Shown here: positions 1 to 58,972 of the stretch, in pieces
Layout: each line of letters starts with the position of its first letter
How positions within the stretch are numbered: the stretch's first letter is position 1
Assembly (NCBI GenBank): GCA_029879725.1
Contig: JAOUPR010000011.1
Location: 1 to 58,972 of the forward strand
Direction of reading: 5' to 3'
Length of the DNA: 58,972 bases
Origin: Gemmatimonadota bacterium
GTDB taxonomy: Bacteria > Gemmatimonadota > Gemmatimonadetes > Longimicrobiales > Gaopeijiaceae
Notes under the pieces: model-generated
Databases searched by the model: none
Seen by the model: only the letters and a program-made list of their open reading frames with translations
What the model was told of the DNA's origin: nothing
Made by a program: the position numbers and the translations under genes

Positions 1-2
1 TC

Positions 3-197
3 TCCGTGAGCGACGAGGCGGCTCGGGCGCGGCGGTTCCTGGAGCGGTTGCCGGAAAAGCAGCGTCTCTGCGTGGCCCTCCGCATCGACGAGGGGATGAG
101 CTTCAAGGAGATCGGAGAGGTGATCGGCTCCAGTGAGGGAGCGGCGCGGGTAAGCTACTTCCATGGAATTCGGAAGCTGAGGGAGTGGATGACATGA
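3..197 (+). CDS. RNA polymerase sigma factor, ECF-like, C-terminal fragment (5' end outside window)
   Basis: The reading frame is open to the left edge, so only the last ~64 residues are visible. They match sigma-70 region 4: LPEKQRLCVALR, then a helix-turn-helix-like stretch SFKEIGEVIGSSEGAARVSY and a basic tail (FHGIRKLREWM), the part that contacts the -35 element. A GTG at position 6 could be read as a start, but a free-standing region 4 is unlikely and the gene most probably begins upstream. Its stop overlaps the next start by four bases (ATGA at 194-197). The next gene encodes a zinc-finger anti-sigma factor, which is the classic ECF sigma/anti-sigma pair arrangement. Confidence 0.8.
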   Translation, partial: SVSDEAARARRFLERLPEKQRLCVALRIDEGMSFKEIGEVIGSSEGAARVSYFHGIRKLREWMT

Positions 198-661
198 ACG
201 ATTCGCGATGTGCCTTCGTGCGGGAGGCTCTCCCGGCCTACGTGGGAAGGAGCCTCTCCCCCGGCGACGAGAGGGAGGTGTCCGCCCACCTGGCCGGGTG
301 CGGGGAATGCCGGAGCGAGATGGAGGTGGTGACGCTCCTCCATGCGTCCCGCCCGGGTGCGCCGGCGGGACTGATCGACCGGATCCAGGAGGCGGTGGCC
401 TCCGACGGGGCACCGTCCAGCGGCCGGCGCGGCGTTCCGGGGTGGGGACTGGCCGCCGCGGCGGTGGCGGTGCTCGCCCTGGGGATCGGGCGGACCCTGG
501 GTCCGGCAACTCCCGCCGGAGAAGCGATCCCGGAATACGCGTCCGCCGAGGGCGCGGGCAACCTGTGGTTGGCCGAGGAGCGCCTCTCCACCTGGGTGCC
601 GGCGTTCGACGACCTCTCCGATGAAGCCCTGGTGCAACTCCTGGAGGAGCTGGGAACATGA
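194..661 (+). CDS. Zinc-finger anti-sigma factor, membrane-anchored
   Basis: This 155-residue protein has an N-terminal zf-HC2-type zinc finger with the HxxxCxxC core (HLAGCGEC, residues ~33-40), typical of anti-sigma factors that hold ECF sigma factors inactive in the cytoplasm. A hydrophobic segment at about residues 80-100 (GLAAAAVAVLALGIG) should be the membrane anchor, leaving a short acidic C-terminal domain outside. I chose ATG 194 because it forms an ATGA overlap with the sigma gene; a GTG at 185 is also in frame. Its own stop forms another ATGA overlap with the following periplasmic protein gene, so all three are likely translated together. The inducing signal is unknown. Confidence 0.8.
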   Translation: MNDSRCAFVREALPAYVGRSLSPGDEREVSAHLAGCGECRSEMEVVTLLHASRPGAPAGLIDRIQEAVASDGAPSSGRRGVPGWGLAAAAVAVLALGIGRTLGPATPAGEAIPEYASAEGAGNLWLAEERLSTWVPAFDDLSDEALVQLLEELGT

Positions 662-1236
662 CCGAGGACATGTCGGGACGTGTGAAGCGGTGGGGATGGT
701 CCCTGGGCCTCCTCGTGGTCCTGGCCGTGGCGGCGGGGGCGTTCGACGCCGCGAGTGCGCAGGTCCGCGGGCAGCGGCGCGGTGGGGGCGAGCCGCCGCC
801 GCGCTCCGAGTTGGAGCGGCGTGTCAGGGCCCGGTACGGGGAGATCATCCGGGAGCGCCTGGGGCTCACGGAGGAGCAGCACGCGGCCCTCGGTGAAGCC
901 ATGCGGGAGAGTTCACAACGCCGCCAGGAGCTCATGCGCGAGCAGCGCGAGTTGCGAGTCGAGGTCGCCGACCTGCTGGCCGCGCCGGAGCCCGGCGAGG
1001 AGGCCGCCCGGGAGTTGCTCCGCCGCGTGGCGGAGTTGCGTAGCCGCGAGGCGGACCTCTCCCGAGAGGAGCAGGAACGCCTTCTCGGGGTCCTCACACC
1101 GGTGCAGTACCTCCGACTGCAGGCGATCCGGGAAGAGATGGCGCAGCGCGTCCAGCGTCTGCGCGGCGGTCTCGGCGCGCCTCCGGGGACCGGGGTGCGG
1201 ATGCGGCCCGGCGGTCGCGTTCCCCCGGGATGGTGA
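658..1236 (+). CDS. Spy/CpxP-like periplasmic protein with LTxxQ motif
   Basis: This 192-residue protein begins with a signal peptide (positive RVKRW, then hydrophobic LGLLVVLAVAAGAF, cleavage probably near ASAQ). The mature part is a long charged helical region with two LTxxQ-type motifs (LTEEQ near residue 70, LTPVQ near residue 155), the hallmark of the Spy/CpxP/CnrX-like periplasmic family that acts as ATP-independent chaperones or metal/stress sensors. It overlaps the anti-sigma gene (ATGA at 658-661). A sigma/anti-sigma/LTxxQ trio resembles the CnrH-CnrY-CnrX design, in which the periplasmic protein feeds a signal to the anti-sigma factor. That role is inference; the C-terminus is Gly/Arg/Pro-rich and probably disordered. 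Confidence 0.65.
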   Translation: MTEDMSGRVKRWGWSLGLLVVLAVAAGAFDAASAQVRGQRRGGGEPPPRSELERRVRARYGEIIRERLGLTEEQHAALGEAMRESSQRRQELMREQRELRVEVADLLAAPEPGEEAARELLRRVAELRSREADLSREEQERLLGVLTPVQYLRLQAIREEMAQRVQRLRGGLGAPPGTGVRMRPGGRVPPGW

Positions 1237-1265
1237 CGGACCACGAGGGGTGGCGGAGTGCCCCG

Positions 1266-1295
1266 TTGACGCCGGAGGCGGGGCCTGGGTACCCT
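1266..1295 (+). promoter_or_regulatory. Candidate promoter for moaDEA
   Basis: TTGACG (1266-1271) and TACCCT (1290-1295) are separated by 18 bases, matching the TTGACA/TACCTT form seen upstream of other units in this window. It lies in the 1237-1350 gap in front of moaD. Predicted by eye only. Confidence 0.4.
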
Positions 1296-1350
1296 TCCTG
1301 ACCGCCCCTCGCGCGGGCTTCTTCCTCACCCTTCTTTCGTGACCTGCCGG

Positions 1351-1602
1351 ATGGCGCTGTCCGTACAGACCCTCTTCTTCGCCGCGTACCGTGACCTTCT
1401 CGGCACGTCGACCCTGGACGTGGAGCTTCCCGAGGGGGCGAGCGTGTCGGATCTGGTGGTGACCCTCCGGGCGAGGGGCGCTCCCTTCGACGCGCTCCCC
1501 GAGGAGCCCGCCGTGGCCGTGAATCGAAGCTACGCGCCCATGGGTCGGAGCCTCGCCGAGGGAGACGAAGTGGCCTTCATTCCGCCGGTGGCCGGGGGAT
1601 GA
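1351..1602 (+). CDS. moaD: Molybdopterin synthase sulfur-carrier subunit MoaD
   Basis: MoaD is a small ubiquitin-like protein (83 residues here) that carries a C-terminal thiocarboxylate and donates sulfur to precursor Z during molybdopterin formation with MoaE. The sequence shows the beta-grasp pattern (VQTLFFAAYRDLLGTSTLDVELPEGASV) and ends exactly in the essential Gly-Gly (PPVAGG). I prefer ATG 1351; an in-frame GTG at 1339 would add four residues, and neither has a strong ribosome-binding site. Its stop overlaps the moaE start (ATGA at 1599-1602), consistent with the two subunits being made in stoichiometric amounts. It is the first gene of moaD-moaE-moaA. Confidence 0.9.
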   Translation: MALSVQTLFFAAYRDLLGTSTLDVELPEGASVSDLVVTLRARGAPFDALPEEPAVAVNRSYAPMGRSLAEGDEVAFIPPVAGG

Positions 1603-2039
1603 TCCATTCCCGGATCGTGCGGAATCCCATCGCCCCGTCGGAGGTGCTCGCCCGCGTGGGCCACCCCGAGGACGGTGCGGTGCTCCTCTTTCTCGGGGTC
1701 GTGAGGGACCACGCCGACGGGCGTTCGGTGACCGGAATGCGCTACGAGTGCTACGAGGAGATGGCCGAGGAAGTCCTCGCGGAGATCGCGGGGGAGGCCG
1801 CGCTCCGCCTGGGAACCGACCGCCTCGCCGTGGTCCACAGGGTGGGGGAGCTGGCCATCGGGGAGACGAGCGTGGCCATCGCCGTCTCCAGCCCCCACCG
1901 GGGGGAGGGGTACGACGCCTCACGCTTCGTCATCGAGGAGATCAAGAAGCGACTTCCCGTCTGGAAGCACGAGCACTATGCCGACGGAGCGTCCGCCTGG
2001 GTCGAAGGCACGGTTCCCCCCGGAACGGGAGGCGCCTGA
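1599..2039 (+). CDS. moaE: Molybdopterin synthase catalytic subunit MoaE
   Basis: MoaE is the catalytic half of molybdopterin synthase, inserting two dithiolene sulfurs from MoaD into cyclic pyranopterin monophosphate. The 146 residues are the usual family length. Visible signatures include GAVLLFLGVVRDHADGRSV near the N-terminus, the MRYECYEEMAEEVL segment and the C-terminal KRLPVWKHEHYADG region with the conserved lysine that reaches the MoaD tail. The start ATG overlaps the moaD stop, and moaA follows after three bases. No moaC or mogA is in the window, so the rest of the pathway must be encoded elsewhere. Confidence 0.93.
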   Translation: MIHSRIVRNPIAPSEVLARVGHPEDGAVLLFLGVVRDHADGRSVTGMRYECYEEMAEEVLAEIAGEAALRLGTDRLAVVHRVGELAIGETSVAIAVSSPHRGEGYDASRFVIEEIKKRLPVWKHEHYADGASAWVEGTVPPGTGGA

Positions 2040-2042
2040 TCC

Positions 2043-3023
2043 ATGCTGGATACCTTCGGTCGCCGGGTGGAGTATCTGCGCGTGTCCGTGACGGACAAGT
2101 GCAACCTCCGCTGCACCTACTGCATGCCCATGGAGGGGATGCCGTGGATGCGCCGGGACGAACTCCTCACCTACGAGGAGATCACGTCCATCGTGCGGAT
2201 CATGGCGGGGATGGGGCTCCGCCGGGTCAGGATCACCGGCGGCGAGCCCCTGGTGCGCAGGGATCTTCCGGAGCTGGTGTCCATGCTCAAGGGAATTCCC
2301 GGGATCGACGACCTGTCCCTCTCCACGAACGCGGTGCTCCTCGAGGAGCACGCCCGGGCCCTGCGGGACGCCGGGATCGACCGCGTGAACGTCTCCCTGG
2401 ACTCCCTCCGCGCCGAGCGGGTGGAGGCCATCGCCCGGCGACCCGGATCGTTCCCCCGGATCATGGCCGGTCTCGATGCCGCGGAGGCGGCGGGGTTCGC
2501 GCCCCTGAAGATCAACGTCGTGCTCATCCGGGGGGTGAACGACGACGAGATCGAGGACTTCGCCGCCATCACCCGGGAACGTCCCTGGCACGTCCGCTTC
2601 ATCGAGCTCATGCCCACCGGGTCGAACCTGGATCTCAGCGCCCGGCAGTTCTTCTCCTGCACGGAAGCGCTGCGGCGTCTCCGCGCCGTGGAGGAGCTCG
2701 AGCCGGTGGAAGGCCCACCCGGGAACGGCCCGGCCACGTATCACCGCTTTCCCGGGGCTCCGGGCACCGTGGGGGCGATCACCCCCATGAGCCACAACTA
2801 CTGTGACCGGTGCAACCGGATGCGCCTCACCGCGGACGGTCACCTGAGACCCTGCCTCTTCGGTGAGCTGCAGACCAACCTCCGCGACCCGCTCCGGGCC
2901 GGGGCGGACATCGTGCCGTTCATCGACGAGACCCTGCGGATCAAGCCGGAGCGGCATCACCTGGTGCAGGGGAGCGACGCGGGGTCCGGGGGGCTGGTGG
3001 CGCTCTCCCAGACGGGGGGGTGA
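2043..3023 (+). CDS. moaA: GTP 3',8-cyclase MoaA (radical SAM)
   Basis: MoaA performs the first committed step of molybdenum cofactor biosynthesis, rearranging GTP to 3',8-cH2GTP by radical SAM chemistry. The N-terminal CxxxCxxC motif is Cys20, Cys24 and Cys27 (KCNLRCTYC). The second, substrate-binding cluster motif is visible as Cys254, Cys257 and Cys271 (NYCDRCNRMRLTADGHLRPC). The protein is 326 residues and retains the C-terminal Gly-Gly that MoaA inserts into its own active site (LSQTGG). GGEP of the SAM-binding motif is present (ITGGEPLVRRDL). It closes the moaDEA operon; a 151-base gap with a promoter for mdh follows. Confidence 0.96.
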   Translation: MLDTFGRRVEYLRVSVTDKCNLRCTYCMPMEGMPWMRRDELLTYEEITSIVRIMAGMGLRRVRITGGEPLVRRDLPELVSMLKGIPGIDDLSLSTNAVLLEEHARALRDAGIDRVNVSLDSLRAERVEAIARRPGSFPRIMAGLDAAEAAGFAPLKINVVLIRGVNDDEIEDFAAITRERPWHVRFIELMPTGSNLDLSARQFFSCTEALRRLRAVEELEPVEGPPGNGPATYHRFPGAPGTVGAITPMSHNYCDRCNRMRLTADGHLRPCLFGELQTNLRDPLRAGADIVPFIDETLRIKPERHHLVQGSDAGSGGLVALSQTGG

Positions 3024-3098
3024 CCCGATGCGGCGTGCCGGTTTCCGGGGTGGGGACACGGAGATGAAACGTCGCTCCTCCATGCGGGTAGCCGTTCG

Positions 3099-3127
3099 TT
3101 GACACCCCCATGGCCCTCTCATACGTT
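3099..3127 (+). promoter_or_regulatory. Probable mdh promoter
   Basis: TTGACA (3099-3104), a 17-base spacer and TACGTT (3122-3127) lie about 48 bases upstream of the mdh start codon. Perfect -35 box and the same TACxTT -10 form found upstream of nuoA and the DUF177 gene. Confidence 0.6.
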
Positions 3128-3174
3128 CGGGCCAACTTCATTCAGAATCCTGCCGAAATACGGATTTCACTCAT

Positions 3175-4113
3175 ATGAGCGCGAAAAGGATCACCGTGGT
3201 GGGCGCCGGCCACGTCGGCGCGACCTGCTCCCAGCTGTTGGCTCAGAAGGAACTCGCCCGCGAGGTGATCCTCGTGGACATCGCCGAGGGAATCCCCATG
3301 GGGAAGGCGCTGGATCAGTGGGAGAGCGCCCCCATCGAGGGGTGCGACACCCGGGTGTACGGGGCCAACGACTACAGCCTCTCGGCCGACTCGGAAATCT
3401 TCATCGTCACGGCGGGGATCGCCCGTAAGCCGGGGATGAGCCGCGACGATCTCCTGCGCACCAACGCCGGGATCGTCCGCTCCGTGTCCGAGGAGATCAA
3501 GCGAGTGGCGCCGGACTCCATCGTGATCGTGGTCTCCAACCCGCTGGACGTGATGGCGCAGGTGGCCCTCGAGACCACCGGATTCCCCCGTGAGCGAGTG
3601 GTGGGGATGGCCGGCGTCCTGGACACGGCGCGGTACCGTTCCTTCATCGCCCTCGAGCTCGACGTGAGCATCGAGGACATCCAGGCCCTGGTCCTGGGCG
3701 GGCACGGAGACACCATGGTTCCCCTCGCCAGCTACACCTCCGTGAGCGGGATCCCGCTCACGCAGCTTCTCGCGCAGGATCGGATCGACGCCCTGGTGGA
3801 GCGGACGCGGAAGGGCGGCGGCGAGATCGTGGGATACCTCGGTACCGGGAGCGCCTACTATGCGCCCGCCGCAGCGGCGGTCCAGATGGCCGAAGCCATC
3901 GTGAAGGACAAGCGCCGCATCCTCCCCTGCGCGGCCTGGCTCCAGGGAGAATACGGGATGCGCGACCTCTACCTCGGAGTGCCCTGCCTCCTCGGCGAGG
4001 GAGGACTCCTGAAGGTGCTCGAGGTCGAGCTCACCGAGGATGAGAAGGCGGCTCTGACCAACAGCGCCGACCACGTGCGGTCCACGGTGGAGGCACTCAA
4101 GGCTCTCGGCTGA
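3175..4113 (+). CDS. mdh: Malate dehydrogenase, NAD-dependent (LDH-like)
   Basis: Mdh reversibly oxidises malate to oxaloacetate with NAD+ in the TCA cycle. The 312-residue protein begins with the Rossmann glycine motif VVGAGHVGAT (residues 8-17). The mobile substrate loop ARKPGMSRDDLLRTN carries the arginines that recognise the malate carboxylates, VVSNPLDVM and the catalytic-histidine motif VLGGHGDTMVP follow. Arg and Met in the loop (RKPGMSR) favour malate over lactate, as in the LDH-like MDH clade of Bacteroidota and other phyla. The start ATG has no obvious ribosome-binding site. sdhCAB follows 32 bases downstream, so two consecutive TCA steps are encoded side by side. Confidence 0.96.
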   Translation: MSAKRITVVGAGHVGATCSQLLAQKELAREVILVDIAEGIPMGKALDQWESAPIEGCDTRVYGANDYSLSADSEIFIVTAGIARKPGMSRDDLLRTNAGIVRSVSEEIKRVAPDSIVIVVSNPLDVMAQVALETTGFPRERVVGMAGVLDTARYRSFIALELDVSIEDIQALVLGGHGDTMVPLASYTSVSGIPLTQLLAQDRIDALVERTRKGGGEIVGYLGTGSAYYAPAAAAVQMAEAIVKDKRRILPCAAWLQGEYGMRDLYLGVPCLLGEGGLLKVLEVELTEDEKAALTNSADHVRSTVEALKALG

Positions 4114-4145
4114 TCGGGATCTCTCAACAATCGCAAGGAGTGGCA

Positions 4146-4826
4146 ATGCGCCGCGTCTCAGCGCTCGCTCACACCTCCGTGGGGAAGAAGGTCCTCATGG
4201 CGGTGACGGGCTTCATCTGGTTCGGATTCCTGGTCGGGCACATGGCCGGGAACCTGAAGGCGTTCACGGGGGCGGAACACTTCGACGAGTACGCCCACCA
4301 CCTGAGGGTATTCGGGGAGCCCATGGTACCCCCCATGGGCTTTCTCTGGACCTTCCGCCTTCTGGTTCTGGTGGCGTTCGTGGGCCACGTGATCCTCGCG
4401 TGGCAGACGTCCCGGGGAAGCCATGCCGCCCGGCAGGTGGCGTACCGGAAGCAGGAACACCTCTCCTTCTCCAGGGCGTCGGGATTCATGCGCTGGGGCG
4501 GGGTCGCGATCCTGGTCTTCGTGATCTTCCACCTCCTGCACATGACCACCGGCCAGTTGCACCCCGACTTCGTGGAGGGCGCGGCGTACGCCAACCTGGT
4601 GGGTGGGCTGTCCAGCCCGGTGGTGGCGGGGCTGTACGTCCTGGCCATGGTCGCGGTCAGCGCCCACCTCTATCACGGCCTCTGGAGCCTCTTCCAGACG
4701 GTGGGGGCGGCCCACCCGAAGTACCACGCGGCGCGGCGGCCTCTGGCCGTCGCGGCCGCGCTGGTGATCTTCTTCGGATTCATCTCGATTCCGGTGGCGG
4801 TTCTCACCGGCGTCCTGACCTTCTGA
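4146..4826 (+). CDS. sdhC: Succinate dehydrogenase cytochrome b subunit
   Basis: SdhC is the membrane anchor of succinate dehydrogenase, binding heme b and passing electrons to quinone. The 226-residue protein has about five hydrophobic helices with histidines placed inside them (GHMAGNLKAF, GHVILAW, VIFHLLHMTTG, SAHLYHGLW), the pattern of the cytochrome b558 family in which a single subunit binds two hemes. ATG 4146 is preferred over GTG 4140 because AAGGAG sits about seven bases upstream. There is no separate sdhD, so the complex is the three-subunit type found in Bacillus, Wolinella and Bacteroidota, usually menaquinone-linked. sdhA follows after 24 bases. Confidence 0.93.
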   Translation: MRRVSALAHTSVGKKVLMAVTGFIWFGFLVGHMAGNLKAFTGAEHFDEYAHHLRVFGEPMVPPMGFLWTFRLLVLVAFVGHVILAWQTSRGSHAARQVAYRKQEHLSFSRASGFMRWGGVAILVFVIFHLLHMTTGQLHPDFVEGAAYANLVGGLSSPVVAGLYVLAMVAVSAHLYHGLWSLFQTVGAAHPKYHAARRPLAVAAALVIFFGFISIPVAVLTGVLTF

Positions 4827-4850
4827 CGGCCTGGAAGTGAGGAGCTGACC

Positions 4851-6763
<1,913 letters not shown>

Positions 6764-6764
<1 letters not shown>

Positions 6765-7516
6765 TGAATTTCACGCTCCACGTCTGGCGGCAGGACGGTC
6801 CCGAGGTCCCCGGTGGCTTCGAGACGTACGAGGCCCGCGACATCAGCGAACACATGTCCTTTCTGGAGATGCTGGACCTGGTGAACGAAGGGCTCACCCA
6901 CGACGGCCACGAGCCCGTCGCCTTCGAGCACGACTGCCGCGAGGGGATCTGCGGTTCGTGCGGGATGATGATCAACGGCGTGCCCCATGGCCCCAAGGGG
7001 ATGGTGGCGACGTGCCAGCTCCACATGCGGAGCTTTCGTGACGGCGACGAGATCTGGATCGAGCCGTGGCGGGCCACGGCGTTCCCGGTGCTCCGCGACC
7101 TCGCCGTGGATCGCGGCGCGCTGGACCGCATCATCGACGCGGGGGGGTACATCTCGGTGCGTACCGGAAGCCCCCAGGACGCCAACGCGCTCCTCATCCG
7201 CAAGGAGGACGCGGACCTGGCCATGGACGCGGCCCAGTGCATCGGGTGCGGGGCCTGCGTGGCGGCCTGTCCCAACGCTTCGGCCATGCTCTTCACCGCG
7301 GCCAAGGTGAGCCACCTCGGCCTCCTTCCGCAGGGTCAGCCCGAGCGCTACACGCGTGTGCTGGACATGGTGACGCAACACGACCGGGAGGGTTTCGGGA
7401 ACTGCACGAACCACGGGGCGTGCCAGGAGGCGTGTCCCAAGGGGATCAGCGTGGACTTCATCGCGCGCCTGAATCGCGACCTGGTCGTGTCCACGTGGAA
7501 GACCGCGGGTGACTGA
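6764..7516 (+). CDS. sdhB: Succinate dehydrogenase iron-sulfur subunit
   Basis: SdhB relays electrons from SdhA flavin to the SdhC hemes through three iron-sulfur clusters. The [2Fe-2S] ligands are Cys58, Cys63, Cys66 (CREGICGSC) and Cys84. The C-terminal ferredoxin domain holds [12 protein letters not shown] for the [4Fe-4S] cluster and [12 protein letters not shown] for the [3Fe-4S] cluster. The 250-residue length is normal for the group. It ends the sdhCAB operon; eleven bases downstream a new promoter starts the Asn-leader/tRNA-Asn unit. Confidence 0.96.
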
Positions 7517-7526
7517 GTCCGCCGCC

Positions 7527-7555
7527 TTGACACCCGACCCGTCCGGGACGAGAAT
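7527..7555 (+). promoter_or_regulatory. Candidate promoter of the Asn-leader/tRNA-Asn unit
   Basis: A perfect TTGACA (7527-7532) is followed after 17 bases by GAGAAT (7550-7555), a poor -10 box. This would put the first transcribed base at about 7562, next to the leader ATG at 7563. The -35 match is strong, the -10 weak, so the exact start is uncertain. Confidence 0.45.
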
Positions 7556-7562
7556 GGCTGCC

Positions 7563-7640
7563 ATGAAGCGTGATCGCCTGAACCGGAATTCCAATTGGAA
7601 TCGCAATCCCCGCGGGGGCTGCGACGCCGGATCGGTATAG
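7563..7640 (+). CDS. Asn-rich leader peptide of a putative tRNA-Asn attenuator
   Basis: This is a 25-codon ORF in the gap between sdhB and tRNA-Asn. From codon 7 every second codon is asparagine: codons at 7581, 7587, 7593, 7599 and 7605 (peptide NRNSNWNRN). Four of the five are AAT, a codon a GC-rich genome should avoid. The stop TAG at 7638-7640 falls just after a segment (7614-7635) able to pair with the 5' arm of the downstream terminator. That is the design of leader peptides that sense a charged tRNA by ribosome stalling. ATG 7563 may be leaderless given the predicted transcription start; an in-frame ATG at 7554 is the alternative. Translation and function are inferred, and no known family is recognised. 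Confidence 0.6.
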   Translation: MKRDRLNRNSNWNRNPRGGCDAGSV

Positions 7641-7679
7641 CGTAAGCGCGCTGAGGAAGACCGAACCGGCCGCGGCCCC
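7614..7679 (+). promoter_or_regulatory. Antiterminator fold of the Asn attenuator
   Basis: Bases 7614-7635 can pair with 7661-7679 to give about 18 base pairs: four G-C pairs, five pairs including one G-U, five pairs, an A/A mismatch, then four pairs, with bulges at one G (7614-7618 run) and at 7624-7625. The right arm (7661-7679) contains the whole 5' arm of the terminator at 7667-7679, so the two folds exclude each other. The left arm begins six bases after the last Asn codon and ends two bases before the leader stop codon. A ribosome stalled on Asn codons would leave it free; one reaching the stop would cover it. Confidence 0.6.
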
Positions 7680-7706
7680 GACGAGGGGGCCGCGGCCGTT
7701 TTCGTT
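7667..7706 (+). terminator. Strong intrinsic terminator between Asn leader and tRNA-Asn
   Basis: A perfect 13-bp GC-only stem (7667-7679 with 7686-7698) with a six-base loop is followed by TTTTCGTT (7699-7706). It lies 26 bases after the leader stop and 58 bases before tRNA-Asn. No convincing promoter is seen between it and the tRNA, so tRNA expression would require readthrough. It could alternatively just end the sdh transcript. Confidence 0.85.
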
Positions 7707-7764
7707 AAAGGACGGCCCTCCGAGTTGCCGATACTCGAAGCGTCGCGGGAGATGCGGGAACCGA

Positions 7765-7837
7765 TGGGGTGTAGCTCAACCGGCAGAGCGCCTGGCTGTT
7801 AACCAGGAGGTTGGTGGTTCGAACCCACCCGCCCCAG
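7765..7837 (+). tRNA. tRNA-Asn (anticodon GTT)
   Basis: A complete cloverleaf can be drawn: acceptor stem 7765-7771 with 7830-7836 (one G-U), D stem 7774-7777 with 7786-7789, anticodon stem 7791-7795 with 7803-7807 around the loop CTGTTAA with anticodon GTT at 7798-7800, variable region 7808-7812, and T arm 7813-7817 with 7825-7829 around TTCGAAC. The discriminator base is G7837 and CCA is not encoded. It reads AAC and AAT, the codons enriched in the leader ORF upstream. Confidence 0.97.
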
Positions 7838-7843
7838 TGAAGA

Positions 7844-7883
7844 GAAGAGGGGTGTCCGGGCCATCGCCCGGACACCCCTCTTC
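7844..7883 (+). terminator. Perfect 18-bp hairpin, probably bidirectional terminator
   Basis: Bases 7844-7861 are perfectly complementary to 7866-7883 with a four-base CATC loop. It begins seven bases after tRNA-Asn and lies 22 bases from the end of the convergent Pal-like gene. T runs are short on both sides (GGTTTCC on plus, TTCAC on minus), but the position between convergent units supports termination in both directions. Confidence 0.75.
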
Positions 7884-7904
7884 GGTTTCCCCGGAGGGAC
7901 CGGG

Positions 7905-8531
7905 TCACAGGGTCAGGTGATCGATGACCAGGGCCACCCGGCGGTTCTCCCACCCGTCGGCTCCGGGCCCGTGCGTTCCTGGCACGATGATCCGAGGCGT
8001 GTTCTCGCCGTAGCTCACGGCACGGACCTGATCGGCGGACAGGCCGCCCCGGGTCGTGAGGTAGCCGCGCACGGCGTCGGCGCGACGCTGGCCGAGGCGA
8101 ACGTTGTAGTCCGACCCTCCCGCCGGGTCGGCGAACCCTTCGGCGGTGATCGTGGCGGTGGGATAGTACTGGGACACCACCGAGGCGAAACGATCGAGGA
8201 TGCGGGTGTCGTTCTCGTCGAGCTCCGCCCGGTCGAACTCGAAGTAGACCGGGGCGTTGAAGCGTATGGCCGACTCGAACCGCTCCATGGACCCCCCGAC
8301 CTCACCCTGCAGGTCGGCCAGAGCCCGTTCCAGCGCGTCCACGCGCCGGCTCAGAGCGTCCACCCGCGACGTCACACCGTTGTCTCCGTCGGCGATCTGC
8401 TGGGACATCTCGTCCCGCAGTTGCTCGAGTTGGCTGTCCAGATCCTCCTGCTTCACGCTGGCACACCCCGCCACCAGCCCCGCCACCACCAACACGGCCA
8501 GGCTCCGCGGAGTCTTGCTGAATCCCATCAT
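7905..8531 (-). CDS. OmpA/Pal-family peptidoglycan-binding lipoprotein
   Basis: This 208-residue protein starts with a lipoprotein signal peptide: lipobox LVAGC with Cys23 as the expected acylated residue. Residues ~25-75 form a heptad-like coiled coil (QLEQLRDEMSQQI, SRRVDALERALADLQ). The C-terminal half is an OmpA-like domain (YFEFDRAELDEN, NVRLGQRRADAVRGYL) that binds peptidoglycan non-covalently, tethering the outer membrane to the wall. The coiled coil between anchor and OmpA domain recalls Lpp/Pal hybrids or trimeric YbgF-like modules. ATG at 8529-8531 is chosen because AGGAGG lies six bases upstream; an adjacent ATG would remove one residue. It is transcribed divergently from the FKBP lipoproteins and has no tol genes beside it. 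Confidence 0.88.
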   Translation of the reverse strand: MMGFSKTPRSLAVLVVAGLVAGCASVKQEDLDSQLEQLRDEMSQQIADGDNGVTSRVDALSRRVDALERALADLQGEVGGSMERFESAIRFNAPVYFEFDRAELDENDTRILDRFASVVSQYYPTATITAEGFADPAGGSDYNVRLGQRRADAVRGYLTTRGGLSADQVRAVSYGENTPRIIVPGTHGPGADGWENRRVALVIDHLTL

Positions 8532-8583
8532 GTCGAGCCTCCTGAAGGCAAACACCGGTTCCACGTATGACCGACCCTCCGTA

Positions 8584-8601
8584 ATGCACGTCTCGTGCCA
8601 A
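8584..8601 (-). promoter_or_regulatory. Sigma-54-like site or operator upstream of the Pal-like gene
   Basis: Read on the minus strand, TTGGCACG is followed with exact -24/-12 spacing by GTGCA, one mismatch from the sigma-54 consensus TTGCA. It would start a transcript about 42 bases before the ATG. The same bases hold a perfect dyad GCACG-N3-CGTGC (8586-8598), so a repressor or activator operator is an equally good reading. No rpoN is in the window. Confidence 0.3.
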
Positions 8602-8653
8602 CCCCCCGGAGGCCCCCGTGCCGGGAGCGGGCCACCGGCCGGCGATCGCTTCC

Positions 8654-8683
8654 TTGCTCCACCGGGGCGTTCCGCCGTAGTCT
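8654..8683 (+). promoter_or_regulatory. Weak candidate promoter for the FKBP lipoproteins
   Basis: TTGCTC (8654-8659) and TAGTCT (8678-8683) are separated by 18 bases, about 40 bases upstream of the first FKBP gene. Both boxes are imperfect. Confidence 0.3.
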
Positions 8684-8724
8684 CGAAGCTCGCGGAGTGA
8701 TGCACACCACCAAGGAGGACGTTC

Positions 8725-9222
8725 TTGGATCGACCGATTCGCAGCGCGGCGGGAAGGGTGGCCTCTCCGGCGGTGGTGGCGTGCCTGGTGGCGGTCGTGT
8801 CCGGATGCGCCGCGACTCCCTGGGAGGGCTCGGAACTGGACCCGGCGCGGGTCACCTTCGCTCCGGAGTTGTCCGTGGACCTGGCCGCCATGGACCGTAC
8901 CCCGTCCGGGTTGTACGTGCAGGATCTGAACGAGGGAACGGGACCCGTCGCAACCCGCACGGGCCTGGTGTCGGTGCACTACGTCGGTTGGCTCCCCGAC
9001 GGGACCGTGTTCGACACGAGCGTAGGTGGAGATCCCATGCACTTCCGCCTGGGCGGCAACGAGGTCATCAAGGGGTGGAACGAGGGGATCCCCGGGATGA
9101 AGGTCGGTGGCCGCAGGCGCCTGGTCGTGCGCCCGGGGCTGGCCTACGGCTCGCGAAGCGTGGGACGCGTCCCGTCCGGCGCCACCTTGGTGTTCGAGCT
9201 CCAATTGGTGGAGGTACGCTGA
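8725..9222 (+). CDS. FKBP-type peptidyl-prolyl isomerase lipoprotein (copy 1)
   Basis: FKBP-type isomerases catalyse cis-trans isomerisation of X-Pro bonds during protein folding. The 165 residues comprise a lipoprotein signal (lipobox VVSGC, Cys28), a short linker and one FKBP domain from about residue 70 to the end, with VSVHYVGWLPDGTVFDTS, GWNEGIPGMKVGGRRRLVVRP and LAYGSR, all family signatures. The start is a TTG at 8725 supported by AAGGAGG six bases upstream (8712-8718). It should act in the periplasm, anchored to a membrane. The next gene is a clear paralogue with the same design, including the DLAxMxR-SGxYxQDL linker segment, so the pair arose by tandem duplication. Confidence 0.92.
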   Translation: MDRPIRSAAGRVASPAVVACLVAVVSGCAATPWEGSELDPARVTFAPELSVDLAAMDRTPSGLYVQDLNEGTGPVATRTGLVSVHYVGWLPDGTVFDTSVGGDPMHFRLGGNEVIKGWNEGIPGMKVGGRRRLVVRPGLAYGSRSVGRVPSGATLVFELQLVEVR

Positions 9223-9345
9223 CCGGGGAACGTCCGCGCTCGGCTGCTGTATTCCGTGGGAAGCCAGGCGGGCGGGCCTCCTCCTCGCGGGAGGGGGGCC
9301 GCGGTGGGGCAACCGGCCCCCTTTCGCCCCAACCAGAAGGGACTC

Positions 9346-9837
9346 ATGACTGGAATGGACACCTTGCTGTATCGGACGGCCGGGGCAGGTACCTCCGCGG
9401 CGCTCCTCGTGATCGGGCTCGCGGCGTGCGGAGACACTCCCACGGACCCGACGGTGGACTTCGAGGTCATCGAGGAGGTCACCTTCGCGGATACGTTGGG
9501 GATCGACCTCGCCCAGATGACCCGCCTGTCTTCCGGGATGTACATCCAGGATCTGGTGGTGGGAGACAGTACGCTGGTGGCCGTCGGGGACTACCTCGAC
9601 GTGGCGTACAGCGGGTGGCTCAAGGACGGGACGCGCTTCGACTCGGGCACGTTCTCCTTCCTCCTGGGTGGGGGGCAGGTGATCCAGGGCTTCGACCAGG
9701 GCGTGATCGGAATGCGGGTGGGCGGGAAGCGGAAGCTCGTCATCCCCCCCGCGCTGGGGTACGGATCCCGGGACATGGGGATCATCCCCCCCGGTTCGAT
9801 CCTGGTCTTCGACGTGGAGATCCTCGGCATCCAGTGA
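9346..9837 (+). CDS. FKBP-type peptidyl-prolyl isomerase lipoprotein (copy 2)
   Basis: Paralogue of the preceding gene, 163 residues. It has a lipobox GLAAC with Cys28 and one FKBP domain (LDVAYSGWLKDGTRFDS, GFDQGVIGMRVGGKRKLVIPP, LGYGSRDMG). ATG 9346 is chosen because AAGGGA precedes it at suitable distance and it gives a normal signal peptide; upstream in-frame codons would place charged residues before the signal. The two copies differ in loop residues around the active-site pocket (HYVGW versus AYSGW), suggesting different client preference, which is inference. A 123-base gap without a clear promoter separates them. The gene is convergent with dcd. Confidence 0.92.
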   Translation: MTGMDTLLYRTAGAGTSAALLVIGLAACGDTPTDPTVDFEVIEEVTFADTLGIDLAQMTRLSSGMYIQDLVVGDSTLVAVGDYLDVAYSGWLKDGTRFDSGTFSFLLGGGQVIQGFDQGVIGMRVGGKRKLVIPPALGYGSRDMGIIPPGSILVFDVEILGIQ

Positions 9838-9843
9838 GGGAAC

Positions 9844-9877
9844 ACCCTCCCCGGGGCCGCTACATCCTGGGGAGGGT
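9844..9877 (+). terminator. Inverted repeat at the convergent FKBP/dcd 3' ends
   Basis: ACCCTCCCC (9844-9852) pairs with GGGGAGGGT (9869-9877) across a 16-base loop. The dcd stop codon (9860-9862) lies inside the loop, and the right arm is dcd coding sequence. There is no T run, so termination activity is uncertain. Confidence 0.35.
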
Positions 9878-10414
9878 GACGCCCACCTGGTTCTGGTACT
9901 TCCCCTTCCGGTCGGCGTACGCGACCTCCGGCTCTTCGTCTCCCTCGAAGAAGAGGAGCTGGGCGATCCCCTCGTTGGCGTAGATCTTGGCGGGGAGCGG
10001 AGTGGTGTTGGAGATCTCCAGCGTGAGGTACCCCTCCCACGTCGGCTCCAGCGGGGTGACGTTCACGATGATCCCGCAGCGGGCGTAGGTGCTCTTTCCC
10101 AGGCACACCACCAGGACGTCACGGGGGATGCGGAAGTACTCCGTGGTGCGGGCCAGCGCGAAGGAGTTGGGCGGGATGATGCACTGGTCCTCGTTGATGT
10201 CCACGAACGACCGGTCGTCGAAGTCCTTGGGGTCCACCACCACGTGATGGACGTTGGTGAAGACCTTGAACTCCGGGGCCACCCGGATGTCGTATCCGTA
10301 GGAGGAGAGCCCATAGGAGATGACGCCCTCGCGGACCTGACCGGCCTCGAAGGGTTCGATCATCCGGTGCTCCTGGGCCATCCTGCGAATCCACTTGTCA
10401 CACTTGATGGGCAT
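9860..10414 (-). CDS. dcd: dCTP deaminase
   Basis: Dcd deaminates dCTP to dUTP (or to dUMP in bifunctional homologues), feeding thymidylate synthesis. The 184-residue protein has the trimeric dUTPase-like fold signatures: [12 protein letters not shown] near the N-terminus, [32 protein letters not shown] in which the STYAR segment and the catalytic Glu of the EP(T)WEG region are recognisable, and the ending [19 protein letters not shown] typical of the shorter bacterial group. It is encoded divergently from nuoA across a 214-base gap. Whether it also has dUTPase activity cannot be decided here. Confidence 0.92.
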
Positions 10415-10556
10415 GGTACGCCGTGGGGTTCGTGTGGGACTTCGACTTCTCGGATGCGAGCCACCGCTACAGCGGCCGGGCGGGGAGCCGAAGATTACCG
10501 TATGCCGGTGGGGAGGGCAAACCCGTCCGGGAGGTGGAAAATCGGGCCTTCCGCGC

Positions 10557-10586
10557 TTGACACTTCTCCCGCTGCTCGGATACCTT
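10557..10586 (+). promoter_or_regulatory. Probable promoter of the nuo operon
   Basis: TTGACA (10557-10562), 18 bases, TACCTT (10581-10586). It lies about 40 bases upstream of the nuoA ATG in the 10415-10628 divergent gap, whose remaining bases show no other feature. Confidence 0.6.
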
Positions 10587-10628
10587 CCGGCGTCCTTACG
10601 TGAACGATTTCACAAACCCTGGCGAGCC

Positions 10629-10985
10629 ATGTCGGGAGCTTATCTCCCCCTTCTTCTGCTCTTCAGCATCTCGGTGGTGAACGCCGTGGGAATGGCGGTC
10701 GCTACGCACGTCTTGAACCCCTACCGCCCGACGCCACAGAAGGAGATGCCGTACGAGTCCGGGATGATCCCCCTGGGGGATACCCGTGCCCGCTTCTCCG
10801 TGAAGTTCTACATGGTGGCCATCAGCTTCATCGTCTTCGATCTGGAGACGGTGTTCCTGGTGCCGTGGGCCGTTCAGATGCGTGAGCTGGGTTGGAGCGT
10901 CTTCGTGGCCATGCTCATCTTCGTGGCCGTCCTCGCCGTGGGGCTCCTGTACGAGTGGAAGAAGGGAGGTCTCGAGTGGGACTGA
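10629..10985 (+). CDS. nuoA: NADH-quinone oxidoreductase subunit A
   Basis: NuoA is a small membrane subunit of complex I at the junction between the peripheral and membrane arms. The 118 residues form three hydrophobic helices, and the conserved loop [25 protein letters not shown] and [12 protein letters not shown] are diagnostic. ATG 10629 gives the normal family length. It opens a colinear nuoA-N cluster of all 14 genes, and its stop lies ten bases inside nuoB. Confidence 0.96.
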
Positions 10986-11644
10986 TAGACAGGACCAGAG
11001 GTATCTTCGTCGGCCCGGAAGCCCCCACCTTCCTCACCACGAAGCTGGACTTCTTCGTCAACTGGGCGCGCCGGAACTCGTTGTGGCCCATGCCCTTCGG
11101 GACCGCCTGCTGCGCCATCGAGATGATGGCGTCGGCGGCCTCCAACTACGACCTGTCGCGCTTCGGGATGGAGCGGATGTCGTTCAGCCCCCGCCAGGCC
11201 GACGTGCTCATCTGCGCCGGGCGGGTTCCCTACAAGCTCGCGCCGGTGCTGCGCCGCGTCTGGGACCAGATGCCGCAGCCCAAGTGGAGCATCTCCATGG
11301 GCGCGTGTGCCTCGTCGGGCGGCGTGTTCGACGTCTACTCCATGGTCCAGGGGATCGACACGATCATCCCGGTGGACGTGTACATCCCGGGGTGTCCGCC
11401 CCGGCCCGAGGCCCTCATCTACGGCCTCATGATGATCCAGGAGAAGATCCGGCAGGAGTCCCTCAACGACCACTACGCGCTCCGGTCCGAGGATCCGGCG
11501 ACGGTGGCCCGTCCCCGTGCCGCCGGCGAGGAGTTGGTGGGTCTCACGGGGCCCTTCGGGAACTCGACGCAGCAGGACCGGCTCTCCGGCCTGGCCGTGA
11601 CCCCGGCCGCCTTCCCCTCAGACGATCCTTCCTCGGACTTCTAG
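10976..11644 (+). CDS. nuoB: NADH-quinone oxidoreductase subunit B
   Basis: NuoB carries the terminal [4Fe-4S] cluster N2 that reduces quinone. The adjacent-cysteine motif [10 protein letters not shown] (a hallmark of this subunit), the CASSGG motif and the [12 protein letters not shown] motif are all present. The GTG at 10976, overlapping nuoA by ten bases and preceded by GGGAGGT, gives MGLIDRTRG and 222 residues. The roughly 50-residue C-terminal extension after NDHYALRS is longer than in E. coli, low in complexity, and of unknown role. Confidence 0.95.
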
Positions 11645-11645
11645 C

Positions 11646-12362
11646 ATGAGCGACGAATCCAGGAGTGGTCTCGACGCCGTCGACGAGGGGGTTCTCGTCG
11701 AGGGCGCGGCCAGCCCGTACAACGAAGCGCCCCCCGAGGCCCGGAACGACCACGCCTCCGTGGCCGCCCTCTACCAGCGGTTCGGTGGCGCGGTGGTACG
11801 ACATCAGGTGAACGCCGGCGGACAACACGTGGTCTTCGTCGACCCGTCCCGGAGCCTGGAGATCCTCACGTGGCTCCGTGACGACGCGGAGCACCGTTAC
11901 GACATGTGCTCCGACGTCACCGCGGTGGACTACGGAGCGGGACGTCCGGTCAACGTGGTGTACCAGCTCTTCTCGACGACCCACAAGCGGGCCCTCCGTG
12001 TCCGGTGCGAACTGCCGCTGGACGCCCTCGAGATCGACTCGGTCATGCCCCTCTGGAAGGGCGTCGATTGGCTCGAGCGCGAGGTGTTCGACCTCTTCGG
12101 GATCACCTTCCGCGGACACCCGGATCTCCGGAGGATCCTCATGCCCCACGACTATGCCGAGGGGTACCCGTTGCGGAAGGACTTCCCGCTTCGTGGCCGG
12201 TTCTCCCGTGAGGAGCAGACCCGCCGGGCCCTCAACCAGGATCCGGAGAGATTCTACATCCCCGAGGAGTTCGAGGTGGGCGGGGCGGTGCAGGAAGTGC
12301 GCCTTCCCCCGGTGAACGTGACCGCCGCGCCGGACCGAGGCACGACGGCGGGCGAGAGCTGA
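11646..12362 (+). CDS. nuoC: NADH-quinone oxidoreductase subunit C
   Basis: NuoC (30-kDa subunit) lies in the connecting part of the peripheral arm. The 238-residue protein has the family core HRYDMCSDVTAVDYG, then the signature WLEREVFDLFGITFRGHPDLRRILMP and YPLRKDFPLRGR. About 45 N-terminal residues are a poorly conserved acidic extension. It is a separate gene rather than a NuoCD fusion as in E. coli. Start ATG is one base after the nuoB stop. Confidence 0.95.
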   Translation: MSDESRSGLDAVDEGVLVEGAASPYNEAPPEARNDHASVAALYQRFGGAVVRHQVNAGGQHVVFVDPSRSLEILTWLRDDAEHRYDMCSDVTAVDYGAGRPVNVVYQLFSTTHKRALRVRCELPLDALEIDSVMPLWKGVDWLEREVFDLFGITFRGHPDLRRILMPHDYAEGYPLRKDFPLRGRFSREEQTRRALNQDPERFYIPEEFEVGGAVQEVRLPPVNVTAAPDRGTTAGES

Positions 12363-12390
12363 CGCGACTTCCATCGGAATCAGGCAAGCC

Positions 12391-13671
12391 ATGACGCAGA
12401 AGACAGTGGAGTTCGCGGTAGGCCGGAACCCCGAGATGGGGGTGGACGGGCGTCCCGTCCCGAGCCCCGTGGCCCCCTTCGACATCCCCGAGCCCGATCT
12501 GGACTCGGAGCACATGCTCATCAACATCGGCCCGCAGCACCCGGCGACTCACGGGGTGCTCCGGCTGGTGTGCGAGTTGGACGGCGAGACGGTGGTGCGG
12601 GTGATCCCGCACATCGGGTATCTCCACTCCTCCTTCGAGAAGCTCGGCGAGTACCGCACCTGGAACCAGGTGGTGCCCCTCACCGACCGGATGGACTATC
12701 TGGCGCCCCTCATCTACAACTGCGCCTACGTGATGTCCGTGGAGAAGCTCATGGGGATCGAGGTCACCGAGCGCTGCAAGGTGACCCGGGTGATCCTCAT
12801 GGAGATGGATCGCATCTTCGGCCATCTCCTCTGGCTGGGAACCACGGCCATCGACGTGGGGGCCTTCACGCCCTTCCTGTACTCCTTCCAGGAGCGCGAG
12901 CGGATCTACAAGCTCCACGAGGCCTATACCGGGGCGCGCATCACCACGTCGGCCACCCGCGTGGGCGGGATGATGGCCGATCTTCCCGAGGGGTGGACCC
13001 AGGGGCTGAAGGACTTCCTGGACACCTTCCCCGACACACTCGCCGAGGTGGACAGTCTGCTGACGTGCAGCGGGATCCACATCGGGCGAACCCAGGGCGT
13101 GGGGGTGATCACCGCCGAGGAGGCGGTCAACTACGGCCTCACGGGCGCCAACCTCCGCGCCACCGGCGCCGACTACGACGTGCGCAAGGACCAGCCCTAC
13201 TACGACTACGAGACCTACGACTTCCAGGTCCCGGTGGGTCAGCACGGCGACTGCTACGACCGCTACCTGGTCCGGATGGAGGAGATGCGGCAGAGCGTGG
13301 CCATCCTGCGCCAGGCGCTGGACCGCCTCCCCGGGGGCCCCATGAACGTGGACGACCCCCGTATCAGCCTCCCCTCCAAGACCGACTGCATGTCGGACAT
13401 GGAGAGCATGATCCACCACTTCAAGCTCATCACCGAAGGCATTCCGGCTCCCGAGGGAGACTGCTACTCGGCGGTGGAGGCCTCCAAGGGCGAGCTGGGG
13501 ATGTACGTGGTGGCCGAGGAGGGGAGCACCAAGCCGGTTCGGTGGCGGGTGCGCCCTCCGTCTTTCGTGAATCTCTCGGCCATCTCCAAGCTGGCCGAAG
13601 GGCACCTGGTCTCGGACCTGATCATGATCAACGCGAGCCTCGACATCGTTCTGGGGGAGATCGACCGATGA
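12391..13671 (+). CDS. nuoD: NADH-quinone oxidoreductase subunit D
   Basis: NuoD (49-kDa subunit) forms the quinone-binding pocket with NuoB. The 426 residues include NIGPQHPATHGVLRLV with the conserved pocket histidine, HIGYLHSSFEKLGEYRTW, and the C-terminal RVRPPSFVNLSAISKLAEGH and DLIMINASLDIVLGEIDR. The sequence is full length after a ~40-residue N-terminal extension. The stop overlaps the nuoE start (ATGA at 13668-13671). Confidence 0.96.
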   Translation: MTQKTVEFAVGRNPEMGVDGRPVPSPVAPFDIPEPDLDSEHMLINIGPQHPATHGVLRLVCELDGETVVRVIPHIGYLHSSFEKLGEYRTWNQVVPLTDRMDYLAPLIYNCAYVMSVEKLMGIEVTERCKVTRVILMEMDRIFGHLLWLGTTAIDVGAFTPFLYSFQERERIYKLHEAYTGARITTSATRVGGMMADLPEGWTQGLKDFLDTFPDTLAEVDSLLTCSGIHIGRTQGVGVITAEEAVNYGLTGANLRATGADYDVRKDQPYYDYETYDFQVPVGQHGDCYDRYLVRMEEMRQSVAILRQALDRLPGGPMNVDDPRISLPSKTDCMSDMESMIHHFKLITEGIPAPEGDCYSAVEASKGELGMYVVAEEGSTKPVRWRVRPPSFVNLSAISKLAEGHLVSDLIMINASLDIVLGEIDR

Positions 13672-14330
13672 GTGAGATCCCCTTCAAGAACCCTGGCTGG
13701 GCCGGGAACACCGGCGAATTCGATCTTACGGAGGAACAGGTCCGGGGGGACGACCTGGTGGGGAAGCGTCCCGTGGACGGCGGGCACCCGTCGGGTGCCG
13801 CGAGCTATCCCTACATGGTGGCCGACCGGAATCCCGACGCGACCCTCTTCGAGGGCCCCTACCGGGAGCGCTTCGAGAAGATCCTGTCGCGCTACCCCGA
13901 CAAGCAGGCGGCGCTCCTCCCCACGTTGGGGTTGGCCCAGGAGATTCGCGGGCACGTGAGCCCCGAGTCCATGGACCGCGTGGCGGAACTCCTGGAGCTG
14001 TCGCCCGCCTACGTGCGCGGTGTGGCCACCTTCTACACCATGTACAACAAGCAGGCGGTGGGTCGTCACCTGATCCAGGTCTGCACGAACGTTTCATGCA
14101 ATCTCTGCGGTGCCGACGAGGTGCTCGAAGCGTTCCTCCGCTACAACGACGTCGAGCCGGGAGAGACCACCGAGGACGGGAACTTCACGGTCATCGAGGC
14201 GGAGTGCCTCGCGGCGTGCGGATTTCCCACCTGTGTCCAGATCAACTCCCGCTACTACGAGAACGTGACGCCCACCGACGTGCCCGGCATCATCGAGGCG
14301 CTCCGGTCGGGAAAGGCCGGGGAGAGGTAG
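13668..14330 (+). CDS. nuoE: NADH-quinone oxidoreductase subunit E
   Basis: NuoE (24-kDa subunit) binds the off-path [2Fe-2S] cluster N1a in the NADH-dehydrogenase module. The ligand motifs CTNVSCNLCG and CLAACGFP are visible. At 220 residues it is longer than the usual ~160-170, because about 60 residues precede the conserved start region (YRERFEKILSRYPDKQAALLPTL). ATG 13668 overlaps the nuoD stop, which favours the long form, but initiation further in cannot be excluded. Confidence 0.94.
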   Translation: MSEIPFKNPGWAGNTGEFDLTEEQVRGDDLVGKRPVDGGHPSGAASYPYMVADRNPDATLFEGPYRERFEKILSRYPDKQAALLPTLGLAQEIRGHVSPESMDRVAELLELSPAYVRGVATFYTMYNKQAVGRHLIQVCTNVSCNLCGADEVLEAFLRYNDVEPGETTEDGNFTVIEAECLAACGFPTCVQINSRYYENVTPTDVPGIIEALRSGKAGER

Positions 14331-14331
14331 G

Positions 14332-15621
14332 ATGGCGTACCCGTACGTATCGGACCGCGAGGTCCGGGTCCTGAGCCGGTACTTCGGCGATCCCATGGCG
14401 CGCCGCGTCGACACCTACGTCGAGCGCGGAGGCTACCAGGCGGCGAAGAAGGCCTTCGAGATGGGGCCCGACGCCGTCATCGAAGAGGTGAAGTCCTCCG
14501 GGCTGCGGGGAAGGGGGGGCGCGGGGTTCCCCACGGGCGTGAAGTGGTCCTTCATGCCCAAGGAGCCCACCCGGCCCCACTACCTCCTCTGCAACGCCGA
14601 CGAGTCGGAGCCCGGTACCTTCAAGGACCGCGAGCTCATCCGGTGGGATCCGCATCAGCTCATCGAGGGCGTGCTCATCGGGGCCTTCGCCATCCGCGCC
14701 AAGCAGGCCTACATCTACTGCCGGGGTGAGTTCTTCGAGACCACCCAGGTGCTGGCACGGGCCCTGGAGGACGCGTACGCGAAGGGATACGTGGGGAAGA
14801 ACATCCAGGGGAGCGGGGTCGACATCGACATCACCGTCCACCTCGGAGGCGGGGCCTACATCTGCGGTGAGGAGACGGCCCTCATGAACTCCCTGGAGGG
14901 ACGGCGCGGGACCCCTCGCGTGAAGCCGCCCTTCCCGGCGGCGGTGGGCGCGTTCGGGATGCCCACCACCATCAACAACGTGGAGACCCTGGCCGCCGTC
15001 CCCCACATCGTGAACAACGGAGGGGCGTGGTACCGGCAGTGGGGAACGGAGAAGAGCTCCGGGACCAAGCTCTTCTGCGTGAGCGGACACGTGAACAAGC
15101 CGGGGAACTACGAGCTCCCCCTGGGCTTCCCCCTCATGGACCTCATCAACGACGTCTGCGGGGGCGTGCGCGACGGGAACAAGCTCAAGGCGGTGATCCC
15201 GGGCGGATCTTCCGTTCCCATCCTCACGGCCGCGGAGTGTGACTGCGCCCTCTCCTACGAGGGTGTCCAGGAAGCGGGCTCCATGCTGGGGTGTGCTTCG
15301 GTCATCGTGATGGACGAGACCGCGGACATCGTCAAGCAGGTACGACGCATGGTCCAGTTCTACGCCCACGAGTCGTGCGGGCAGTGCACGCCCTGCCGTG
15401 AGGGAACGGCGTGGATGACCCGGATCCTGCGCCGGATCGAGGACGGACGTGGTGCCGAAGAGGATCTGGACACGCTCGTGGAGATGAGCCGCCAGATGAC
15501 GGGGACCACCATCTGCGTGCTGTCGGACTCGGCGGGCGCTCCCGTGGTGTCGTCCATCAACAAGTTCAAGGACGAGTATCTCGCCCTCATCCGGCGCGGT
15601 GAGCGCGTCGGGGTGGCATAG
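14332..15621 (+). CDS. nuoF: NADH-quinone oxidoreductase subunit F
   Basis: NuoF (51-kDa subunit) binds NADH, FMN and [4Fe-4S] cluster N3. The glycine-rich nucleotide site LRGRGGAGFPTGVKW, the FMN region NADESEPGTFKDRELI, the GAYICGEETALMNSLEG motif and the cluster motif ESCGQCTPCREGT are all intact. The 429-residue length is standard. It starts one base after the nuoE stop. Confidence 0.97.
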   Translation: MAYPYVSDREVRVLSRYFGDPMARRVDTYVERGGYQAAKKAFEMGPDAVIEEVKSSGLRGRGGAGFPTGVKWSFMPKEPTRPHYLLCNADESEPGTFKDRELIRWDPHQLIEGVLIGAFAIRAKQAYIYCRGEFFETTQVLARALEDAYAKGYVGKNIQGSGVDIDITVHLGGGAYICGEETALMNSLEGRRGTPRVKPPFPAAVGAFGMPTTINNVETLAAVPHIVNNGGAWYRQWGTEKSSGTKLFCVSGHVNKPGNYELPLGFPLMDLINDVCGGVRDGNKLKAVIPGGSSVPILTAAECDCALSYEGVQEAGSMLGCASVIVMDETADIVKQVRRMVQFYAHESCGQCTPCREGTAWMTRILRRIEDGRGAEEDLDTLVEMSRQMTGTTICVLSDSAGAPVVSSINKFKDEYLALIRRGERVGVA

Positions 15622-15648
15622 AGATGAAGAAGACCCGAGACGAGACGT

Positions 15649-17253
15649 ATGGCTGATACGCCCGCAACGGTTACCCTGACCATCGACGGTCGGGAAGTCA
15701 CCGTTCCCAAGGGAACGACCCTCCTGAAGGCCGCGACGGAGGCGGGGAAGGACGTCCCCCACTACTGCTACCACGACGGGCTCTCCTCACCCGCCCAGTG
15801 CCGGCTGTGCCTGGTGGAGGTGGAAGGGGCGCCCAAGCCCATGCCGTCGTGCGTGACCCAGGCCATGGACGGACAGGTGGTGCGCACCGAGTCCGAGCTG
15901 GCGCTGGACATGCGCAAGGGCGTCCTCGAGTTCTACCTGGTGAACCACCCCCTCGACTGTCCCATCTGCGACATGTCCGGGGAGTGCAACCTCCAGAACT
16001 ACGTCCACGAAGAGGGGCGCGAGCACGGCCGCTCCCGGGAGCCCAAGCGGGTCTTCGGGCGCGACGACTTCGGCGGCGACGTCCTCTACTACGGCGACCG
16101 CTGCGTCATGTGCACGCGCTGCGTCCGCTTCATGAGCGAGGTCGAACAGGACCATCGCCTCACGGTGGTGGAACGGGGGAGCCGCTCGGTCATCGACACC
16201 TTCTTCGAGGAGGGGTTGGAGGGAACGCACTGGCACGGGAACGTGGTGGACATCTGCCCCGTGGGTGCGCTGGTCTCCAAGGACTTCCTCTACAAGGCCC
16301 GCGCCTGGGACCTCACCCACACGCCGGGCGTCTGCCCGAACTGTTCGCAGGGGTGCAACATCGACCTCCACGTGCGCGACAACCTCGTGCAGCGCCTCAA
16401 GCCCAGGGAGAACCTGGAGGTCAACGCCTTCTGGATGTGCGACTACGGGCGCGGGAACTACGAGTGGATCAACCGTGGGGACCGTCTGGAGGCTCCACTG
16501 GTGCGGGAGGGAGGCTCCACCAGGGCCATGGGATGGAAGGACGCGCTGTCCCGCCTCCTCGCCGGGGTGGAGGGCGCGTCGGGGAAGGGGATCCGGGCGG
16601 TGGCCTCTCCCTTCAGCTCCAACGAGGACCTGGCCGCGCTGCGCGCGCTGGTGGACGAGTTCGGCGGGGGCGAGATCGTGTACCGCTCCGCGCGGGCGGA
16701 GGACGAGATCGTCCTGAAGGGGTTCCCCACGCTGGCACGGCGCCGTGACCTGGCACCCAACGGGAAGGGTGCCGACCTCCTGGGGATGAAGCGCGTGGGC
16801 GGCGACGACGCCACCGGCGGGCTGGAGGGCGTGGCCGGCCACGGCGGGATCGTCATCGTGCTCGGTGACGCCCTGGCGGACCAGGGCGCCGACTTCGGCT
16901 CCGCGGCCGCCCTCTACGTCTATCTGGGCGGGCACGGCGGCCCGGCCACCGCGAACGCGCACTTCGTGCTCCCCACCGCGACCTTCGCGGAGACGGAGGG
17001 GACCTTCACCAACTTCGAGGGGAGGGTGCAGCGCTTCGCTCCCGCCCTGGACGCTCCCGGCGCGTCCCGTCCGGCCTGGCTGGTGCTGAACGCGCTGGTG
17101 GCGGAACGGACCCAGGGAGAGGTGCCCCGTACGGCGGCCGCGGCCTTCGCCGTGGCGGGGACCAAGGCAGGGCCCTTCGCGGGGATGCGCTACGATGAGA
17201 TCGGACCCCGCGGTGCGGTGGTGAACGAGACCGTTTCGCTTTCGGGAGACTGA
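15649..17253 (+). CDS. nuoG: NADH-quinone oxidoreductase subunit G, short form
   Basis: NuoG carries the electron chain between NADH site and quinone. The N-terminal [2Fe-2S] motif (CYHDGLSSPAQCRLC), the His/Cys cluster motif (HPLDCPICDMSGECNLQ), and DRCVMCTRC with CPVGAL are intact. The CxxCxxxCx27C motif of the extra cluster N7 is also present (Cys229, Cys232, Cys236, Cys264). The protein is only 534 residues against roughly 780-910 in Thermus or E. coli. The molybdopterin-like domain is reduced internally, yet its tail (HFVLPTATFAETEGTFTNFEGRVQRF) remains. The frame is open throughout, so this is a real compact form and not a frameshift. Confidence 0.93.
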   Translation: MADTPATVTLTIDGREVTVPKGTTLLKAATEAGKDVPHYCYHDGLSSPAQCRLCLVEVEGAPKPMPSCVTQAMDGQVVRTESELALDMRKGVLEFYLVNHPLDCPICDMSGECNLQNYVHEEGREHGRSREPKRVFGRDDFGGDVLYYGDRCVMCTRCVRFMSEVEQDHRLTVVERGSRSVIDTFFEEGLEGTHWHGNVVDICPVGALVSKDFLYKARAWDLTHTPGVCPNCSQGCNIDLHVRDNLVQRLKPRENLEVNAFWMCDYGRGNYEWINRGDRLEAPLVREGGSTRAMGWKDALSRLLAGVEGASGKGIRAVASPFSSNEDLAALRALVDEFGGGEIVYRSARAEDEIVLKGFPTLARRRDLAPNGKGADLLGMKRVGGDDATGGLEGVAGHGGIVIVLGDALADQGADFGSAAALYVYLGGHGGPATANAHFVLPTATFAETEGTFTNFEGRVQRFAPALDAPGASRPAWLVLNALVAERTQGEVPRTAAAAFAVAGTKAGPFAGMRYDEIGPRGAVVNETVSLSGD

Positions 17254-17257
17254 CCGG

Positions 17258-18541
17258 ATGGAAACCCTGCAACCCGTCACCGGGCTCGCGTTGATCCTTT
17301 CGTCGGCGGCGAAGATCGGAGCCGTGTTCACCACGGTGATGCTCGTGGTGGCCTATACCACGCTGGCCGAGCGGAAGGTGTCGGCCTGGCTCCAGGACCG
17401 GGTGGGCCCGAATCGGGTGGGCCCCTTCGGGCTCTTCCAACCCCTGGCCGACGGGCTCAAGAACATCCTGAAGGAGGAGACCTATCCCGCCCGGGCGGCG
17501 CGTCTCTTCTTCATCCTGGGTCCCATGCTCGCGCTCATCCCTGCGCTGGTCACCTTCGCGGTGATCCCGTTCGCCGCGCCGCTCCCCACCCCGTGGGGCG
17601 TGGTGGACATGATCGTGGCGGACGTCCCCATCGGGATCCTCTTCATCCTGGCGTTCAGCTCGCTGGGCGTGTTCGGGGTGGTGCTCAGCGGGTGGGCGTC
17701 GAACAACAAGTACGCCTTCCTGGGCGGGCTGCGCGCTTCGGCGCAGATGGTGAGCTACGAGGTGGCGTTGGGGTTGTCGCTGATCACGGTGCTCATGCTC
17801 ACCGGGAACGTGACGCTCACGCGGGTGGTGTGGGAGCAGCAGCAGATGGGCTTCTGGTTCGTCTTCCCGCTCTCCCTGGCCTTCATCCTCTTCGTCATCT
17901 CGGCCTTCGCCGAGACCAACCGGCTTCCCTTCGACATGCCGGAGGCCGAGTCGGAGCTGGTCACGGGGTACCACACCGAGTACTCGGCCATGAAGTTCTC
18001 CATGTTCTTCATCGCCGAATACGCGCACATGCTCACGGCGTCGGCGCTCATGGCCACCCTCTTCCTGGGCGGGTGGGACATCCCGGGGCCGTGGGACGAC
18101 GCCTTCTGGTATCAGGGGCAGCTCATCAAGGGGTTCGCCGCCGACGGGAGCGTGCTCCTGGCGGCTCCGTCGGTCCTGAAGACGCTGGTGACACTGGTGG
18201 CCTTCGCGCTGAAGACGGGCTTCTTCCTCTTCTTCTACATCTGGGTCCGCTGGTCGCTCCCGCGTTTCCGGTACGACCAGGTGATGGCGCTGGGGTGGAA
18301 GGTGATGCTCCCGGTGGCGCTGGGGTACGTCATGCTGGTGGCGGGGACGATGCTGGTGCTGGACGAACTGGGGATGCGCTCGGGCGGATTCGCGTACGGA
18401 CTCGTCCTGACGGCGGTGAGCATGATGGCCACCGTGGGCTTCGTGGTGTTCCTGGATCGGGGCCGCACCATCGCAGGAGCGGCGGCCCAACGGGCTCAGA
18501 AGGTGGAGATCAAGACCATTCCGTCGCCGGCGGGCGACTGA
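17258..18541 (+). CDS. nuoH: NADH-quinone oxidoreductase subunit H
   Basis: NuoH links the membrane arm to the quinone cavity. The 427-residue protein has about nine hydrophobic helices with the conserved loop motifs ERKVSAWLQDRVGPNRVGPFG, GWASNNKYAFLGGLRASAQMVSYEV and AETNRLPFDMPEAESELVTGYHTEYSAM-type acidic loop. It is longer than E. coli NuoH (325 residues), mainly through an expanded loop before the last helices and a C-terminal extension. Starts four bases after nuoG. Confidence 0.96.
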   Translation: METLQPVTGLALILSSAAKIGAVFTTVMLVVAYTTLAERKVSAWLQDRVGPNRVGPFGLFQPLADGLKNILKEETYPARAARLFFILGPMLALIPALVTFAVIPFAAPLPTPWGVVDMIVADVPIGILFILAFSSLGVFGVVLSGWASNNKYAFLGGLRASAQMVSYEVALGLSLITVLMLTGNVTLTRVVWEQQQMGFWFVFPLSLAFILFVISAFAETNRLPFDMPEAESELVTGYHTEYSAMKFSMFFIAEYAHMLTASALMATLFLGGWDIPGPWDDAFWYQGQLIKGFAADGSVLLAAPSVLKTLVTLVAFALKTGFFLFFYIWVRWSLPRFRYDQVMALGWKVMLPVALGYVMLVAGTMLVLDELGMRSGGFAYGLVLTAVSMMATVGFVVFLDRGRTIAGAAAQRAQKVEIKTIPSPAGD

Positions 18542-18560
18542 CGGAGGACGAGGCAAGCGC

Positions 18561-19058
18561 ATGGCGATTTCGGTGAAGGTGCTGGACCGTCCCCATCCGG
18601 AGACGACGTCGTACCTGAGGGCATCCCTCAAGGGGATGGCGTTGACGTTCCGCCACATCGCGAGGCGGAAGGTCACGCAACAGTACCCGGAGGATCAGAC
18701 CGACCTCTCTCCGCGCTGGCGGGGAACGCACCGCATGGAAGTGCACGCCGACGGGCGCCCCAAGTGCGTGGCGTGCGGACTCTGCCCCACCGGGGGCCCG
18801 GCCAACTGCATCCGCCTGGTGGGTGGTGAGGACGACCAGGGGAACCGCTACCCCGTCGTGTACGAGATCGACGAGTTCCGTTGCATCTTCTGCGGGATGT
18901 GCCAGGAGGTCTGTCCCGTGGAGGCCATCCACGTGGGCCGGCATTTCGAGAACGCCGAGTATACCCGGGACCGCTTCGTGTACGACCTGGATCGTCTCAT
19001 GGAGCAGGAACATCCCGCGACCCTCCTCTGGGATCCCTCGGATCCGAGGTCGGAGTAA
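18561..19058 (+). CDS. nuoI: NADH-quinone oxidoreductase subunit I
   Basis: NuoI is the two-cluster ferredoxin-like subunit (N6a, N6b) passing electrons to N2. The second motif is canonical: [12 protein letters not shown] (Cys108, Cys111, Cys114, Cys118). The first is not. CVACGLC gives Cys69, Cys72 and Cys75, but the fourth ligand position holds Gly79 (codon GGC at 18795-18797) in CPTGGPANC, where CP is expected; the next cysteine is Cys83. In family members that fourth cysteine ligates the partner cluster. The 165-residue length is normal. See findings. Confidence 0.94.
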
Positions 19059-19061
19059 CCC

Positions 19062-19583
19062 ATGGTCGATATTCTCTTCTACGTGTTCGCGGCGGTGGCC
19101 ATCGGGAGCGCCTTCGGAGTGGTGCTCGCCCGCACACCGGTGGGGAGCCTTCTCTTCATGGTCAGCACGCTGGCGAGCGTGGCCGCGACGTACGTGCTCC
19201 TGGAGGCGCACTTCCTGGCCGCCATCCAGATCATCGTGTACGCGGGGGCCATCATGGTCCTCTTCCTCTTCGTGATCATGCTCCTCAACCTGGGTCACGA
19301 GTACCGGAGAGACCTGAAGGCGCCCTTGGCCATGATCCCCGCCTTCGCCGTGGTGGGCGCCATGGCCGGGTTCATCGCCCGGGTGTTCCGGGCCACGGAC
19401 GTGGGCGCCGGGATGATGACCGAGGCGGGGCGGGGAATCGACGCGGCGCTCCTCGAGCACGGCGCCGTGGGCGCCATCGCGCAGCCCCTGTTCACCGACT
19501 ACATCGTGCACTTCGAGGTCACCGGGATCCTTCTCCTGGTGGCCATCGTGGGCGCGCTGGCTCTGGCCAAGAGGAGCGTCTGA
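19062..19583 (+). CDS. nuoJ: NADH-quinone oxidoreductase subunit J
   Basis: NuoJ is a membrane subunit whose third helix undergoes a pi-bulge change during coupling. The 173 residues form five hydrophobic helices with the conserved [34 protein letters not shown]-region, of which [20 protein letters not shown] is diagnostic. The stop overlaps the nuoK start by one base (TGATG). Confidence 0.95.
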
Positions 19584-19876
19584 TGATCACCGAAGCCCTC
19601 ATCCTGAGCGCCATCCTCTTCGTGGTGGGCACCTTCGGCGTGCTCGTGCGGCGCAACGCCATCATCATGTTCCTCTGCATCGAGCTCCAGCTCAACGCGG
19701 TGAACCTCGCCTTCGTGGCGCTCTCCCGCCTGGTGGGGATCGACGGTCAGGTGTTCGTCTTCTTCGTGATGACGGTGGCGGCGGCGGAAGCGGCGGTGGG
19801 ACTGGCGATCATCATCTCCATCTTCCGCCACTACGAGTCCGTGGACGTGAACAACTTCAACCTCCTCAAGTGGTAG
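19583..19876 (+). CDS. nuoK: NADH-quinone oxidoreductase subunit K
   Basis: NuoK is a three-helix antiporter-like membrane subunit. Its 97 residues contain the conserved membrane glutamates in [11 protein letters not shown] and in [18 protein letters not shown], required for proton translocation in the family. ATG 19583 overlaps the nuoJ stop and gives the standard length of about 100 residues. Confidence 0.96.
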
Positions 19877-19880
19877 GGGC

Positions 19881-22046
19881 ATGACGATATTCTCCACGCT
19901 CCTGACGTCCGTCGTACAGGAAGGTCACGGTGGAGGCGGCGGCGACTTCGTTCCCTTCCTCCCGGGACTCGTGGTCCTGCTTCCCCTCCTGGGGTTCGTG
20001 ATCAACGGGTTCCTGGCTCTCCGACACGCGCGGCGTTCCGCGGACGCGGTTCGGGCGGGTGGTGAGCTGGATCTGGGCGGACCGGGCGAGCGGCCGGCCA
20101 CCCACACGCTTCCGTCCCTGGTGGGCCCCGGCGTGATGCTCCTGGCCTTCCTGGTCACGCTGGTGAACTTCGTGCGCATGCTGGGCAGCGAGCTGCACGA
20201 ACCCATGGTGGTGCACTACTGGACGTGGATCGACACCGGCGCCTTCCACGTGTCGGCGGCGCTCCAGCTCGACCAGCTCTCCATGGTGATGATGATGGTG
20301 GTCACCGGGGTGGGCTTCCTCATCCACGTGTTCAGCGTCGGGTACATGAAGGACGATCCGGGCTACCCCCGGTACTTCGCGTACCTGAACCTCTTCGTGT
20401 TCTTCATGCTGGTCCTGGTCATGGGATCCAGCTACCCCCTGATGTTCGTGGGGTGGGAGGGCGTGGGGCTCTGCTCCTACCTCCTCATCGGCTACTGGTT
20501 CAGCGACCGGGAGAAGGCCGACGCGGGGAAGAAGGCCTTCATCGTGAACCGCATCGGCGACTTCGGGTTCCTGGTGGCGATGTTCTTCCTCTTCGTCACG
20601 TTCGGCACGTTGGACTTCGTTCCCGTCTTCCACGACGCGCCCGACGCCCTGGTGTACGGGGGTGGGTTGGCGACCGCCATCTCGCTCTTCTTCCTTCTGG
20701 GGGCGACGGGGAAGAGCGCCCAGATTCCGCTCTACGTGTGGCTTCCCGACGCCATGGCCGGTCCCACGCCGGTTTCCGCCCTCATCCACGCGGCCACCAT
20801 GGTCACGGCAGGCGTGTACATGGTGGCCCGGTCGTCCACCCTCTTCGCCCTCTCCCCGGTGGGAAGCGCCACCGTGGCGGGGATCGGGGTGCTCACCGCG
20901 CTCTTCGCGGCCACCATCGCGCTGAAGCAGAACGACATCAAGAAGGTCCTGGCCTACTCCACCGTCTCCCAGCTCGGATACATGTTCCTGGGCGTGGGGG
21001 TGGGGGCGTACGCGGCCGGCGTGTTCCACCTCATGACCCACGCCTTCTTCAAGGCGCTCCTCTTCCTGGGGTCCGGGGCGGTGATCCATTCCATGCATCA
21101 CGCGCTCCACCACACGCACAACCACGCGGACCCCCAGGACATGCGCAACATGGGTGGGCTGCGGAAGTACATGCCCATCACCTGGACGGTCATGTGGCTC
21201 GCCACGCTGGCCATCGCGGGGATCTGGCCCTTCGCCGGGTTCTTCTCCAAGGACGAGATCATCTGGCAGACGGCGGCCTTCGGCGGGGCGGAGCACGCGC
21301 CCTTCCCGGGGCTGTACACGGCGTACTGGGTCATCGCCCTGGCCGCGGCCATGCTCACGGCCTTCTACATGACCCGCCTCATGGTGATGACCTTCCACGG
21401 CTCGAACCGCACGGGGAGCGCGGAGGAGAAGCACCTCCACGAGGCGCCGGCGGTGATGTGGGTGCCTCTCGCGGTCCTGGCCGTCCTCTCCACCTTCGGC
21501 GGTTGGATCAACGTTCCCGAGGCCATCCGCGAGTCCTTCCTGGGCGGGTTCGGCGTGCTTCCCATGACCGAGTGGCTCCACCACTGGCTCGAGCCGGTGA
21601 CGGCCACGGCGCACCACATCCAGGAGACCAACCTCGGTGAGCTCTCGCACTACGCGCCCTTCGGCGGGGGAGAGGTCGCCTGGGCCGTGATCTCCACGGT
21701 GATGGCGCTGGTCATCGTCGTGGCCGCGTCGCGGGTCCTCGTCCGCGGCGAGGTCAAGCCCGCCGCCGAGGACGCCGAGCCCACGGGCTTCGGGAAGGTC
21801 CTCTACAACAAGTGGTACGTGGACGAGCTGTACGACCGCACGGTGGTCCAGCCCCTCCTGCGCCTGTCGAGATTCTGCTGGAAGTGGATCGACGCCTTCC
21901 TCATCGACGGAGCGGTGAACGCCGCCGGACTCGTCGCCCGCGGGATGGGGTGGGCGGGTTCGCTCTTCCAGACCGGAAACCTCAACACCTACGCCTTCTT
22001 CTTCTCCCTCGCCGCCCTGGTCATCCTGGGCGTCGTGGTCTTCTAG
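19881..22046 (+). CDS. nuoL: NADH-quinone oxidoreductase subunit L
   Basis: NuoL is the distal antiporter-like proton pump of complex I, with the long lateral helix at its C-terminus. The 721-residue protein contains the core GWEGVGLCSYLLIGYW, the lysine/histidine channel region ATGKSAQIPLYVWLPDAMAGPTPVSALIHAATMVTAG and the His-rich HSMHHALHHTHNHADPQ loop. It is somewhat longer than E. coli NuoL (613) owing to extended loops and C-terminal region. The gene begins five bases after nuoK. Confidence 0.96.
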   Translation: MTIFSTLLTSVVQEGHGGGGGDFVPFLPGLVVLLPLLGFVINGFLALRHARRSADAVRAGGELDLGGPGERPATHTLPSLVGPGVMLLAFLVTLVNFVRMLGSELHEPMVVHYWTWIDTGAFHVSAALQLDQLSMVMMMVVTGVGFLIHVFSVGYMKDDPGYPRYFAYLNLFVFFMLVLVMGSSYPLMFVGWEGVGLCSYLLIGYWFSDREKADAGKKAFIVNRIGDFGFLVAMFFLFVTFGTLDFVPVFHDAPDALVYGGGLATAISLFFLLGATGKSAQIPLYVWLPDAMAGPTPVSALIHAATMVTAGVYMVARSSTLFALSPVGSATVAGIGVLTALFAATIALKQNDIKKVLAYSTVSQLGYMFLGVGVGAYAAGVFHLMTHAFFKALLFLGSGAVIHSMHHALHHTHNHADPQDMRNMGGLRKYMPITWTVMWLATLAIAGIWPFAGFFSKDEIIWQTAAFGGAEHAPFPGLYTAYWVIALAAAMLTAFYMTRLMVMTFHGSNRTGSAEEKHLHEAPAVMWVPLAVLAVLSTFGGWINVPEAIRESFLGGFGVLPMTEWLHHWLEPVTATAHHIQETNLGELSHYAPFGGGEVAWAVISTVMALVIVVAASRVLVRGEVKPAAEDAEPTGFGKVLYNKWYVDELYDRTVVQPLLRLSRFCWKWIDAFLIDGAVNAAGLVARGMGWAGSLFQTGNLNTYAFFFSLAALVILGVVVF

Positions 22047-22058
22047 GAGGCGACGATC

Positions 22059-23657
22059 ATGACTCTGATACTCGAAGCCATCGGTTACGGCGGTTGGGCC
22101 CTCCACGCCCTGGTGTGGCTCCCCGTCCTGGGGATGCTCCTGGTGCTGCGGTCCGAAGAGGAATCCGCCAAGCACGTGGCATTCTGGTGGTCGCTGGGCG
22201 TGTTCGTCCTCTCGCTGGGACTCTGGTGGGCGTTCGAGCCCGGGTGGGGCGGGATGCAGCTCGCCAGCTCGACTCCGTGGATCCCGGCGTGGGGCGTGGA
22301 CTACGCCCTCGGCGTGGATGGGATCAGCCTGTTCATGGTGCTCCTCACCACCTTCACCACGCCGCTCGCCATCCTGGGCTCGTACCGGTACATCGGGAAG
22401 CGGCAGAGGGCGTTCTACGCGCTCATGCTCCTTCTGGAGGCGGGCGTGGTGGGTGTGTTCCTGGCCACGGACGTCTTCCTCTTCTACGTGTTCTTCGAGC
22501 TGACCCTGGTTCCCATGTACTTCATCGTGGGGATCTGGGGTGGCGAGCGCCGCATCTACGCGGCCATCAAGTTCTTCCTGTACACGGCGTTCGGGTCGCT
22601 CCTGATGTTGGTGGGGATCCTGTATCTCTTCATGAAGGCGAAGACGATGCTGGGGGTGCCCACCTTCGCGCTGGCGGAGCTCCTCCAGGTGCCCCTCAGC
22701 GGAACCGAGCAACTCTGGCTGTTCTCGGCCTTCGCGCTGGCCTTCTCCATCAAGGTGCCGCTCTTTCCGCTGCACACGTGGCTCCCCGACGCCCACGTGG
22801 AGGCGCCCACGCCGGGCTCGGTGGTGCTGGCCGCCGTCCTCCTCAAGATGGGGACGTACGGGTTCCTGCGCTTTCTCCTCCCGCTCTTCCCGGTGGCTTC
22901 GCAGCACCCCACCGTGGTGAGCGTCATGATGGTGCTGGCCGTGATCGGGATCGTGTACGCGGCCTGGGTGGCGGCGGTGCAGCCCGACGCGAAGAAGCTG
23001 GTGGCGTACACCTCGGTGGCGCACATGGGTTTCGTGGTGCTGGGGATCTTCGCCCTGACCCTGAACGGGATCCAGGGCGGGCTGGTGGTCATGATCTCCC
23101 ACGGTCTCAGCACCGGGGCGCTCTTCCTTCTGCTCGGGATGCTCTACGAGCGGCGCCACACCCGTGAGATCGAGGCCTTCGGAGGAGTCGGCCGGGTTGC
23201 GCCTCTGTTCGCCACGGCCTTCGTCATCACGGCGCTGGCGTCCATCGGGCTTCCGGGAACGAGCGGGTTCGTGGGCGAATTCCTCGCTCTCCTGGGCACC
23301 TTCGAGACGCATCCCACCATCGCCATCGTGGCGTCGGCCGGGGTCATCTTCGCGGCCTACTACATGCTTCCCATGGTCCAGAAGGTCTTCTTCAACGCCC
23401 TCGAGAAGCCGGAGAACCGCGAGATGGAGGATCTCTCCGGCCGGGAGCTCGTCATCCTCACGCCGTTGGTGGCCCTCATGATCCTGGTGGGATGGCATCC
23501 CACCCCGATCCTGGAACGGATGGAGCCCAGCATCGAGGTGGTGCTGGAGCGGGTGGAGGAGGCCGCTGCCCCGGTCATGGAAGCGGAGATGCTTCCCGGG
23601 TCCGAGACCTCCCATGCTCCGGAAACGGCTCCCACGACTTCTTCTGAAACCGACTAG
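22059..23657 (+). CDS. nuoM: NADH-quinone oxidoreductase subunit M
   Basis: NuoM is the second antiporter-like proton pump. The 532 residues have the conserved ELTLVPMYFIVGIWGG with the channel glutamate, FSIKVPLFPLHTWLPDAHVEAPTPGSVVLA, and the C-terminal GLPGTSGFVGEFLALLG. About 50 residues beyond the last helix are acidic and Thr/Pro-rich, an unconserved tail. Twelve bases separate it from nuoL. Confidence 0.96.
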   Translation: MTLILEAIGYGGWALHALVWLPVLGMLLVLRSEEESAKHVAFWWSLGVFVLSLGLWWAFEPGWGGMQLASSTPWIPAWGVDYALGVDGISLFMVLLTTFTTPLAILGSYRYIGKRQRAFYALMLLLEAGVVGVFLATDVFLFYVFFELTLVPMYFIVGIWGGERRIYAAIKFFLYTAFGSLLMLVGILYLFMKAKTMLGVPTFALAELLQVPLSGTEQLWLFSAFALAFSIKVPLFPLHTWLPDAHVEAPTPGSVVLAAVLLKMGTYGFLRFLLPLFPVASQHPTVVSVMMVLAVIGIVYAAWVAAVQPDAKKLVAYTSVAHMGFVVLGIFALTLNGIQGGLVVMISHGLSTGALFLLLGMLYERRHTREIEAFGGVGRVAPLFATAFVITALASIGLPGTSGFVGEFLALLGTFETHPTIAIVASAGVIFAAYYMLPMVQKVFFNALEKPENREMEDLSGRELVILTPLVALMILVGWHPTPILERMEPSIEVVLERVEEAAAPVMEAEMLPGSETSHAPETAPTTSSETD

Positions 23658-23666
23658 ACCGCGCTC

Positions 23667-25205
23667 ATGGAACTCGACTTCAGCCGGCAACTTCATTACG
23701 TCTGGGCGCTCCTCCCGGAGATCATCCTCTGTGTCTGGGGGATGGGGGTCCTCATCGCGGGGGTGTCGGGACCGGCGCACCGGGGCGAGGACCACGCCGT
23801 ATCGGAAGACCCCGCGTTCGGGACCGGATCCGGTCTGGGGTGGGTGTCCCTGGTGGGTCTCCTCATCGCGGCGTTCTTCAACGGGTGGCTCTACACGTTG
23901 GACGAGGTGGGTCGCGGCGCCGTCGTGGCGGTGGACGACTTCCGCCTCTTCGCCAACTGGATCTTCCTGGGCGGTGCGGCGCTCTCGATCCTGATCTCGT
24001 TCACGTACGTCTACCGGAACCGCCTGCAGGCGGGAGAGTTCTTCTCGCTCATCCTCTTCGCCACGGCGGGGATGATGTTCATGGCCGGAGCGCGGGACCT
24101 GATGCTCCTCTTCCTGGGGCTCGAGGTCATGTCCATCGCCGTGTACGCGCTCACCGCCTTCAACCGGCGTGACCGGAGGGGGGCCGAGGCCGGACTGAAG
24201 TACTTCCTCCTCGGGGCCTTCGCCACGGGCTTCTTCCTGTACGGGATCGCACTGGTGTACGGCGCCACGGGGAGCACGAACATCGACACCATCGCGGCGG
24301 TGGTGTCCGGGGGGCGGGCCCGGGAGGGTTTCCTGACCCTGGGGATCGCGCTCATGACCATCGGGTTCGCCTTCAAGGTGTCCGCGGTGCCCTTCCACAT
24401 GTGGACCCCCGACGTGTACGAGGGGGCTCCAGCGCCGGTGACGGCGTTCATGTCCGTGGGGGTGAAGGCCGCCGCCTTCGTGGCGTTCATTCGGGTTTTC
24501 CTGGTGGGCTTCGAATCCGTGTCGGACCAGTGGTACCCCGTCCTCTGGTGGCTCGCCGCCATCACCATGGTCGGCGCGAACCTCATGGCGCTGTCCCAGA
24601 CCAACGTGAAGCGCATGCTGGCCTACTCCAGCGTCGCCCACGCGGGATACCTCCTGGTGGCGGTGGCCGCGGGGAACGAGACCGCCGCGGCGGGAATGCT
24701 CTTCTATCTCCTGGTGTACACCGTGATGAACGTCGGCGCCTTCGCCGTGGTCATCGGCGTGGCCCACCAGGGGGAGGAGCGGCTGCAGATCGAAGACTAC
24801 TCGGGTTTCGGGCGGAAGCGGCCGGAGCTGGCCGTTTTCCTGACCATCTTCCTCCTCTCCCTGGCGGGATTCCCGGGGACGGGGGGATTCATGGGGAAGA
24901 TCTATCTCCTGCAGGGGGCGGCGGAATCCAATCTCTGGTATCTCGCGACCATCCTCGTGCTCACCACGGTGGCGTCGTACTATTATTACCTTCGCGTGGC
25001 CTGGTACATGTGGATGCGCGAGACGACCTCCGAAGATCAGCACGATCTGGTGGTGACGCCCCTCCCCATGAAGGCGGCGCTCATCATCGCGGTGGCGGTG
25101 GTGCTCTACCTGGGGATCTTCCCGTCGTCCATGATGGAGTTCGCCCGCGCGGGGGTCGAGGGACTCGGCGCGCTGGGTGGTGGCCTCCTGGGCGTGCACC
25201 CCTGA
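23667..25205 (+). CDS. nuoN: NADH-quinone oxidoreductase subunit N
   Basis: NuoN is the third antiporter-like proton pump, next to NuoK and NuoJ in the complex. The 512 residues show LGLEVMSIAVYALTAFNR with the membrane glutamate, FKVSAVPFHMWTPDVYEGAPAPVTAFMSV, and LAGFPGTGGFMGKIYLL. It completes the 14-gene nuo cluster; a probable terminator follows at 25249. Confidence 0.96.
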   Translation: MELDFSRQLHYVWALLPEIILCVWGMGVLIAGVSGPAHRGEDHAVSEDPAFGTGSGLGWVSLVGLLIAAFFNGWLYTLDEVGRGAVVAVDDFRLFANWIFLGGAALSILISFTYVYRNRLQAGEFFSLILFATAGMMFMAGARDLMLLFLGLEVMSIAVYALTAFNRRDRRGAEAGLKYFLLGAFATGFFLYGIALVYGATGSTNIDTIAAVVSGGRAREGFLTLGIALMTIGFAFKVSAVPFHMWTPDVYEGAPAPVTAFMSVGVKAAAFVAFIRVFLVGFESVSDQWYPVLWWLAAITMVGANLMALSQTNVKRMLAYSSVAHAGYLLVAVAAGNETAAAGMLFYLLVYTVMNVGAFAVVIGVAHQGEERLQIEDYSGFGRKRPELAVFLTIFLLSLAGFPGTGGFMGKIYLLQGAAESNLWYLATILVLTTVASYYYYLRVAWYMWMRETTSEDQHDLVVTPLPMKAALIIAVAVVLYLGIFPSSMMEFARAGVEGLGALGGGLLGVHP

Positions 25206-25248
25206 CCCTGACCGTGTGACGCCCCCTGGGCACACCCGGCTGAGGGAG

Positions 25249-25283
25249 GGGCCCCGGTCCGCGAGGACGGGGCCCTTCTCGTT
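25249..25283 (+). terminator. Probable terminator of the nuo operon
   Basis: Bases 25249-25260 pair with 25265-25275 (11 bp, one bulged G, GCGA loop), followed by TTCTCGTT. Located between nuoN and the phosphohexomutase gene. Confidence 0.6.
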
Positions 25284-25312
25284 CCTGGAACCTCAATCCC
25301 GCTGAAGGCATC

Positions 25313-26683
25313 ATGGATCTTTCGTCTCACATATTCCGGCAGTACGACATCCGCGGCATCGTGGGTGAGGACCTCGATTCGTCCGTCACCCGTTCCGTGG
25401 GGCGAGCCTTCGGATCCCATGTACGGGCGGCGACGGGGAAGGAGCGCCCTCGCGTAGCCGTGGGACACGACAACCGCACCACCTCGCCGGACCTCGTGGA
25501 AGGCCTCGTCGCGGGACTTCTCTCCTCCGGCGTGGACGTGCTGGACGTGGGCACCGTCCCCACGCCGGCCCTCTACTGGTCCGAGGCGACCTTCGCCACC
25601 GACGCGGGGGTCCAGATCACGGGGTCGCACAATCCCCCGGAGTGGAACGGGATCAAGATGTCCGTGGGACGGGGCTCCCTCTACGGCGGAGCCATCCAGG
25701 ATCTGCGACGGCGCATCGAAGAGTCGGACTTCTCCGAAGGAGAGGGGGAGCGGGAACGGGTGGACGTGCTGGACAGGTACGTGCAGGACGTGGCGGGGCG
25801 CTTCGAGCTCGTCCGCCCCATGAAGGTCGTGGTGGACTGCGGGAACGGGACGGGATCGCTGGTGGCTGTGGCCATGCTGGAGGCGCTGGGCGCCGAGGTG
25901 ACCCCCCTGTTCTGCGAGTCCGACGGGACGTTTCCCAACCATCACCCGGATCCCACGGTGGACGAGAACCTGGCGGACCTCATCGCCGAGGTGCGCCGGG
26001 GCGGATACGACCTCGGCGTCGCCTTCGACGGGGACGCCGACCGGATCGGGGCGGTGGACGGGGAGGGGAACATCATCCGTGGAGACATCCTTCTCCTCCT
26101 GTACGGCCTGGACGTGCTGGAGAAGCGGGGACCGGGGCAGAAGCTCGTGTTCGACGTGAAGTGCTCCCAGGCGCTCCCCGAGGTCTTCGCCGCGGCGGGG
26201 GGGGAGCCCATCATGTGGGCCACCGGGCACTCCCTCATCAAGAGGAAGATGAAGGAGACGGGCGCCCTCATCGCGGGGGAGCTCTCCGGCCACATCATGA
26301 TCGCGGACGACTACTTCGGGTTCGACGACGCGCTCTACGACGCCTGCCGGCTCATCGATCTGGTGGCCCGCGGCGGGAGGTCGCTCTCGGACATGGTGGC
26401 GGAATTCCCGGCGTACGTCTCCACCCCCGAGCTGCGCATCGACGTGACCGAGGACGAGAAGTGGTCCGTGGTGGAGGCCGCCGTGGCCCACTTCAAGGAG
26501 ACCCACGAGGTCATCGACGTGGACGGCGCGCGTGTCCTCTTCGGAGACGGGTGGGCCCTCCTGCGGGCATCGAACACCCAGCCCGTCATCGTGGGGCGGG
26601 TGGAGGCGCGCACGCCGGAACGCATGGATGAGATCCGCCGGGAGGTATTCTCCTGGCTGGCCAGTCAGGGCGTGAGCGTCTGA
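25313..26683 (+). CDS. Phosphomannomutase/phosphoglucomutase
   Basis: An alpha-D-phosphohexomutase of the AlgC/ManB type, interconverting hexose 1- and 6-phosphates for sugar nucleotide synthesis. The 456-residue protein has the start DIRGIVGEDLDSSVTRSVGRAFG, the phosphoserine loop TGSHNPPEWNGIKM with Ser105, the metal-binding DGDADR starting at Asp239, and the sugar-specificity loop GELSGHIMIADDYFGFDDALY. The GEXSGH-type loop occurs in bifunctional PMM/PGM enzymes, so the preferred substrate (mannose, glucose, or both) cannot be set from sequence alone. It is followed after 13 bases by the UPF0182 gene. Confidence 0.9.
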   Translation: MDLSSHIFRQYDIRGIVGEDLDSSVTRSVGRAFGSHVRAATGKERPRVAVGHDNRTTSPDLVEGLVAGLLSSGVDVLDVGTVPTPALYWSEATFATDAGVQITGSHNPPEWNGIKMSVGRGSLYGGAIQDLRRRIEESDFSEGEGERERVDVLDRYVQDVAGRFELVRPMKVVVDCGNGTGSLVAVAMLEALGAEVTPLFCESDGTFPNHHPDPTVDENLADLIAEVRRGGYDLGVAFDGDADRIGAVDGEGNIIRGDILLLLYGLDVLEKRGPGQKLVFDVKCSQALPEVFAAAGGEPIMWATGHSLIKRKMKETGALIAGELSGHIMIADDYFGFDDALYDACRLIDLVARGGRSLSDMVAEFPAYVSTPELRIDVTEDEKWSVVEAAVAHFKETHEVIDVDGARVLFGDGWALLRASNTQPVIVGRVEARTPERMDEIRREVFSWLASQGVSV

Positions 26684-26696
26684 TGCGGATCCCGGC

Positions 26697-29465
26697 ATGA
26701 TGTCGTCGGCTTCGGGCGGACGCGGCTCCAACCCTCCGTTGGGGAGGAACTTCCTGGTGTTCCTCCTGGGATTCCTCCTGCTGGCGGGAGCCATGAAGGG
26801 GATCGCCACCGCGTCGGTGGAGGTGCTCTGGCAACTCGGTTCGGGGTACGCCGACGTCTTCTGGAGGCGTACCCTGTGGCAGTGGGGTATCCGACTCGCC
26901 GTGGGCGTGGTGGCGGGCGGCGTGGTCTTCCTCAACCTCCATGTCGTCTCGGCGACGCTTTCCGGCATCCGCATCCGGCGCCGTTTCGGGAACATCGAGA
27001 TCGCCGAGCAGGTTCCCCGGCGTCACGCCTTGGGGGTCATGTGGGCGCTGGCGGTCTTTTTCGGGTTCTGGTTCGGGGCATCGGTGCCCCTGTCCATGGG
27101 GATCCGGATCCTGCTGCTCCGGGCCGGGGGAAGCTGGGGGATGGTGGAACCCTTCGCGGGGCGCGACGCGTCCTTCTACGTGTTCTGGCTACCCGTGCTG
27201 GGGACCCTGGCGACCTTCCTGGTCCTCCTCGCCTTCGTCAGCTTCTTGATGGTGCTCGTGGGCTACGTCGCCACGGGTTCGGTACAGCGTGACCGGGGCC
27301 GCGTGAAGTTGGACGCACGCGCACGGGTCCACCTCGGCGTCCTGGGAGGAGCCTTCCTCGTCTTCCTGGCGTGGCGGATCGCTCTGGAGCGGCCGTTTCT
27401 CCTCGTCGAAGGGAATTCCGCCGTGCAGGGGATTTTCGGGTACGCCGACGCCGAGGCCCGTAGACCCGCCCTGGCGGTCACCTCCCTGGTCACCTTCGTG
27501 GCGGGTTGCGTCGTGGCGTGGAGCGCGTGGAAGAGGCGCCTGGCGCCCTTCATCGCGGCGTTGCTGGCGGTGGGCGTGACCTCATTGGTGTCGCTGAGGG
27601 TGTATCCCGCCCTGGTCCAGCGATTCCGCGTGGAGCCCAACGAGCTGGTCCAGGAGACCCCCTTCATCGAGGCGAACCTGGAGTTCACCCGTCTCGGGTT
27701 CGGCCTCGACGCCATGGAACGCGTGACCTTCCGTTACCGCGAGGAGTCCGCGTTGGACTGGGGGGTGGCGGAGAGGCAGCTCGCCGGGCTCCCGGTATGG
27801 GGTCGGGGACCCCTCCTGACCACGTTCCGGGAGGAGAATGCCGGATATCCCTACTACGTCTTCGGAAACGTGGCCATCGACCGGTACCCGGCACCCGGCG
27901 GTGGAGAGATTCCCGTGGCGGTGGCCGTGCGTGAGGTGGAGCCGCGCGACCCCACCTGGCAGAATCTCCACCTGCGGGAGCGCTATCTGGCTGGAATGGG
28001 GGCGGTGGTGAGCCTGGCCGCGGCGCGGACGCCGGAAGGAAGTCCGCCCATGGTGTTGTCCGGGATTCCACCCCAACCCGGACCGGCCGCGCAGGCTCTC
28101 GACGGCCTGGAGCTGTCGCGGACGCCGGTCTTCGTGGGGAACCGGGACCAGGCGTACGCGGTGATCCAGCCCGCGGGGGAGGCCTTCCTCGCCCCGGACG
28201 GGACGCAGGGGACGCCGGGCGTGGACTTTCCGCGGGGGATCCGGATGGGATCCATGCTGCGGACGGGTGTCATCGCCCTGGCGTTCCGCGACGCCAACCT
28301 CCTCTTCTCCTCGGAGCTCACCGCGGAGAGCCGATTGGTCCATCGCCGGAACGTGCACGAACGAGTGGCGGCGGTGGCACCTTTTCTCAGCTTTCCGGAA
28401 CCGGCGTATCCCGTCATCGAGGGGGGGCGCATCGTCTGGATCCTGGAGGGGTTCACCCGCACGCGCGCCTTTCCCCTGTCGTCCCCTCACCAGCTTCCCT
28501 CCCTGCGACCGTCGAGCTGGGTCCGGAACAGCGTGAAGGTCACCGTGGACGCGGTCACGGGGGAGATGGCGTTCTACAGGGTTCCGGTGGACGACCCCCT
28601 CGCGGATGCGTACGAGGGTGCCTTCCCGGGGCTCTTCCGGCCGCTGGCGGAGATGCCGGTCGGGGTGGCGCGCCATCTCCGGTATCCGCGCACCCTTCTG
28701 GACATCCAGGCTCAGGTGCTGCGGCACTACCATCAGGAAACCGCGCGGGTCTTTCACGGGCAGCAGGACGTGTGGGACCAGCCGTACGAACTGTCGCAGG
28801 GGGCGGCGCTGGACGAGTACAGAGCCGAGTACGGGATCTACGCCCTCCCGACCGACCCCGTTCCACGGTTCCGGCTGAGCACCGTCTTCGTCCCCTCGGA
28901 ACGCCAGAACCTCACGGCGCTCCTGTCGGCGTACACCGACGATGCCGGCGTGCCCAGGCTCACGCTCCTGGACATCCCCGTGGAGGACCAGGCTCCGGGT
29001 CCGAGGCAGGTGGAGGCGATGGTGGAGCAGGATCCGGTCATCTCCCAGCAGTTTTCCCTCTGGAGGACCGGGGGGAGCCAGGTCTGGACCGGGCATCTGC
29101 ACCTGATCCCGGTGGGTGAGCGACTGGTGTACATGGAGTCGGTCTTTCTCGCCGCCGAGGCGGATGCCATCCCCCAACTCCGCCGCTTCGTGGTGAGCGA
29201 CGGCCGCCGCGTCGTGCTCGCCGAGTCGCTGGGCGAGGCGATCCGAACCCTTGGCGGCGGCGAGCCCTTCCGGGCCCAGGGGGGCGACCGTGAGGCGCTC
29301 TCCGGTGGTGACGCCGGAGAGGGGGCGGCGTGGTCTTCGGAGGCGCTCTCGCTCCTGATGCGTGCGGAGGGGCACCTCCGTGATGGGGACTGGGCGGCGT
29401 TCGGACGTGCGTGGGATGAACTGCGGGCGCTCCTCCGCCGCATGGAGGGCGGATCGGGCTCCTGA
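26697..29465 (+). CDS. UPF0182-family integral membrane protein
   Basis: A 922-residue protein whose N-terminal third has about seven hydrophobic helices, followed by a large hydrophilic domain. Segments such as PFAGRDASFYVFWLPVLGTL, FRVEPNELVQETPFIEANLEFTR and YPYYVFGNVAIDRYP match the UPF0182 (COG1615) family known from actinobacteria, cyanobacteria and clostridia. The biochemical role of the family is not established. Both ATG 26697 and ATG 26700 are possible starts. The C-terminal ~90 residues are acidic and Gly-rich, as in other members. It may be cotranscribed with the phosphohexomutase, which hints at an envelope role but proves nothing. Confidence 0.82.
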   Translation: MMSSASGGRGSNPPLGRNFLVFLLGFLLLAGAMKGIATASVEVLWQLGSGYADVFWRRTLWQWGIRLAVGVVAGGVVFLNLHVVSATLSGIRIRRRFGNIEIAEQVPRRHALGVMWALAVFFGFWFGASVPLSMGIRILLLRAGGSWGMVEPFAGRDASFYVFWLPVLGTLATFLVLLAFVSFLMVLVGYVATGSVQRDRGRVKLDARARVHLGVLGGAFLVFLAWRIALERPFLLVEGNSAVQGIFGYADAEARRPALAVTSLVTFVAGCVVAWSAWKRRLAPFIAALLAVGVTSLVSLRVYPALVQRFRVEPNELVQETPFIEANLEFTRLGFGLDAMERVTFRYREESALDWGVAERQLAGLPVWGRGPLLTTFREENAGYPYYVFGNVAIDRYPAPGGGEIPVAVAVREVEPRDPTWQNLHLRERYLAGMGAVVSLAAARTPEGSPPMVLSGIPPQPGPAAQALDGLELSRTPVFVGNRDQAYAVIQPAGEAFLAPDGTQGTPGVDFPRGIRMGSMLRTGVIALAFRDANLLFSSELTAESRLVHRRNVHERVAAVAPFLSFPEPAYPVIEGGRIVWILEGFTRTRAFPLSSPHQLPSLRPSSWVRNSVKVTVDAVTGEMAFYRVPVDDPLADAYEGAFPGLFRPLAEMPVGVARHLRYPRTLLDIQAQVLRHYHQETARVFHGQQDVWDQPYELSQGAALDEYRAEYGIYALPTDPVPRFRLSTVFVPSERQNLTALLSAYTDDAGVPRLTLLDIPVEDQAPGPRQVEAMVEQDPVISQQFSLWRTGGSQVWTGHLHLIPVGERLVYMESVFLAAEADAIPQLRRFVVSDGRRVVLAESLGEAIRTLGGGEPFRAQGGDREALSGGDAGEGAAWSSEALSLLMRAEGHLRDGDWAAFGRAWDELRALLRRMEGGSGS

Positions 29466-29507
29466 TCCGAGGTCCGCTCCGGCTCGCAGGTGCCCTGGGC
29501 TCCCGGG

Positions 29508-29536
29508 TTGAATCCACTCTGGCCCGTTGGTAGCTT
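29508..29536 (+). promoter_or_regulatory. Probable sucCD promoter
   Basis: TTGAAT (29508-29513), 17 bases, TAGCTT (29531-29536), about 45 bases before the sucC ATG. Confidence 0.5.
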
Positions 29537-29580
29537 CTGCAGTCTGTGGATCTTGCCAACGCATTCGACCAGAGTACTTC

Positions 29581-30714
<1,134 letters not shown>

Positions 30715-30734
30715 CCCCCGAACGACAAGAGATC

Positions 30735-31619
30735 ATGGCAATCTTCATCGACAACGATACCAAGCTCGTCGTCCAGGGCATCACCGGCCGGGACGGATCC
30801 TTCCATACGCGCCAGATGATGGAGTACGGCACCCAGGTGGTGGCGGGCGTGACTCCCGGCAAGGGCGGGCAGAGCTTCGAGGGGTCCGACGGGAAGTCGG
30901 TTCCCATCTTCAACACCATGGACGAGGCGGTGGCCACGACGGGAGCCAACACGTCCGTGATCTACGTGCCACCGGCATTCGCGGCCGACGCGATCATGGA
31001 GGCGGCGGATTCCGGTGTGGGATTCGTGGTGGCCATCACCGAGGGCATTCCGGTGCTGGACATGGCCCGCGCCCACGCTTTCGCGCGGGATCGTGGTGTC
31101 CGGGTCCTGGGCCCCAACTGCCCGGGCCTCATCTCTCCCGGAAAGTCCAAGGTCGGGATCCTTCCCGCCCAGATCGTGGCGGAGGGCCCGGTGGGCCTGG
31201 TGTCGCGGTCCGGGACCCTCACCTACGAGGCGGTCTTCCAGCTCACCAACGTGGGGATCGGTCAGACCACCTGCGTCGGCATCGGTGGGGACCCACTCAT
31301 CGGGACCAACTTCGTGGACTGCCTGGAGGCATTCGAGGCGGACGCCGACACCAAGGCCATCGTCATGATCGGGGAGATCGGCGGGACCGACGAACAGGAG
31401 GCCGCGGCCTTCGTGAAGGCCAACCTCAGCAAGCCGGTGGTGGGCTTCATCGCGGGGCAGACCGCCCCGCCGGGACGGCGCATGGGGCACGCGGGTGCCA
31501 TCATCAGTGGTTCCGCGGGGACGGCCGAAGAGAAGATGAAGGCGTTCAAGGACAACGGTATCGCGGTTGCCACGCGGCCCGTGGACATCGTCGGGTTGAT
31601 TCAGGAAGCCCTGGGTTGA
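30735..31619 (+). CDS. sucD: Succinyl-CoA synthetase alpha subunit
   Basis: SucD binds CoA and carries the phosphohistidine intermediate. The 294 residues include the CoA-binding Rossmann start [23 protein letters not shown]-region, [33 protein letters not shown], and the active-site histidine motif GHAGAIISG. Full length. SucCD links the propionate/methylmalonyl route encoded at 40-45 kb to the TCA cycle by consuming succinyl-CoA. Confidence 0.97.
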
Positions 31620-31627
31620 GCCGCCGT

Positions 31628-31655
31628 CCGGCACCTCGGTCCGGAGCGGTGCCGG
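31628..31655 (+). terminator. Hairpin after sucD, possible terminator
   Basis: CCGGCACC (31628-31635) and GGTGCCGG (31648-31655) form a perfect 8-bp stem with a 12-base loop just after the sucD stop. There is no T run, so it may instead protect the sucCD mRNA end. Confidence 0.3.
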
Positions 31656-31683
31656 TGACCCGACTTCGGAGCAGGGGGCAGCG

Positions 31684-32154
31684 GTGAACGCGAGCGACTG
31701 GGCTGCTCTCCGGGTGGAGCAAGCGCTCCATCCGGTACGCTACCGCGTGTACCCGGATACCCCGCTGTCCGAGGTCATGGAGCTCATGACCCGGCGCGGC
31801 ATCCACGCGGTCCCCGTGGTGGGAGATCGCTTCGAGGTGCTGGGGATCGTGACCGCCGGCGACGCCATGGAGTATCTGCTCCGGCGAGGGATGCCACCGA
31901 GGGGAGAGGCGGAGCAGGCCGCCGCCCCGGTGGCGGCTCGGGACGCGATGACCCGCTCGGTGTTGTGTGTATCGGAGGACCAGTCCCTCGTGGAGGCCGC
32001 CAACATGATGGTGAGCCGCGACGTGGAACAGCTTCCGGTGGTACGCGCGGGGGAGTTCATCGGATTCGTTACGAGGGAGACCATCCTCCGGGCGCTGTAC
32101 GGTCCCGGGGATGGTGACGAGGAATCATCCACAGATAGAGATACGGACTCATGA
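31684..32154 (+). CDS. Tandem CBS-domain protein
   Basis: A 156-residue protein consisting of little more than one CBS pair (Bateman module). CBS1 is seen in [47 protein letters not shown]2 in [35 protein letters not shown]; key pieces are HAVPVVGD and [21 protein letters not shown]. Such modules usually bind adenine nucleotides. A GTG start is used. The stop overlaps the ndk start (ATGA at 32151-32154), so it is translationally coupled to a nucleotide kinase and lies directly downstream of sucCD. An adenylate-sensing role is inference. Confidence 0.85.
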
Positions 32155-32570
32155 GTCAGACACTGGCCATCATCAAGCCCGATGCGGTCGAGGCAGGGAA
32201 GGCGGGGAAGATCCTCGCGCATCTGGAGCACGCGGGCTTCACCGTTCGCGCTCTCAAGATGACGCGGCTGTCCGCCGAGCAGGCGGGGGCATTCTACGAG
32301 GTACACCGCGAGCGCCCCTTCTACGGAGAACTCGTGGAGTTCATGACCTCCGGCGCGGTGATCCCCATGGTGCTGGAGGCGGATGGCGCGGTGCCACGCC
32401 TGCGTGAGGTGATCGGCGCGACCGACCCCGCCGAGGCGGCCGAAGGGACCGTCCGGAGGCTGTACGCGGAGTCGAAGGGCCGGAACGCGATCCACGCCTC
32501 CGACTCCGACGAGAACGCCGCGGTGGAGATCGCCTTCTTCTTCTCCCGCATGGAACGGCCGGGGCTCTAG
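32151..32570 (+). CDS. ndk: Nucleoside diphosphate kinase
   Basis: Ndk transfers the gamma phosphate of ATP to other NDPs through a phosphohistidine. The 139-residue protein starts with [19 protein letters not shown] and has the active-site motif NAIHASDS with His115. The C-terminus ([17 protein letters not shown]) ends near the typical site. It sits after sucCD, whose product can be GTP or ATP, with a CBS protein between; the grouping sucCD-ndk occurs in several bacteria. Confidence 0.96.
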
Positions 32571-32635
32571 AAGGGTCTCGGAAAGGGGATTCTTCCCGGG
32601 CGGGGAGGAGGGTGATTCGCCCCCCTGGATCTGCG

Positions 32636-32664
32636 TTGACACTATCAGATCCGCCGGATACCTT
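32636..32664 (+). promoter_or_regulatory. Promoter of the DUF177-rpmF-fab operon, probably giving a leaderless mRNA
   Basis: TTGACA (32636-32641), 17 bases, TACCTT (32659-32664). The ATG of the DUF177 gene begins at 32673, only eight bases after the -10 box, so transcription would start on or within two bases of the start codon. No ribosome-binding site precedes the ATG, which agrees. Confidence 0.65.
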
Positions 32665-32672
32665 TCTGGACT

Positions 32673-33185
32673 ATGCTTGTGCTCGATCTGGTACGCCTGG
32701 ACCGGGAGGGATCCGGCCGGGTGGTCGGCGCCATCCCCATGGAAGATCCCCGGTGGGAGGATTCCGGGTTCGTGTTCCTGGGGCCGGTGGCCGTCGATTT
32801 GCGTGCCACGATCGCGGGTAGCGGTGAGTTGGTGCTCCGGGGTGGAGTGAAGGCGCCGATCCAACAGGAGTGCAGGCGGTGTCTGGAGCCGGTCGAGGCC
32901 GGTTTGGACACGGAGATCGCGATGGTCTTCGTGCCCGCGGATACCCATGAAGATGGTGATGACGGCGAGGTCCGGACGTTCGATGCCGGGGCCGCCGAAT
33001 TGGAATTGAGTGAGCCGGTGCGGGAGGAAATCCTTCTCTCCATCGATCCGTACGTCGTTTGCGACCCGGAGTGCAAAGGGCTTTGCCCGAAATGCGGCGC
33101 CAACCTCAACACAGAGGTGTGCGATTGCGTCTCGAGCGAGCTCGATCCCAGGTGGGATGCATTGCGGTCGCTACACAGAGAGTGA
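32673..33185 (+). CDS. DUF177 (YceD-like) protein
   Basis: YceD/DUF177 proteins are encoded next to rpmF across bacteria and are linked to 23S rRNA or large-subunit accumulation. The 170-residue protein has the mid-region CRRCLEPVEAGLDTEI and a C-terminal cysteine-rich motif CDPECKGLCPKCGANLNTEVCDC-type ending followed by DPRWDALR, typical of the family. It is the first gene of the ribosome/fatty-acid operon, with rpmF seven bases downstream. The start codon sits at the predicted transcription start, implying leaderless translation. Confidence 0.85.
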   Translation: MLVLDLVRLDREGSGRVVGAIPMEDPRWEDSGFVFLGPVAVDLRATIAGSGELVLRGGVKAPIQQECRRCLEPVEAGLDTEIAMVFVPADTHEDGDDGEVRTFDAGAAELELSEPVREEILLSIDPYVVCDPECKGLCPKCGANLNTEVCDCVSSELDPRWDALRSLHRE

Positions 33186-33192
33186 GTCGGAG

Positions 33193-33375
33193 ATGGCTGT
33201 TCCGAAGAAGCGGACGTCCAAGCAGCGGAAGCGTAAGCGTCGTACGCATTACAAGGCCGAGGCGGTGACCGTCAACACCTGCCCGAAGTGCGGCGACCCC
33301 AAGGTGCCCCACCGCGTATGCCCCACGTGCGGGTTCTACAAGGGTGAGGCCGTGATCGAAATCGGTCTCGACTAA
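33193..33375 (+). CDS. rpmF: 50S ribosomal protein L32
   Basis: A 60-residue basic protein with the conserved start MAVPKKRTSKQRKRKRRTHY and a zinc-ribbon of two CxxC pairs (CPKCG and CPTCG), so it is the zinc-binding C+ paralogue. The family ending GFYKGEAVIEI is present. Located as usual between the DUF177 gene and plsX. No second, cysteine-free rpmF copy is in the window. Confidence 0.97.
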   Translation: MAVPKKRTSKQRKRKRRTHYKAEAVTVNTCPKCGDPKVPHRVCPTCGFYKGEAVIEIGLD

Positions 33376-33402
33376 CACCGCTCGTTCAGGAGGCGGCAAT
33401 CC

Positions 33403-34395
33403 GTGCGCATCGCTCTGGATGCCATGGGGACGGACCACGCCCCGGTCTCGGAAGTCGCGGGCGCCGTGGCCGCTCTCCAGGATCTTCCCGACGACACCCG
33501 GATCATTCTGGTGGGAGACCGGGAAGTCGTGGAGGGGGAACTGGCGAAGCACTCCGGCTTTCCCGGCCACCGCATCGAGATATGCCATGCGCCCGACCGG
33601 GTGACGGCCAGCGATGCGCCGGCTTCCGTGCTTCGTCGTAAGCCGGAATCCAGCATCGTGGTGGGGTTGCGGCTGCAGAAGGAAGGGCAGGCGGACGCCT
33701 TCGTCAGCGCCGGATCCACGGGCGCGGTCATGGCGACGTCGCTCTTCACCCTGAGACCCCTTCCGGGTGTGGATCGCCCTGCCATCGGGACGCTGCTCCC
33801 GACCTCCCACGAGCCGTGTCTGATGCTGGACGCCGGGGCGAACGTCGATTGCAAGCCGCATCACCTGGTCCAGTTCGCCCACCTGGGGAACATCTATGCC
33901 CAGGATCTCATGGGGCGCGCCAAGCCACGGGTGGCCCTTCTCAACATCGGCGAGGAGCCGGAGAAGGGAGACGAGTTGACGATGGCGACGCACCAGCTCC
34001 TGTCGGCGGATCCGGGGATCAACTTCGTCGGGAACGTGGAGGGGCGGGACATCATCCAGGGGCTCTGCGACGTCGTCGTGTGCGATGGCTTCGTGGGGAA
34101 CGTCCTGCTGAAGTTCTACGAGTCCGTGGCGGAGTTCGTGATCGGGATGCTCAGCAGCAAGCTGGACGCCGCCGGGCACGACCTGAACTTCCAGGAGGTA
34201 TTCCAGGTGCTGGACTATGCCGAGTACGGTGGCGCTCCCCTCCTGGGCGTGGGCGGAGTGTCCATCATCTGCCACGGAGAGTCCACGCCGCGTGCCATCC
34301 AGAACGCGCTGTCCGTAGCCGCACGCGCGGTGAGCACCGGCATGGTGCGCCACGTCGCCCGTGAACTGGCCCTCACCTCCGAGAACGCGACATGA
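33403..34395 (+). CDS. plsX: Phosphate acyltransferase PlsX
   Basis: PlsX makes acyl-phosphate from acyl-ACP for phospholipid synthesis. The 330 residues include the start RIALDAMGTDHAPVSEV, SAGSTGAVMA, and LLNIGEEPEKGDELT, and VCDGFVGNVLLKFYES, all family signatures. A GTG start (33403) is preceded by AGGAGG. The stop overlaps the fabH start (ATGA), the usual plsX-fabH coupling. Confidence 0.96.
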   Translation: MRIALDAMGTDHAPVSEVAGAVAALQDLPDDTRIILVGDREVVEGELAKHSGFPGHRIEICHAPDRVTASDAPASVLRRKPESSIVVGLRLQKEGQADAFVSAGSTGAVMATSLFTLRPLPGVDRPAIGTLLPTSHEPCLMLDAGANVDCKPHHLVQFAHLGNIYAQDLMGRAKPRVALLNIGEEPEKGDELTMATHQLLSADPGINFVGNVEGRDIIQGLCDVVVCDGFVGNVLLKFYESVAEFVIGMLSSKLDAAGHDLNFQEVFQVLDYAEYGGAPLLGVGGVSIICHGESTPRAIQNALSVAARAVSTGMVRHVARELALTSENAT

Positions 34396-35387
34396 AGAAG
34401 CCCAAGCCCATCGTCCGGATCGCCGCCACGGGGAGATACCTGCCGGACAACGTCGTGACCAACGACGACCTGGCCAAAGTGATGGATACCAGCGACGAGT
34501 GGATCAGCAGCCGTACGGGGATCCGCGAGCGCCGCATCGCTCCCGACGGCGAAGGCGCCGCCGCCATGGGGGCCGGAGCCGCCATGGACGCCATGAAGAA
34601 GGCCGGCGTGGAGCCGGGAGAGGTGGACATTCTCATCCTCTCCACGGCGACGCCCGACCGCTGGCTCCCCTCCACGGCATGCGACGCGCAGGCGCTGCTG
34701 GGGTGTTCGAACGCGGTGGCCTTCGACGTCATGGCCGCGTGCTCCGGCTTCCTCTACGGGGTGTCCATGGCCGAGGGGTACCTGGCCGCAGGAAGGGGTG
34801 AGGTGGCGCTCGTGGTGTCCACGGAGAAGATGAGCTCCATCGTGGATTGGGACGACCGGGGCACCTGCGTCCTCTTCGGAGACGGCGCCGGCGCGGCGGT
34901 GGTCCGGCCGGCCAACGGCCAGGACAGGGGCCTCCTCTCCAGCCATCTCCGGTCCGACGGCAATCTGGGGAATCTCCTCTACCGCCCCGCGGGCGGCGCG
35001 GCCATCCCCATGGACGAGGGCGTCCTGGAGCGGAAGGACCATCTGGTGCGCATGCACGGCCGGGACGTGTTCAAGAACGCCGTGCGCTCCATGGCCGAGG
35101 CCGCCGACCACGCCCTGCAGCAGGCGGGGATCACCGCGGACGACGTGGATCTCATGGTGCCCCACCAGGCGAACATCCGCATCATCGAGGCCACGGCGAA
35201 ATACGCCGGCATTCCCATGGAGAAGGTGTTCGTGAACCTGGACCGCTACGGGAACATGAGTTCGGCGTCGGTGCCCGTGGCGTTGGACGAGGCGGAGGAG
35301 CAGGGGCTCATCGGCCCGGGATCCACCGTCCTCACGGCCGCCTTCGGTGGCGGCCTGACGTGGGGCGCCATGGCGTTCCGGTGGTAA
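34392..35387 (+). CDS. fabH: 3-oxoacyl-ACP synthase III
   Basis: FabH starts fatty acid synthesis by condensing acetyl-CoA (or a branched acyl-CoA) with malonyl-ACP. The catalytic triad is visible: Cys117 in MAACSGFLYG, the histidine in PHQANIRI, and the asparagine in VNLDRYGNMSSASVP. The 331 residues are typical. Primer preference, acetyl or branched, cannot be read from these motifs. Confidence 0.96.
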   Translation: MKKPKPIVRIAATGRYLPDNVVTNDDLAKVMDTSDEWISSRTGIRERRIAPDGEGAAAMGAGAAMDAMKKAGVEPGEVDILILSTATPDRWLPSTACDAQALLGCSNAVAFDVMAACSGFLYGVSMAEGYLAAGRGEVALVVSTEKMSSIVDWDDRGTCVLFGDGAGAAVVRPANGQDRGLLSSHLRSDGNLGNLLYRPAGGAAIPMDEGVLERKDHLVRMHGRDVFKNAVRSMAEAADHALQQAGITADDVDLMVPHQANIRIIEATAKYAGIPMEKVFVNLDRYGNMSSASVPVALDEAEEQGLIGPGSTVLTAAFGGGLTWGAMAFRW

Positions 35388-35388
35388 C

Positions 35389-36315
35389 ATGTCCCTGGCT
35401 CTTCTCTTTCCCGGACAGGGATCGCAGTTCGTAGGGATGGCACGCCCCCTGGCCGCGGCCTTCCCGGTCGCGGCACGGGTGCTCGAAGAGGCCGACGACG
35501 CGCTGGGGTTCTCGCTCTCGACGCTCATGGCCGAGGGTCCGGAAGACGAGCTGACCGCCACCAAGAACGCGCAGCCCGCCATCCTGGTGCACTCCGTGGC
35601 GGCGCTGCGCCTGGTCGAAGACCGGCTCGGGCCGGTGGCCATGACGGCCGGCCACTCCCTCGGGGAGTTCTCCGCGCACGTGGCCGCGGGGACCCTCTCC
35701 TTCACGGACGCGCTGAAGGCCGTGCGCCTCCGGGGCGAGCTCATGTTCGCGGCGGGCCAGGCACGGCCCGGCACCATGGCCGCCGTTCTCGGCCTCGATG
35801 ACGACGTGCTCGAGGACGTGTGTTCCCGAGTCGAGCAGGGCACCTGCGTGCCGGCGAACTTCAACTCGGCGGGACAGATCGTCATCAGCGGGGACGTCGC
35901 GGGGGTGGAGAGGGGAATGGAACTCGCCCGGGAAGCGGGCGCCAAGCGCGTGGTGCAACTCAACGTCTCGGGTGCCTTCCACTCTCCGCTCATGACGCCG
36001 GCGGCGGAGGAACTTCGCGCGCACCTCGACGTCCTGGAGTTCCGCGATCCCGAGGTGCCGGTGGTGTCCAATGTCACGGCCCGCCCCGTGGCCGCCGGTG
36101 GCCAGGCGCGCGACCTCCTCGTGGATCAGCTCACCGCTCCGGTGCGCTGGGCGGCGTCCGTCACTACCATGGTGGAGTCCGGGGTGGACCGCTTCATCGA
36201 GATCGGTCCGGGGAGCGTGCTCTGCGGCCTCAACCGCCGCAACGCCAAGGGCCTGCCGTGCACGTCTCTCGGCGAGCCCGGCGACATCGACGCATTCGAG
36301 GGGATGGGTTCATGA
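35389..36315 (+). CDS. fabD: Malonyl-CoA:ACP transacylase
   Basis: FabD loads malonyl groups onto ACP. The 308-residue protein has the start LLFPGQGSQFVGMARPL and the nucleophile elbow GHSLGEFSAH with Ser90, followed by the histidine region SGAFHSPLM and FIEIGPGSVLCGL. It starts two bases after fabH and overlaps fabG by four bases. Confidence 0.96.
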   Translation: MSLALLFPGQGSQFVGMARPLAAAFPVAARVLEEADDALGFSLSTLMAEGPEDELTATKNAQPAILVHSVAALRLVEDRLGPVAMTAGHSLGEFSAHVAAGTLSFTDALKAVRLRGELMFAAGQARPGTMAAVLGLDDDVLEDVCSRVEQGTCVPANFNSAGQIVISGDVAGVERGMELAREAGAKRVVQLNVSGAFHSPLMTPAAEELRAHLDVLEFRDPEVPVVSNVTARPVAAGGQARDLLVDQLTAPVRWAASVTTMVESGVDRFIEIGPGSVLCGLNRRNAKGLPCTSLGEPGDIDAFEGMGS

Positions 36316-37049
36316 ACGAGTTGGATCAGAAGGTCGCCGTCGTCACCGGAGGTTCCCGGGGAATCGGACTGGCCATCAGCCGGGCGCTGGCCGAGGCGGG
36401 AGCCCGCGTCGCCGTGGTGGCTCGCAACGGCGACCGTGCCCGGGAGGTTGCCGCGGCGCTCCCCGGAGGGGGTCATCAGGGGTATGCGTGCGACGTGGCC
36501 GACCCGGCGGCGGTGAATGAGGTCACCTCCGCGGTGGAGAGCGACCTCGGCCCCGTCGAGATCCTGGTGAACAACGCGGGGATCACGCGGGACAATATCC
36601 TCCTCCGCATGAAGGACGAGGAGTTCGACGAGGTCATCGCCGCGAATCTGAAGGGGGCGTTCAACTTCACGCGGGCGGTGGCCCGGGGGATGATGAAGCG
36701 CCGTTCGGGGTCCATCCTCAACATCACCTCGGTGGTCGGGCTGACGGGGAACGCCGGCCAGGCGAACTACGCGGCGTCCAAGGCCGGGATGGTGGGACTC
36801 ACCAAGAGCGTGGCCAAGGAACTGGCTTCACGCGGGGTCCGCTGCAACGCCATCGCCCCGGGATTCATTCGCACCGACATGACGGCGGAACTCAACGATA
36901 CCCAGGTGGAGAACCTCAAGGTGCTCATTCCCCTGGGTGAATTGGGAGAGGCGGAGGACGTGGCCGGCGTCGCTCGCTTTCTCGCGGGCCCCGGTGCCCG
37001 CTACATTACCGGCCAGGTCATCGCGGTGGACGGCGGCATGGTAATGTAG
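36312..37049 (+). CDS. fabG: 3-oxoacyl-ACP reductase
   Basis: FabG reduces 3-oxoacyl-ACP with NADPH. The 245-residue short-chain dehydrogenase has the cofactor motif [21 protein letters not shown], the catalytic serine region [11 protein letters not shown], and the YxxxK motif in NYAASKAG. The ending [12 protein letters not shown] is typical. ATG 36312 overlaps the fabD stop (ATGA). Confidence 0.96.
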
Positions 37050-37117
37050 CTCCGACCACCCATCAATCGATCGCAAACGAAACCATCATCACAACCCACG
37101 TACGAGAGGAGGATCAC

Positions 37118-37366
37118 ATGAGCGAGCCCACCGAGGCCCGGGTCCGGGAAATCATCATCAACGAGCTGGGCGTCGAGCCCGAGAAGGTCACCGACGACGC
37201 CGCGTTCGTCGAGGATCTCGGTGCGGATTCTCTCGACACCGTCGAGCTCGTGATGGCGTTCGAAGAGGAGTTCGGACTGGATATCCCCGACGAGGACGCC
37301 GAGCAGATGCGCACCGTGGGAGACGCCATCAAGTACCTCCGCGAGCACGCCGACTCCGACGCCTGA
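37118..37366 (+). CDS. acpP: Acyl carrier protein
   Basis: AcpP carries growing acyl chains on a phosphopantetheine arm. The 82-residue acidic protein has the attachment motif [18 protein letters not shown] with Ser38. A strong AGGAGG lies in front of the ATG, fitting the high expression of this protein. The 68-base gap after fabG is rich in A and C and shows no clear promoter. Confidence 0.97.
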
Positions 37367-37416
37367 TGCAGGACGGGCCAGGTCGAAGAAGTGATCCATG
37401 AAGAAATGGAGAGGGT

Positions 37417-38667
37417 GTGGAGAAGCGTAGGGTAGTCATTACCGGCATGGGGGTCGTGTCTCCCGTCGGGATCGATGGAGCGACGACCTGGGAGAGCCTT
37501 CTCGGCGGCGTGAGTGGGGCGGACACGATCCAGGCGTTCGAGGCGACGGAGGACTTCGCCACACGCATCGCGTGTGAGGTGCGGAACTTCGATCCGCTGG
37601 AGTTCATGGAGAAGAGGGACGCGAAGCGGTACGACCGAGTGGCCCAGTTCGCGCTGGCGGCTTCCGCCCAGGCCATGCAGGCCGCGGGGCTGGAGGGTGT
37701 GCCGGCCGGGATGGAGCCGGAACGGTTCGGTGTCATCTTCGGGAGCGGAATCGGCGGTATCGCCACCTTCGAAGAGCAGCACCGCAAGCTCATCGAGCAG
37801 GGGCCCAATCGGGTCAGTCCGTTCTTCATCCCCATGTTCATTCCGGACATCTCGGCGGGACTCATCTCCATGCGGTTCGGGCTCCAGGGGCCGAACTATG
37901 CCACGGTGTCGGCGTGTGCGTCCTCCGCGCACGCCATCGGTGAGGCGTTCCGGCACATCGAGAGGGGAGACGCGGACCTCATGCTCGCGGGTGGAGCGGA
38001 AGCCACCATCACCCCGATGACCGTCGCCGGCTTCGCGGCCATGAAGGCGATGTCGACCCGGAACGACGACCCGAAGTCGGCCAGTCGCCCGTTCGACAAG
38101 AACCGGGACGGCTTCGTCATCGGTGAGGGAGGGGGCGCGCTGGTTCTGGAGGTCCTGGAACATGCGCAGGCGCGTGGCGCCACCATCTTCGGGGAATTGG
38201 TCGGCTACGGCCTCTCCGGCGACGCGTATCACATCACGGCGCCACCGCCCGACGGGTATGGTGCGCAGAAGGCCATGCGCATGGCGCTCCGTGATGCCGG
38301 GCTGGAGGTATCCGACGTCGACTACGTGAACGCGCACGGGACCTCCACCATGGCCGACGCCATCGAGACCAGCGCGGTGAAGGCGGTTCTGGGCGAGCGG
38401 GCACGGGAGATCGTGGTGGGCTCCACCAAGTCCATGACGGGCCACCTCCTGGGCGCCGCCGGTGCGCTCGAATCCTTCGTGGCCGTCATGGCGTGCCGCG
38501 AGGGGAAAATTCCGCCGACCATCAACTTCGAGGAGGCGGACCCCGAGTGCGATCTCGAGTACGCGCACGGGGGGATGGTGGAGCGTGAAGTGGGCGTGGC
38601 CCTGAGCAACTCGTTCGGGTTCGGAGGACACAACGTCTGTCTCGCGGTACGGAGGTGGGACGGCTGA
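37417..38667 (+). CDS. fabF: 3-oxoacyl-ACP synthase II
   Basis: FabF elongates acyl-ACP by condensation with malonyl-ACP. The 416 residues show the Cys-His-His triad: TVSACASSAHAIG, NAHGTSTMADAIE and STKSMTGHLLGAAGALE. A GTG at 37417 gives the usual start MEKRRVVITGMGVVSPVG. It ends the fab operon; a GC-rich hairpin follows. Confidence 0.96.
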   Translation: MEKRRVVITGMGVVSPVGIDGATTWESLLGGVSGADTIQAFEATEDFATRIACEVRNFDPLEFMEKRDAKRYDRVAQFALAASAQAMQAAGLEGVPAGMEPERFGVIFGSGIGGIATFEEQHRKLIEQGPNRVSPFFIPMFIPDISAGLISMRFGLQGPNYATVSACASSAHAIGEAFRHIERGDADLMLAGGAEATITPMTVAGFAAMKAMSTRNDDPKSASRPFDKNRDGFVIGEGGGALVLEVLEHAQARGATIFGELVGYGLSGDAYHITAPPPDGYGAQKAMRMALRDAGLEVSDVDYVNAHGTSTMADAIETSAVKAVLGERAREIVVGSTKSMTGHLLGAAGALESFVAVMACREGKIPPTINFEEADPECDLEYAHGGMVEREVGVALSNSFGFGGHNVCLAVRRWDG

Positions 38668-38721
38668 TCCGTACCGGACCAGGCGGAGACGCGTGCGTCT
38701 CCGGTCGCGGGTGGATGTGAA

Positions 38722-38754
38722 GCGGGGGACGGTCGTGGCAAGACCGTCCCCCGC
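38722..38754 (+). terminator. Hairpin after fabF, probable terminator
   Basis: Bases 38722-38734 pair perfectly with 38742-38754 (13 bp, 7-base loop), followed by GCCATTGTTATTC. The T content downstream is modest. It separates fabF from ispF. Confidence 0.6.
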
Positions 38755-38787
38755 GCCATTGTTATTCACGGACGGGAGATGGAGACC

Positions 38788-39285
38788 ATGAGGATCGGAA
38801 CGGGATACGACTCGCATCGCTTCGCGGAGGGGCGGAAGCTCATCATCGGGGGCGTCCACATCCCGGAACACGCGGGGCTCACCGGCCATTCCGACGGCGA
38901 CGCCGTGGCCCACGCGGTCATCGATGCCATTCTCGGCGCCATCGCGGCCGGCAACGTGGGGAGCCACTTCCCACCCGATGACGACACGTGGAAGGATGCC
39001 GACTCCATGGAGTTGCTCCGCGCTGCGGTGCTGGTCCTCGAGGCGCGGAACTACCAGGTGGTCAACGTGGACGTGACCGTGGTCTGTGAGAGCCCCCGGA
39101 TCGGTCCGTGGGCCGACGCCATGCGGGAGCGGTTGGGCGAGATCCTGAAGGTGGGTCCCGGCGCCGTGTCCGTGAAGGGGAAGTCCAACGAGGGGATGGG
39201 ATGGATCGGGCGGGGAGAGGGTCTGGCCGTGCACGCCGTTGCGCTGGTGGACTCGGTGGGAGGCGTCCAGGGAAGCTCGGCATGA
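38788..39285 (+). CDS. ispF: 2-C-methyl-D-erythritol 2,4-cyclodiphosphate synthase
   Basis: IspF cyclises CDP-methylerythritol 2-phosphate in the non-mevalonate isoprenoid pathway. The sequence opens with MRIGTGYDSHRF, holding the zinc-binding Asp and His, followed by GLTGHSDGDAVAHAVIDAILGA and FPPDDDTWKDADS. The KSNEGMGWIGRGEGLAVHA ending is typical. ATG 38788 matches the family start; an in-frame ATG at 38779 would add three residues. No other isoprenoid gene is adjacent. Confidence 0.95.
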   Translation: MRIGTGYDSHRFAEGRKLIIGGVHIPEHAGLTGHSDGDAVAHAVIDAILGAIAAGNVGSHFPPDDDTWKDADSMELLRAAVLVLEARNYQVVNVDVTVVCESPRIGPWADAMRERLGEILKVGPGAVSVKGKSNEGMGWIGRGEGLAVHAVALVDSVGGVQGSSA

Positions 39286-39424
39286 ATTCGGGGGCAAGCG
39301 AGCACGACACACCACTCCAGGAGCAACCCCGCCGGAGCGTGAAGGCGTCCCAGGTGTGACGGATGTTGGACGGTGGCCTCCGGTCCTCCAGGGCCGGGGC
39401 CCGACCCCTGGGAGACGGATCGTG

Positions 39425-40345
39425 ATGAAGACGGGAAGATATGTGGGGTGGCGTGGGCTGGTGTGGATCTTCACGGCGGTGGTGGGGATCTCCGGCCGGC
39501 CGGACGTCGCGGCAGCGCAGGATGAAGTCCGGGTGATGCGAGAGTGCCGGTGTGGGGACGACGATCAGGAGACCCACCGGGAGTGTGTGTGTCTGCGGGT
39601 CCCATCCGCGGACGCCATCCGGGCGCAGATCCTGCCGCGCATCATGGGGCGTGCCCGCCTGGGCATCACGCTCACGGCGGTGCGGGGCGAGAGCGCCGAT
39701 CCGCGTGGCGTGGTGATCCAGGAGGTGATGGACGACGGCCCCGCCGACGAGGCCGGGCTGAGGGAGGGCGACGTCATCGTGAGGCTGGCGGGCCATGACC
39801 TGGAGCGGCCGCTGGATCCCGGTATCGAGGACGAGTTCGATGAGGACGTGGACCTCCCCATGCAGCGGCTGGTGGCCCTCGTTCGTGAGATGGAGCCCGG
39901 TGAGCAGGTGGAGGTGGCGTACCTCCGGGAGGGCCGGGAGACGACGGTCACCGTGACGACCGAGGACATCCCCCGGTGGCGGTCCGTGCGGATCGCTCCA
40001 TCCGCCCTGGGGCCAGGAATCCTCCACGGGATGGAGGGAGTCCGGTCCGGGCTGGCCTTCGCCTTCGGGGGCGCGCCGGCGGGTGTCGAGGTGGTGGAGA
40101 TGAATTCCGGGCTGGGCAGCTACTTCGGGGCCGACGAAGGGGTCCTGGTGGTGGCGGTGGAGGAGGATTCCCGTCTCGGGCTCGAAGCCGGGGACGTGGT
40201 TCTGGACGTGGACGGCCGCGAGGTGAAGGGCGTGGCGCGATTCCACCGGATCCTCACGAGCTACGGACCCGACGAGGAGGTCCGCATGCGGGTCCTCAGG
40301 AAGGGCCGGGAGATCCAGGTGCTGGGTCGAGTCGGCCGCGACTGA
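39425..40345 (+). CDS. Exported protein with two PDZ domains
   Basis: This 306-residue protein has a signal peptide (basic MKTGRYVGWR, hydrophobic LVWIFTAVVGIS, cleavage near AAAQ). A short cysteine-rich part follows (CRCGDDDQETHRECVCL). PDZ 1 is at about residues 75-165 (LGITLTAVRGES, VVIQEVMDDGPADEAGLREGDVIVRLAG) and PDZ 2 at about 205-300 (GVLVVAVEEDSRLGLEAGDVVLDVDGREV). No protease domain is present, so it is not a DegP/HtrA enzyme; it may bind C-termini of envelope proteins. Function unknown. The gene stands alone in a 139-base-upstream, 102-base-downstream setting. Confidence 0.75.
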   Translation: MKTGRYVGWRGLVWIFTAVVGISGRPDVAAAQDEVRVMRECRCGDDDQETHRECVCLRVPSADAIRAQILPRIMGRARLGITLTAVRGESADPRGVVIQEVMDDGPADEAGLREGDVIVRLAGHDLERPLDPGIEDEFDEDVDLPMQRLVALVREMEPGEQVEVAYLREGRETTVTVTTEDIPRWRSVRIAPSALGPGILHGMEGVRSGLAFAFGGAPAGVEVVEMNSGLGSYFGADEGVLVVAVEEDSRLGLEAGDVVLDVDGREVKGVARFHRILTSYGPDEEVRMRVLRKGREIQVLGRVGRD

Positions 40346-40360
40346 CGAGCGAGGGCGGGG

Positions 40361-40390
40361 TTTACACCCTCCCGGAGGCACGTCTAACTT
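40361..40390 (+). promoter_or_regulatory. Candidate promoter of the biotin carboxylase operon
   Basis: TTTACA (40361-40366), 18 bases, TAACTT (40385-40390). The predicted start at about 40397 falls inside the perfect inverted repeat at 40388-40421. Confidence 0.4.
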
Positions 40391-40421
40391 CCCGCGGCCC
40401 CTGGTACGGGGCCGCGGGAAG
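40388..40421 (+). repeat. Perfect 14-bp inverted repeat flanked by 8-bp direct repeats
   Basis: Bases 40388-40401 and 40408-40421 are perfectly complementary around the six-base centre TGGTAC. GCACGTCT occurs on each side, at 40378-40385 and 40421-40428. With no T run after it, a terminator is less likely than an operator over the transcription start or a small insertion remnant with duplicated target. Confidence 0.6.
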
Positions 40422-40447
40422 CACGTCTCCAATCTCCGAGGTCCAGC

Positions 40448-41953
40448 TTGCTCTCTTCCGTCCTGGTGGCCAACCGGGGTGAGATCGCCGTTCGCATCAT
40501 CCGGGGTGCCCGGGAACTCGGCGTGCGAACCGTCGCCGTGTACTCGGAGCCGGACCGGTTGGCGCCCCACGTCATGGAGGCAGACGAGGCGTACTGCATC
40601 GGACCGGCCGCCTCGTCCGAGAGCTATCTCCGGGGAGACCGGATCATCCAGGTGGCCAGGGACGTCGGGGCCGAGGCCATCCATCCGGGCTACGGCTTCC
40701 TGGCGGAGCGGGCGTCCTTCGCCCGTGAAGTCGAGGAGGCGGGACTGATCTGGATCGGTCCTCGCTCCGGAACCATCGCGTCCATGGGAGACAAGACGGA
40801 GGCGCGACAGCGCATGAAGGCGGCCGGGGTTCCCATCGTTCCGGGGCTCGTGGAGCCGGTGGTGGGCGTGGAGGCTGCGTTGGAAGCGGCGGTGGGGATC
40901 GGCTATCCGGTGCTGCTCAAGGCCGCCGCGGGCGGGGGCGGAAAGGGGATGCGCGCGGTGAACGGTCCGGACGAGCTGCCCCGGGCCTTCGAGGCGGCGC
41001 AGCGGGAGGCCCTGGGGGCCTTCGGAGACGACGCGGTCTACCTGGAGCGCTATCTCGATCGGCCCCGCCACATCGAGATCCAGATCCTCGGCGACACGCA
41101 CGGCAACGTGGTGCATCTCGGGGAGCGCGAGTGCTCCATCCAGAGGCGGCACCAGAAGCTCGTGGAGGAATCCCCCTCACCCGTGATCACACCGGAGCTC
41201 CGCCACGCCATGGGCACGGCGGCGGTGCGGGCGGCCCAGGCGGTGGACTACGTCGGCGCCGGCACCGTGGAATTCCTCTTCCAGGACGGGGACTTCTTCT
41301 TCCTGGAGATGAACACCCGCCTCCAGGTGGAGCATCCGGTGACGGAACTCGTCACGGGGCTCGACCTCGTGGCGTGGCAACTGCGCGTGGCGTCGGGCGA
41401 GGCACTCTCCTTCGAGCAGGAGGACGTGGCGCTCTCCGGACACGCCATCGAGTGCCGGATCACCTCCGAAGACCCCTTCCACGGCTTCCTCCCTTCCACG
41501 GGAGTGGTGGATCACCTCGATCTCCCGGCCGGACCGGGCGTACGCTGGGACGGCGGGATCCACGCGGGCTTTCCGGTCTCGCTGCACTACGATCCCCTCC
41601 TGGGCAAGCTCATCACCCATGGGAAGGACCGGGGTGAGGCCATCCGCCGCATGGCGCGGGCATTGGACGAGCTCGTGGTGGGTGGGGTGGAGACCAGCGC
41701 CGCCTTCCATCGCGGCGTGATGGACGAGGAAGACTTCCGCGGCGGGAACCTGAGCATCCGGTACGTGGAGGAGCACCCCGAGTTGCTGGACGGCGCCCCT
41801 TCGCGCGAGGAGCTCCGCGTGATCGCGCTCACGGCGACCCTTCTGGAACGGCTCCGGGCATCGAGCCCGCAGGCCACCCGGATGGGGACGGGTGACGGTC
41901 GGACCGGGCTGTCGTCGTGGCAGCGCGCAGTGCATCCCTGGTCGAGGCGGTGA
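40448..41953 (+). CDS. accC: Biotin carboxylase subunit of an acyl-CoA carboxylase
   Basis: This subunit carboxylates biotin on a carrier protein with ATP and bicarbonate. The 501-residue protein opens with SVLVANRGEIAVRIIRGARELG and has IHPGYGFLAERASF, the ATP-grasp glycine loop KAAAGGGGKGMRAV, RHIEIQILGD, ERECSIQRRHQKLVEESPSP and EMNTRLQVEHPVTELVTG. Start is a TTG at 40448. Because a biotin carrier and an acyl-CoA mutase are encoded just downstream, it is more likely part of a propionyl-CoA or related carboxylase than of acetyl-CoA carboxylase. No carboxyltransferase subunit is present in the window. Confidence 0.88.
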   Translation: MLSSVLVANRGEIAVRIIRGARELGVRTVAVYSEPDRLAPHVMEADEAYCIGPAASSESYLRGDRIIQVARDVGAEAIHPGYGFLAERASFAREVEEAGLIWIGPRSGTIASMGDKTEARQRMKAAGVPIVPGLVEPVVGVEAALEAAVGIGYPVLLKAAAGGGGKGMRAVNGPDELPRAFEAAQREALGAFGDDAVYLERYLDRPRHIEIQILGDTHGNVVHLGERECSIQRRHQKLVEESPSPVITPELRHAMGTAAVRAAQAVDYVGAGTVEFLFQDGDFFFLEMNTRLQVEHPVTELVTGLDLVAWQLRVASGEALSFEQEDVALSGHAIECRITSEDPFHGFLPSTGVVDHLDLPAGPGVRWDGGIHAGFPVSLHYDPLLGKLITHGKDRGEAIRRMARALDELVVGGVETSAAFHRGVMDEEDFRGGNLSIRYVEEHPELLDGAPSREELRVIALTATLLERLRASSPQATRMGTGDGRTGLSSWQRAVHPWSRR

Positions 41954-41957
41954 CCCC

Positions 41958-43295
41958 GTGACGTTGGAACCTTCGGTATGTGAAGCAGGCACGCGCCACA
42001 CCCTCGTGATCCGGGCTCTGGCGGCGGGTGGGGCGGGGATCGGGGAGCTTCCCGACGGGCGCGTGGTGTTCATCCAGGGCGCCCTTCCCGGAGACGAGGT
42101 CGACGCCACCATCGTCCGCTCGAAGAAGCGCTGGGCCGCCGCCCGACTGGAGGGGGTGATCACGGAGGGGGCGGGTCGTCGCGCCGCGGCGTGCCGCCAC
42201 TTCCAGACGTGCGGCGGGTGCGCATTTCTCAACCTCGACTACGGGGAGCAGCTTCGCTGGAAGGCCACCTTCGTGAAGGACGCCCTGCAGCGGCTCGCCG
42301 GTGTGGAAATCCCTCTTCCCGAGGTGGAGGGATCCCCGCTGGAGTTCCACTACCGGAATCGTATGGCGTTCGCGCTGCGGAGGCTCCGGGGTGGGCGGGT
42401 CGTGGCGGGGCTGCACGAACTCCACAGGCCGTCCCGCGTCATGGACGTTGGGAAGGAGTGCCTCCTTCCGGATCCCGTTGTGGGAGCGGCGTGGCAGGCC
42501 CTCCGGGACGCGTGGGGGCCCGGAGCCCGGCACCTTCCCGCGGGCGGCGACCTCCGGCTCACCCTACGGAGCGTGGGCGAGGAGTGGACGCTTCTGGTGG
42601 ACGGCGGAGAAGGAGCCTGGGACCCTCGACCCCTGGTGGAGCGGCTCCCGGGGGTGTCTTCCGTCTGGCATCACCCCCGCGGCGCGGGGGTCCCGATGCT
42701 CGTCCACGGAGCGGCCGAAGTGGAGGCTCCCTGGATGGATCGGACCGTACCCCTGGGGGCCCGGTCCTTCCTCCAGGTCAACGCGGCCCTGGCGTCGTCC
42801 ATGGTGGACCACGTCGTGCGGATCACGGAGTCGCACCTGGAGGGCGTGCGCGAGGGGGCTGCGTCGGCCTCCCTCCGCGTCGTGGACGCCTATTGCGGCG
42901 TCGGGGGCTACGGGCGGGCGGTGGCCGGACGGGACGTGGCCGTCGTGGGGATCGAGGCGGACGAAGGTGCGTGCCGCGCCGCCGCCCACGGGGCGCCGGA
43001 CACCTTCCAGGTCCGTCGGGGCAGGGTCGAGGACCACCTTCCCGATGCGCTCCCCGCGGAGGTGGTCATCGTCAATCCACCCCGCACCGGGCTGGATCCC
43101 CTGGTCACGGAAGCCCTGGTGGCGGACCCTCCGGGGTGTATCGTGTACGTGAGTTGCGACCCGGCCACGCTGGCCCGGGACGTGGAGCGTCTCGGTGCCG
43201 TGTTCGACGTGGGTGAGGCCCGTTCCTTCGATCTCTTTCCCCAGACGCCCCACGTGGAGACGGTGATCCGACTGAATCGGAGAGCGGCGGGCTGA
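41958..43295 (+). CDS. 23S rRNA (uracil-C5)-methyltransferase, RlmD/TrmA family
   Basis: A SAM-dependent m5U methyltransferase of 445 residues. The N-terminal TRAM domain (about residues 10-70) is followed by the iron-sulfur cysteine set CRHFQTCGGCAFLNLDYGEQLRWK-region, the SAM-binding motif VVDAYCGVGGYGRAVAG, NPPRTGLDP, and the catalytic cysteine Cys400 in VSCDPATLARD. The cluster motif suggests RlmD (23S U1939) or RlmCD-like activity. GTG 41958 is chosen for frame and for the GAGG upstream. It is wedged between two carboxylase genes with four bases and one overlapping base at its borders, an unexpected partner for that operon. Confidence 0.85.
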   Translation: MTLEPSVCEAGTRHTLVIRALAAGGAGIGELPDGRVVFIQGALPGDEVDATIVRSKKRWAAARLEGVITEGAGRRAAACRHFQTCGGCAFLNLDYGEQLRWKATFVKDALQRLAGVEIPLPEVEGSPLEFHYRNRMAFALRRLRGGRVVAGLHELHRPSRVMDVGKECLLPDPVVGAAWQALRDAWGPGARHLPAGGDLRLTLRSVGEEWTLLVDGGEGAWDPRPLVERLPGVSSVWHHPRGAGVPMLVHGAAEVEAPWMDRTVPLGARSFLQVNAALASSMVDHVVRITESHLEGVREGAASASLRVVDAYCGVGGYGRAVAGRDVAVVGIEADEGACRAAAHGAPDTFQVRRGRVEDHLPDALPAEVVIVNPPRTGLDPLVTEALVADPPGCIVYVSCDPATLARDVERLGAVFDVGEARSFDLFPQTPHVETVIRLNRRAAG

Positions 43296-43822
43296 TGCGG
43301 TACTTCGTGTCGGTCGCCGGCGAGGAGCTGGAGGTGGAGCTCGGAGACGAGGCCACCACGGTGGAGGGCGGGATCGTGGAGGCCGACCTGGCCCGGGTGG
43401 AGGGCACGGACGTGCATCACCTCCTCCTGGACGGGGTGTCCCATCGGGTGGTGGCCACCCGTGAAGGAAAGGGCGCGTGGGTGCTCCACGTGGGAGGGAG
43501 GCGCTACTCCGTGGGCGTGGAAGACGAGCGCACCCGCACCATCCGCCGCATGGCAGGGGTGGGTCAGGGTTCCGGAGGCCCCCGTCCGGTGCGGGCACCC
43601 ATGCCGGGGCTGGTGGTGAAGGTCGAGGTGGTGGAGGGGGACGTGGTGGAGGAGGGTCGGGGCGTGGTCATCGTGGAGGCCATGAAGATGGAGAACGAAC
43701 TGAGGGCCGAGACCGCGGGGAAGGTGAGACGTGTGCTGGTCGCTCCGGGTGATGCCGTGGAGAAGGATCAGATCCTCGTGGAACTCGATCCACTCGACGG
43801 GGAGGATCCGACCGATGGGTGA
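43295..43822 (+). CDS. Biotin carboxyl carrier protein (biotinyl domain)
   Basis: A 175-residue protein whose C-terminal ~70 residues form a biotinyl/lipoyl domain with the biotinylation site [10 protein letters not shown], Lys131. The N-terminal half ([24 protein letters not shown]) resembles the linker region between the biotin carboxylase and biotin carrier parts of PccA/3-methylcrotonyl carboxylase alpha chains, here encoded as a separate subunit. ATG 43295 shares a base with the preceding stop (TGATG). It overlaps the next gene by eight bases. Partner of the biotin carboxylase at 40448. Confidence 0.88.
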
Positions 43823-45389
43823 GTCGGCCGCTCCGGAGGAGCGCCGGACCGGGAGCGGAATCCCCGTCCAGCGGATCTACGGGCCCGCGGAAGGCGCCCC
43901 TCCTTCCGGAGAGGTCGAGGACGCCGGCGTCTTTCCCTTCACACGGGGGATCCACCCGACCATGTATCGCGGTCGCGTGTGGACCATGCGGCAATACGCG
44001 GGATTCGGTACCGCGGAGGAGACCAACGGGCGGTTCCGCTACCTCCTGGACCGGGGGCAGACGGGGCTTTCGGTCGCCTTCGATCTCCCCACCCAGATGG
44101 GGTACGATTCCGACCACTCCATGGCGGAGGGCGAGGTGGGGCGGGTCGGCGTGGCCATCGACTCGCTGGAGGACATGCGGGATCTCTTCCGGGGGATCGA
44201 TCTGGGCGCGGTGTCCACCTCCATGACCATCAACTCGACGGCGTCCATCCTGCTGGCCTTCTACGTGGCGCTGGGCGACGAGCAGGGCGTGTCCCGCGAC
44301 CGCCTGTCCGGGACCGTACAGAACGACGTCCTCAAGGAATACGTCGCGCGGGGCACCTACATCTACCCGGTGGAGCAGAGCCTCCGGCTGGTCTCCGACA
44401 TCATGGGCTTCTGTGCCGCCGAGGTCCCGCGCTGGAACACCGTGTCCATCTCCGGCTATCACATCCGGGAGGCCGGCGCGACGGCGCCCCAGGAGGTCGC
44501 CTTCACCTTCGCCAACGGGCTGGAGTACGTGGCCCGGGCGATGGAGAGCGGCATCGAGTTGGAGGCGTTCGCACCCCGCCTCTCCTTCTTCTTCGCCGCC
44601 CACAACGACTTTCTGGAGGAGGTGGCCAAGTTCCGCGCCGCCCGCCGGCTGTGGGCCCGCCTGATGCGAGACCGGTTCGGGGCGTCGGACGCGTCCTGCC
44701 GCCTCCGCTTCCACACGCAGACCGGGGGGTCGACGCTCACGGCGCAACAGCCCATGAACAACGTGGTCCGGGTGGCGGTGCAGGCCCTCGCCGCGGTGCT
44801 GGGCGGGACGCAGTCCCTCCATACCAACGGGTACGACGAGGCCCTCGCGCTCCCCACGGAGGTATCCGCCAAGCTGGCCCTGAGGACGCAACAGATCATC
44901 GCGGACGAGTCCGGGGTCACCGAGACGGCGGATCCCCTGGGTGGATCCTGGTACATCGAGGCTCTCACCGACGAGATCGAATCCCGAGCCCGCGAGTACA
45001 TCGAGCGCATCGACGAGATGGGAGGAGCCTCGCGCGCCATCGACTTCATGCAGGAGGAGATCCACCGGGCCGCCTACGCGTTCCAGCTGGAGGTCGAGTC
45101 CGGGGAGCGGAAGGTCGTGGGCGTGAACGCGCACGTGGAGGCGGAGGAGCCGGTGCGTATCGGTCAGCCCGACTATTCGAGCCTTGAGGCGCTCCAGCGC
45201 GAAAAGCTCCGGTCGCTCCGGAGTCGAAGAGATCCGGAAGCCGTGGCCATGGCGCTGGGATCCGTGGAGGAGGCCGCGCGGTCCGACGCCAACCTGATGC
45301 CGGCCATGGTGGACGCGGTGAAGGCCCTGGCCACCCTCGGCGAGATCAGCGATACGTTGCGAGGAGTCTGGGGAAGCTACGACGGGTAG
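43815..45389 (+). CDS. Acyl-CoA mutase large subunit (methylmalonyl-CoA mutase type)
   Basis: A 524-residue catalytic (TIM-barrel) subunit of a B12-dependent acyl-CoA mutase, probably interconverting methylmalonyl-CoA and succinyl-CoA. The pocket residues known from methylmalonyl-CoA mutase are kept: Tyr61 in RQYAGF, Arg191, and His216 in [25 protein letters not shown] and [20 protein letters not shown] are family motifs. The usual EPSMR is here EQSLR (187-191), so a related substrate is possible. There is no cobalamin-binding domain; that subunit must be encoded elsewhere, as in archaeal-type split mutases. The gene overlaps the biotin carrier by eight bases. Confidence 0.87.
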
Positions 45390-45488
45390 GGATCTTCCTC
45401 GACGGGGTTCCCTCCGATGGTATCCCATGGCGGTCTTGGTTAGTTTTTCTGGCTCCAGGCAAGTCAACCAGCGGTGTCGAGCATCAGC

Positions 45489-45776
45489 ATGCCTACCTAC
45501 GAGTATCGTTGTCCCAACGGGCACGAGTTCGAGCTTTTTCAGCGAATGTCGGATGAGCCCGGGGCCGAGTGTCCCGAGTGTTCGGAGCCGGCCGTGCGCC
45601 AGATCTCGTCGGGCGCGGGGTTCCTCTTCAAGGGAGAGGGCTTCTACATCACCGACTACCGCAGCGACGACTACAAGAAGAAGGCATCCTCGGAAAAGGG
45701 CGGCACGGGCGACTCGGCGAAGAAGCCCGAGACGTCGCCTTCTTCCTCCCCCACCCCCCCTCCTTCATCGGACTGA
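45489..45776 (+). CDS. FmdB-family zinc ribbon protein
   Basis: A 95-residue protein with the N-terminal FmdB zinc ribbon: MPTYEYRCPNGHEFELFQRM, then CPECSEPAVRQISSG. The first knuckle is C-P-N-G-H rather than CxxC, leaving three Cys and a His as likely ligands. The second half, lysine/serine/proline-rich, is low in complexity and probably disordered. It precedes argS by three bases. A regulatory or nucleic-acid role is assumed for the family but not established. The gap before it (45390-45488) shows no convincing promoter. Confidence 0.85.
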   Translation: MPTYEYRCPNGHEFELFQRMSDEPGAECPECSEPAVRQISSGAGFLFKGEGFYITDYRSDDYKKKASSEKGGTGDSAKKPETSPSSSPTPPPSSD

Positions 45777-45779
45777 GCC

Positions 45780-47477
45780 ATGCCACAGGATGCCATCCGG
45801 GCCGCTCTGACGCGGGTGCTGGCGGAGATGGGCGTCGCGGCCCCCCGGATCAACCTGGAACGGCCGCGCGACCCGTCCCATGGAGACCTCGCCACCAACG
45901 TGGCCATGGCGCTGTCCCGGGAGTTGAAGAAGTCTCCCCGGGAGATCGCCCAGACGCTGGCCGACCGGTTGGATCTGGCCGAGGCCGGCGTGACCGCGGT
46001 GGAGGTGGCGGGGCCGGGATTCCTCAACTTCCGGCTCAGCTCGGGAGCCGTCGCGTCCACCCTCGCGGACATCGTCGCTTCCGGTGATTCGTGGGGACGT
46101 TCGCGGGTGGGAGGGGGTGAACGGGTCATGGTGGAGTTCGTTTCGGCGAATCCCACGGGGCCGCTGCACCTGGGGCATGGCCGCCAGGCCGCACTGGGAG
46201 ACGTCATCTCGTCCCTCCTGGACTGGACCGGGTGGAACGTACACCGGGAGTACTACTACAACGACGCCGGTCGCCAGATGGAGCTCCTGGCCGGGAGCGT
46301 ACTGGCCCGCTACCTCCAGCATCTGGGGCACGACGCCGACCTTCCCGAGGGGGGCTACCAGGGGCTCTACGTCCACGACGTGGCGCGTGCACTGGCCGAG
46401 GAGGTGGGGGATCGCTTCGTGGCGGACCGGTCCGACGAGGCGATGGCGGAGATCCGCCACTTCGCGGTGCGTGCCTTGCGCGCGGAGCAGGACCGGGACC
46501 TCACCGACTTCGCTGTCCACTTCGACGAGTACTACCTGGAGTCTTCGCTGTACGAGAGCGGGCGGGTGGATGCCACCGTGGCCGCCCTCCGCGAGACCGG
46601 GCTGGTCTACGAGGTCGACGGGGCGGTATGGCTGCGTACCACGGAATTCGGAGACCAGAAGGACCGGGTCATGATCCGGGGGAACGGTGAGCCCACCTAC
46701 TTCCTCCCCGACGTGGCCTACCACATGGCCAAGTGGGAGAGGGGCTTCCACCGGGTGATCAACGTGCAGGGGGCGGACCACCACGGCACGGTGAGCCGCG
46801 TCCGGGCCGGGTTGCGGGCGCTGGGCCTTCCCGAGGGATACCCCGAGTACGTCCTGCATCAGATGGTCACCGTGGAGCGCGATGGCCAGGAGGTCAAGTT
46901 CTCCAAGCGTGCGGGCTCGTACACCACCCTCCGGGAGCTCTTCGAGGAAGTGGGCGTGGACGTGTCCCGCTATTTCTTCCTGATGCGAAAGCCGGACGCC
47001 CACCTCGTGTTCGACCTCGACGTGGCGCTGGACCAGTCGGACAAGAATCCGGTCTACAAGGTGAAGTACGCCCACGCACGGATGTGCTCCATCTTCGCCA
47101 AGGCGGGAATGGAGCTGGACGACATGGACGGAGCCGGCGTGGACCTTTCCGTCCTGGACCACCCGCTGGAACGTGAGCTGGTCAAGCATCTGGGGTCGTT
47201 CCCCGACACGTTGATTCGTGCGGCGGAGCATACGTCGCCCCATATCCTCTGCGACTACCTCGAGCAGACGGCGGGCGCGGCCAACTCGTGGTATCATGCC
47301 GGGAACCCCAGCCGGAACCCGGAACTGGCCGTGTTGGTGGAGGACGAGCCCCTGCGCCGCGCCAGACTCATGCTCACCCGGGCGGTGCAGGTGGTGCTCC
47401 GCAACGGGCTCGCGGTGCTGGGGATGGAGGCGCCGGTCCGGATGGATCGGCCCGTGGACGAACCCGAGGAATCCTGA
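45780..47477 (+). CDS. argS: Arginyl-tRNA synthetase
   Basis: ArgS charges tRNA-Arg. The 565-residue class I enzyme shows the family N-terminal domain (LERPRDPSHGDLATNVAMALS), the HIGH-like motif PTGPLHLGHGRQAALGD, INVQGADHHGTVSRVRAGL, and KFSKRAGSY in the KMSK place. The C-terminal anticodon-binding domain ends with the DALR-type region (RLMLTRAVQVVLRNGLAVLGM). The stop shares a base with the next start (TGATG). Confidence 0.96.
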   Translation: MPQDAIRAALTRVLAEMGVAAPRINLERPRDPSHGDLATNVAMALSRELKKSPREIAQTLADRLDLAEAGVTAVEVAGPGFLNFRLSSGAVASTLADIVASGDSWGRSRVGGGERVMVEFVSANPTGPLHLGHGRQAALGDVISSLLDWTGWNVHREYYYNDAGRQMELLAGSVLARYLQHLGHDADLPEGGYQGLYVHDVARALAEEVGDRFVADRSDEAMAEIRHFAVRALRAEQDRDLTDFAVHFDEYYLESSLYESGRVDATVAALRETGLVYEVDGAVWLRTTEFGDQKDRVMIRGNGEPTYFLPDVAYHMAKWERGFHRVINVQGADHHGTVSRVRAGLRALGLPEGYPEYVLHQMVTVERDGQEVKFSKRAGSYTTLRELFEEVGVDVSRYFFLMRKPDAHLVFDLDVALDQSDKNPVYKVKYAHARMCSIFAKAGMELDDMDGAGVDLSVLDHPLERELVKHLGSFPDTLIRAAEHTSPHILCDYLEQTAGAANSWYHAGNPSRNPELAVLVEDEPLRRARLMLTRAVQVVLRNGLAVLGMEAPVRMDRPVDEPEES

Positions 47478-48403
47478 TGTCGATACTCTGTGTGGGGAGC
47501 GTAGCACTGGACTCGGTCGAGACCCCCTTCGGCAAGGCCGAACGCGTTCCGGGGGGATCCGCGGTCTTCTTTTCGGCGTCGGCCAGCATGTTCTCGCCGG
47601 TGCAGGTGGTGGGTGTGGTGGGGAACGAATACCCCCTGGATCGCCTGGACTTCCTGCGGGAGCGGGGCGTGGACCTGAGCGGCGTCGAGCGGAAGGACGG
47701 CGAGAGCTTCTTCTGGGCCGGCCGATACCACTACGACCTGAACACCCGCGACACGCTGGAGACCCGCCTGGGCGTGTTCGCGGACTTCCAGCCGCGCATC
47801 CCCGACGAGTTCCGCAGGGCGCGGACGGTCTTCCTGGGGAACATCCACCCGACGCTCCAACACGAGGTCCTGGATCAGGTCGACGACCCCGAGCTCGTGG
47901 TGTGCGACACCATGAACTACTGGATCGAGGGGAACCGCAAGGAACTCGTCTCCCTTCTCGAGCGGGTGAAGATCCTCATCATCAACGACGAAGAGGCGCG
48001 CCAGCTCGCCGACACGCCGAACCTCCTGAGCGCGTCGCGGTGGATCCGCGATCGGGGTCCGGAGATCCTGGTGGTGAAGAAGGGTGAGCACGGCGCCATC
48101 CTCTTCGCCGACGGGTGGCTCTTCTTCGCCCCCGGGTATCCGCTGGAGGAGGTCTTCGATCCCACCGGCGCCGGCGACGCCTTCGCGGGCGGATTCGTCG
48201 GCTATCTCGCGCAGAACGGCTCCCTGGATCCCGATTCCCTGCGCCGGGCGACCATCTTCGGGTCCGCCATGGGTTCCTACGCGGTGGAGGCGTTCAGCGT
48301 GGATCGCTTCCGGACGCTGGACCCGTCCCAGGTATACGATCGCGTACGCGAGTTCCGTGAGATGACCGCTTTCGAGACCCACGTGGAGGGGATCGCGCCA
48401 TGA
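47477..48403 (+). CDS. PfkB-family sugar/nucleoside kinase
   Basis: A ribokinase-fold kinase of 308 residues. N-terminal LCVGSVALDSVETPFGKAERVPGGSA has the first PfkB glycine region; the second signature DPTGAGDAFAGGFVGYLA contains the catalytic base in GAGD. The substrate is unknown; the group resembles putative adenosine/ribokinase-like proteins. It is squeezed between argS (one-base overlap) and purM (ATGA overlap), so a link with purine metabolism is possible but inferred from position alone. Confidence 0.87.
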   Translation: MSILCVGSVALDSVETPFGKAERVPGGSAVFFSASASMFSPVQVVGVVGNEYPLDRLDFLRERGVDLSGVERKDGESFFWAGRYHYDLNTRDTLETRLGVFADFQPRIPDEFRRARTVFLGNIHPTLQHEVLDQVDDPELVVCDTMNYWIEGNRKELVSLLERVKILIINDEEARQLADTPNLLSASRWIRDRGPEILVVKKGEHGAILFADGWLFFAPGYPLEEVFDPTGAGDAFAGGFVGYLAQNGSLDPDSLRRATIFGSAMGSYAVEAFSVDRFRTLDPSQVYDRVREFREMTAFETHVEGIAP

Positions 48404-49431
48404 CGGGGAAGGGGCTGAGCTATCGCGACTCGGGCGTGGATCTCGACGCGGCGGAGCGGGCCAAGGAGCGGCTGAAGGGGCTGGTGGCGTCGACCCGGGA
48501 CCGATACACCCTGTCCGAGGTGGGCGTGTTCGGCGGGATGTACCAGGTGCCGGACGGGCTTTCCCGGCCCGTTCTGGTGTCCAGTGCGGACGGAGTGGGA
48601 ACCAAGCTGAAGGTGGCGTTCCTGGCCGGCCGACACGATACGGTGGGGCAGTGCCTGGTGAACCACTGCGTCAACGACATCCTGGTCCAGGGGGCGCGTC
48701 CGCTCTTCTTCCTGGACTACCTCGCCACCGGCGCCATGGACGAAGCCGTGGTCACGGACGTGGTGAGCGGGGTGGCGGTGGCGTGCGGCGAAAACGGGTG
48801 CGCCCTCCTCGGGGGTGAGACCGCCCAGATGCCCGACTTCTACGCCGCCGACGAATACGATCTGGCGGGCTTCATCGTGGGGGTCGTGGAGCGGGAGCGC
48901 GTCGTCGACGGGAGTCGGATCCGGGAGGGAGACGTGCTGGTCGGGATTCCTTCTTCCGGGCTGCACACCAACGGGTACACGCTGGCGCGCCGCATCGTCT
49001 TCGACGTGATGGGGTTGGGCGTGGACGATCCCTTCCCCGGAACCGGCCGCTCCGTGGCGGACGAACTCCTCGCCGTGCACCGGAGCTACCTGGGCGTCCT
49101 CCGAGGGCCGCTGGAGGAAGGATGGGTGCGCGGTTTGGCCCACATCACCGGGGGAGGGATCCCGGGGAACCTGCCGCGCGTCCTCCCCGAGGGGCTCGGC
49201 GCGCTGGTCGACCGTGCCGCATGGGAGCCGGGTGCGGTGTTCACCACGCTCCAGGAGGCCGGAGGCGTGGAGCGCATGGAGATGGACCGGGTATTCAACA
49301 TGGGGATCGGGATGGTCGTGGTGGTGGATCCGTCGTCCGCCGATGGCCTCCTGGGACACCTCAGGGCCGAGGGAGATCGTCCGGTCGTCCTCGGGCACGT
49401 CCAGCAGGGGAAGGGAGTGACCTACGCGTGA
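48400..49431 (+). CDS. purM: Phosphoribosylformylglycinamidine cyclo-ligase
   Basis: PurM (AIR synthetase) closes the imidazole ring in purine biosynthesis using ATP. The 343 residues include YRDSGVDLDAAERAKERL, SADGVGTKLKVAF, NHCVNDILVQGARPLFFLDY, GGETAQMPDFY, PSSGLHTNGYTLAR, and HITGGGIPGNLPRVLPEG. It overlaps its upstream neighbour by four bases and its downstream neighbour by four (GTGA). Confidence 0.96.
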   Translation: MTGKGLSYRDSGVDLDAAERAKERLKGLVASTRDRYTLSEVGVFGGMYQVPDGLSRPVLVSSADGVGTKLKVAFLAGRHDTVGQCLVNHCVNDILVQGARPLFFLDYLATGAMDEAVVTDVVSGVAVACGENGCALLGGETAQMPDFYAADEYDLAGFIVGVVERERVVDGSRIREGDVLVGIPSSGLHTNGYTLARRIVFDVMGLGVDDPFPGTGRSVADELLAVHRSYLGVLRGPLEEGWVRGLAHITGGGIPGNLPRVLPEGLGALVDRAAWEPGAVFTTLQEAGGVERMEMDRVFNMGIGMVVVVDPSSADGLLGHLRAEGDRPVVLGHVQQGKGVTYA

Positions 49432-50435
49432 GGCCGTCGACCGTGATGCGAGGACTCCGGGCAGGGCTCCACCCGGTGCGGGTGGGGGCGGCGGTGGTGA
49501 TCCTGTGCTCCTCCGGTCAGGTGATCCCCCTTCGCGCCCAGGACCCGGCCTTGCTCGCGGCTTCCTGCGCGACAGCCGGAGGAGAGCCGGAGCGCTGCGC
49601 GGCCGCGGCGCTCGGCGCGAGGGCGCTCCTGTCCCACCAGGGCCTCCTGGCGGGGTTGGGTTCGGAGATTCCGGGAAGTCCGTCCACCCTGGGGACCCGC
49701 GTGCGGGGACAGCCCCGTGTGTCGGTGTCGTTCCGCTCGTCGATCGCGCACGTCGGCCTTCCCGACGTCCAGGCCGCGGACGCACCCCTGGGCGCGGAGC
49801 GCACCTTCATCGTGCCGACGTTCCATGGGGGCGTCGCGGTGGGCGTGTTCGAGGGCTTCTCTCCCATGCCCACCGTGGGTGGGATCTTCTCCCTCGATCT
49901 GATGGGTGGGGGTGGACTCTCGCTCTTTCCTTCGTCCGAGGGCTTCCGCGGGCAGGGGCGCTCGCTCTCGGTGGGGCTGCGAGTCGGCCTGCTCCGGGAG
50001 TCCTTCACCCTCCCGGGCGTCACCCTCTCCGCTTCCCGCCGCTGGAGCTCCGCCGTGGTGCTGGGGGACGCCCAGGTGGGGGAGCTCACCCAGTTGGACG
50101 TGTCGCCGCGCGTGGCGTCGTACCGTATTACGGTGGGGAAGAACCTCGTGGGTGTGGGGGTGCTCGCGGGGGCCGGGGTGGACGACTACTCCGGAGCCGT
50201 GTCCATCCAGGCGCGGAACGGTCTCGGGACCGTGGCTTCGGCGAGCTCAACCGGGTCGACGACGCGGCGGACGCTCTTCTTCGCGGGCGCGTCCATGAAC
50301 TTCCTGGTGCTGCAGATGTCCGTGGAAGGGGGGTGGGCCCGGGGATTGCCCGCCGTTCCGGCCTTCGGGTCTCCGGCGTTCGATCCGACCGGGGGCACGC
50401 CTTTCGGGGGGCTGGCGTTCCGGCTCACGTATTGA
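49428..50435 (+). CDS. Predicted outer-membrane beta-barrel protein, unknown function
   Basis: This 335-residue protein has a signal peptide (GLHPVRVGAAVVILCSSGQV, cleavage near LRAQ) followed by alternating hydrophobic/polar stretches rich in Gly, Ser and aromatic residues, and ends in RLTY, an aromatic terminus of the kind the BAM machinery recognises. Two cysteines (residues ~46 and ~57) could form a disulfide in an N-terminal helical hairpin. I do not recognise the family. GTG 49428 overlaps the purM stop; ATG 49446 would give a tidier signal peptide. It sits between purM and ribD, both cytoplasmic enzymes, so the operon link is odd. Confidence 0.65.
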   Translation: MRPSTVMRGLRAGLHPVRVGAAVVILCSSGQVIPLRAQDPALLAASCATAGGEPERCAAAALGARALLSHQGLLAGLGSEIPGSPSTLGTRVRGQPRVSVSFRSSIAHVGLPDVQAADAPLGAERTFIVPTFHGGVAVGVFEGFSPMPTVGGIFSLDLMGGGGLSLFPSSEGFRGQGRSLSVGLRVGLLRESFTLPGVTLSASRRWSSAVVLGDAQVGELTQLDVSPRVASYRITVGKNLVGVGVLAGAGVDDYSGAVSIQARNGLGTVASASSTGSTTRRTLFFAGASMNFLVLQMSVEGGWARGLPAVPAFGSPAFDPTGGTPFGGLAFRLTY

Positions 50436-50439
50436 TCCC

Positions 50440-51561
50440 ATGACCACGCCGGCCCACCTGGACCCTCGAGACACCGCGTTCCTCGACGAGGCCCGCCTCA
50501 TCGCACGGAGTGCCTGGGGACAGGTCCACCCCAACCCGCTCGTGGGGTGCGTCCTCGTGAAGGACGGGAACGTGGTGGGGCGTGGGATCCACGAGCACTT
50601 CGGTGGAGCCCACGCGGAGATCCACGCCCTGGAGGACGCCGGCGCGGACGCCCGGGGGGCCACGGCCTACGTATCCCTCGAGCCCTGCAACCATCACGGC
50701 AAGACGCCGCCCTGTAGCGACGCCCTTCTCCAGGCCGGCGTCCGCAGGGTGGTCTTCGGGGCCCGTGATCCCGGCCGCGAGTCCGGAGGGGGTGGCGCAG
50801 CGCTTCTGCGGGCGGGTGTGGACGTGGTGGGGCCGGTGTGGTCCGACGCCGAAGGTCGGGCGGAGAACCCGGCGTTCTTCCACACCGCTCGCCACGGCAC
50901 CCCCCACGTCGCTTTGAAGTTGGCGCTCTCGCTGGACGGGGCCATCGCCGCGCGTCCAGGAGAACGCACGCGCATCACCGGTGCGGAGGCCGATCGGGAG
51001 GTACACCGGCTTCGCTCCGGCTTCGATGCCGTCATGGTCGGTGCCGGTACCATCCGGGCCGACGACCCCCGGCTGACGGTTCGTCTCCACGACCCGGGGC
51101 ACGTTCCCCTCCGGCGCATCGTCCTGGATCCCATGGCGGAGACGCCCGACCGGGCCGCGCTCTTCGAGGATCTCCGGGACGGGTGCCCCGTGCACGTGTT
51201 CTGCCGGACCAGCGCCCCCGAAGTGGACATCGAACGCCTGGAGGCTCGCGGGGCGCATGTCCACCCGGTGGCGAGCGCGTCGGCGGGTGTCTCCCTTCCC
51301 GCGGTGCTCGGAGTATGCTGGGAGCTGGGCATCCGCTCCATCCTCTGCGAGGGAGGTGCCCGTCTGGCCGGAGCACTCCTGAGAGAGGGGCTCGCGCAGC
51401 GCCTCCACCTCTTCGTCGCCCCCCGCACGCTCGGGGCCGGAGCGGTGCGCGCCTTCCCCGAAGACGCCGACGCCGTGGACTGGAGCGCCTTCCATCGCGT
51501 GGACGCTCCGTCCCGTTTCGGGCAGGACACCCTCATCGTTCTCGACCGGAGGGACGACTGA
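50440..51561 (+). CDS. ribD: Riboflavin biosynthesis deaminase/reductase RibD
   Basis: RibD deaminates the pyrimidine intermediate from GTP and then reduces its ribose side chain. The 373-residue protein has the zinc-dependent deaminase motifs GGAHAEIHALEDAG and EPCNHHGKTPPCSDALL in the first 150 residues, and a reductase domain after it (KLALSLDGAIA, GSGTI-like MVGAGTIRADDPRLTVR, CEGGARLAGALL). It opens the rib operon and is coupled to ribE by a one-base overlap. No FMN riboswitch precedes it. Confidence 0.95.
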   Translation: MTTPAHLDPRDTAFLDEARLIARSAWGQVHPNPLVGCVLVKDGNVVGRGIHEHFGGAHAEIHALEDAGADARGATAYVSLEPCNHHGKTPPCSDALLQAGVRRVVFGARDPGRESGGGGAALLRAGVDVVGPVWSDAEGRAENPAFFHTARHGTPHVALKLALSLDGAIAARPGERTRITGAEADREVHRLRSGFDAVMVGAGTIRADDPRLTVRLHDPGHVPLRRIVLDPMAETPDRAALFEDLRDGCPVHVFCRTSAPEVDIERLEARGAHVHPVASASAGVSLPAVLGVCWELGIRSILCEGGARLAGALLREGLAQRLHLFVAPRTLGAGAVRAFPEDADAVDWSAFHRVDAPSRFGQDTLIVLDRRDD

Positions 51562-52199
51562 TGTTCACGGGGATCGTCGCGGCCATGGGGACGGTACGCA
51601 GGGTGGAGGATCACTCGACGACCCGACGATTCTTCATCGAGACGCCCGAGCTCGCGCCGGGGATGAAGCCGGGGGATTCGGTCTCCGTGGATGGCGCGTG
51701 CCTCACCGCAGTGACGGTGGAATCCACGGGGTTCTTCGTGGACGTGATCGGCACCACGCTGGCCAAGACCGTGGCCGGGCTCTACGCCGAAGAGAGTCGC
51801 GTCAACCTGGAGCCCGCCCTTCGAGTGGGTGATCGACTGGACGGGCATTTCGTTCAGGGACATATAGATGGCATCGGTGAGATAAAGCAAATTCGAGGTG
51901 ATGGTGAGTTCTGGCACCTCGATGTGGAGATGCCTTCGATGGTGGCGGATCTCGCCCTGGTGCACGGGAGCATCTGCATCAACGGGGTGAGTCTCACCAT
52001 CGCGGAGATCGTGGACCCACGGGTCTGCCGCATCGGTCTGATCCCCTTCACCTTCCGGCACACCAACCTCGGTCTGCTCGCGGAGGGGGACGGCGTGAAC
52101 GTGGAGGGAGACCTCCTGGGCAAGTACGTAGCGAAGATTCTTTCGGGGGGTGGCGACACCCCTCTTCCGGATACCGGTGGAGGCAGGGATGGCATTTGA
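51561..52199 (+). CDS. ribE: Riboflavin synthase alpha chain
   Basis: Riboflavin synthase dismutates two 6,7-dimethyl-8-ribityllumazine molecules. The 212-residue protein is an internal repeat of two lumazine-binding halves: [16 protein letters not shown] with [13 protein letters not shown], then [14 protein letters not shown] with [15 protein letters not shown]. The length is usual. The end of the gene overlaps the start of ribBA by eleven bases. Confidence 0.95.
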
Positions 52200-53388
52200 C
52201 CGCGTCGAGGACGCCATCGAAGACATCCGCAATGGGCGGATGGTCATCGTGGCGGACGACGAGGACAGGGAGAACGAAGGGGACCTGGTGTGCGCGGCAT
52301 CGACCATCACACCCGACCTCATCAACTTCATGACGAAGCATGGGCGGGGATTGATCTGTGTCGCCATGACGCCGGAACGGGCCGACGAGCTCGAACTCCC
52401 GCTCATGACCCACGCCAACACCGACCCCCACGGCACGGCCTTCACGATCTCGGTGGACGCCCACCGCAGGTTCGGCGTCACCACGGGGATCTCGGCGCAC
52501 GATCGGGCCAAGACGATCCAGGTGCTTCTCGATCCGAAGACCGGGCCCGACGATCTGCGGCGCCCCGGGCACATCTTCCCCCTGCGGGCCAAGGCGGGCG
52601 GGGTGCTCCGGCGGGTGGGGCAGACGGAGGCGGGCGTGGACCTGGCCCGGCTGGCCGGGCTTCCGCCCATGGGAGTCATCTGCGAGATCCTCAACGAGGA
52701 CGGCACCATGGCCCGCCGGCCCCAGCTCGAGGTCATCGCCCGCGAGCATGGACTCAAGTTCATCACCGTGGCGCAACTCGTGGCCTATCGACTCACCAAG
52801 GAGCGCCTGGTGCAGCGTGTCGCGGAGGCGGCTCTCCCCACGGAATACGGCGACTTCCGCGTCATCGCCTACCAGGGGGTGCTGGACCATCGGGAGCATC
52901 TGGCGCTGGTGAAGGGGGAGATCGCAGGGAAGGACGGCGTGTTGGTCCGCATGCACTCGGAGTGCATGACCGGAGACGTCTTCGGGTCGCTACGCTGTGA
53001 TTGCGGCGAGCAGCTCGCCGCCGCCATGAAGCGGCTGGAGGAGGAGGGATCCGGCGCCATCGTGTACCTGCGCCAGGAGGGGCGGGGGATCGGGCTCGGC
53101 AACAAGGTGAAGGCATACGCACTCCAGGATCAGGGAATGGACACCGTGGAGGCAAACGAGACGCTCGGGTTCAAACCCGACCTGCGGGACTACGGAATCG
53201 GAGCCCAGATCCTCCTCGACCTCGGCCTCCACTCCATCCGTCTCCTCACCAACAATCCCCGCAAGGTGGTGGGGCTGGACGGATACGAGCTCGCCATCGT
53301 CGGGAGGGAGCCTCTGCAGGTGGAGCCGGGCGCCCACAACGAGCGTTATCTCGACACCAAGCGTTCCAAGATGGGGCACATCCTGTGA
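52189..53388 (+). CDS. ribBA: Bifunctional 3,4-DHBP synthase/GTP cyclohydrolase II
   Basis: RibBA supplies both precursors of lumazine. The N-terminal DHBP synthase domain (residues ~1-200) has [34 protein letters not shown] and [17 protein letters not shown]; the C-terminal GTP cyclohydrolase II domain has [21 protein letters not shown] (zinc cysteines) and [10 protein letters not shown]. At 399 residues both domains are full length. ATG 52189 is backed by GGAGG upstream and lies inside ribE. Confidence 0.95.
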
Positions 53389-53879
53389 GTGGCGACGGAT
53401 CGTACACCGACGCCCTGAAGGGGCGGGTCAGCGCCGAAGGGCTCCGTGTCGCCGTGATCGTGGCCCGTTTCAACGGGGACATCACCGAACGCCTCCTGCA
53501 GGGTGCCCTGGCGTGCCTGCGTGATCACGGGTCCGACGACAGCCGCGTGGACGTGTACCGCGTTCCCGGCGCCTTCGAGCTCCCCCCGGCCGCGGCCCGC
53601 GTGGTGGCGGCGGGGAGGCACGACGCCATCGTGACGCTGGGGTGCGTGATCCGGGGCGGAACGCCCCACTTCGAGTACGTGTCCGGTGAGACCACCCGGG
53701 GGATCGGGGCCGTGGCCCGAGATGCCGGCATCCCCGTCACCTTCGGCGTGCTGACCACCGATGATCACGACCAGGCCCTCGCCCGCGTGCCCGACGGGCC
53801 CGCGAACAAGGGATACGAGGCGGCGCTGAGCGCCCTGGAGATGGTGGCGTCGTTCCGGGCCATCCGGGAGGGACACTGA
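53385..53879 (+). CDS. ribH: 6,7-dimethyl-8-ribityllumazine synthase
   Basis: RibH condenses the RibBA and RibD products to lumazine. The 164-residue protein has [52 protein letters not shown] with the conserved histidine, and [19 protein letters not shown] 53385 overlaps the ribBA stop (GTGA). nusB follows after two bases, a widespread arrangement. Confidence 0.95.
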
Positions 53880-53881
53880 CC

Positions 53882-54319
53882 ATGGCTCTCACCCACGCGG
53901 AGCGCATCGACCGCAGCCGGGCCAGGGCCTGGGCGCTGCAGGTGTATTATCGATGGGAGGCCGGCGGAGAGGGTTGGACTCTTCGCGACGCCCTCGCCGA
54001 CACGGTGGCGACCCGGCACATGTCGCCTCGCAGGCTCCCCTTCGTCCGCACCCTCCTGTCGCTCCTGGACGAGCACCTCCTCGAGGTGGACCGGGTGCTC
54101 CAGGGGGCGCTGGAGAACTGGCGTCTGGCGCGGCTGTCCACCCTCGACCGCGGGATCCTCCGTCTGGGAGCCGTGGAGCTCCTCTTTCCCGGCGACGTCC
54201 CCCCGAAGGTTGCCATCCAGGAGGCCATCGTGCTCGCGGAGGCGTACGGTGGACCCGATTCCCCGCGGTTCGTGAACGGCGTCCTCGACGCCCTGTACAA
54301 GAGGGCAGCGGCGAAGTGA
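53882..54319 (+). CDS. nusB: Transcription antitermination factor NusB
   Basis: NusB acts with NusE (S10) at boxA sequences to prevent premature termination in rRNA operons. The 145-residue all-helical protein has the start RSRARAWALQVYYRWEAGG, the central LLDEHLLEVDRVLQGALENWRLARLSTLDRGILRLGAVELL region and the ending PRFVNGVLDALYKRA, a family signature. The stop overlaps the next start (GTGA). Confidence 0.93.
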   Translation: MALTHAERIDRSRARAWALQVYYRWEAGGEGWTLRDALADTVATRHMSPRRLPFVRTLLSLLDEHLLEVDRVLQGALENWRLARLSTLDRGILRLGAVELLFPGDVPPKVAIQEAIVLAEAYGGPDSPRFVNGVLDALYKRAAAK

Positions 54320-55485
54320 CCGCGCCCGTGGGCCGGGAGGCTCCCGGTACCCCAGAGCCCCTCCGCATCCTCGTGGTGAACTGGCAGGACGGGGAGAACC
54401 CGCGCGCGGGAGGCGCCGAGATCCACCTGCACGAGATCTTCGGTCGTCTCGCGTCGTGGGGGCACGAGGTCACCCTCCTGGTGTCGGGGTGGCCCGGCGC
54501 GCCGACCGTGTCGCGTGCCGACGGGATGGAGATCCACCGTACCGGTGGCCGCCACACCTTCCCGCTGGCCGCGCCCGCGTATTTCCGGCGGGTGCTGGCC
54601 CGGCGGAACTTCGACGTCGTGGTGGAGGACCTCAACAAGATTCCCTTGTTCACCCCCGCCTGGGTGGACTCCACTCCGGCCCTCCTTCTCGTACACCACC
54701 TCTTCGGTTCCACCGCCTTCCGGGAAGCCTCGTTCCCTGTGGCGGCGGTCACGTGGCTCCTGGAGCGGTTCGTACCGCCCGTGTTCCGACGGGTGCCGGC
54801 GGTGGCCGTGTCCGAGAGCACGCGAGACGACCTGGCGGAGAGGGGGATGGATCGTGGGAGGGTGGAGGTGATTCCCAACGGAGTGGATATCGACCGTTAT
54901 GTCCCCGGCGTATCCGGCCGACGCTATGAAGAGCCGACGGTGCTCTTCCTGGGGCGCCTGAAGCGCTACAAGAGGGTGGATCTCGTGATCCGGGCGGTCC
55001 ATGCGCTGGTCACCGCCGGTCGTACGGTCCGACTCCTCATCGGAGGAAAGGGTGAGGAGCGTCCGGCGCTCGAGAGGCTCGTCCAACGGCTCGGCATGGA
55101 GGACCACGTGACCTTTCTGGGGTTCGTTTCCGAAGACGACAAGCTCGAACTTTTCCAGAGATCATGGGTTCATATGCTCACCTCGCCCAAGGAAGGGTGG
55201 GGGATCACCAACCTCGAAGCGGCGGCGTGCGGGACCCCTACGGTGGCCAGCGACGCGCCCGGGCTCAGGGACTCGGTGGTGCATGGTACGACGGGCTTCC
55301 TGGCGCCTCACGGGGACATCGGAGAGCTGGCCCGCCTTCTGGAGGAACTCCTCTCCGACCCCGAGCGTCACCGGAGCATGTCCATCCAGGCCAGGGAATT
55401 CGCATGCGGGTACTCGTGGGATGCGTCGGCACGGTCCATGGAGCGTGCTCTGCGGCGGGTGGTGGCCGATCCCGTCTCCACATAG
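54316..55485 (+). CDS. GT4-family glycosyltransferase
   Basis: A 389-residue GT-B-fold glycosyltransferase. The N-terminal acceptor domain begins at RILVVNWQDGENPRAGGAEIHLHEIF, with the glycine/glutamate start common in family 4. The donor domain holds VIPNGVDIDRY, VLFLGRLKRYKRVDLVIRA, and the nucleotide-sugar motif SPKEGWGITNLEAAACGTPTVAS with both conserved glutamates. No membrane segment is obvious. The acceptor is unknown; envelope glycan or glycolipid synthesis is likely. GTG 54316 overlaps nusB by four bases. Confidence 0.87.
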   Translation: MTAPVGREAPGTPEPLRILVVNWQDGENPRAGGAEIHLHEIFGRLASWGHEVTLLVSGWPGAPTVSRADGMEIHRTGGRHTFPLAAPAYFRRVLARRNFDVVVEDLNKIPLFTPAWVDSTPALLLVHHLFGSTAFREASFPVAAVTWLLERFVPPVFRRVPAVAVSESTRDDLAERGMDRGRVEVIPNGVDIDRYVPGVSGRRYEEPTVLFLGRLKRYKRVDLVIRAVHALVTAGRTVRLLIGGKGEERPALERLVQRLGMEDHVTFLGFVSEDDKLELFQRSWVHMLTSPKEGWGITNLEAAACGTPTVASDAPGLRDSVVHGTTGFLAPHGDIGELARLLEELLSDPERHRSMSIQAREFACGYSWDASARSMERALRRVVADPVST

Positions 55486-55524
55486 TATTCGACTGACAGG
55501 AGCAGATTTTCACCGGAGGGAACG

Positions 55525-55854
55525 TTGAGAGTCCAGTTCGCAGCACGCCGTTGTTCCGTCCCCGACTCCATTCGCGAGCGGGCCGAGGAGTTGGTGGGCG
55601 CCCTGTCCCGCTTCGACGGTCGGATGTCTTCCGCCGACGTGGTGTTCGAAGAAGACAAGAGGGTGCAGAAGGTCGAAGTGATTCTCCATATCGACGGCGC
55701 GTCTCCCGTGGTGGCCAGCGCGGAAGACGGCGAGTTCCGCGTCGCGCTCGACCGTGTCGTCGATCGGGCGGCGAGGATGTTGCGCAGGGCCCGCTCGCGG
55801 GCCTCCGATCACAAGGCACCCTCCGTGTCTTCCCGGGGTGACCTCCCCGAGTGA
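55525..55854 (+). CDS. Ribosome hibernation/stability factor, HPF/RaiA family (short form)
   Basis: HPF/RaiA proteins bind the 30S A- and P-sites and shut ribosomes down in stationary phase. The 109 residues contain the family core MRVQFAARRCSVPDSIRERAEELVGALSRF, then the basic RVVDRAARMLRRARSRASDHK. It lacks the C-terminal dimerisation domain of long HPF. A TTG start at 55525 is supported by GGAGGG just upstream. Location directly before hprK and PTS genes recalls the rpoN-hpf-hprK/pts clusters of proteobacteria, although no rpoN is here. Confidence 0.8.
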   Translation: MRVQFAARRCSVPDSIRERAEELVGALSRFDGRMSSADVVFEEDKRVQKVEVILHIDGASPVVASAEDGEFRVALDRVVDRAARMLRRARSRASDHKAPSVSSRGDLPE

Positions 55855-55861
55855 GGACCCG

Positions 55862-56863
55862 ATGACGACTCCCTCCGAGGCTCCGTCCGACCAGGATCCC
55901 GCCGGACGGTCCATCACCATCCGGCATATCCTGGAAGCGAAGAGGGAGACCCTCGCCCTGGAGTTGGCGAATCCGGGTGTTTCCCTCGACCGCGAGGCCA
56001 ACGACCCCGACGTCTCCAGCCCGGGGCTCGCTCTCGCGGGATACACGGCGCGGGTTCCACCCGGTCGGATGTGGGTGTTCGGCGAGACGGAGGTCACCTA
56101 TCTCGGGACCCTCGACCAGGCGGAGGCCAGGGAGCGGCTGGCCAGGCTGTTCTCCTTCGATCCACCGGCGGTCTTCGTCACCAAGTCACAGAAGATCCCG
56201 GCCGACTTCATGGAACTCGCCAGCGCCCACGGTATCCCCGTTCTCCTGAGCGGAAGGAGCACCAAGGACGTCTACCGGCGCATCAAGCCCTTTCTGGAAG
56301 AGGCGATGGCGCCGTTCACGAACCTCCACGGTTCGCTGGCGGACGTGTACGGGGTCGGACTCCTCTTCCAGGGGGAGAGTGGGATCGGCAAGAGTGAGTG
56401 CGTTCTGGATCTGGTCGAGCGAGGCCACCGCCTCGTCGCGGACGATCTGGTTCTGGCCACTCGACAGGGGAACGACATCCTGATCGGACGGGGGCACGAG
56501 CTGCAGAGGCATCACATGGAGATCCGGGGGGTGGGGATCATCGACATCCCCATGCTCTTCGGAGTGCGGGCCATCCGTCAGCAGAAACGGATCGAGGTGG
56601 TGGTACAGCTCGAGTTGTGGGACCAGGACAGGAGCTATTCCCGCACCGGACTCGAACTGGACGAGGCGGAGATCCTGGGTGTGCGGATTCCCCGGGTCAC
56701 CATCCCCCTGAACCCGGGAAAGAACATCACCGTGGTTTCCGAGGTCATCGCCATGAACCATCTGCTGACCTACGCCGGGATCAACTCGGCCGAGGCGTTC
56801 GACAAGGGGCTCAAGGAGCGGATGGCGCCCATCCGGGAGTATCTCGAGCAGGACTATGAGTGA
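55862..56863 (+). CDS. hprK: HPr kinase/phosphorylase
   Basis: HprK phosphorylates and dephosphorylates HPr on a serine, tuning carbon regulation. The 333-residue protein has an N-terminal substrate-like domain and the C-terminal kinase domain with Walker A GESGIGKS (residues 171-178), LVADDLV, and the HprK signature MEIRGVGIIDIPMLFG. The C-terminal K/R-rich part is close to the family end (NHLLTYAGINSAEAFDKGL). It overlaps the EIIA gene by eight bases, which argues for joint control with the PTS. HPr itself is not in the window. Confidence 0.94.
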   Translation: MTTPSEAPSDQDPAGRSITIRHILEAKRETLALELANPGVSLDREANDPDVSSPGLALAGYTARVPPGRMWVFGETEVTYLGTLDQAEARERLARLFSFDPPAVFVTKSQKIPADFMELASAHGIPVLLSGRSTKDVYRRIKPFLEEAMAPFTNLHGSLADVYGVGLLFQGESGIGKSECVLDLVERGHRLVADDLVLATRQGNDILIGRGHELQRHHMEIRGVGIIDIPMLFGVRAIRQQKRIEVVVQLELWDQDRSYSRTGLELDEAEILGVRIPRVTIPLNPGKNITVVSEVIAMNHLLTYAGINSAEAFDKGLKERMAPIREYLEQDYE

Positions 56864-57251
56864 GACTGCACTGGTGAAAGGCGTCGTGGTCGCCCACGGG
56901 GGGATGGCTCGGGGGTTGATCGACGCCGTCTCCCGGATCGCGGGTCCCCAGGGAGACGCCCTGGTGGCCCTCTCCAACGAAGACAAGGGACCCGCCGAGT
57001 TGGAGGGTGACATCGACGCTCTGGCAGGCGACGACCCCACGGTGATCTTCGTCGATCTCCATTCCGGAAGTTGTGGGCACGCGGCGTTCCGGTCGTCCCG
57101 GGCCCGGGGAGATCGCCTGGTCCTCTGCGGCGTGAACCTTCCGGCGCTCCTGGACTTCGTGTTCCACCGGGATCTCCCCCTCGCGGACCTGGGGCCGCGT
57201 CTGGTGGAGAAGGCGAGGGATGCCGTCGTGGCCTTCCCCCGGGAGGGATGA
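56856..57251 (+). CDS. PTS mannose-family EIIA component
   Basis: A 131-residue single-domain EIIA of the mannose (EIIAMan) family, which accepts phosphate from HPr on a histidine. The phosphorylation site is His14 in VVVAHGGMARGLIDAV. FVDLHSGSCGHAAFR and LCGVNLPALLDFV match the family. Overlaps hprK by eight bases; EIIB follows after three bases. Confidence 0.88.
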   Translation: MSETALVKGVVVAHGGMARGLIDAVSRIAGPQGDALVALSNEDKGPAELEGDIDALAGDDPTVIFVDLHSGSCGHAAFRSSRARGDRLVLCGVNLPALLDFVFHRDLPLADLGPRLVEKARDAVVAFPREG

Positions 57252-57254
57252 CCC

Positions 57255-57740
57255 GTGTCCGTGGACCTCTACCGGGTGGACGAGCGCCTGATCCACGGGC
57301 AGGTCGTGCTGGGGTGGGGAGGCCAGCTCGCGACCCGGCGGTACATCGTGGTCGATGACGAGTTGGCCGGTAGCGGATGGGAGCAGGACCTCTACCGCCT
57401 CGGCGCCGGCGGTGCGGAGCTCGTATTCGTGACCCTCTCGGAGGCGTTGGGTGCGCTCACCGGGTGGCAGGTCGATGGGGTCGCCTCGATCCTCCTCACC
57501 CGCGACGTCCGCACCATGAGGCTCCTGTCGGAGTCGGGCGATATGGACGGATGCGCCGTCAACATCGGGGGCCTTCATCATGCCCCCGGGCGCGTTCGCG
57601 TGCTCGACTACGTGTACCTCTCCCCGCGGGACGACGAAGATCTTCGGGTGCTGGCGGACCAGGGTGTCACGGTCTCCGCCCGCGATCTCCCCGATATGCA
57701 CCCCACGTCGCTGGCGACCCTCCTGGATCGTCGTCGATGA
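57255..57740 (+). CDS. PTS mannose/fructose-family EIIB component
   Basis: A 161-residue EIIB of the mannose family. The phosphorylated His14 lies in RVDERLIHGQVVLGWG, the strongest family motif. VVVDDELA-type (YIVVDDELAGSGWEQD) and VNIGGLHHAPGRVRVLDYVYLS follow, matching ManX-IIB/Lev-type proteins. GTG start at 57255. It overlaps the EIIC gene (ATGA). Confidence 0.9.
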   Translation: MSVDLYRVDERLIHGQVVLGWGGQLATRRYIVVDDELAGSGWEQDLYRLGAGGAELVFVTLSEALGALTGWQVDGVASILLTRDVRTMRLLSESGDMDGCAVNIGGLHHAPGRVRVLDYVYLSPRDDEDLRVLADQGVTVSARDLPDMHPTSLATLLDRRR

Positions 57741-58384
57741 CCCAGCTGCTGGAGCTCGGAGTCCTCGGAGGGCTGCTCGCGCTGGACGCCACGGCGGTGG
57801 GCCAGTTCATGGTGTCCCGCCCTCTGGTGGCCGGCGTACTCACGGGGTGGATCGTGGGCGATCCCCTCCTCGGCATGGAGATCGGGGCGATCCTCGAGCT
57901 GTATCTGCTCGTGTCCTTCCCCACCGGGGGAGCGAGGTTCCCGGAGGGGTCCACCGCCACCGTGGTGGCCGTGGGTTCCTCCGTGGCCACGGGCGGCGCC
58001 GGCGCGGTGCCTCTCGCCATCGCTCTCGGTCTCCTCTGGGGCCAGGTGGGTGGGTTCAGCATCACGGTCCAACGTCGGATCAACGGCCGCATCGTCACCG
58101 AGGAGCCGGGTACCACGGCGACGGCGCGCCACCTCGGGGCGATCGGCCTCGACTTCCTTCGCGGCACGGCCCTGAGCGTCACCGGCATCGTGTTGGGACG
58201 GACGCTCCTGCCGCCGCTCGCCCGGGGATGGCCGTTGGACGGGGCCGCAAGCGCGGGGCTCCTCCTCGCGGGTGGAGCGGTCTCCGCGGGGATCCTCCTC
58301 CGGAGCCTCGGAGGGTTCCGCCAACGGAGGATCCTCCTGGTGCTCGGCATCGCCCTGGGGATCGTGGGAGCCCGCTTCCTGTGA
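57737..58384 (+). CDS. PTS mannose-family EIIC component
   Basis: A 215-residue membrane protein resembling ManY/EIIC of the mannose family. It has several hydrophobic helices and the motifs SRPLVAGVLTGWIVGDPLLGMEIGAILELYLL and FPTGGARFPEGSTATVVAV, near the sugar site in ManY. It is shorter than E. coli ManY (266 residues), the missing part being towards the C-terminus. Start ATG overlaps the EIIB stop; its stop overlaps the EIID start (GTGA). Sugar specificity is unknown. Confidence 0.83.
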   Translation: MTQLLELGVLGGLLALDATAVGQFMVSRPLVAGVLTGWIVGDPLLGMEIGAILELYLLVSFPTGGARFPEGSTATVVAVGSSVATGGAGAVPLAIALGLLWGQVGGFSITVQRRINGRIVTEEPGTTATARHLGAIGLDFLRGTALSVTGIVLGRTLLPPLARGWPLDGAASAGLLLAGGAVSAGILLRSLGGFRQRRILLVLGIALGIVGARFL

Positions 58385-58972
58385 GCCGTCCCTTGTCCAA
58401 GCGGGTCCTTCTCGCCACGTTTTTCCGGTCGTTCCTCATCCAGGGGGGATGGAACTACCGTTCCATGCTGGGGTCCGGTTTCCTGTTCTGCATGCTTCCG
58501 GTTCTCCGATCCCTTCGGGACGAGGACGGCGAATTCCGGGAGAGTCTCCGGCTTCATTCGGAACACTTCAACGCTCATCCATACCTCGCTTCCATCGCGC
58601 TCGGGTCCGTGACGCGCATGGAGGCCGATGGGGTGGACCCTCAGGAGATCCAACGGTTCAAGACCGCGGTGCGGGGTCCGCTGGGAGGCCTGGGGGACGC
58701 GCTCGTGTGGGCTGCCTGGCTTCCCGCCGCGTCGTTGGCCGGGTTGATCGCGGTGTGGGGATGGGGGTCGCCGTTGCTGGGCGCCTGCGTATTCCTCGCA
58801 GTGTATAATGTCGGTCATGTCGGGTTGCGCGTGTGGGGATTCTCTTTGGGGCTCCGGGAGGGACCTCGGGTGGGGCAGCGTCTCCAGGCGGCCGGGCTCC
58901 CTCTCTGGACGGAGCGGGTGCGTAGTGGAGGAGTACTTCTTCTCGGTGTGGCCGTCGGATTGATCCTCGCGC
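58381..58972 (+). CDS. PTS mannose-family EIID component (3' end outside window)
   Basis: The frame stays open from a GTG at 58381, overlapping the EIIC stop, to the right edge, giving about 197 residues. FFRSFLIQGGWNYRSMLGSGFLFCMLPVL and HSEHFNAHPYLASIALG match ManZ/EIID, where FFNTHP is typical. A hydrophobic segment follows (AAWLPAASLAGLIAVWGWG) and another near the edge. EIID forms the transporter with EIIC. HPr and enzyme I genes may lie just beyond the window. Confidence 0.85.
   Translation, partial: MSRPLSKRVLLATFFRSFLIQGGWNYRSMLGSGFLFCMLPVLRSLRDEDGEFRESLRLHSEHFNAHPYLASIALGSVTRMEADGVDPQEIQRFKTAVRGPLGGLGDALVWAAWLPAASLAGLIAVWGWGSPLLGACVFLAVYNVGHVGLRVWGFSLGLREGPRVGQRLQAAGLPLWTERVRSGGVLLLGVAVGLILA

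Follow-up and report, generated by a model that had tools for sequence, protein, structure and literature searches.

A tRNA-Asn(GUU) gene of a Gemmatimonadota bacterium is very probably controlled by a trp/his-type attenuator, in which a translating ribosome decides whether transcription continues and the regulated product is the tRNA. This reading is held in the absence of expression data. Sequence comparison shows the parts of the putative attenuator, their conservation, the covariation of both predicted folds and their recurrence in two phyla, while the stalling of the ribosome, the direction of the switch, the physiological signal and the response to tRNA charging are inferred, with no experiment behind them. 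The DNA analyzed, hereafter the window, is a stretch of 58,972 nucleotides that forms contig 35 of a 94%-complete genome of 3.94 Mb.

Parts of the tRNA-Asn leader and the proposed switch

The leader promoter, the attenuator and the tRNA-Asn gene lie downstream of sdhB, which ends at position 7516, and all of them are on the forward strand. The sigma-70-type promoter (TTGACA-17-GAGAAT, 7527-7555) agrees with the consensus at 10 of 12 positions and is the sole sigma-70-like match between 7300 and 8000. As this promoter puts the predicted start at 7562-7563 (the A of the leader's start codon), the leader mRNA is predicted, from promoter position only, to be leaderless or nearly so. The small ORF (7563-7640, ATG at 7563 and TAG at 7638-7640) has 25 codons, encodes MKRDRLNRNSNWNRNPRGGCDAGSV and has orthologous leaders in 13 relatives. 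Its presumed regulatory codons are five Asn codons at 7581-7607, each alternating with another codon, namely AAC at 7581 and AAT at 7587, 7593, 7599 and 7605. A density of at least five Asn per nine codons is reached by only one in about 118,000 nine-codon segments of the window sequence read in six frames, and this one is the leader.

We folded two segments of the RNA. In the first (7605-7680), an antiterminator of 19 bp forms between 7615-7636, within the final codons of the leader ORF, and 7660-7679 (-42.5 kcal/mol, z -3.3). In the second (7652-7706), from which the leader and about 11 nt beyond its stop codon were removed, an intrinsic terminator forms at 7667-7706 (-37.9 kcal/mol, z -4.6), its stem consisting of 13 G-C pairs (7667-7679 with 7686-7698) around a 6-nt loop and being followed by TTTTCGTT, a U-rich tail. 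The two structures have 7667-7679, the terminator 5' arm, in common. Downstream lies the tRNA-Asn(GUU) gene (7765-7837; ARAGORN; Rfam RF00005, 68.9 bits), a "type B" sequence (TGGGGTG...CGCCCCAG, with U1-A72 and G73), and the transcription unit is closed by a predicted 18-bp hairpin at 7844-7883 (-41.3 kcal/mol). The preliminary description had named these parts, the promoter excepted, and each was recovered no more than 1-2 bases from where it had been placed: the 25-codon ORF with five Asn in nine codons, four of them AAT, the stop at 7638, the antiterminator (given as about 18 bp), the perfect 13-bp terminator with its T run and common arm, and the tRNA-Asn(GUU) with its closing hairpin.

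The arrangement suggests the following switch. Transcription would start at or next to the ATG of the small Asn-rich ORF, and a ribosome would load on the 5' end. With plentiful Asn-tRNA-Asn, the ribosome would reach the stop codon and cover the antiterminator 5' arm, the terminator would form and the tRNA would not be made. If the Asn codons are read slowly, tRNA-Asn being scarce or poorly charged, the ribosome would instead stall just upstream of this arm, allowing the antiterminator to form and polymerase to read through into tRNA-Asn. The outcome would be a negative feedback, in which tRNA-Asn is kept at a level set by how fast its own codons are decoded. Since the signal would be the rate of Asn decoding, such a loop would correct a shortage of the tRNA and also, where GatCAB makes Asn on the tRNA, a shortage of Asn. 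A single tRNA-Asn was found in one Patescibacteria genome scanned (G430); full termination would be lethal there, and the effect must therefore be graded. In the window genome, a second tRNA-Asn without attenuator (described below) weakens the need for homeostasis.

We also looked for ORFs rich in the cognate codon upstream of tRNA genes from the window genome, from G020 (not all of its tRNAs) and from G430. Among the regions scanned, a convincing leader with a terminator was found for tRNA-Asn only. One candidate, upstream of a tRNA-Pro (L192), was rejected: it has 5 Pro codons but no terminator, and lies in a Pro-rich, GC-rich context.

Distribution in the family and selection on codons and folds

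We collected tRNA-Asn loci across the family of the window genome. Results showed the attenuator directly upstream of tRNA-Asn in 14 of 121 genomes, distributed over 7 genera, each leader having 3-6 Asn codons together with an antiterminator and a terminator. The relatives that have the element are labelled Gemmatimonadota, Longimicrobiales or Gemmatimonadales. A covariance model recovered 13 of these 14 genomes, the remaining one (G002) being identified by reading the upstream sequence, and gave no strong match outside the family when run against 154 genomes of the order and 395 of the phylum. Two weak matches were set aside, L094 as a false positive and L095 (G135) as a degenerate remnant, in which the mdh stop codon is followed by the leader end and the terminator, with no tRNA found in the locus. 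Several relatives (L059, L067, L073-L075) have a similar promoter directly before the tRNA and no attenuator. As the element is patchy and many close relatives use a promoter without it, this control must be dispensable, and the patchy presence together with the G135 remnant means that the system was gained or lost repeatedly.

Those loci have a bearing on a rival account, in which the terminator merely ends the sdh or mdh transcript, the tRNA has its own promoter and the Asn-rich ORF is incidental. It would fit the observations that in relatives without attenuator the same tRNA is transcribed from a promoter close by, and that in L095 a terminator remnant is all that is left after mdh. Against this, the sigma-70-like search of 7300-8000 gave no promoter match at 7707-7764, between terminator and tRNA. 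Each of the 28 attenuator loci from both phyla does have a TTGA(C/T)-type promoter with 16-18 spacing before its leader. In several loci the terminator abuts the tRNA, its end being no more than about 10 nt away in L045, L046 and L077, so that the terminator must be read through, with no room for a second promoter. Moreover, the cassette of leader, antiterminator and terminator remains linked to the tRNA even where the upstream gene differs, this being sdhB in the window and, as read from the sequence, mdh in several relatives (for example L003, L012, L032 and L033). We consider this account very improbable and retain the attenuator.

The Asn codons appear to be selected as such. Of the 13 rows of alignment A2, 9, 12, 13 and 11 have AAT or AAC at the four core Asn columns, respectively, and both codons occur in three of the four columns. 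Variation at the Asn columns is thus only synonymous in most rows, while most of the interleaved codons encode many residues. The two folds show the same signature. In the Gemmatimonadota alignment, 90.8% of the antiterminator cells are paired, against 35-51% when the arms are slid by 1-3 columns, and five pairs are changed on both sides; for the terminator, 98.7% of the cells are paired and four pairs are changed on both sides. An alignment-free swap test gave the same picture, as the Gemmatimonadota leaders pair more stably with the terminator arm of their own locus than with arms taken from relatives (mean -30.3 against -25.5 kcal/mol, p=0.005), and the Patescibacteria leaders likewise with their own partner than with swapped ones (-13.9 against -9.6 kcal/mol, p=0.0003). 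Pairing beats dinucleotide shuffles at p<0.05 in 26 of the 28 loci, all 14 of Gemmatimonadota being at p<=0.04. By comparison, then, both the Asn codons and two mutually exclusive predicted folds are under selection.

In each of the 28 loci, 6-11 nt separate the -10 box from the leader ATG, so that a leaderless or almost leaderless mRNA is expected in both phyla. The preliminary description had proposed an alignment across relatives, expecting the Asn codons to be kept while the spacers vary, with covariation in each of the two folds, and this is what we obtained. It had also held that relatives lacking the Asn codons, or a promoter between 7707 and 7764, would speak against an attenuator; the Asn codons are present in the relatives in which the attenuator is retained, and no promoter match came up in that interval.

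Recurrence of the design in Patescibacteria

We scanned 84,980 species for four alternating Asn codons lying 124-184 nt upstream of a tRNA-Asn anticodon loop. Among the 18 matches, five have a real tRNA-Asn, with a terminator in between in all five; four of these belong to Gemmatimonadota and one to a Parcubacterium (L115), and all have the attenuator. The other 13 were discarded as chance, as they have no tRNA-Asn with an Asn run upstream. Pattern scans of IMG/VR returned 13 contigs, none with a tRNA-Asn according to ARAGORN, leaving phage-borne copies unsupported.

Looking at the relatives of L115, the design was found in 14 of 22 tRNA-Asn loci, L115 included. The 14 Patescibacteria leaders have 4-7 Asn codons, encode peptides such as MKYTLANNNNNNAPSGM and MQHLNCNNNNNNQLISG, each up to its stop codon, and in most carriers the terminator lies just before the tRNA. 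An additional 1:2 helix, pairing the ORF start with the stop-codon region, is supported in this group (-11.2 against -7.8 kcal/mol, p=6e-5), and is not conserved in Gemmatimonadota (p=0.48). No resemblance is seen between the sequences of the two groups, and on these grounds convergence cannot be told apart from a very old common origin. The recurrence in a second phylum is in line with the attenuator first put forward for the window locus.

AsnRS is encoded in all 14 Patescibacteria carriers. In three of them (L250, L251 and L252, from G431, G462 and G433), about 120-165 nt separate the attenuated tRNA from a downstream asnS, which may have a promoter of its own. In L115 (about 6381-6540, reverse complement; the same locus as L118), the attenuated tRNA-Asn is nested in the anticodon arm of another tRNA-like sequence, whose outer halves are called as a tRNA by ARAGORN when the insert is left out.

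The comparison of both phyla also bears on what the leader senses. It might respond to a general slow-down of translation, caused by a drug or by starvation, and not to the decoding of Asn. Some leader-peptide attenuators do answer ribosome-targeting drugs, for example that of B. subtilis bmrC/D (PMC4191407). In both phyla, however, the regulatory codons match the downstream tRNA and are kept as Asn, and they sit a few codons upstream of the antiterminator. We regard a general sensor as improbable and favor the decoding of Asn as the signal.

Asparagine synthesis and known attenuation systems

The genome of the window encodes AsnRS (489 bits), GatB (523 bits), one bacterial-type AspRS and a GlnRS-like protein with a GatB-like C-terminal domain (L098, G000:C139), a layout known from Deinococcus GlnRS; no AsnB was found above the cut-off. 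It also has a second tRNA-Asn, of "type A" (TCCGGCG..., G000:C5:15319-15391, L182), which has a plain promoter and no attenuator. In the family, GatB was found in 30 of the 34 genomes tested, including all 14 with the attenuator, two of the 30 by partial matches only. A full-length type B tRNA-Asn is present in 29 of the 30 genomes with GatB (G024 has halves only), and the four genomes without GatB all lack type B and have AsnB. This co-occurrence of type B with GatB makes a link to transamidation plausible.

We asked what the regulated tRNA is for. The attenuator may serve Asn biosynthesis and not tRNA homeostasis, type B being the scaffold for AspRS and GatCAB and type A being charged by AsnRS. 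Besides the distribution of GatB and type B, this is supported by the absence of AsnB above the cut-off in 9 of the 14 attenuator genomes, the window's included, and by the presence of GlnRS, so that GatCAB is not needed for Gln. In bacteria that have AsnRS, GlnRS and GatCAB and lack AsnA/B, tRNA-dependent Asn synthesis has been argued to be likely (PMC4206432), and the gene set of the window genome fits this as far as AsnB is concerned. On the other side, the U1-A72 pair is shared by type A, genomes with and without GatB cannot be told apart by the AspRS residues compared, AsnB is present in five attenuator genomes, and the Patescibacteria version comes with AsnRS and with just one tRNA-Asn in the only genome scanned. 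We find this role possible, without giving it the better chance; it is plausible but unproven. The preliminary description had reasoned that, if Asn were made only on tRNA, the circuit would control an amino acid pathway. GatCAB is indeed there and AsnB was not found above the cut-off, as this idea supposes, but AsnRS and a second, unattenuated tRNA-Asn are also encoded, so that the biosynthetic part of this idea finds only partial support.

Some incomplete type B copies were seen as well. A 94%-identical one is cut by the contig edge in genus g26 (G087:C39:1-54), both tested members of which lack GatB, G087 not being among them. Half-length copies occur in G024 (C34:63430-63469 and C12:45939-45980), with similar ones in G020, G104 and G030, and are possibly integration scars.

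Leader-peptide attenuation is classical for amino acid operons and some synthetases (PMC2965389; PMC1183508). Three features expected of it are present at these loci: a short ORF rich in cognate codons (3-6 Asn in Gemmatimonadota, 4-7 in Patescibacteria), an intrinsic terminator between leader and regulated gene, and an antiterminator that shares a terminator arm and whose second arm is placed where the leader ORF ends. As in trp/his attenuators, a cognate-codon leader peptide is combined with exclusive antiterminator and terminator folds having a common arm, and in Patescibacteria with a 1:2 protector helix as well; unlike them, a tRNA is regulated here instead of an enzyme operon, the leader is predicted to be leaderless, and no conserved 1:2 helix was found in the Gemmatimonadota version. 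The leaders of synthetase genes, such as the His leader of hisS paralogs in bacilli (PMC2965389), likewise place the charging system of one amino acid under its own codons, whereas here the tRNA is the first, and usually the only, regulated product. T-box riboswitches also hold charged tRNA at a set level by choosing between terminator and antiterminator (PMC2494555), but here sensing would occur by translation, there is no tRNA-binding specifier domain, and the tRNA (RF00005) was all that Rfam recognized, in the window as well as in nine related loci, with no T-box match. A leaderless attenuator RNA beginning at the leader ORF ATG is known from S. meliloti trpL (PMC7298713), which controls trpE(G) and not a tRNA. 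We found no description of an attenuator of a tRNA gene in the open-access literature, in agreement with the preliminary description, which knew of none. What would be new is therefore the class of target, a tRNA gene; ribosome-mediated attenuation itself is known, and the putative element passes those of its criteria that sequence can address. A broader proposal, which we hold only tentatively and rate below an even chance, is that translation-coupled attenuation of tRNA genes is recurrent, possibly convergent, and that in GatCAB-bearing Gemmatimonadota it constitutes an Asn-biosynthesis switch, the gene under control being that of a second, dedicated tRNA-Asn that would carry the synthesis of asparagine.

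The output of bacterial tRNA genes is generally ascribed to growth-rate control and copy number. If our reading is true, a tRNA gene that gauges how its own codons are decoded would directly explain the matching of single tRNA levels with demand. Its occurrence in two distant phyla, including the genome-reduced Patescibacteria, suggests a wider, overlooked class, and the finding that the attenuated tRNA type occurs together with GatCAB provides a testable link to tRNA-dependent asparagine synthesis.
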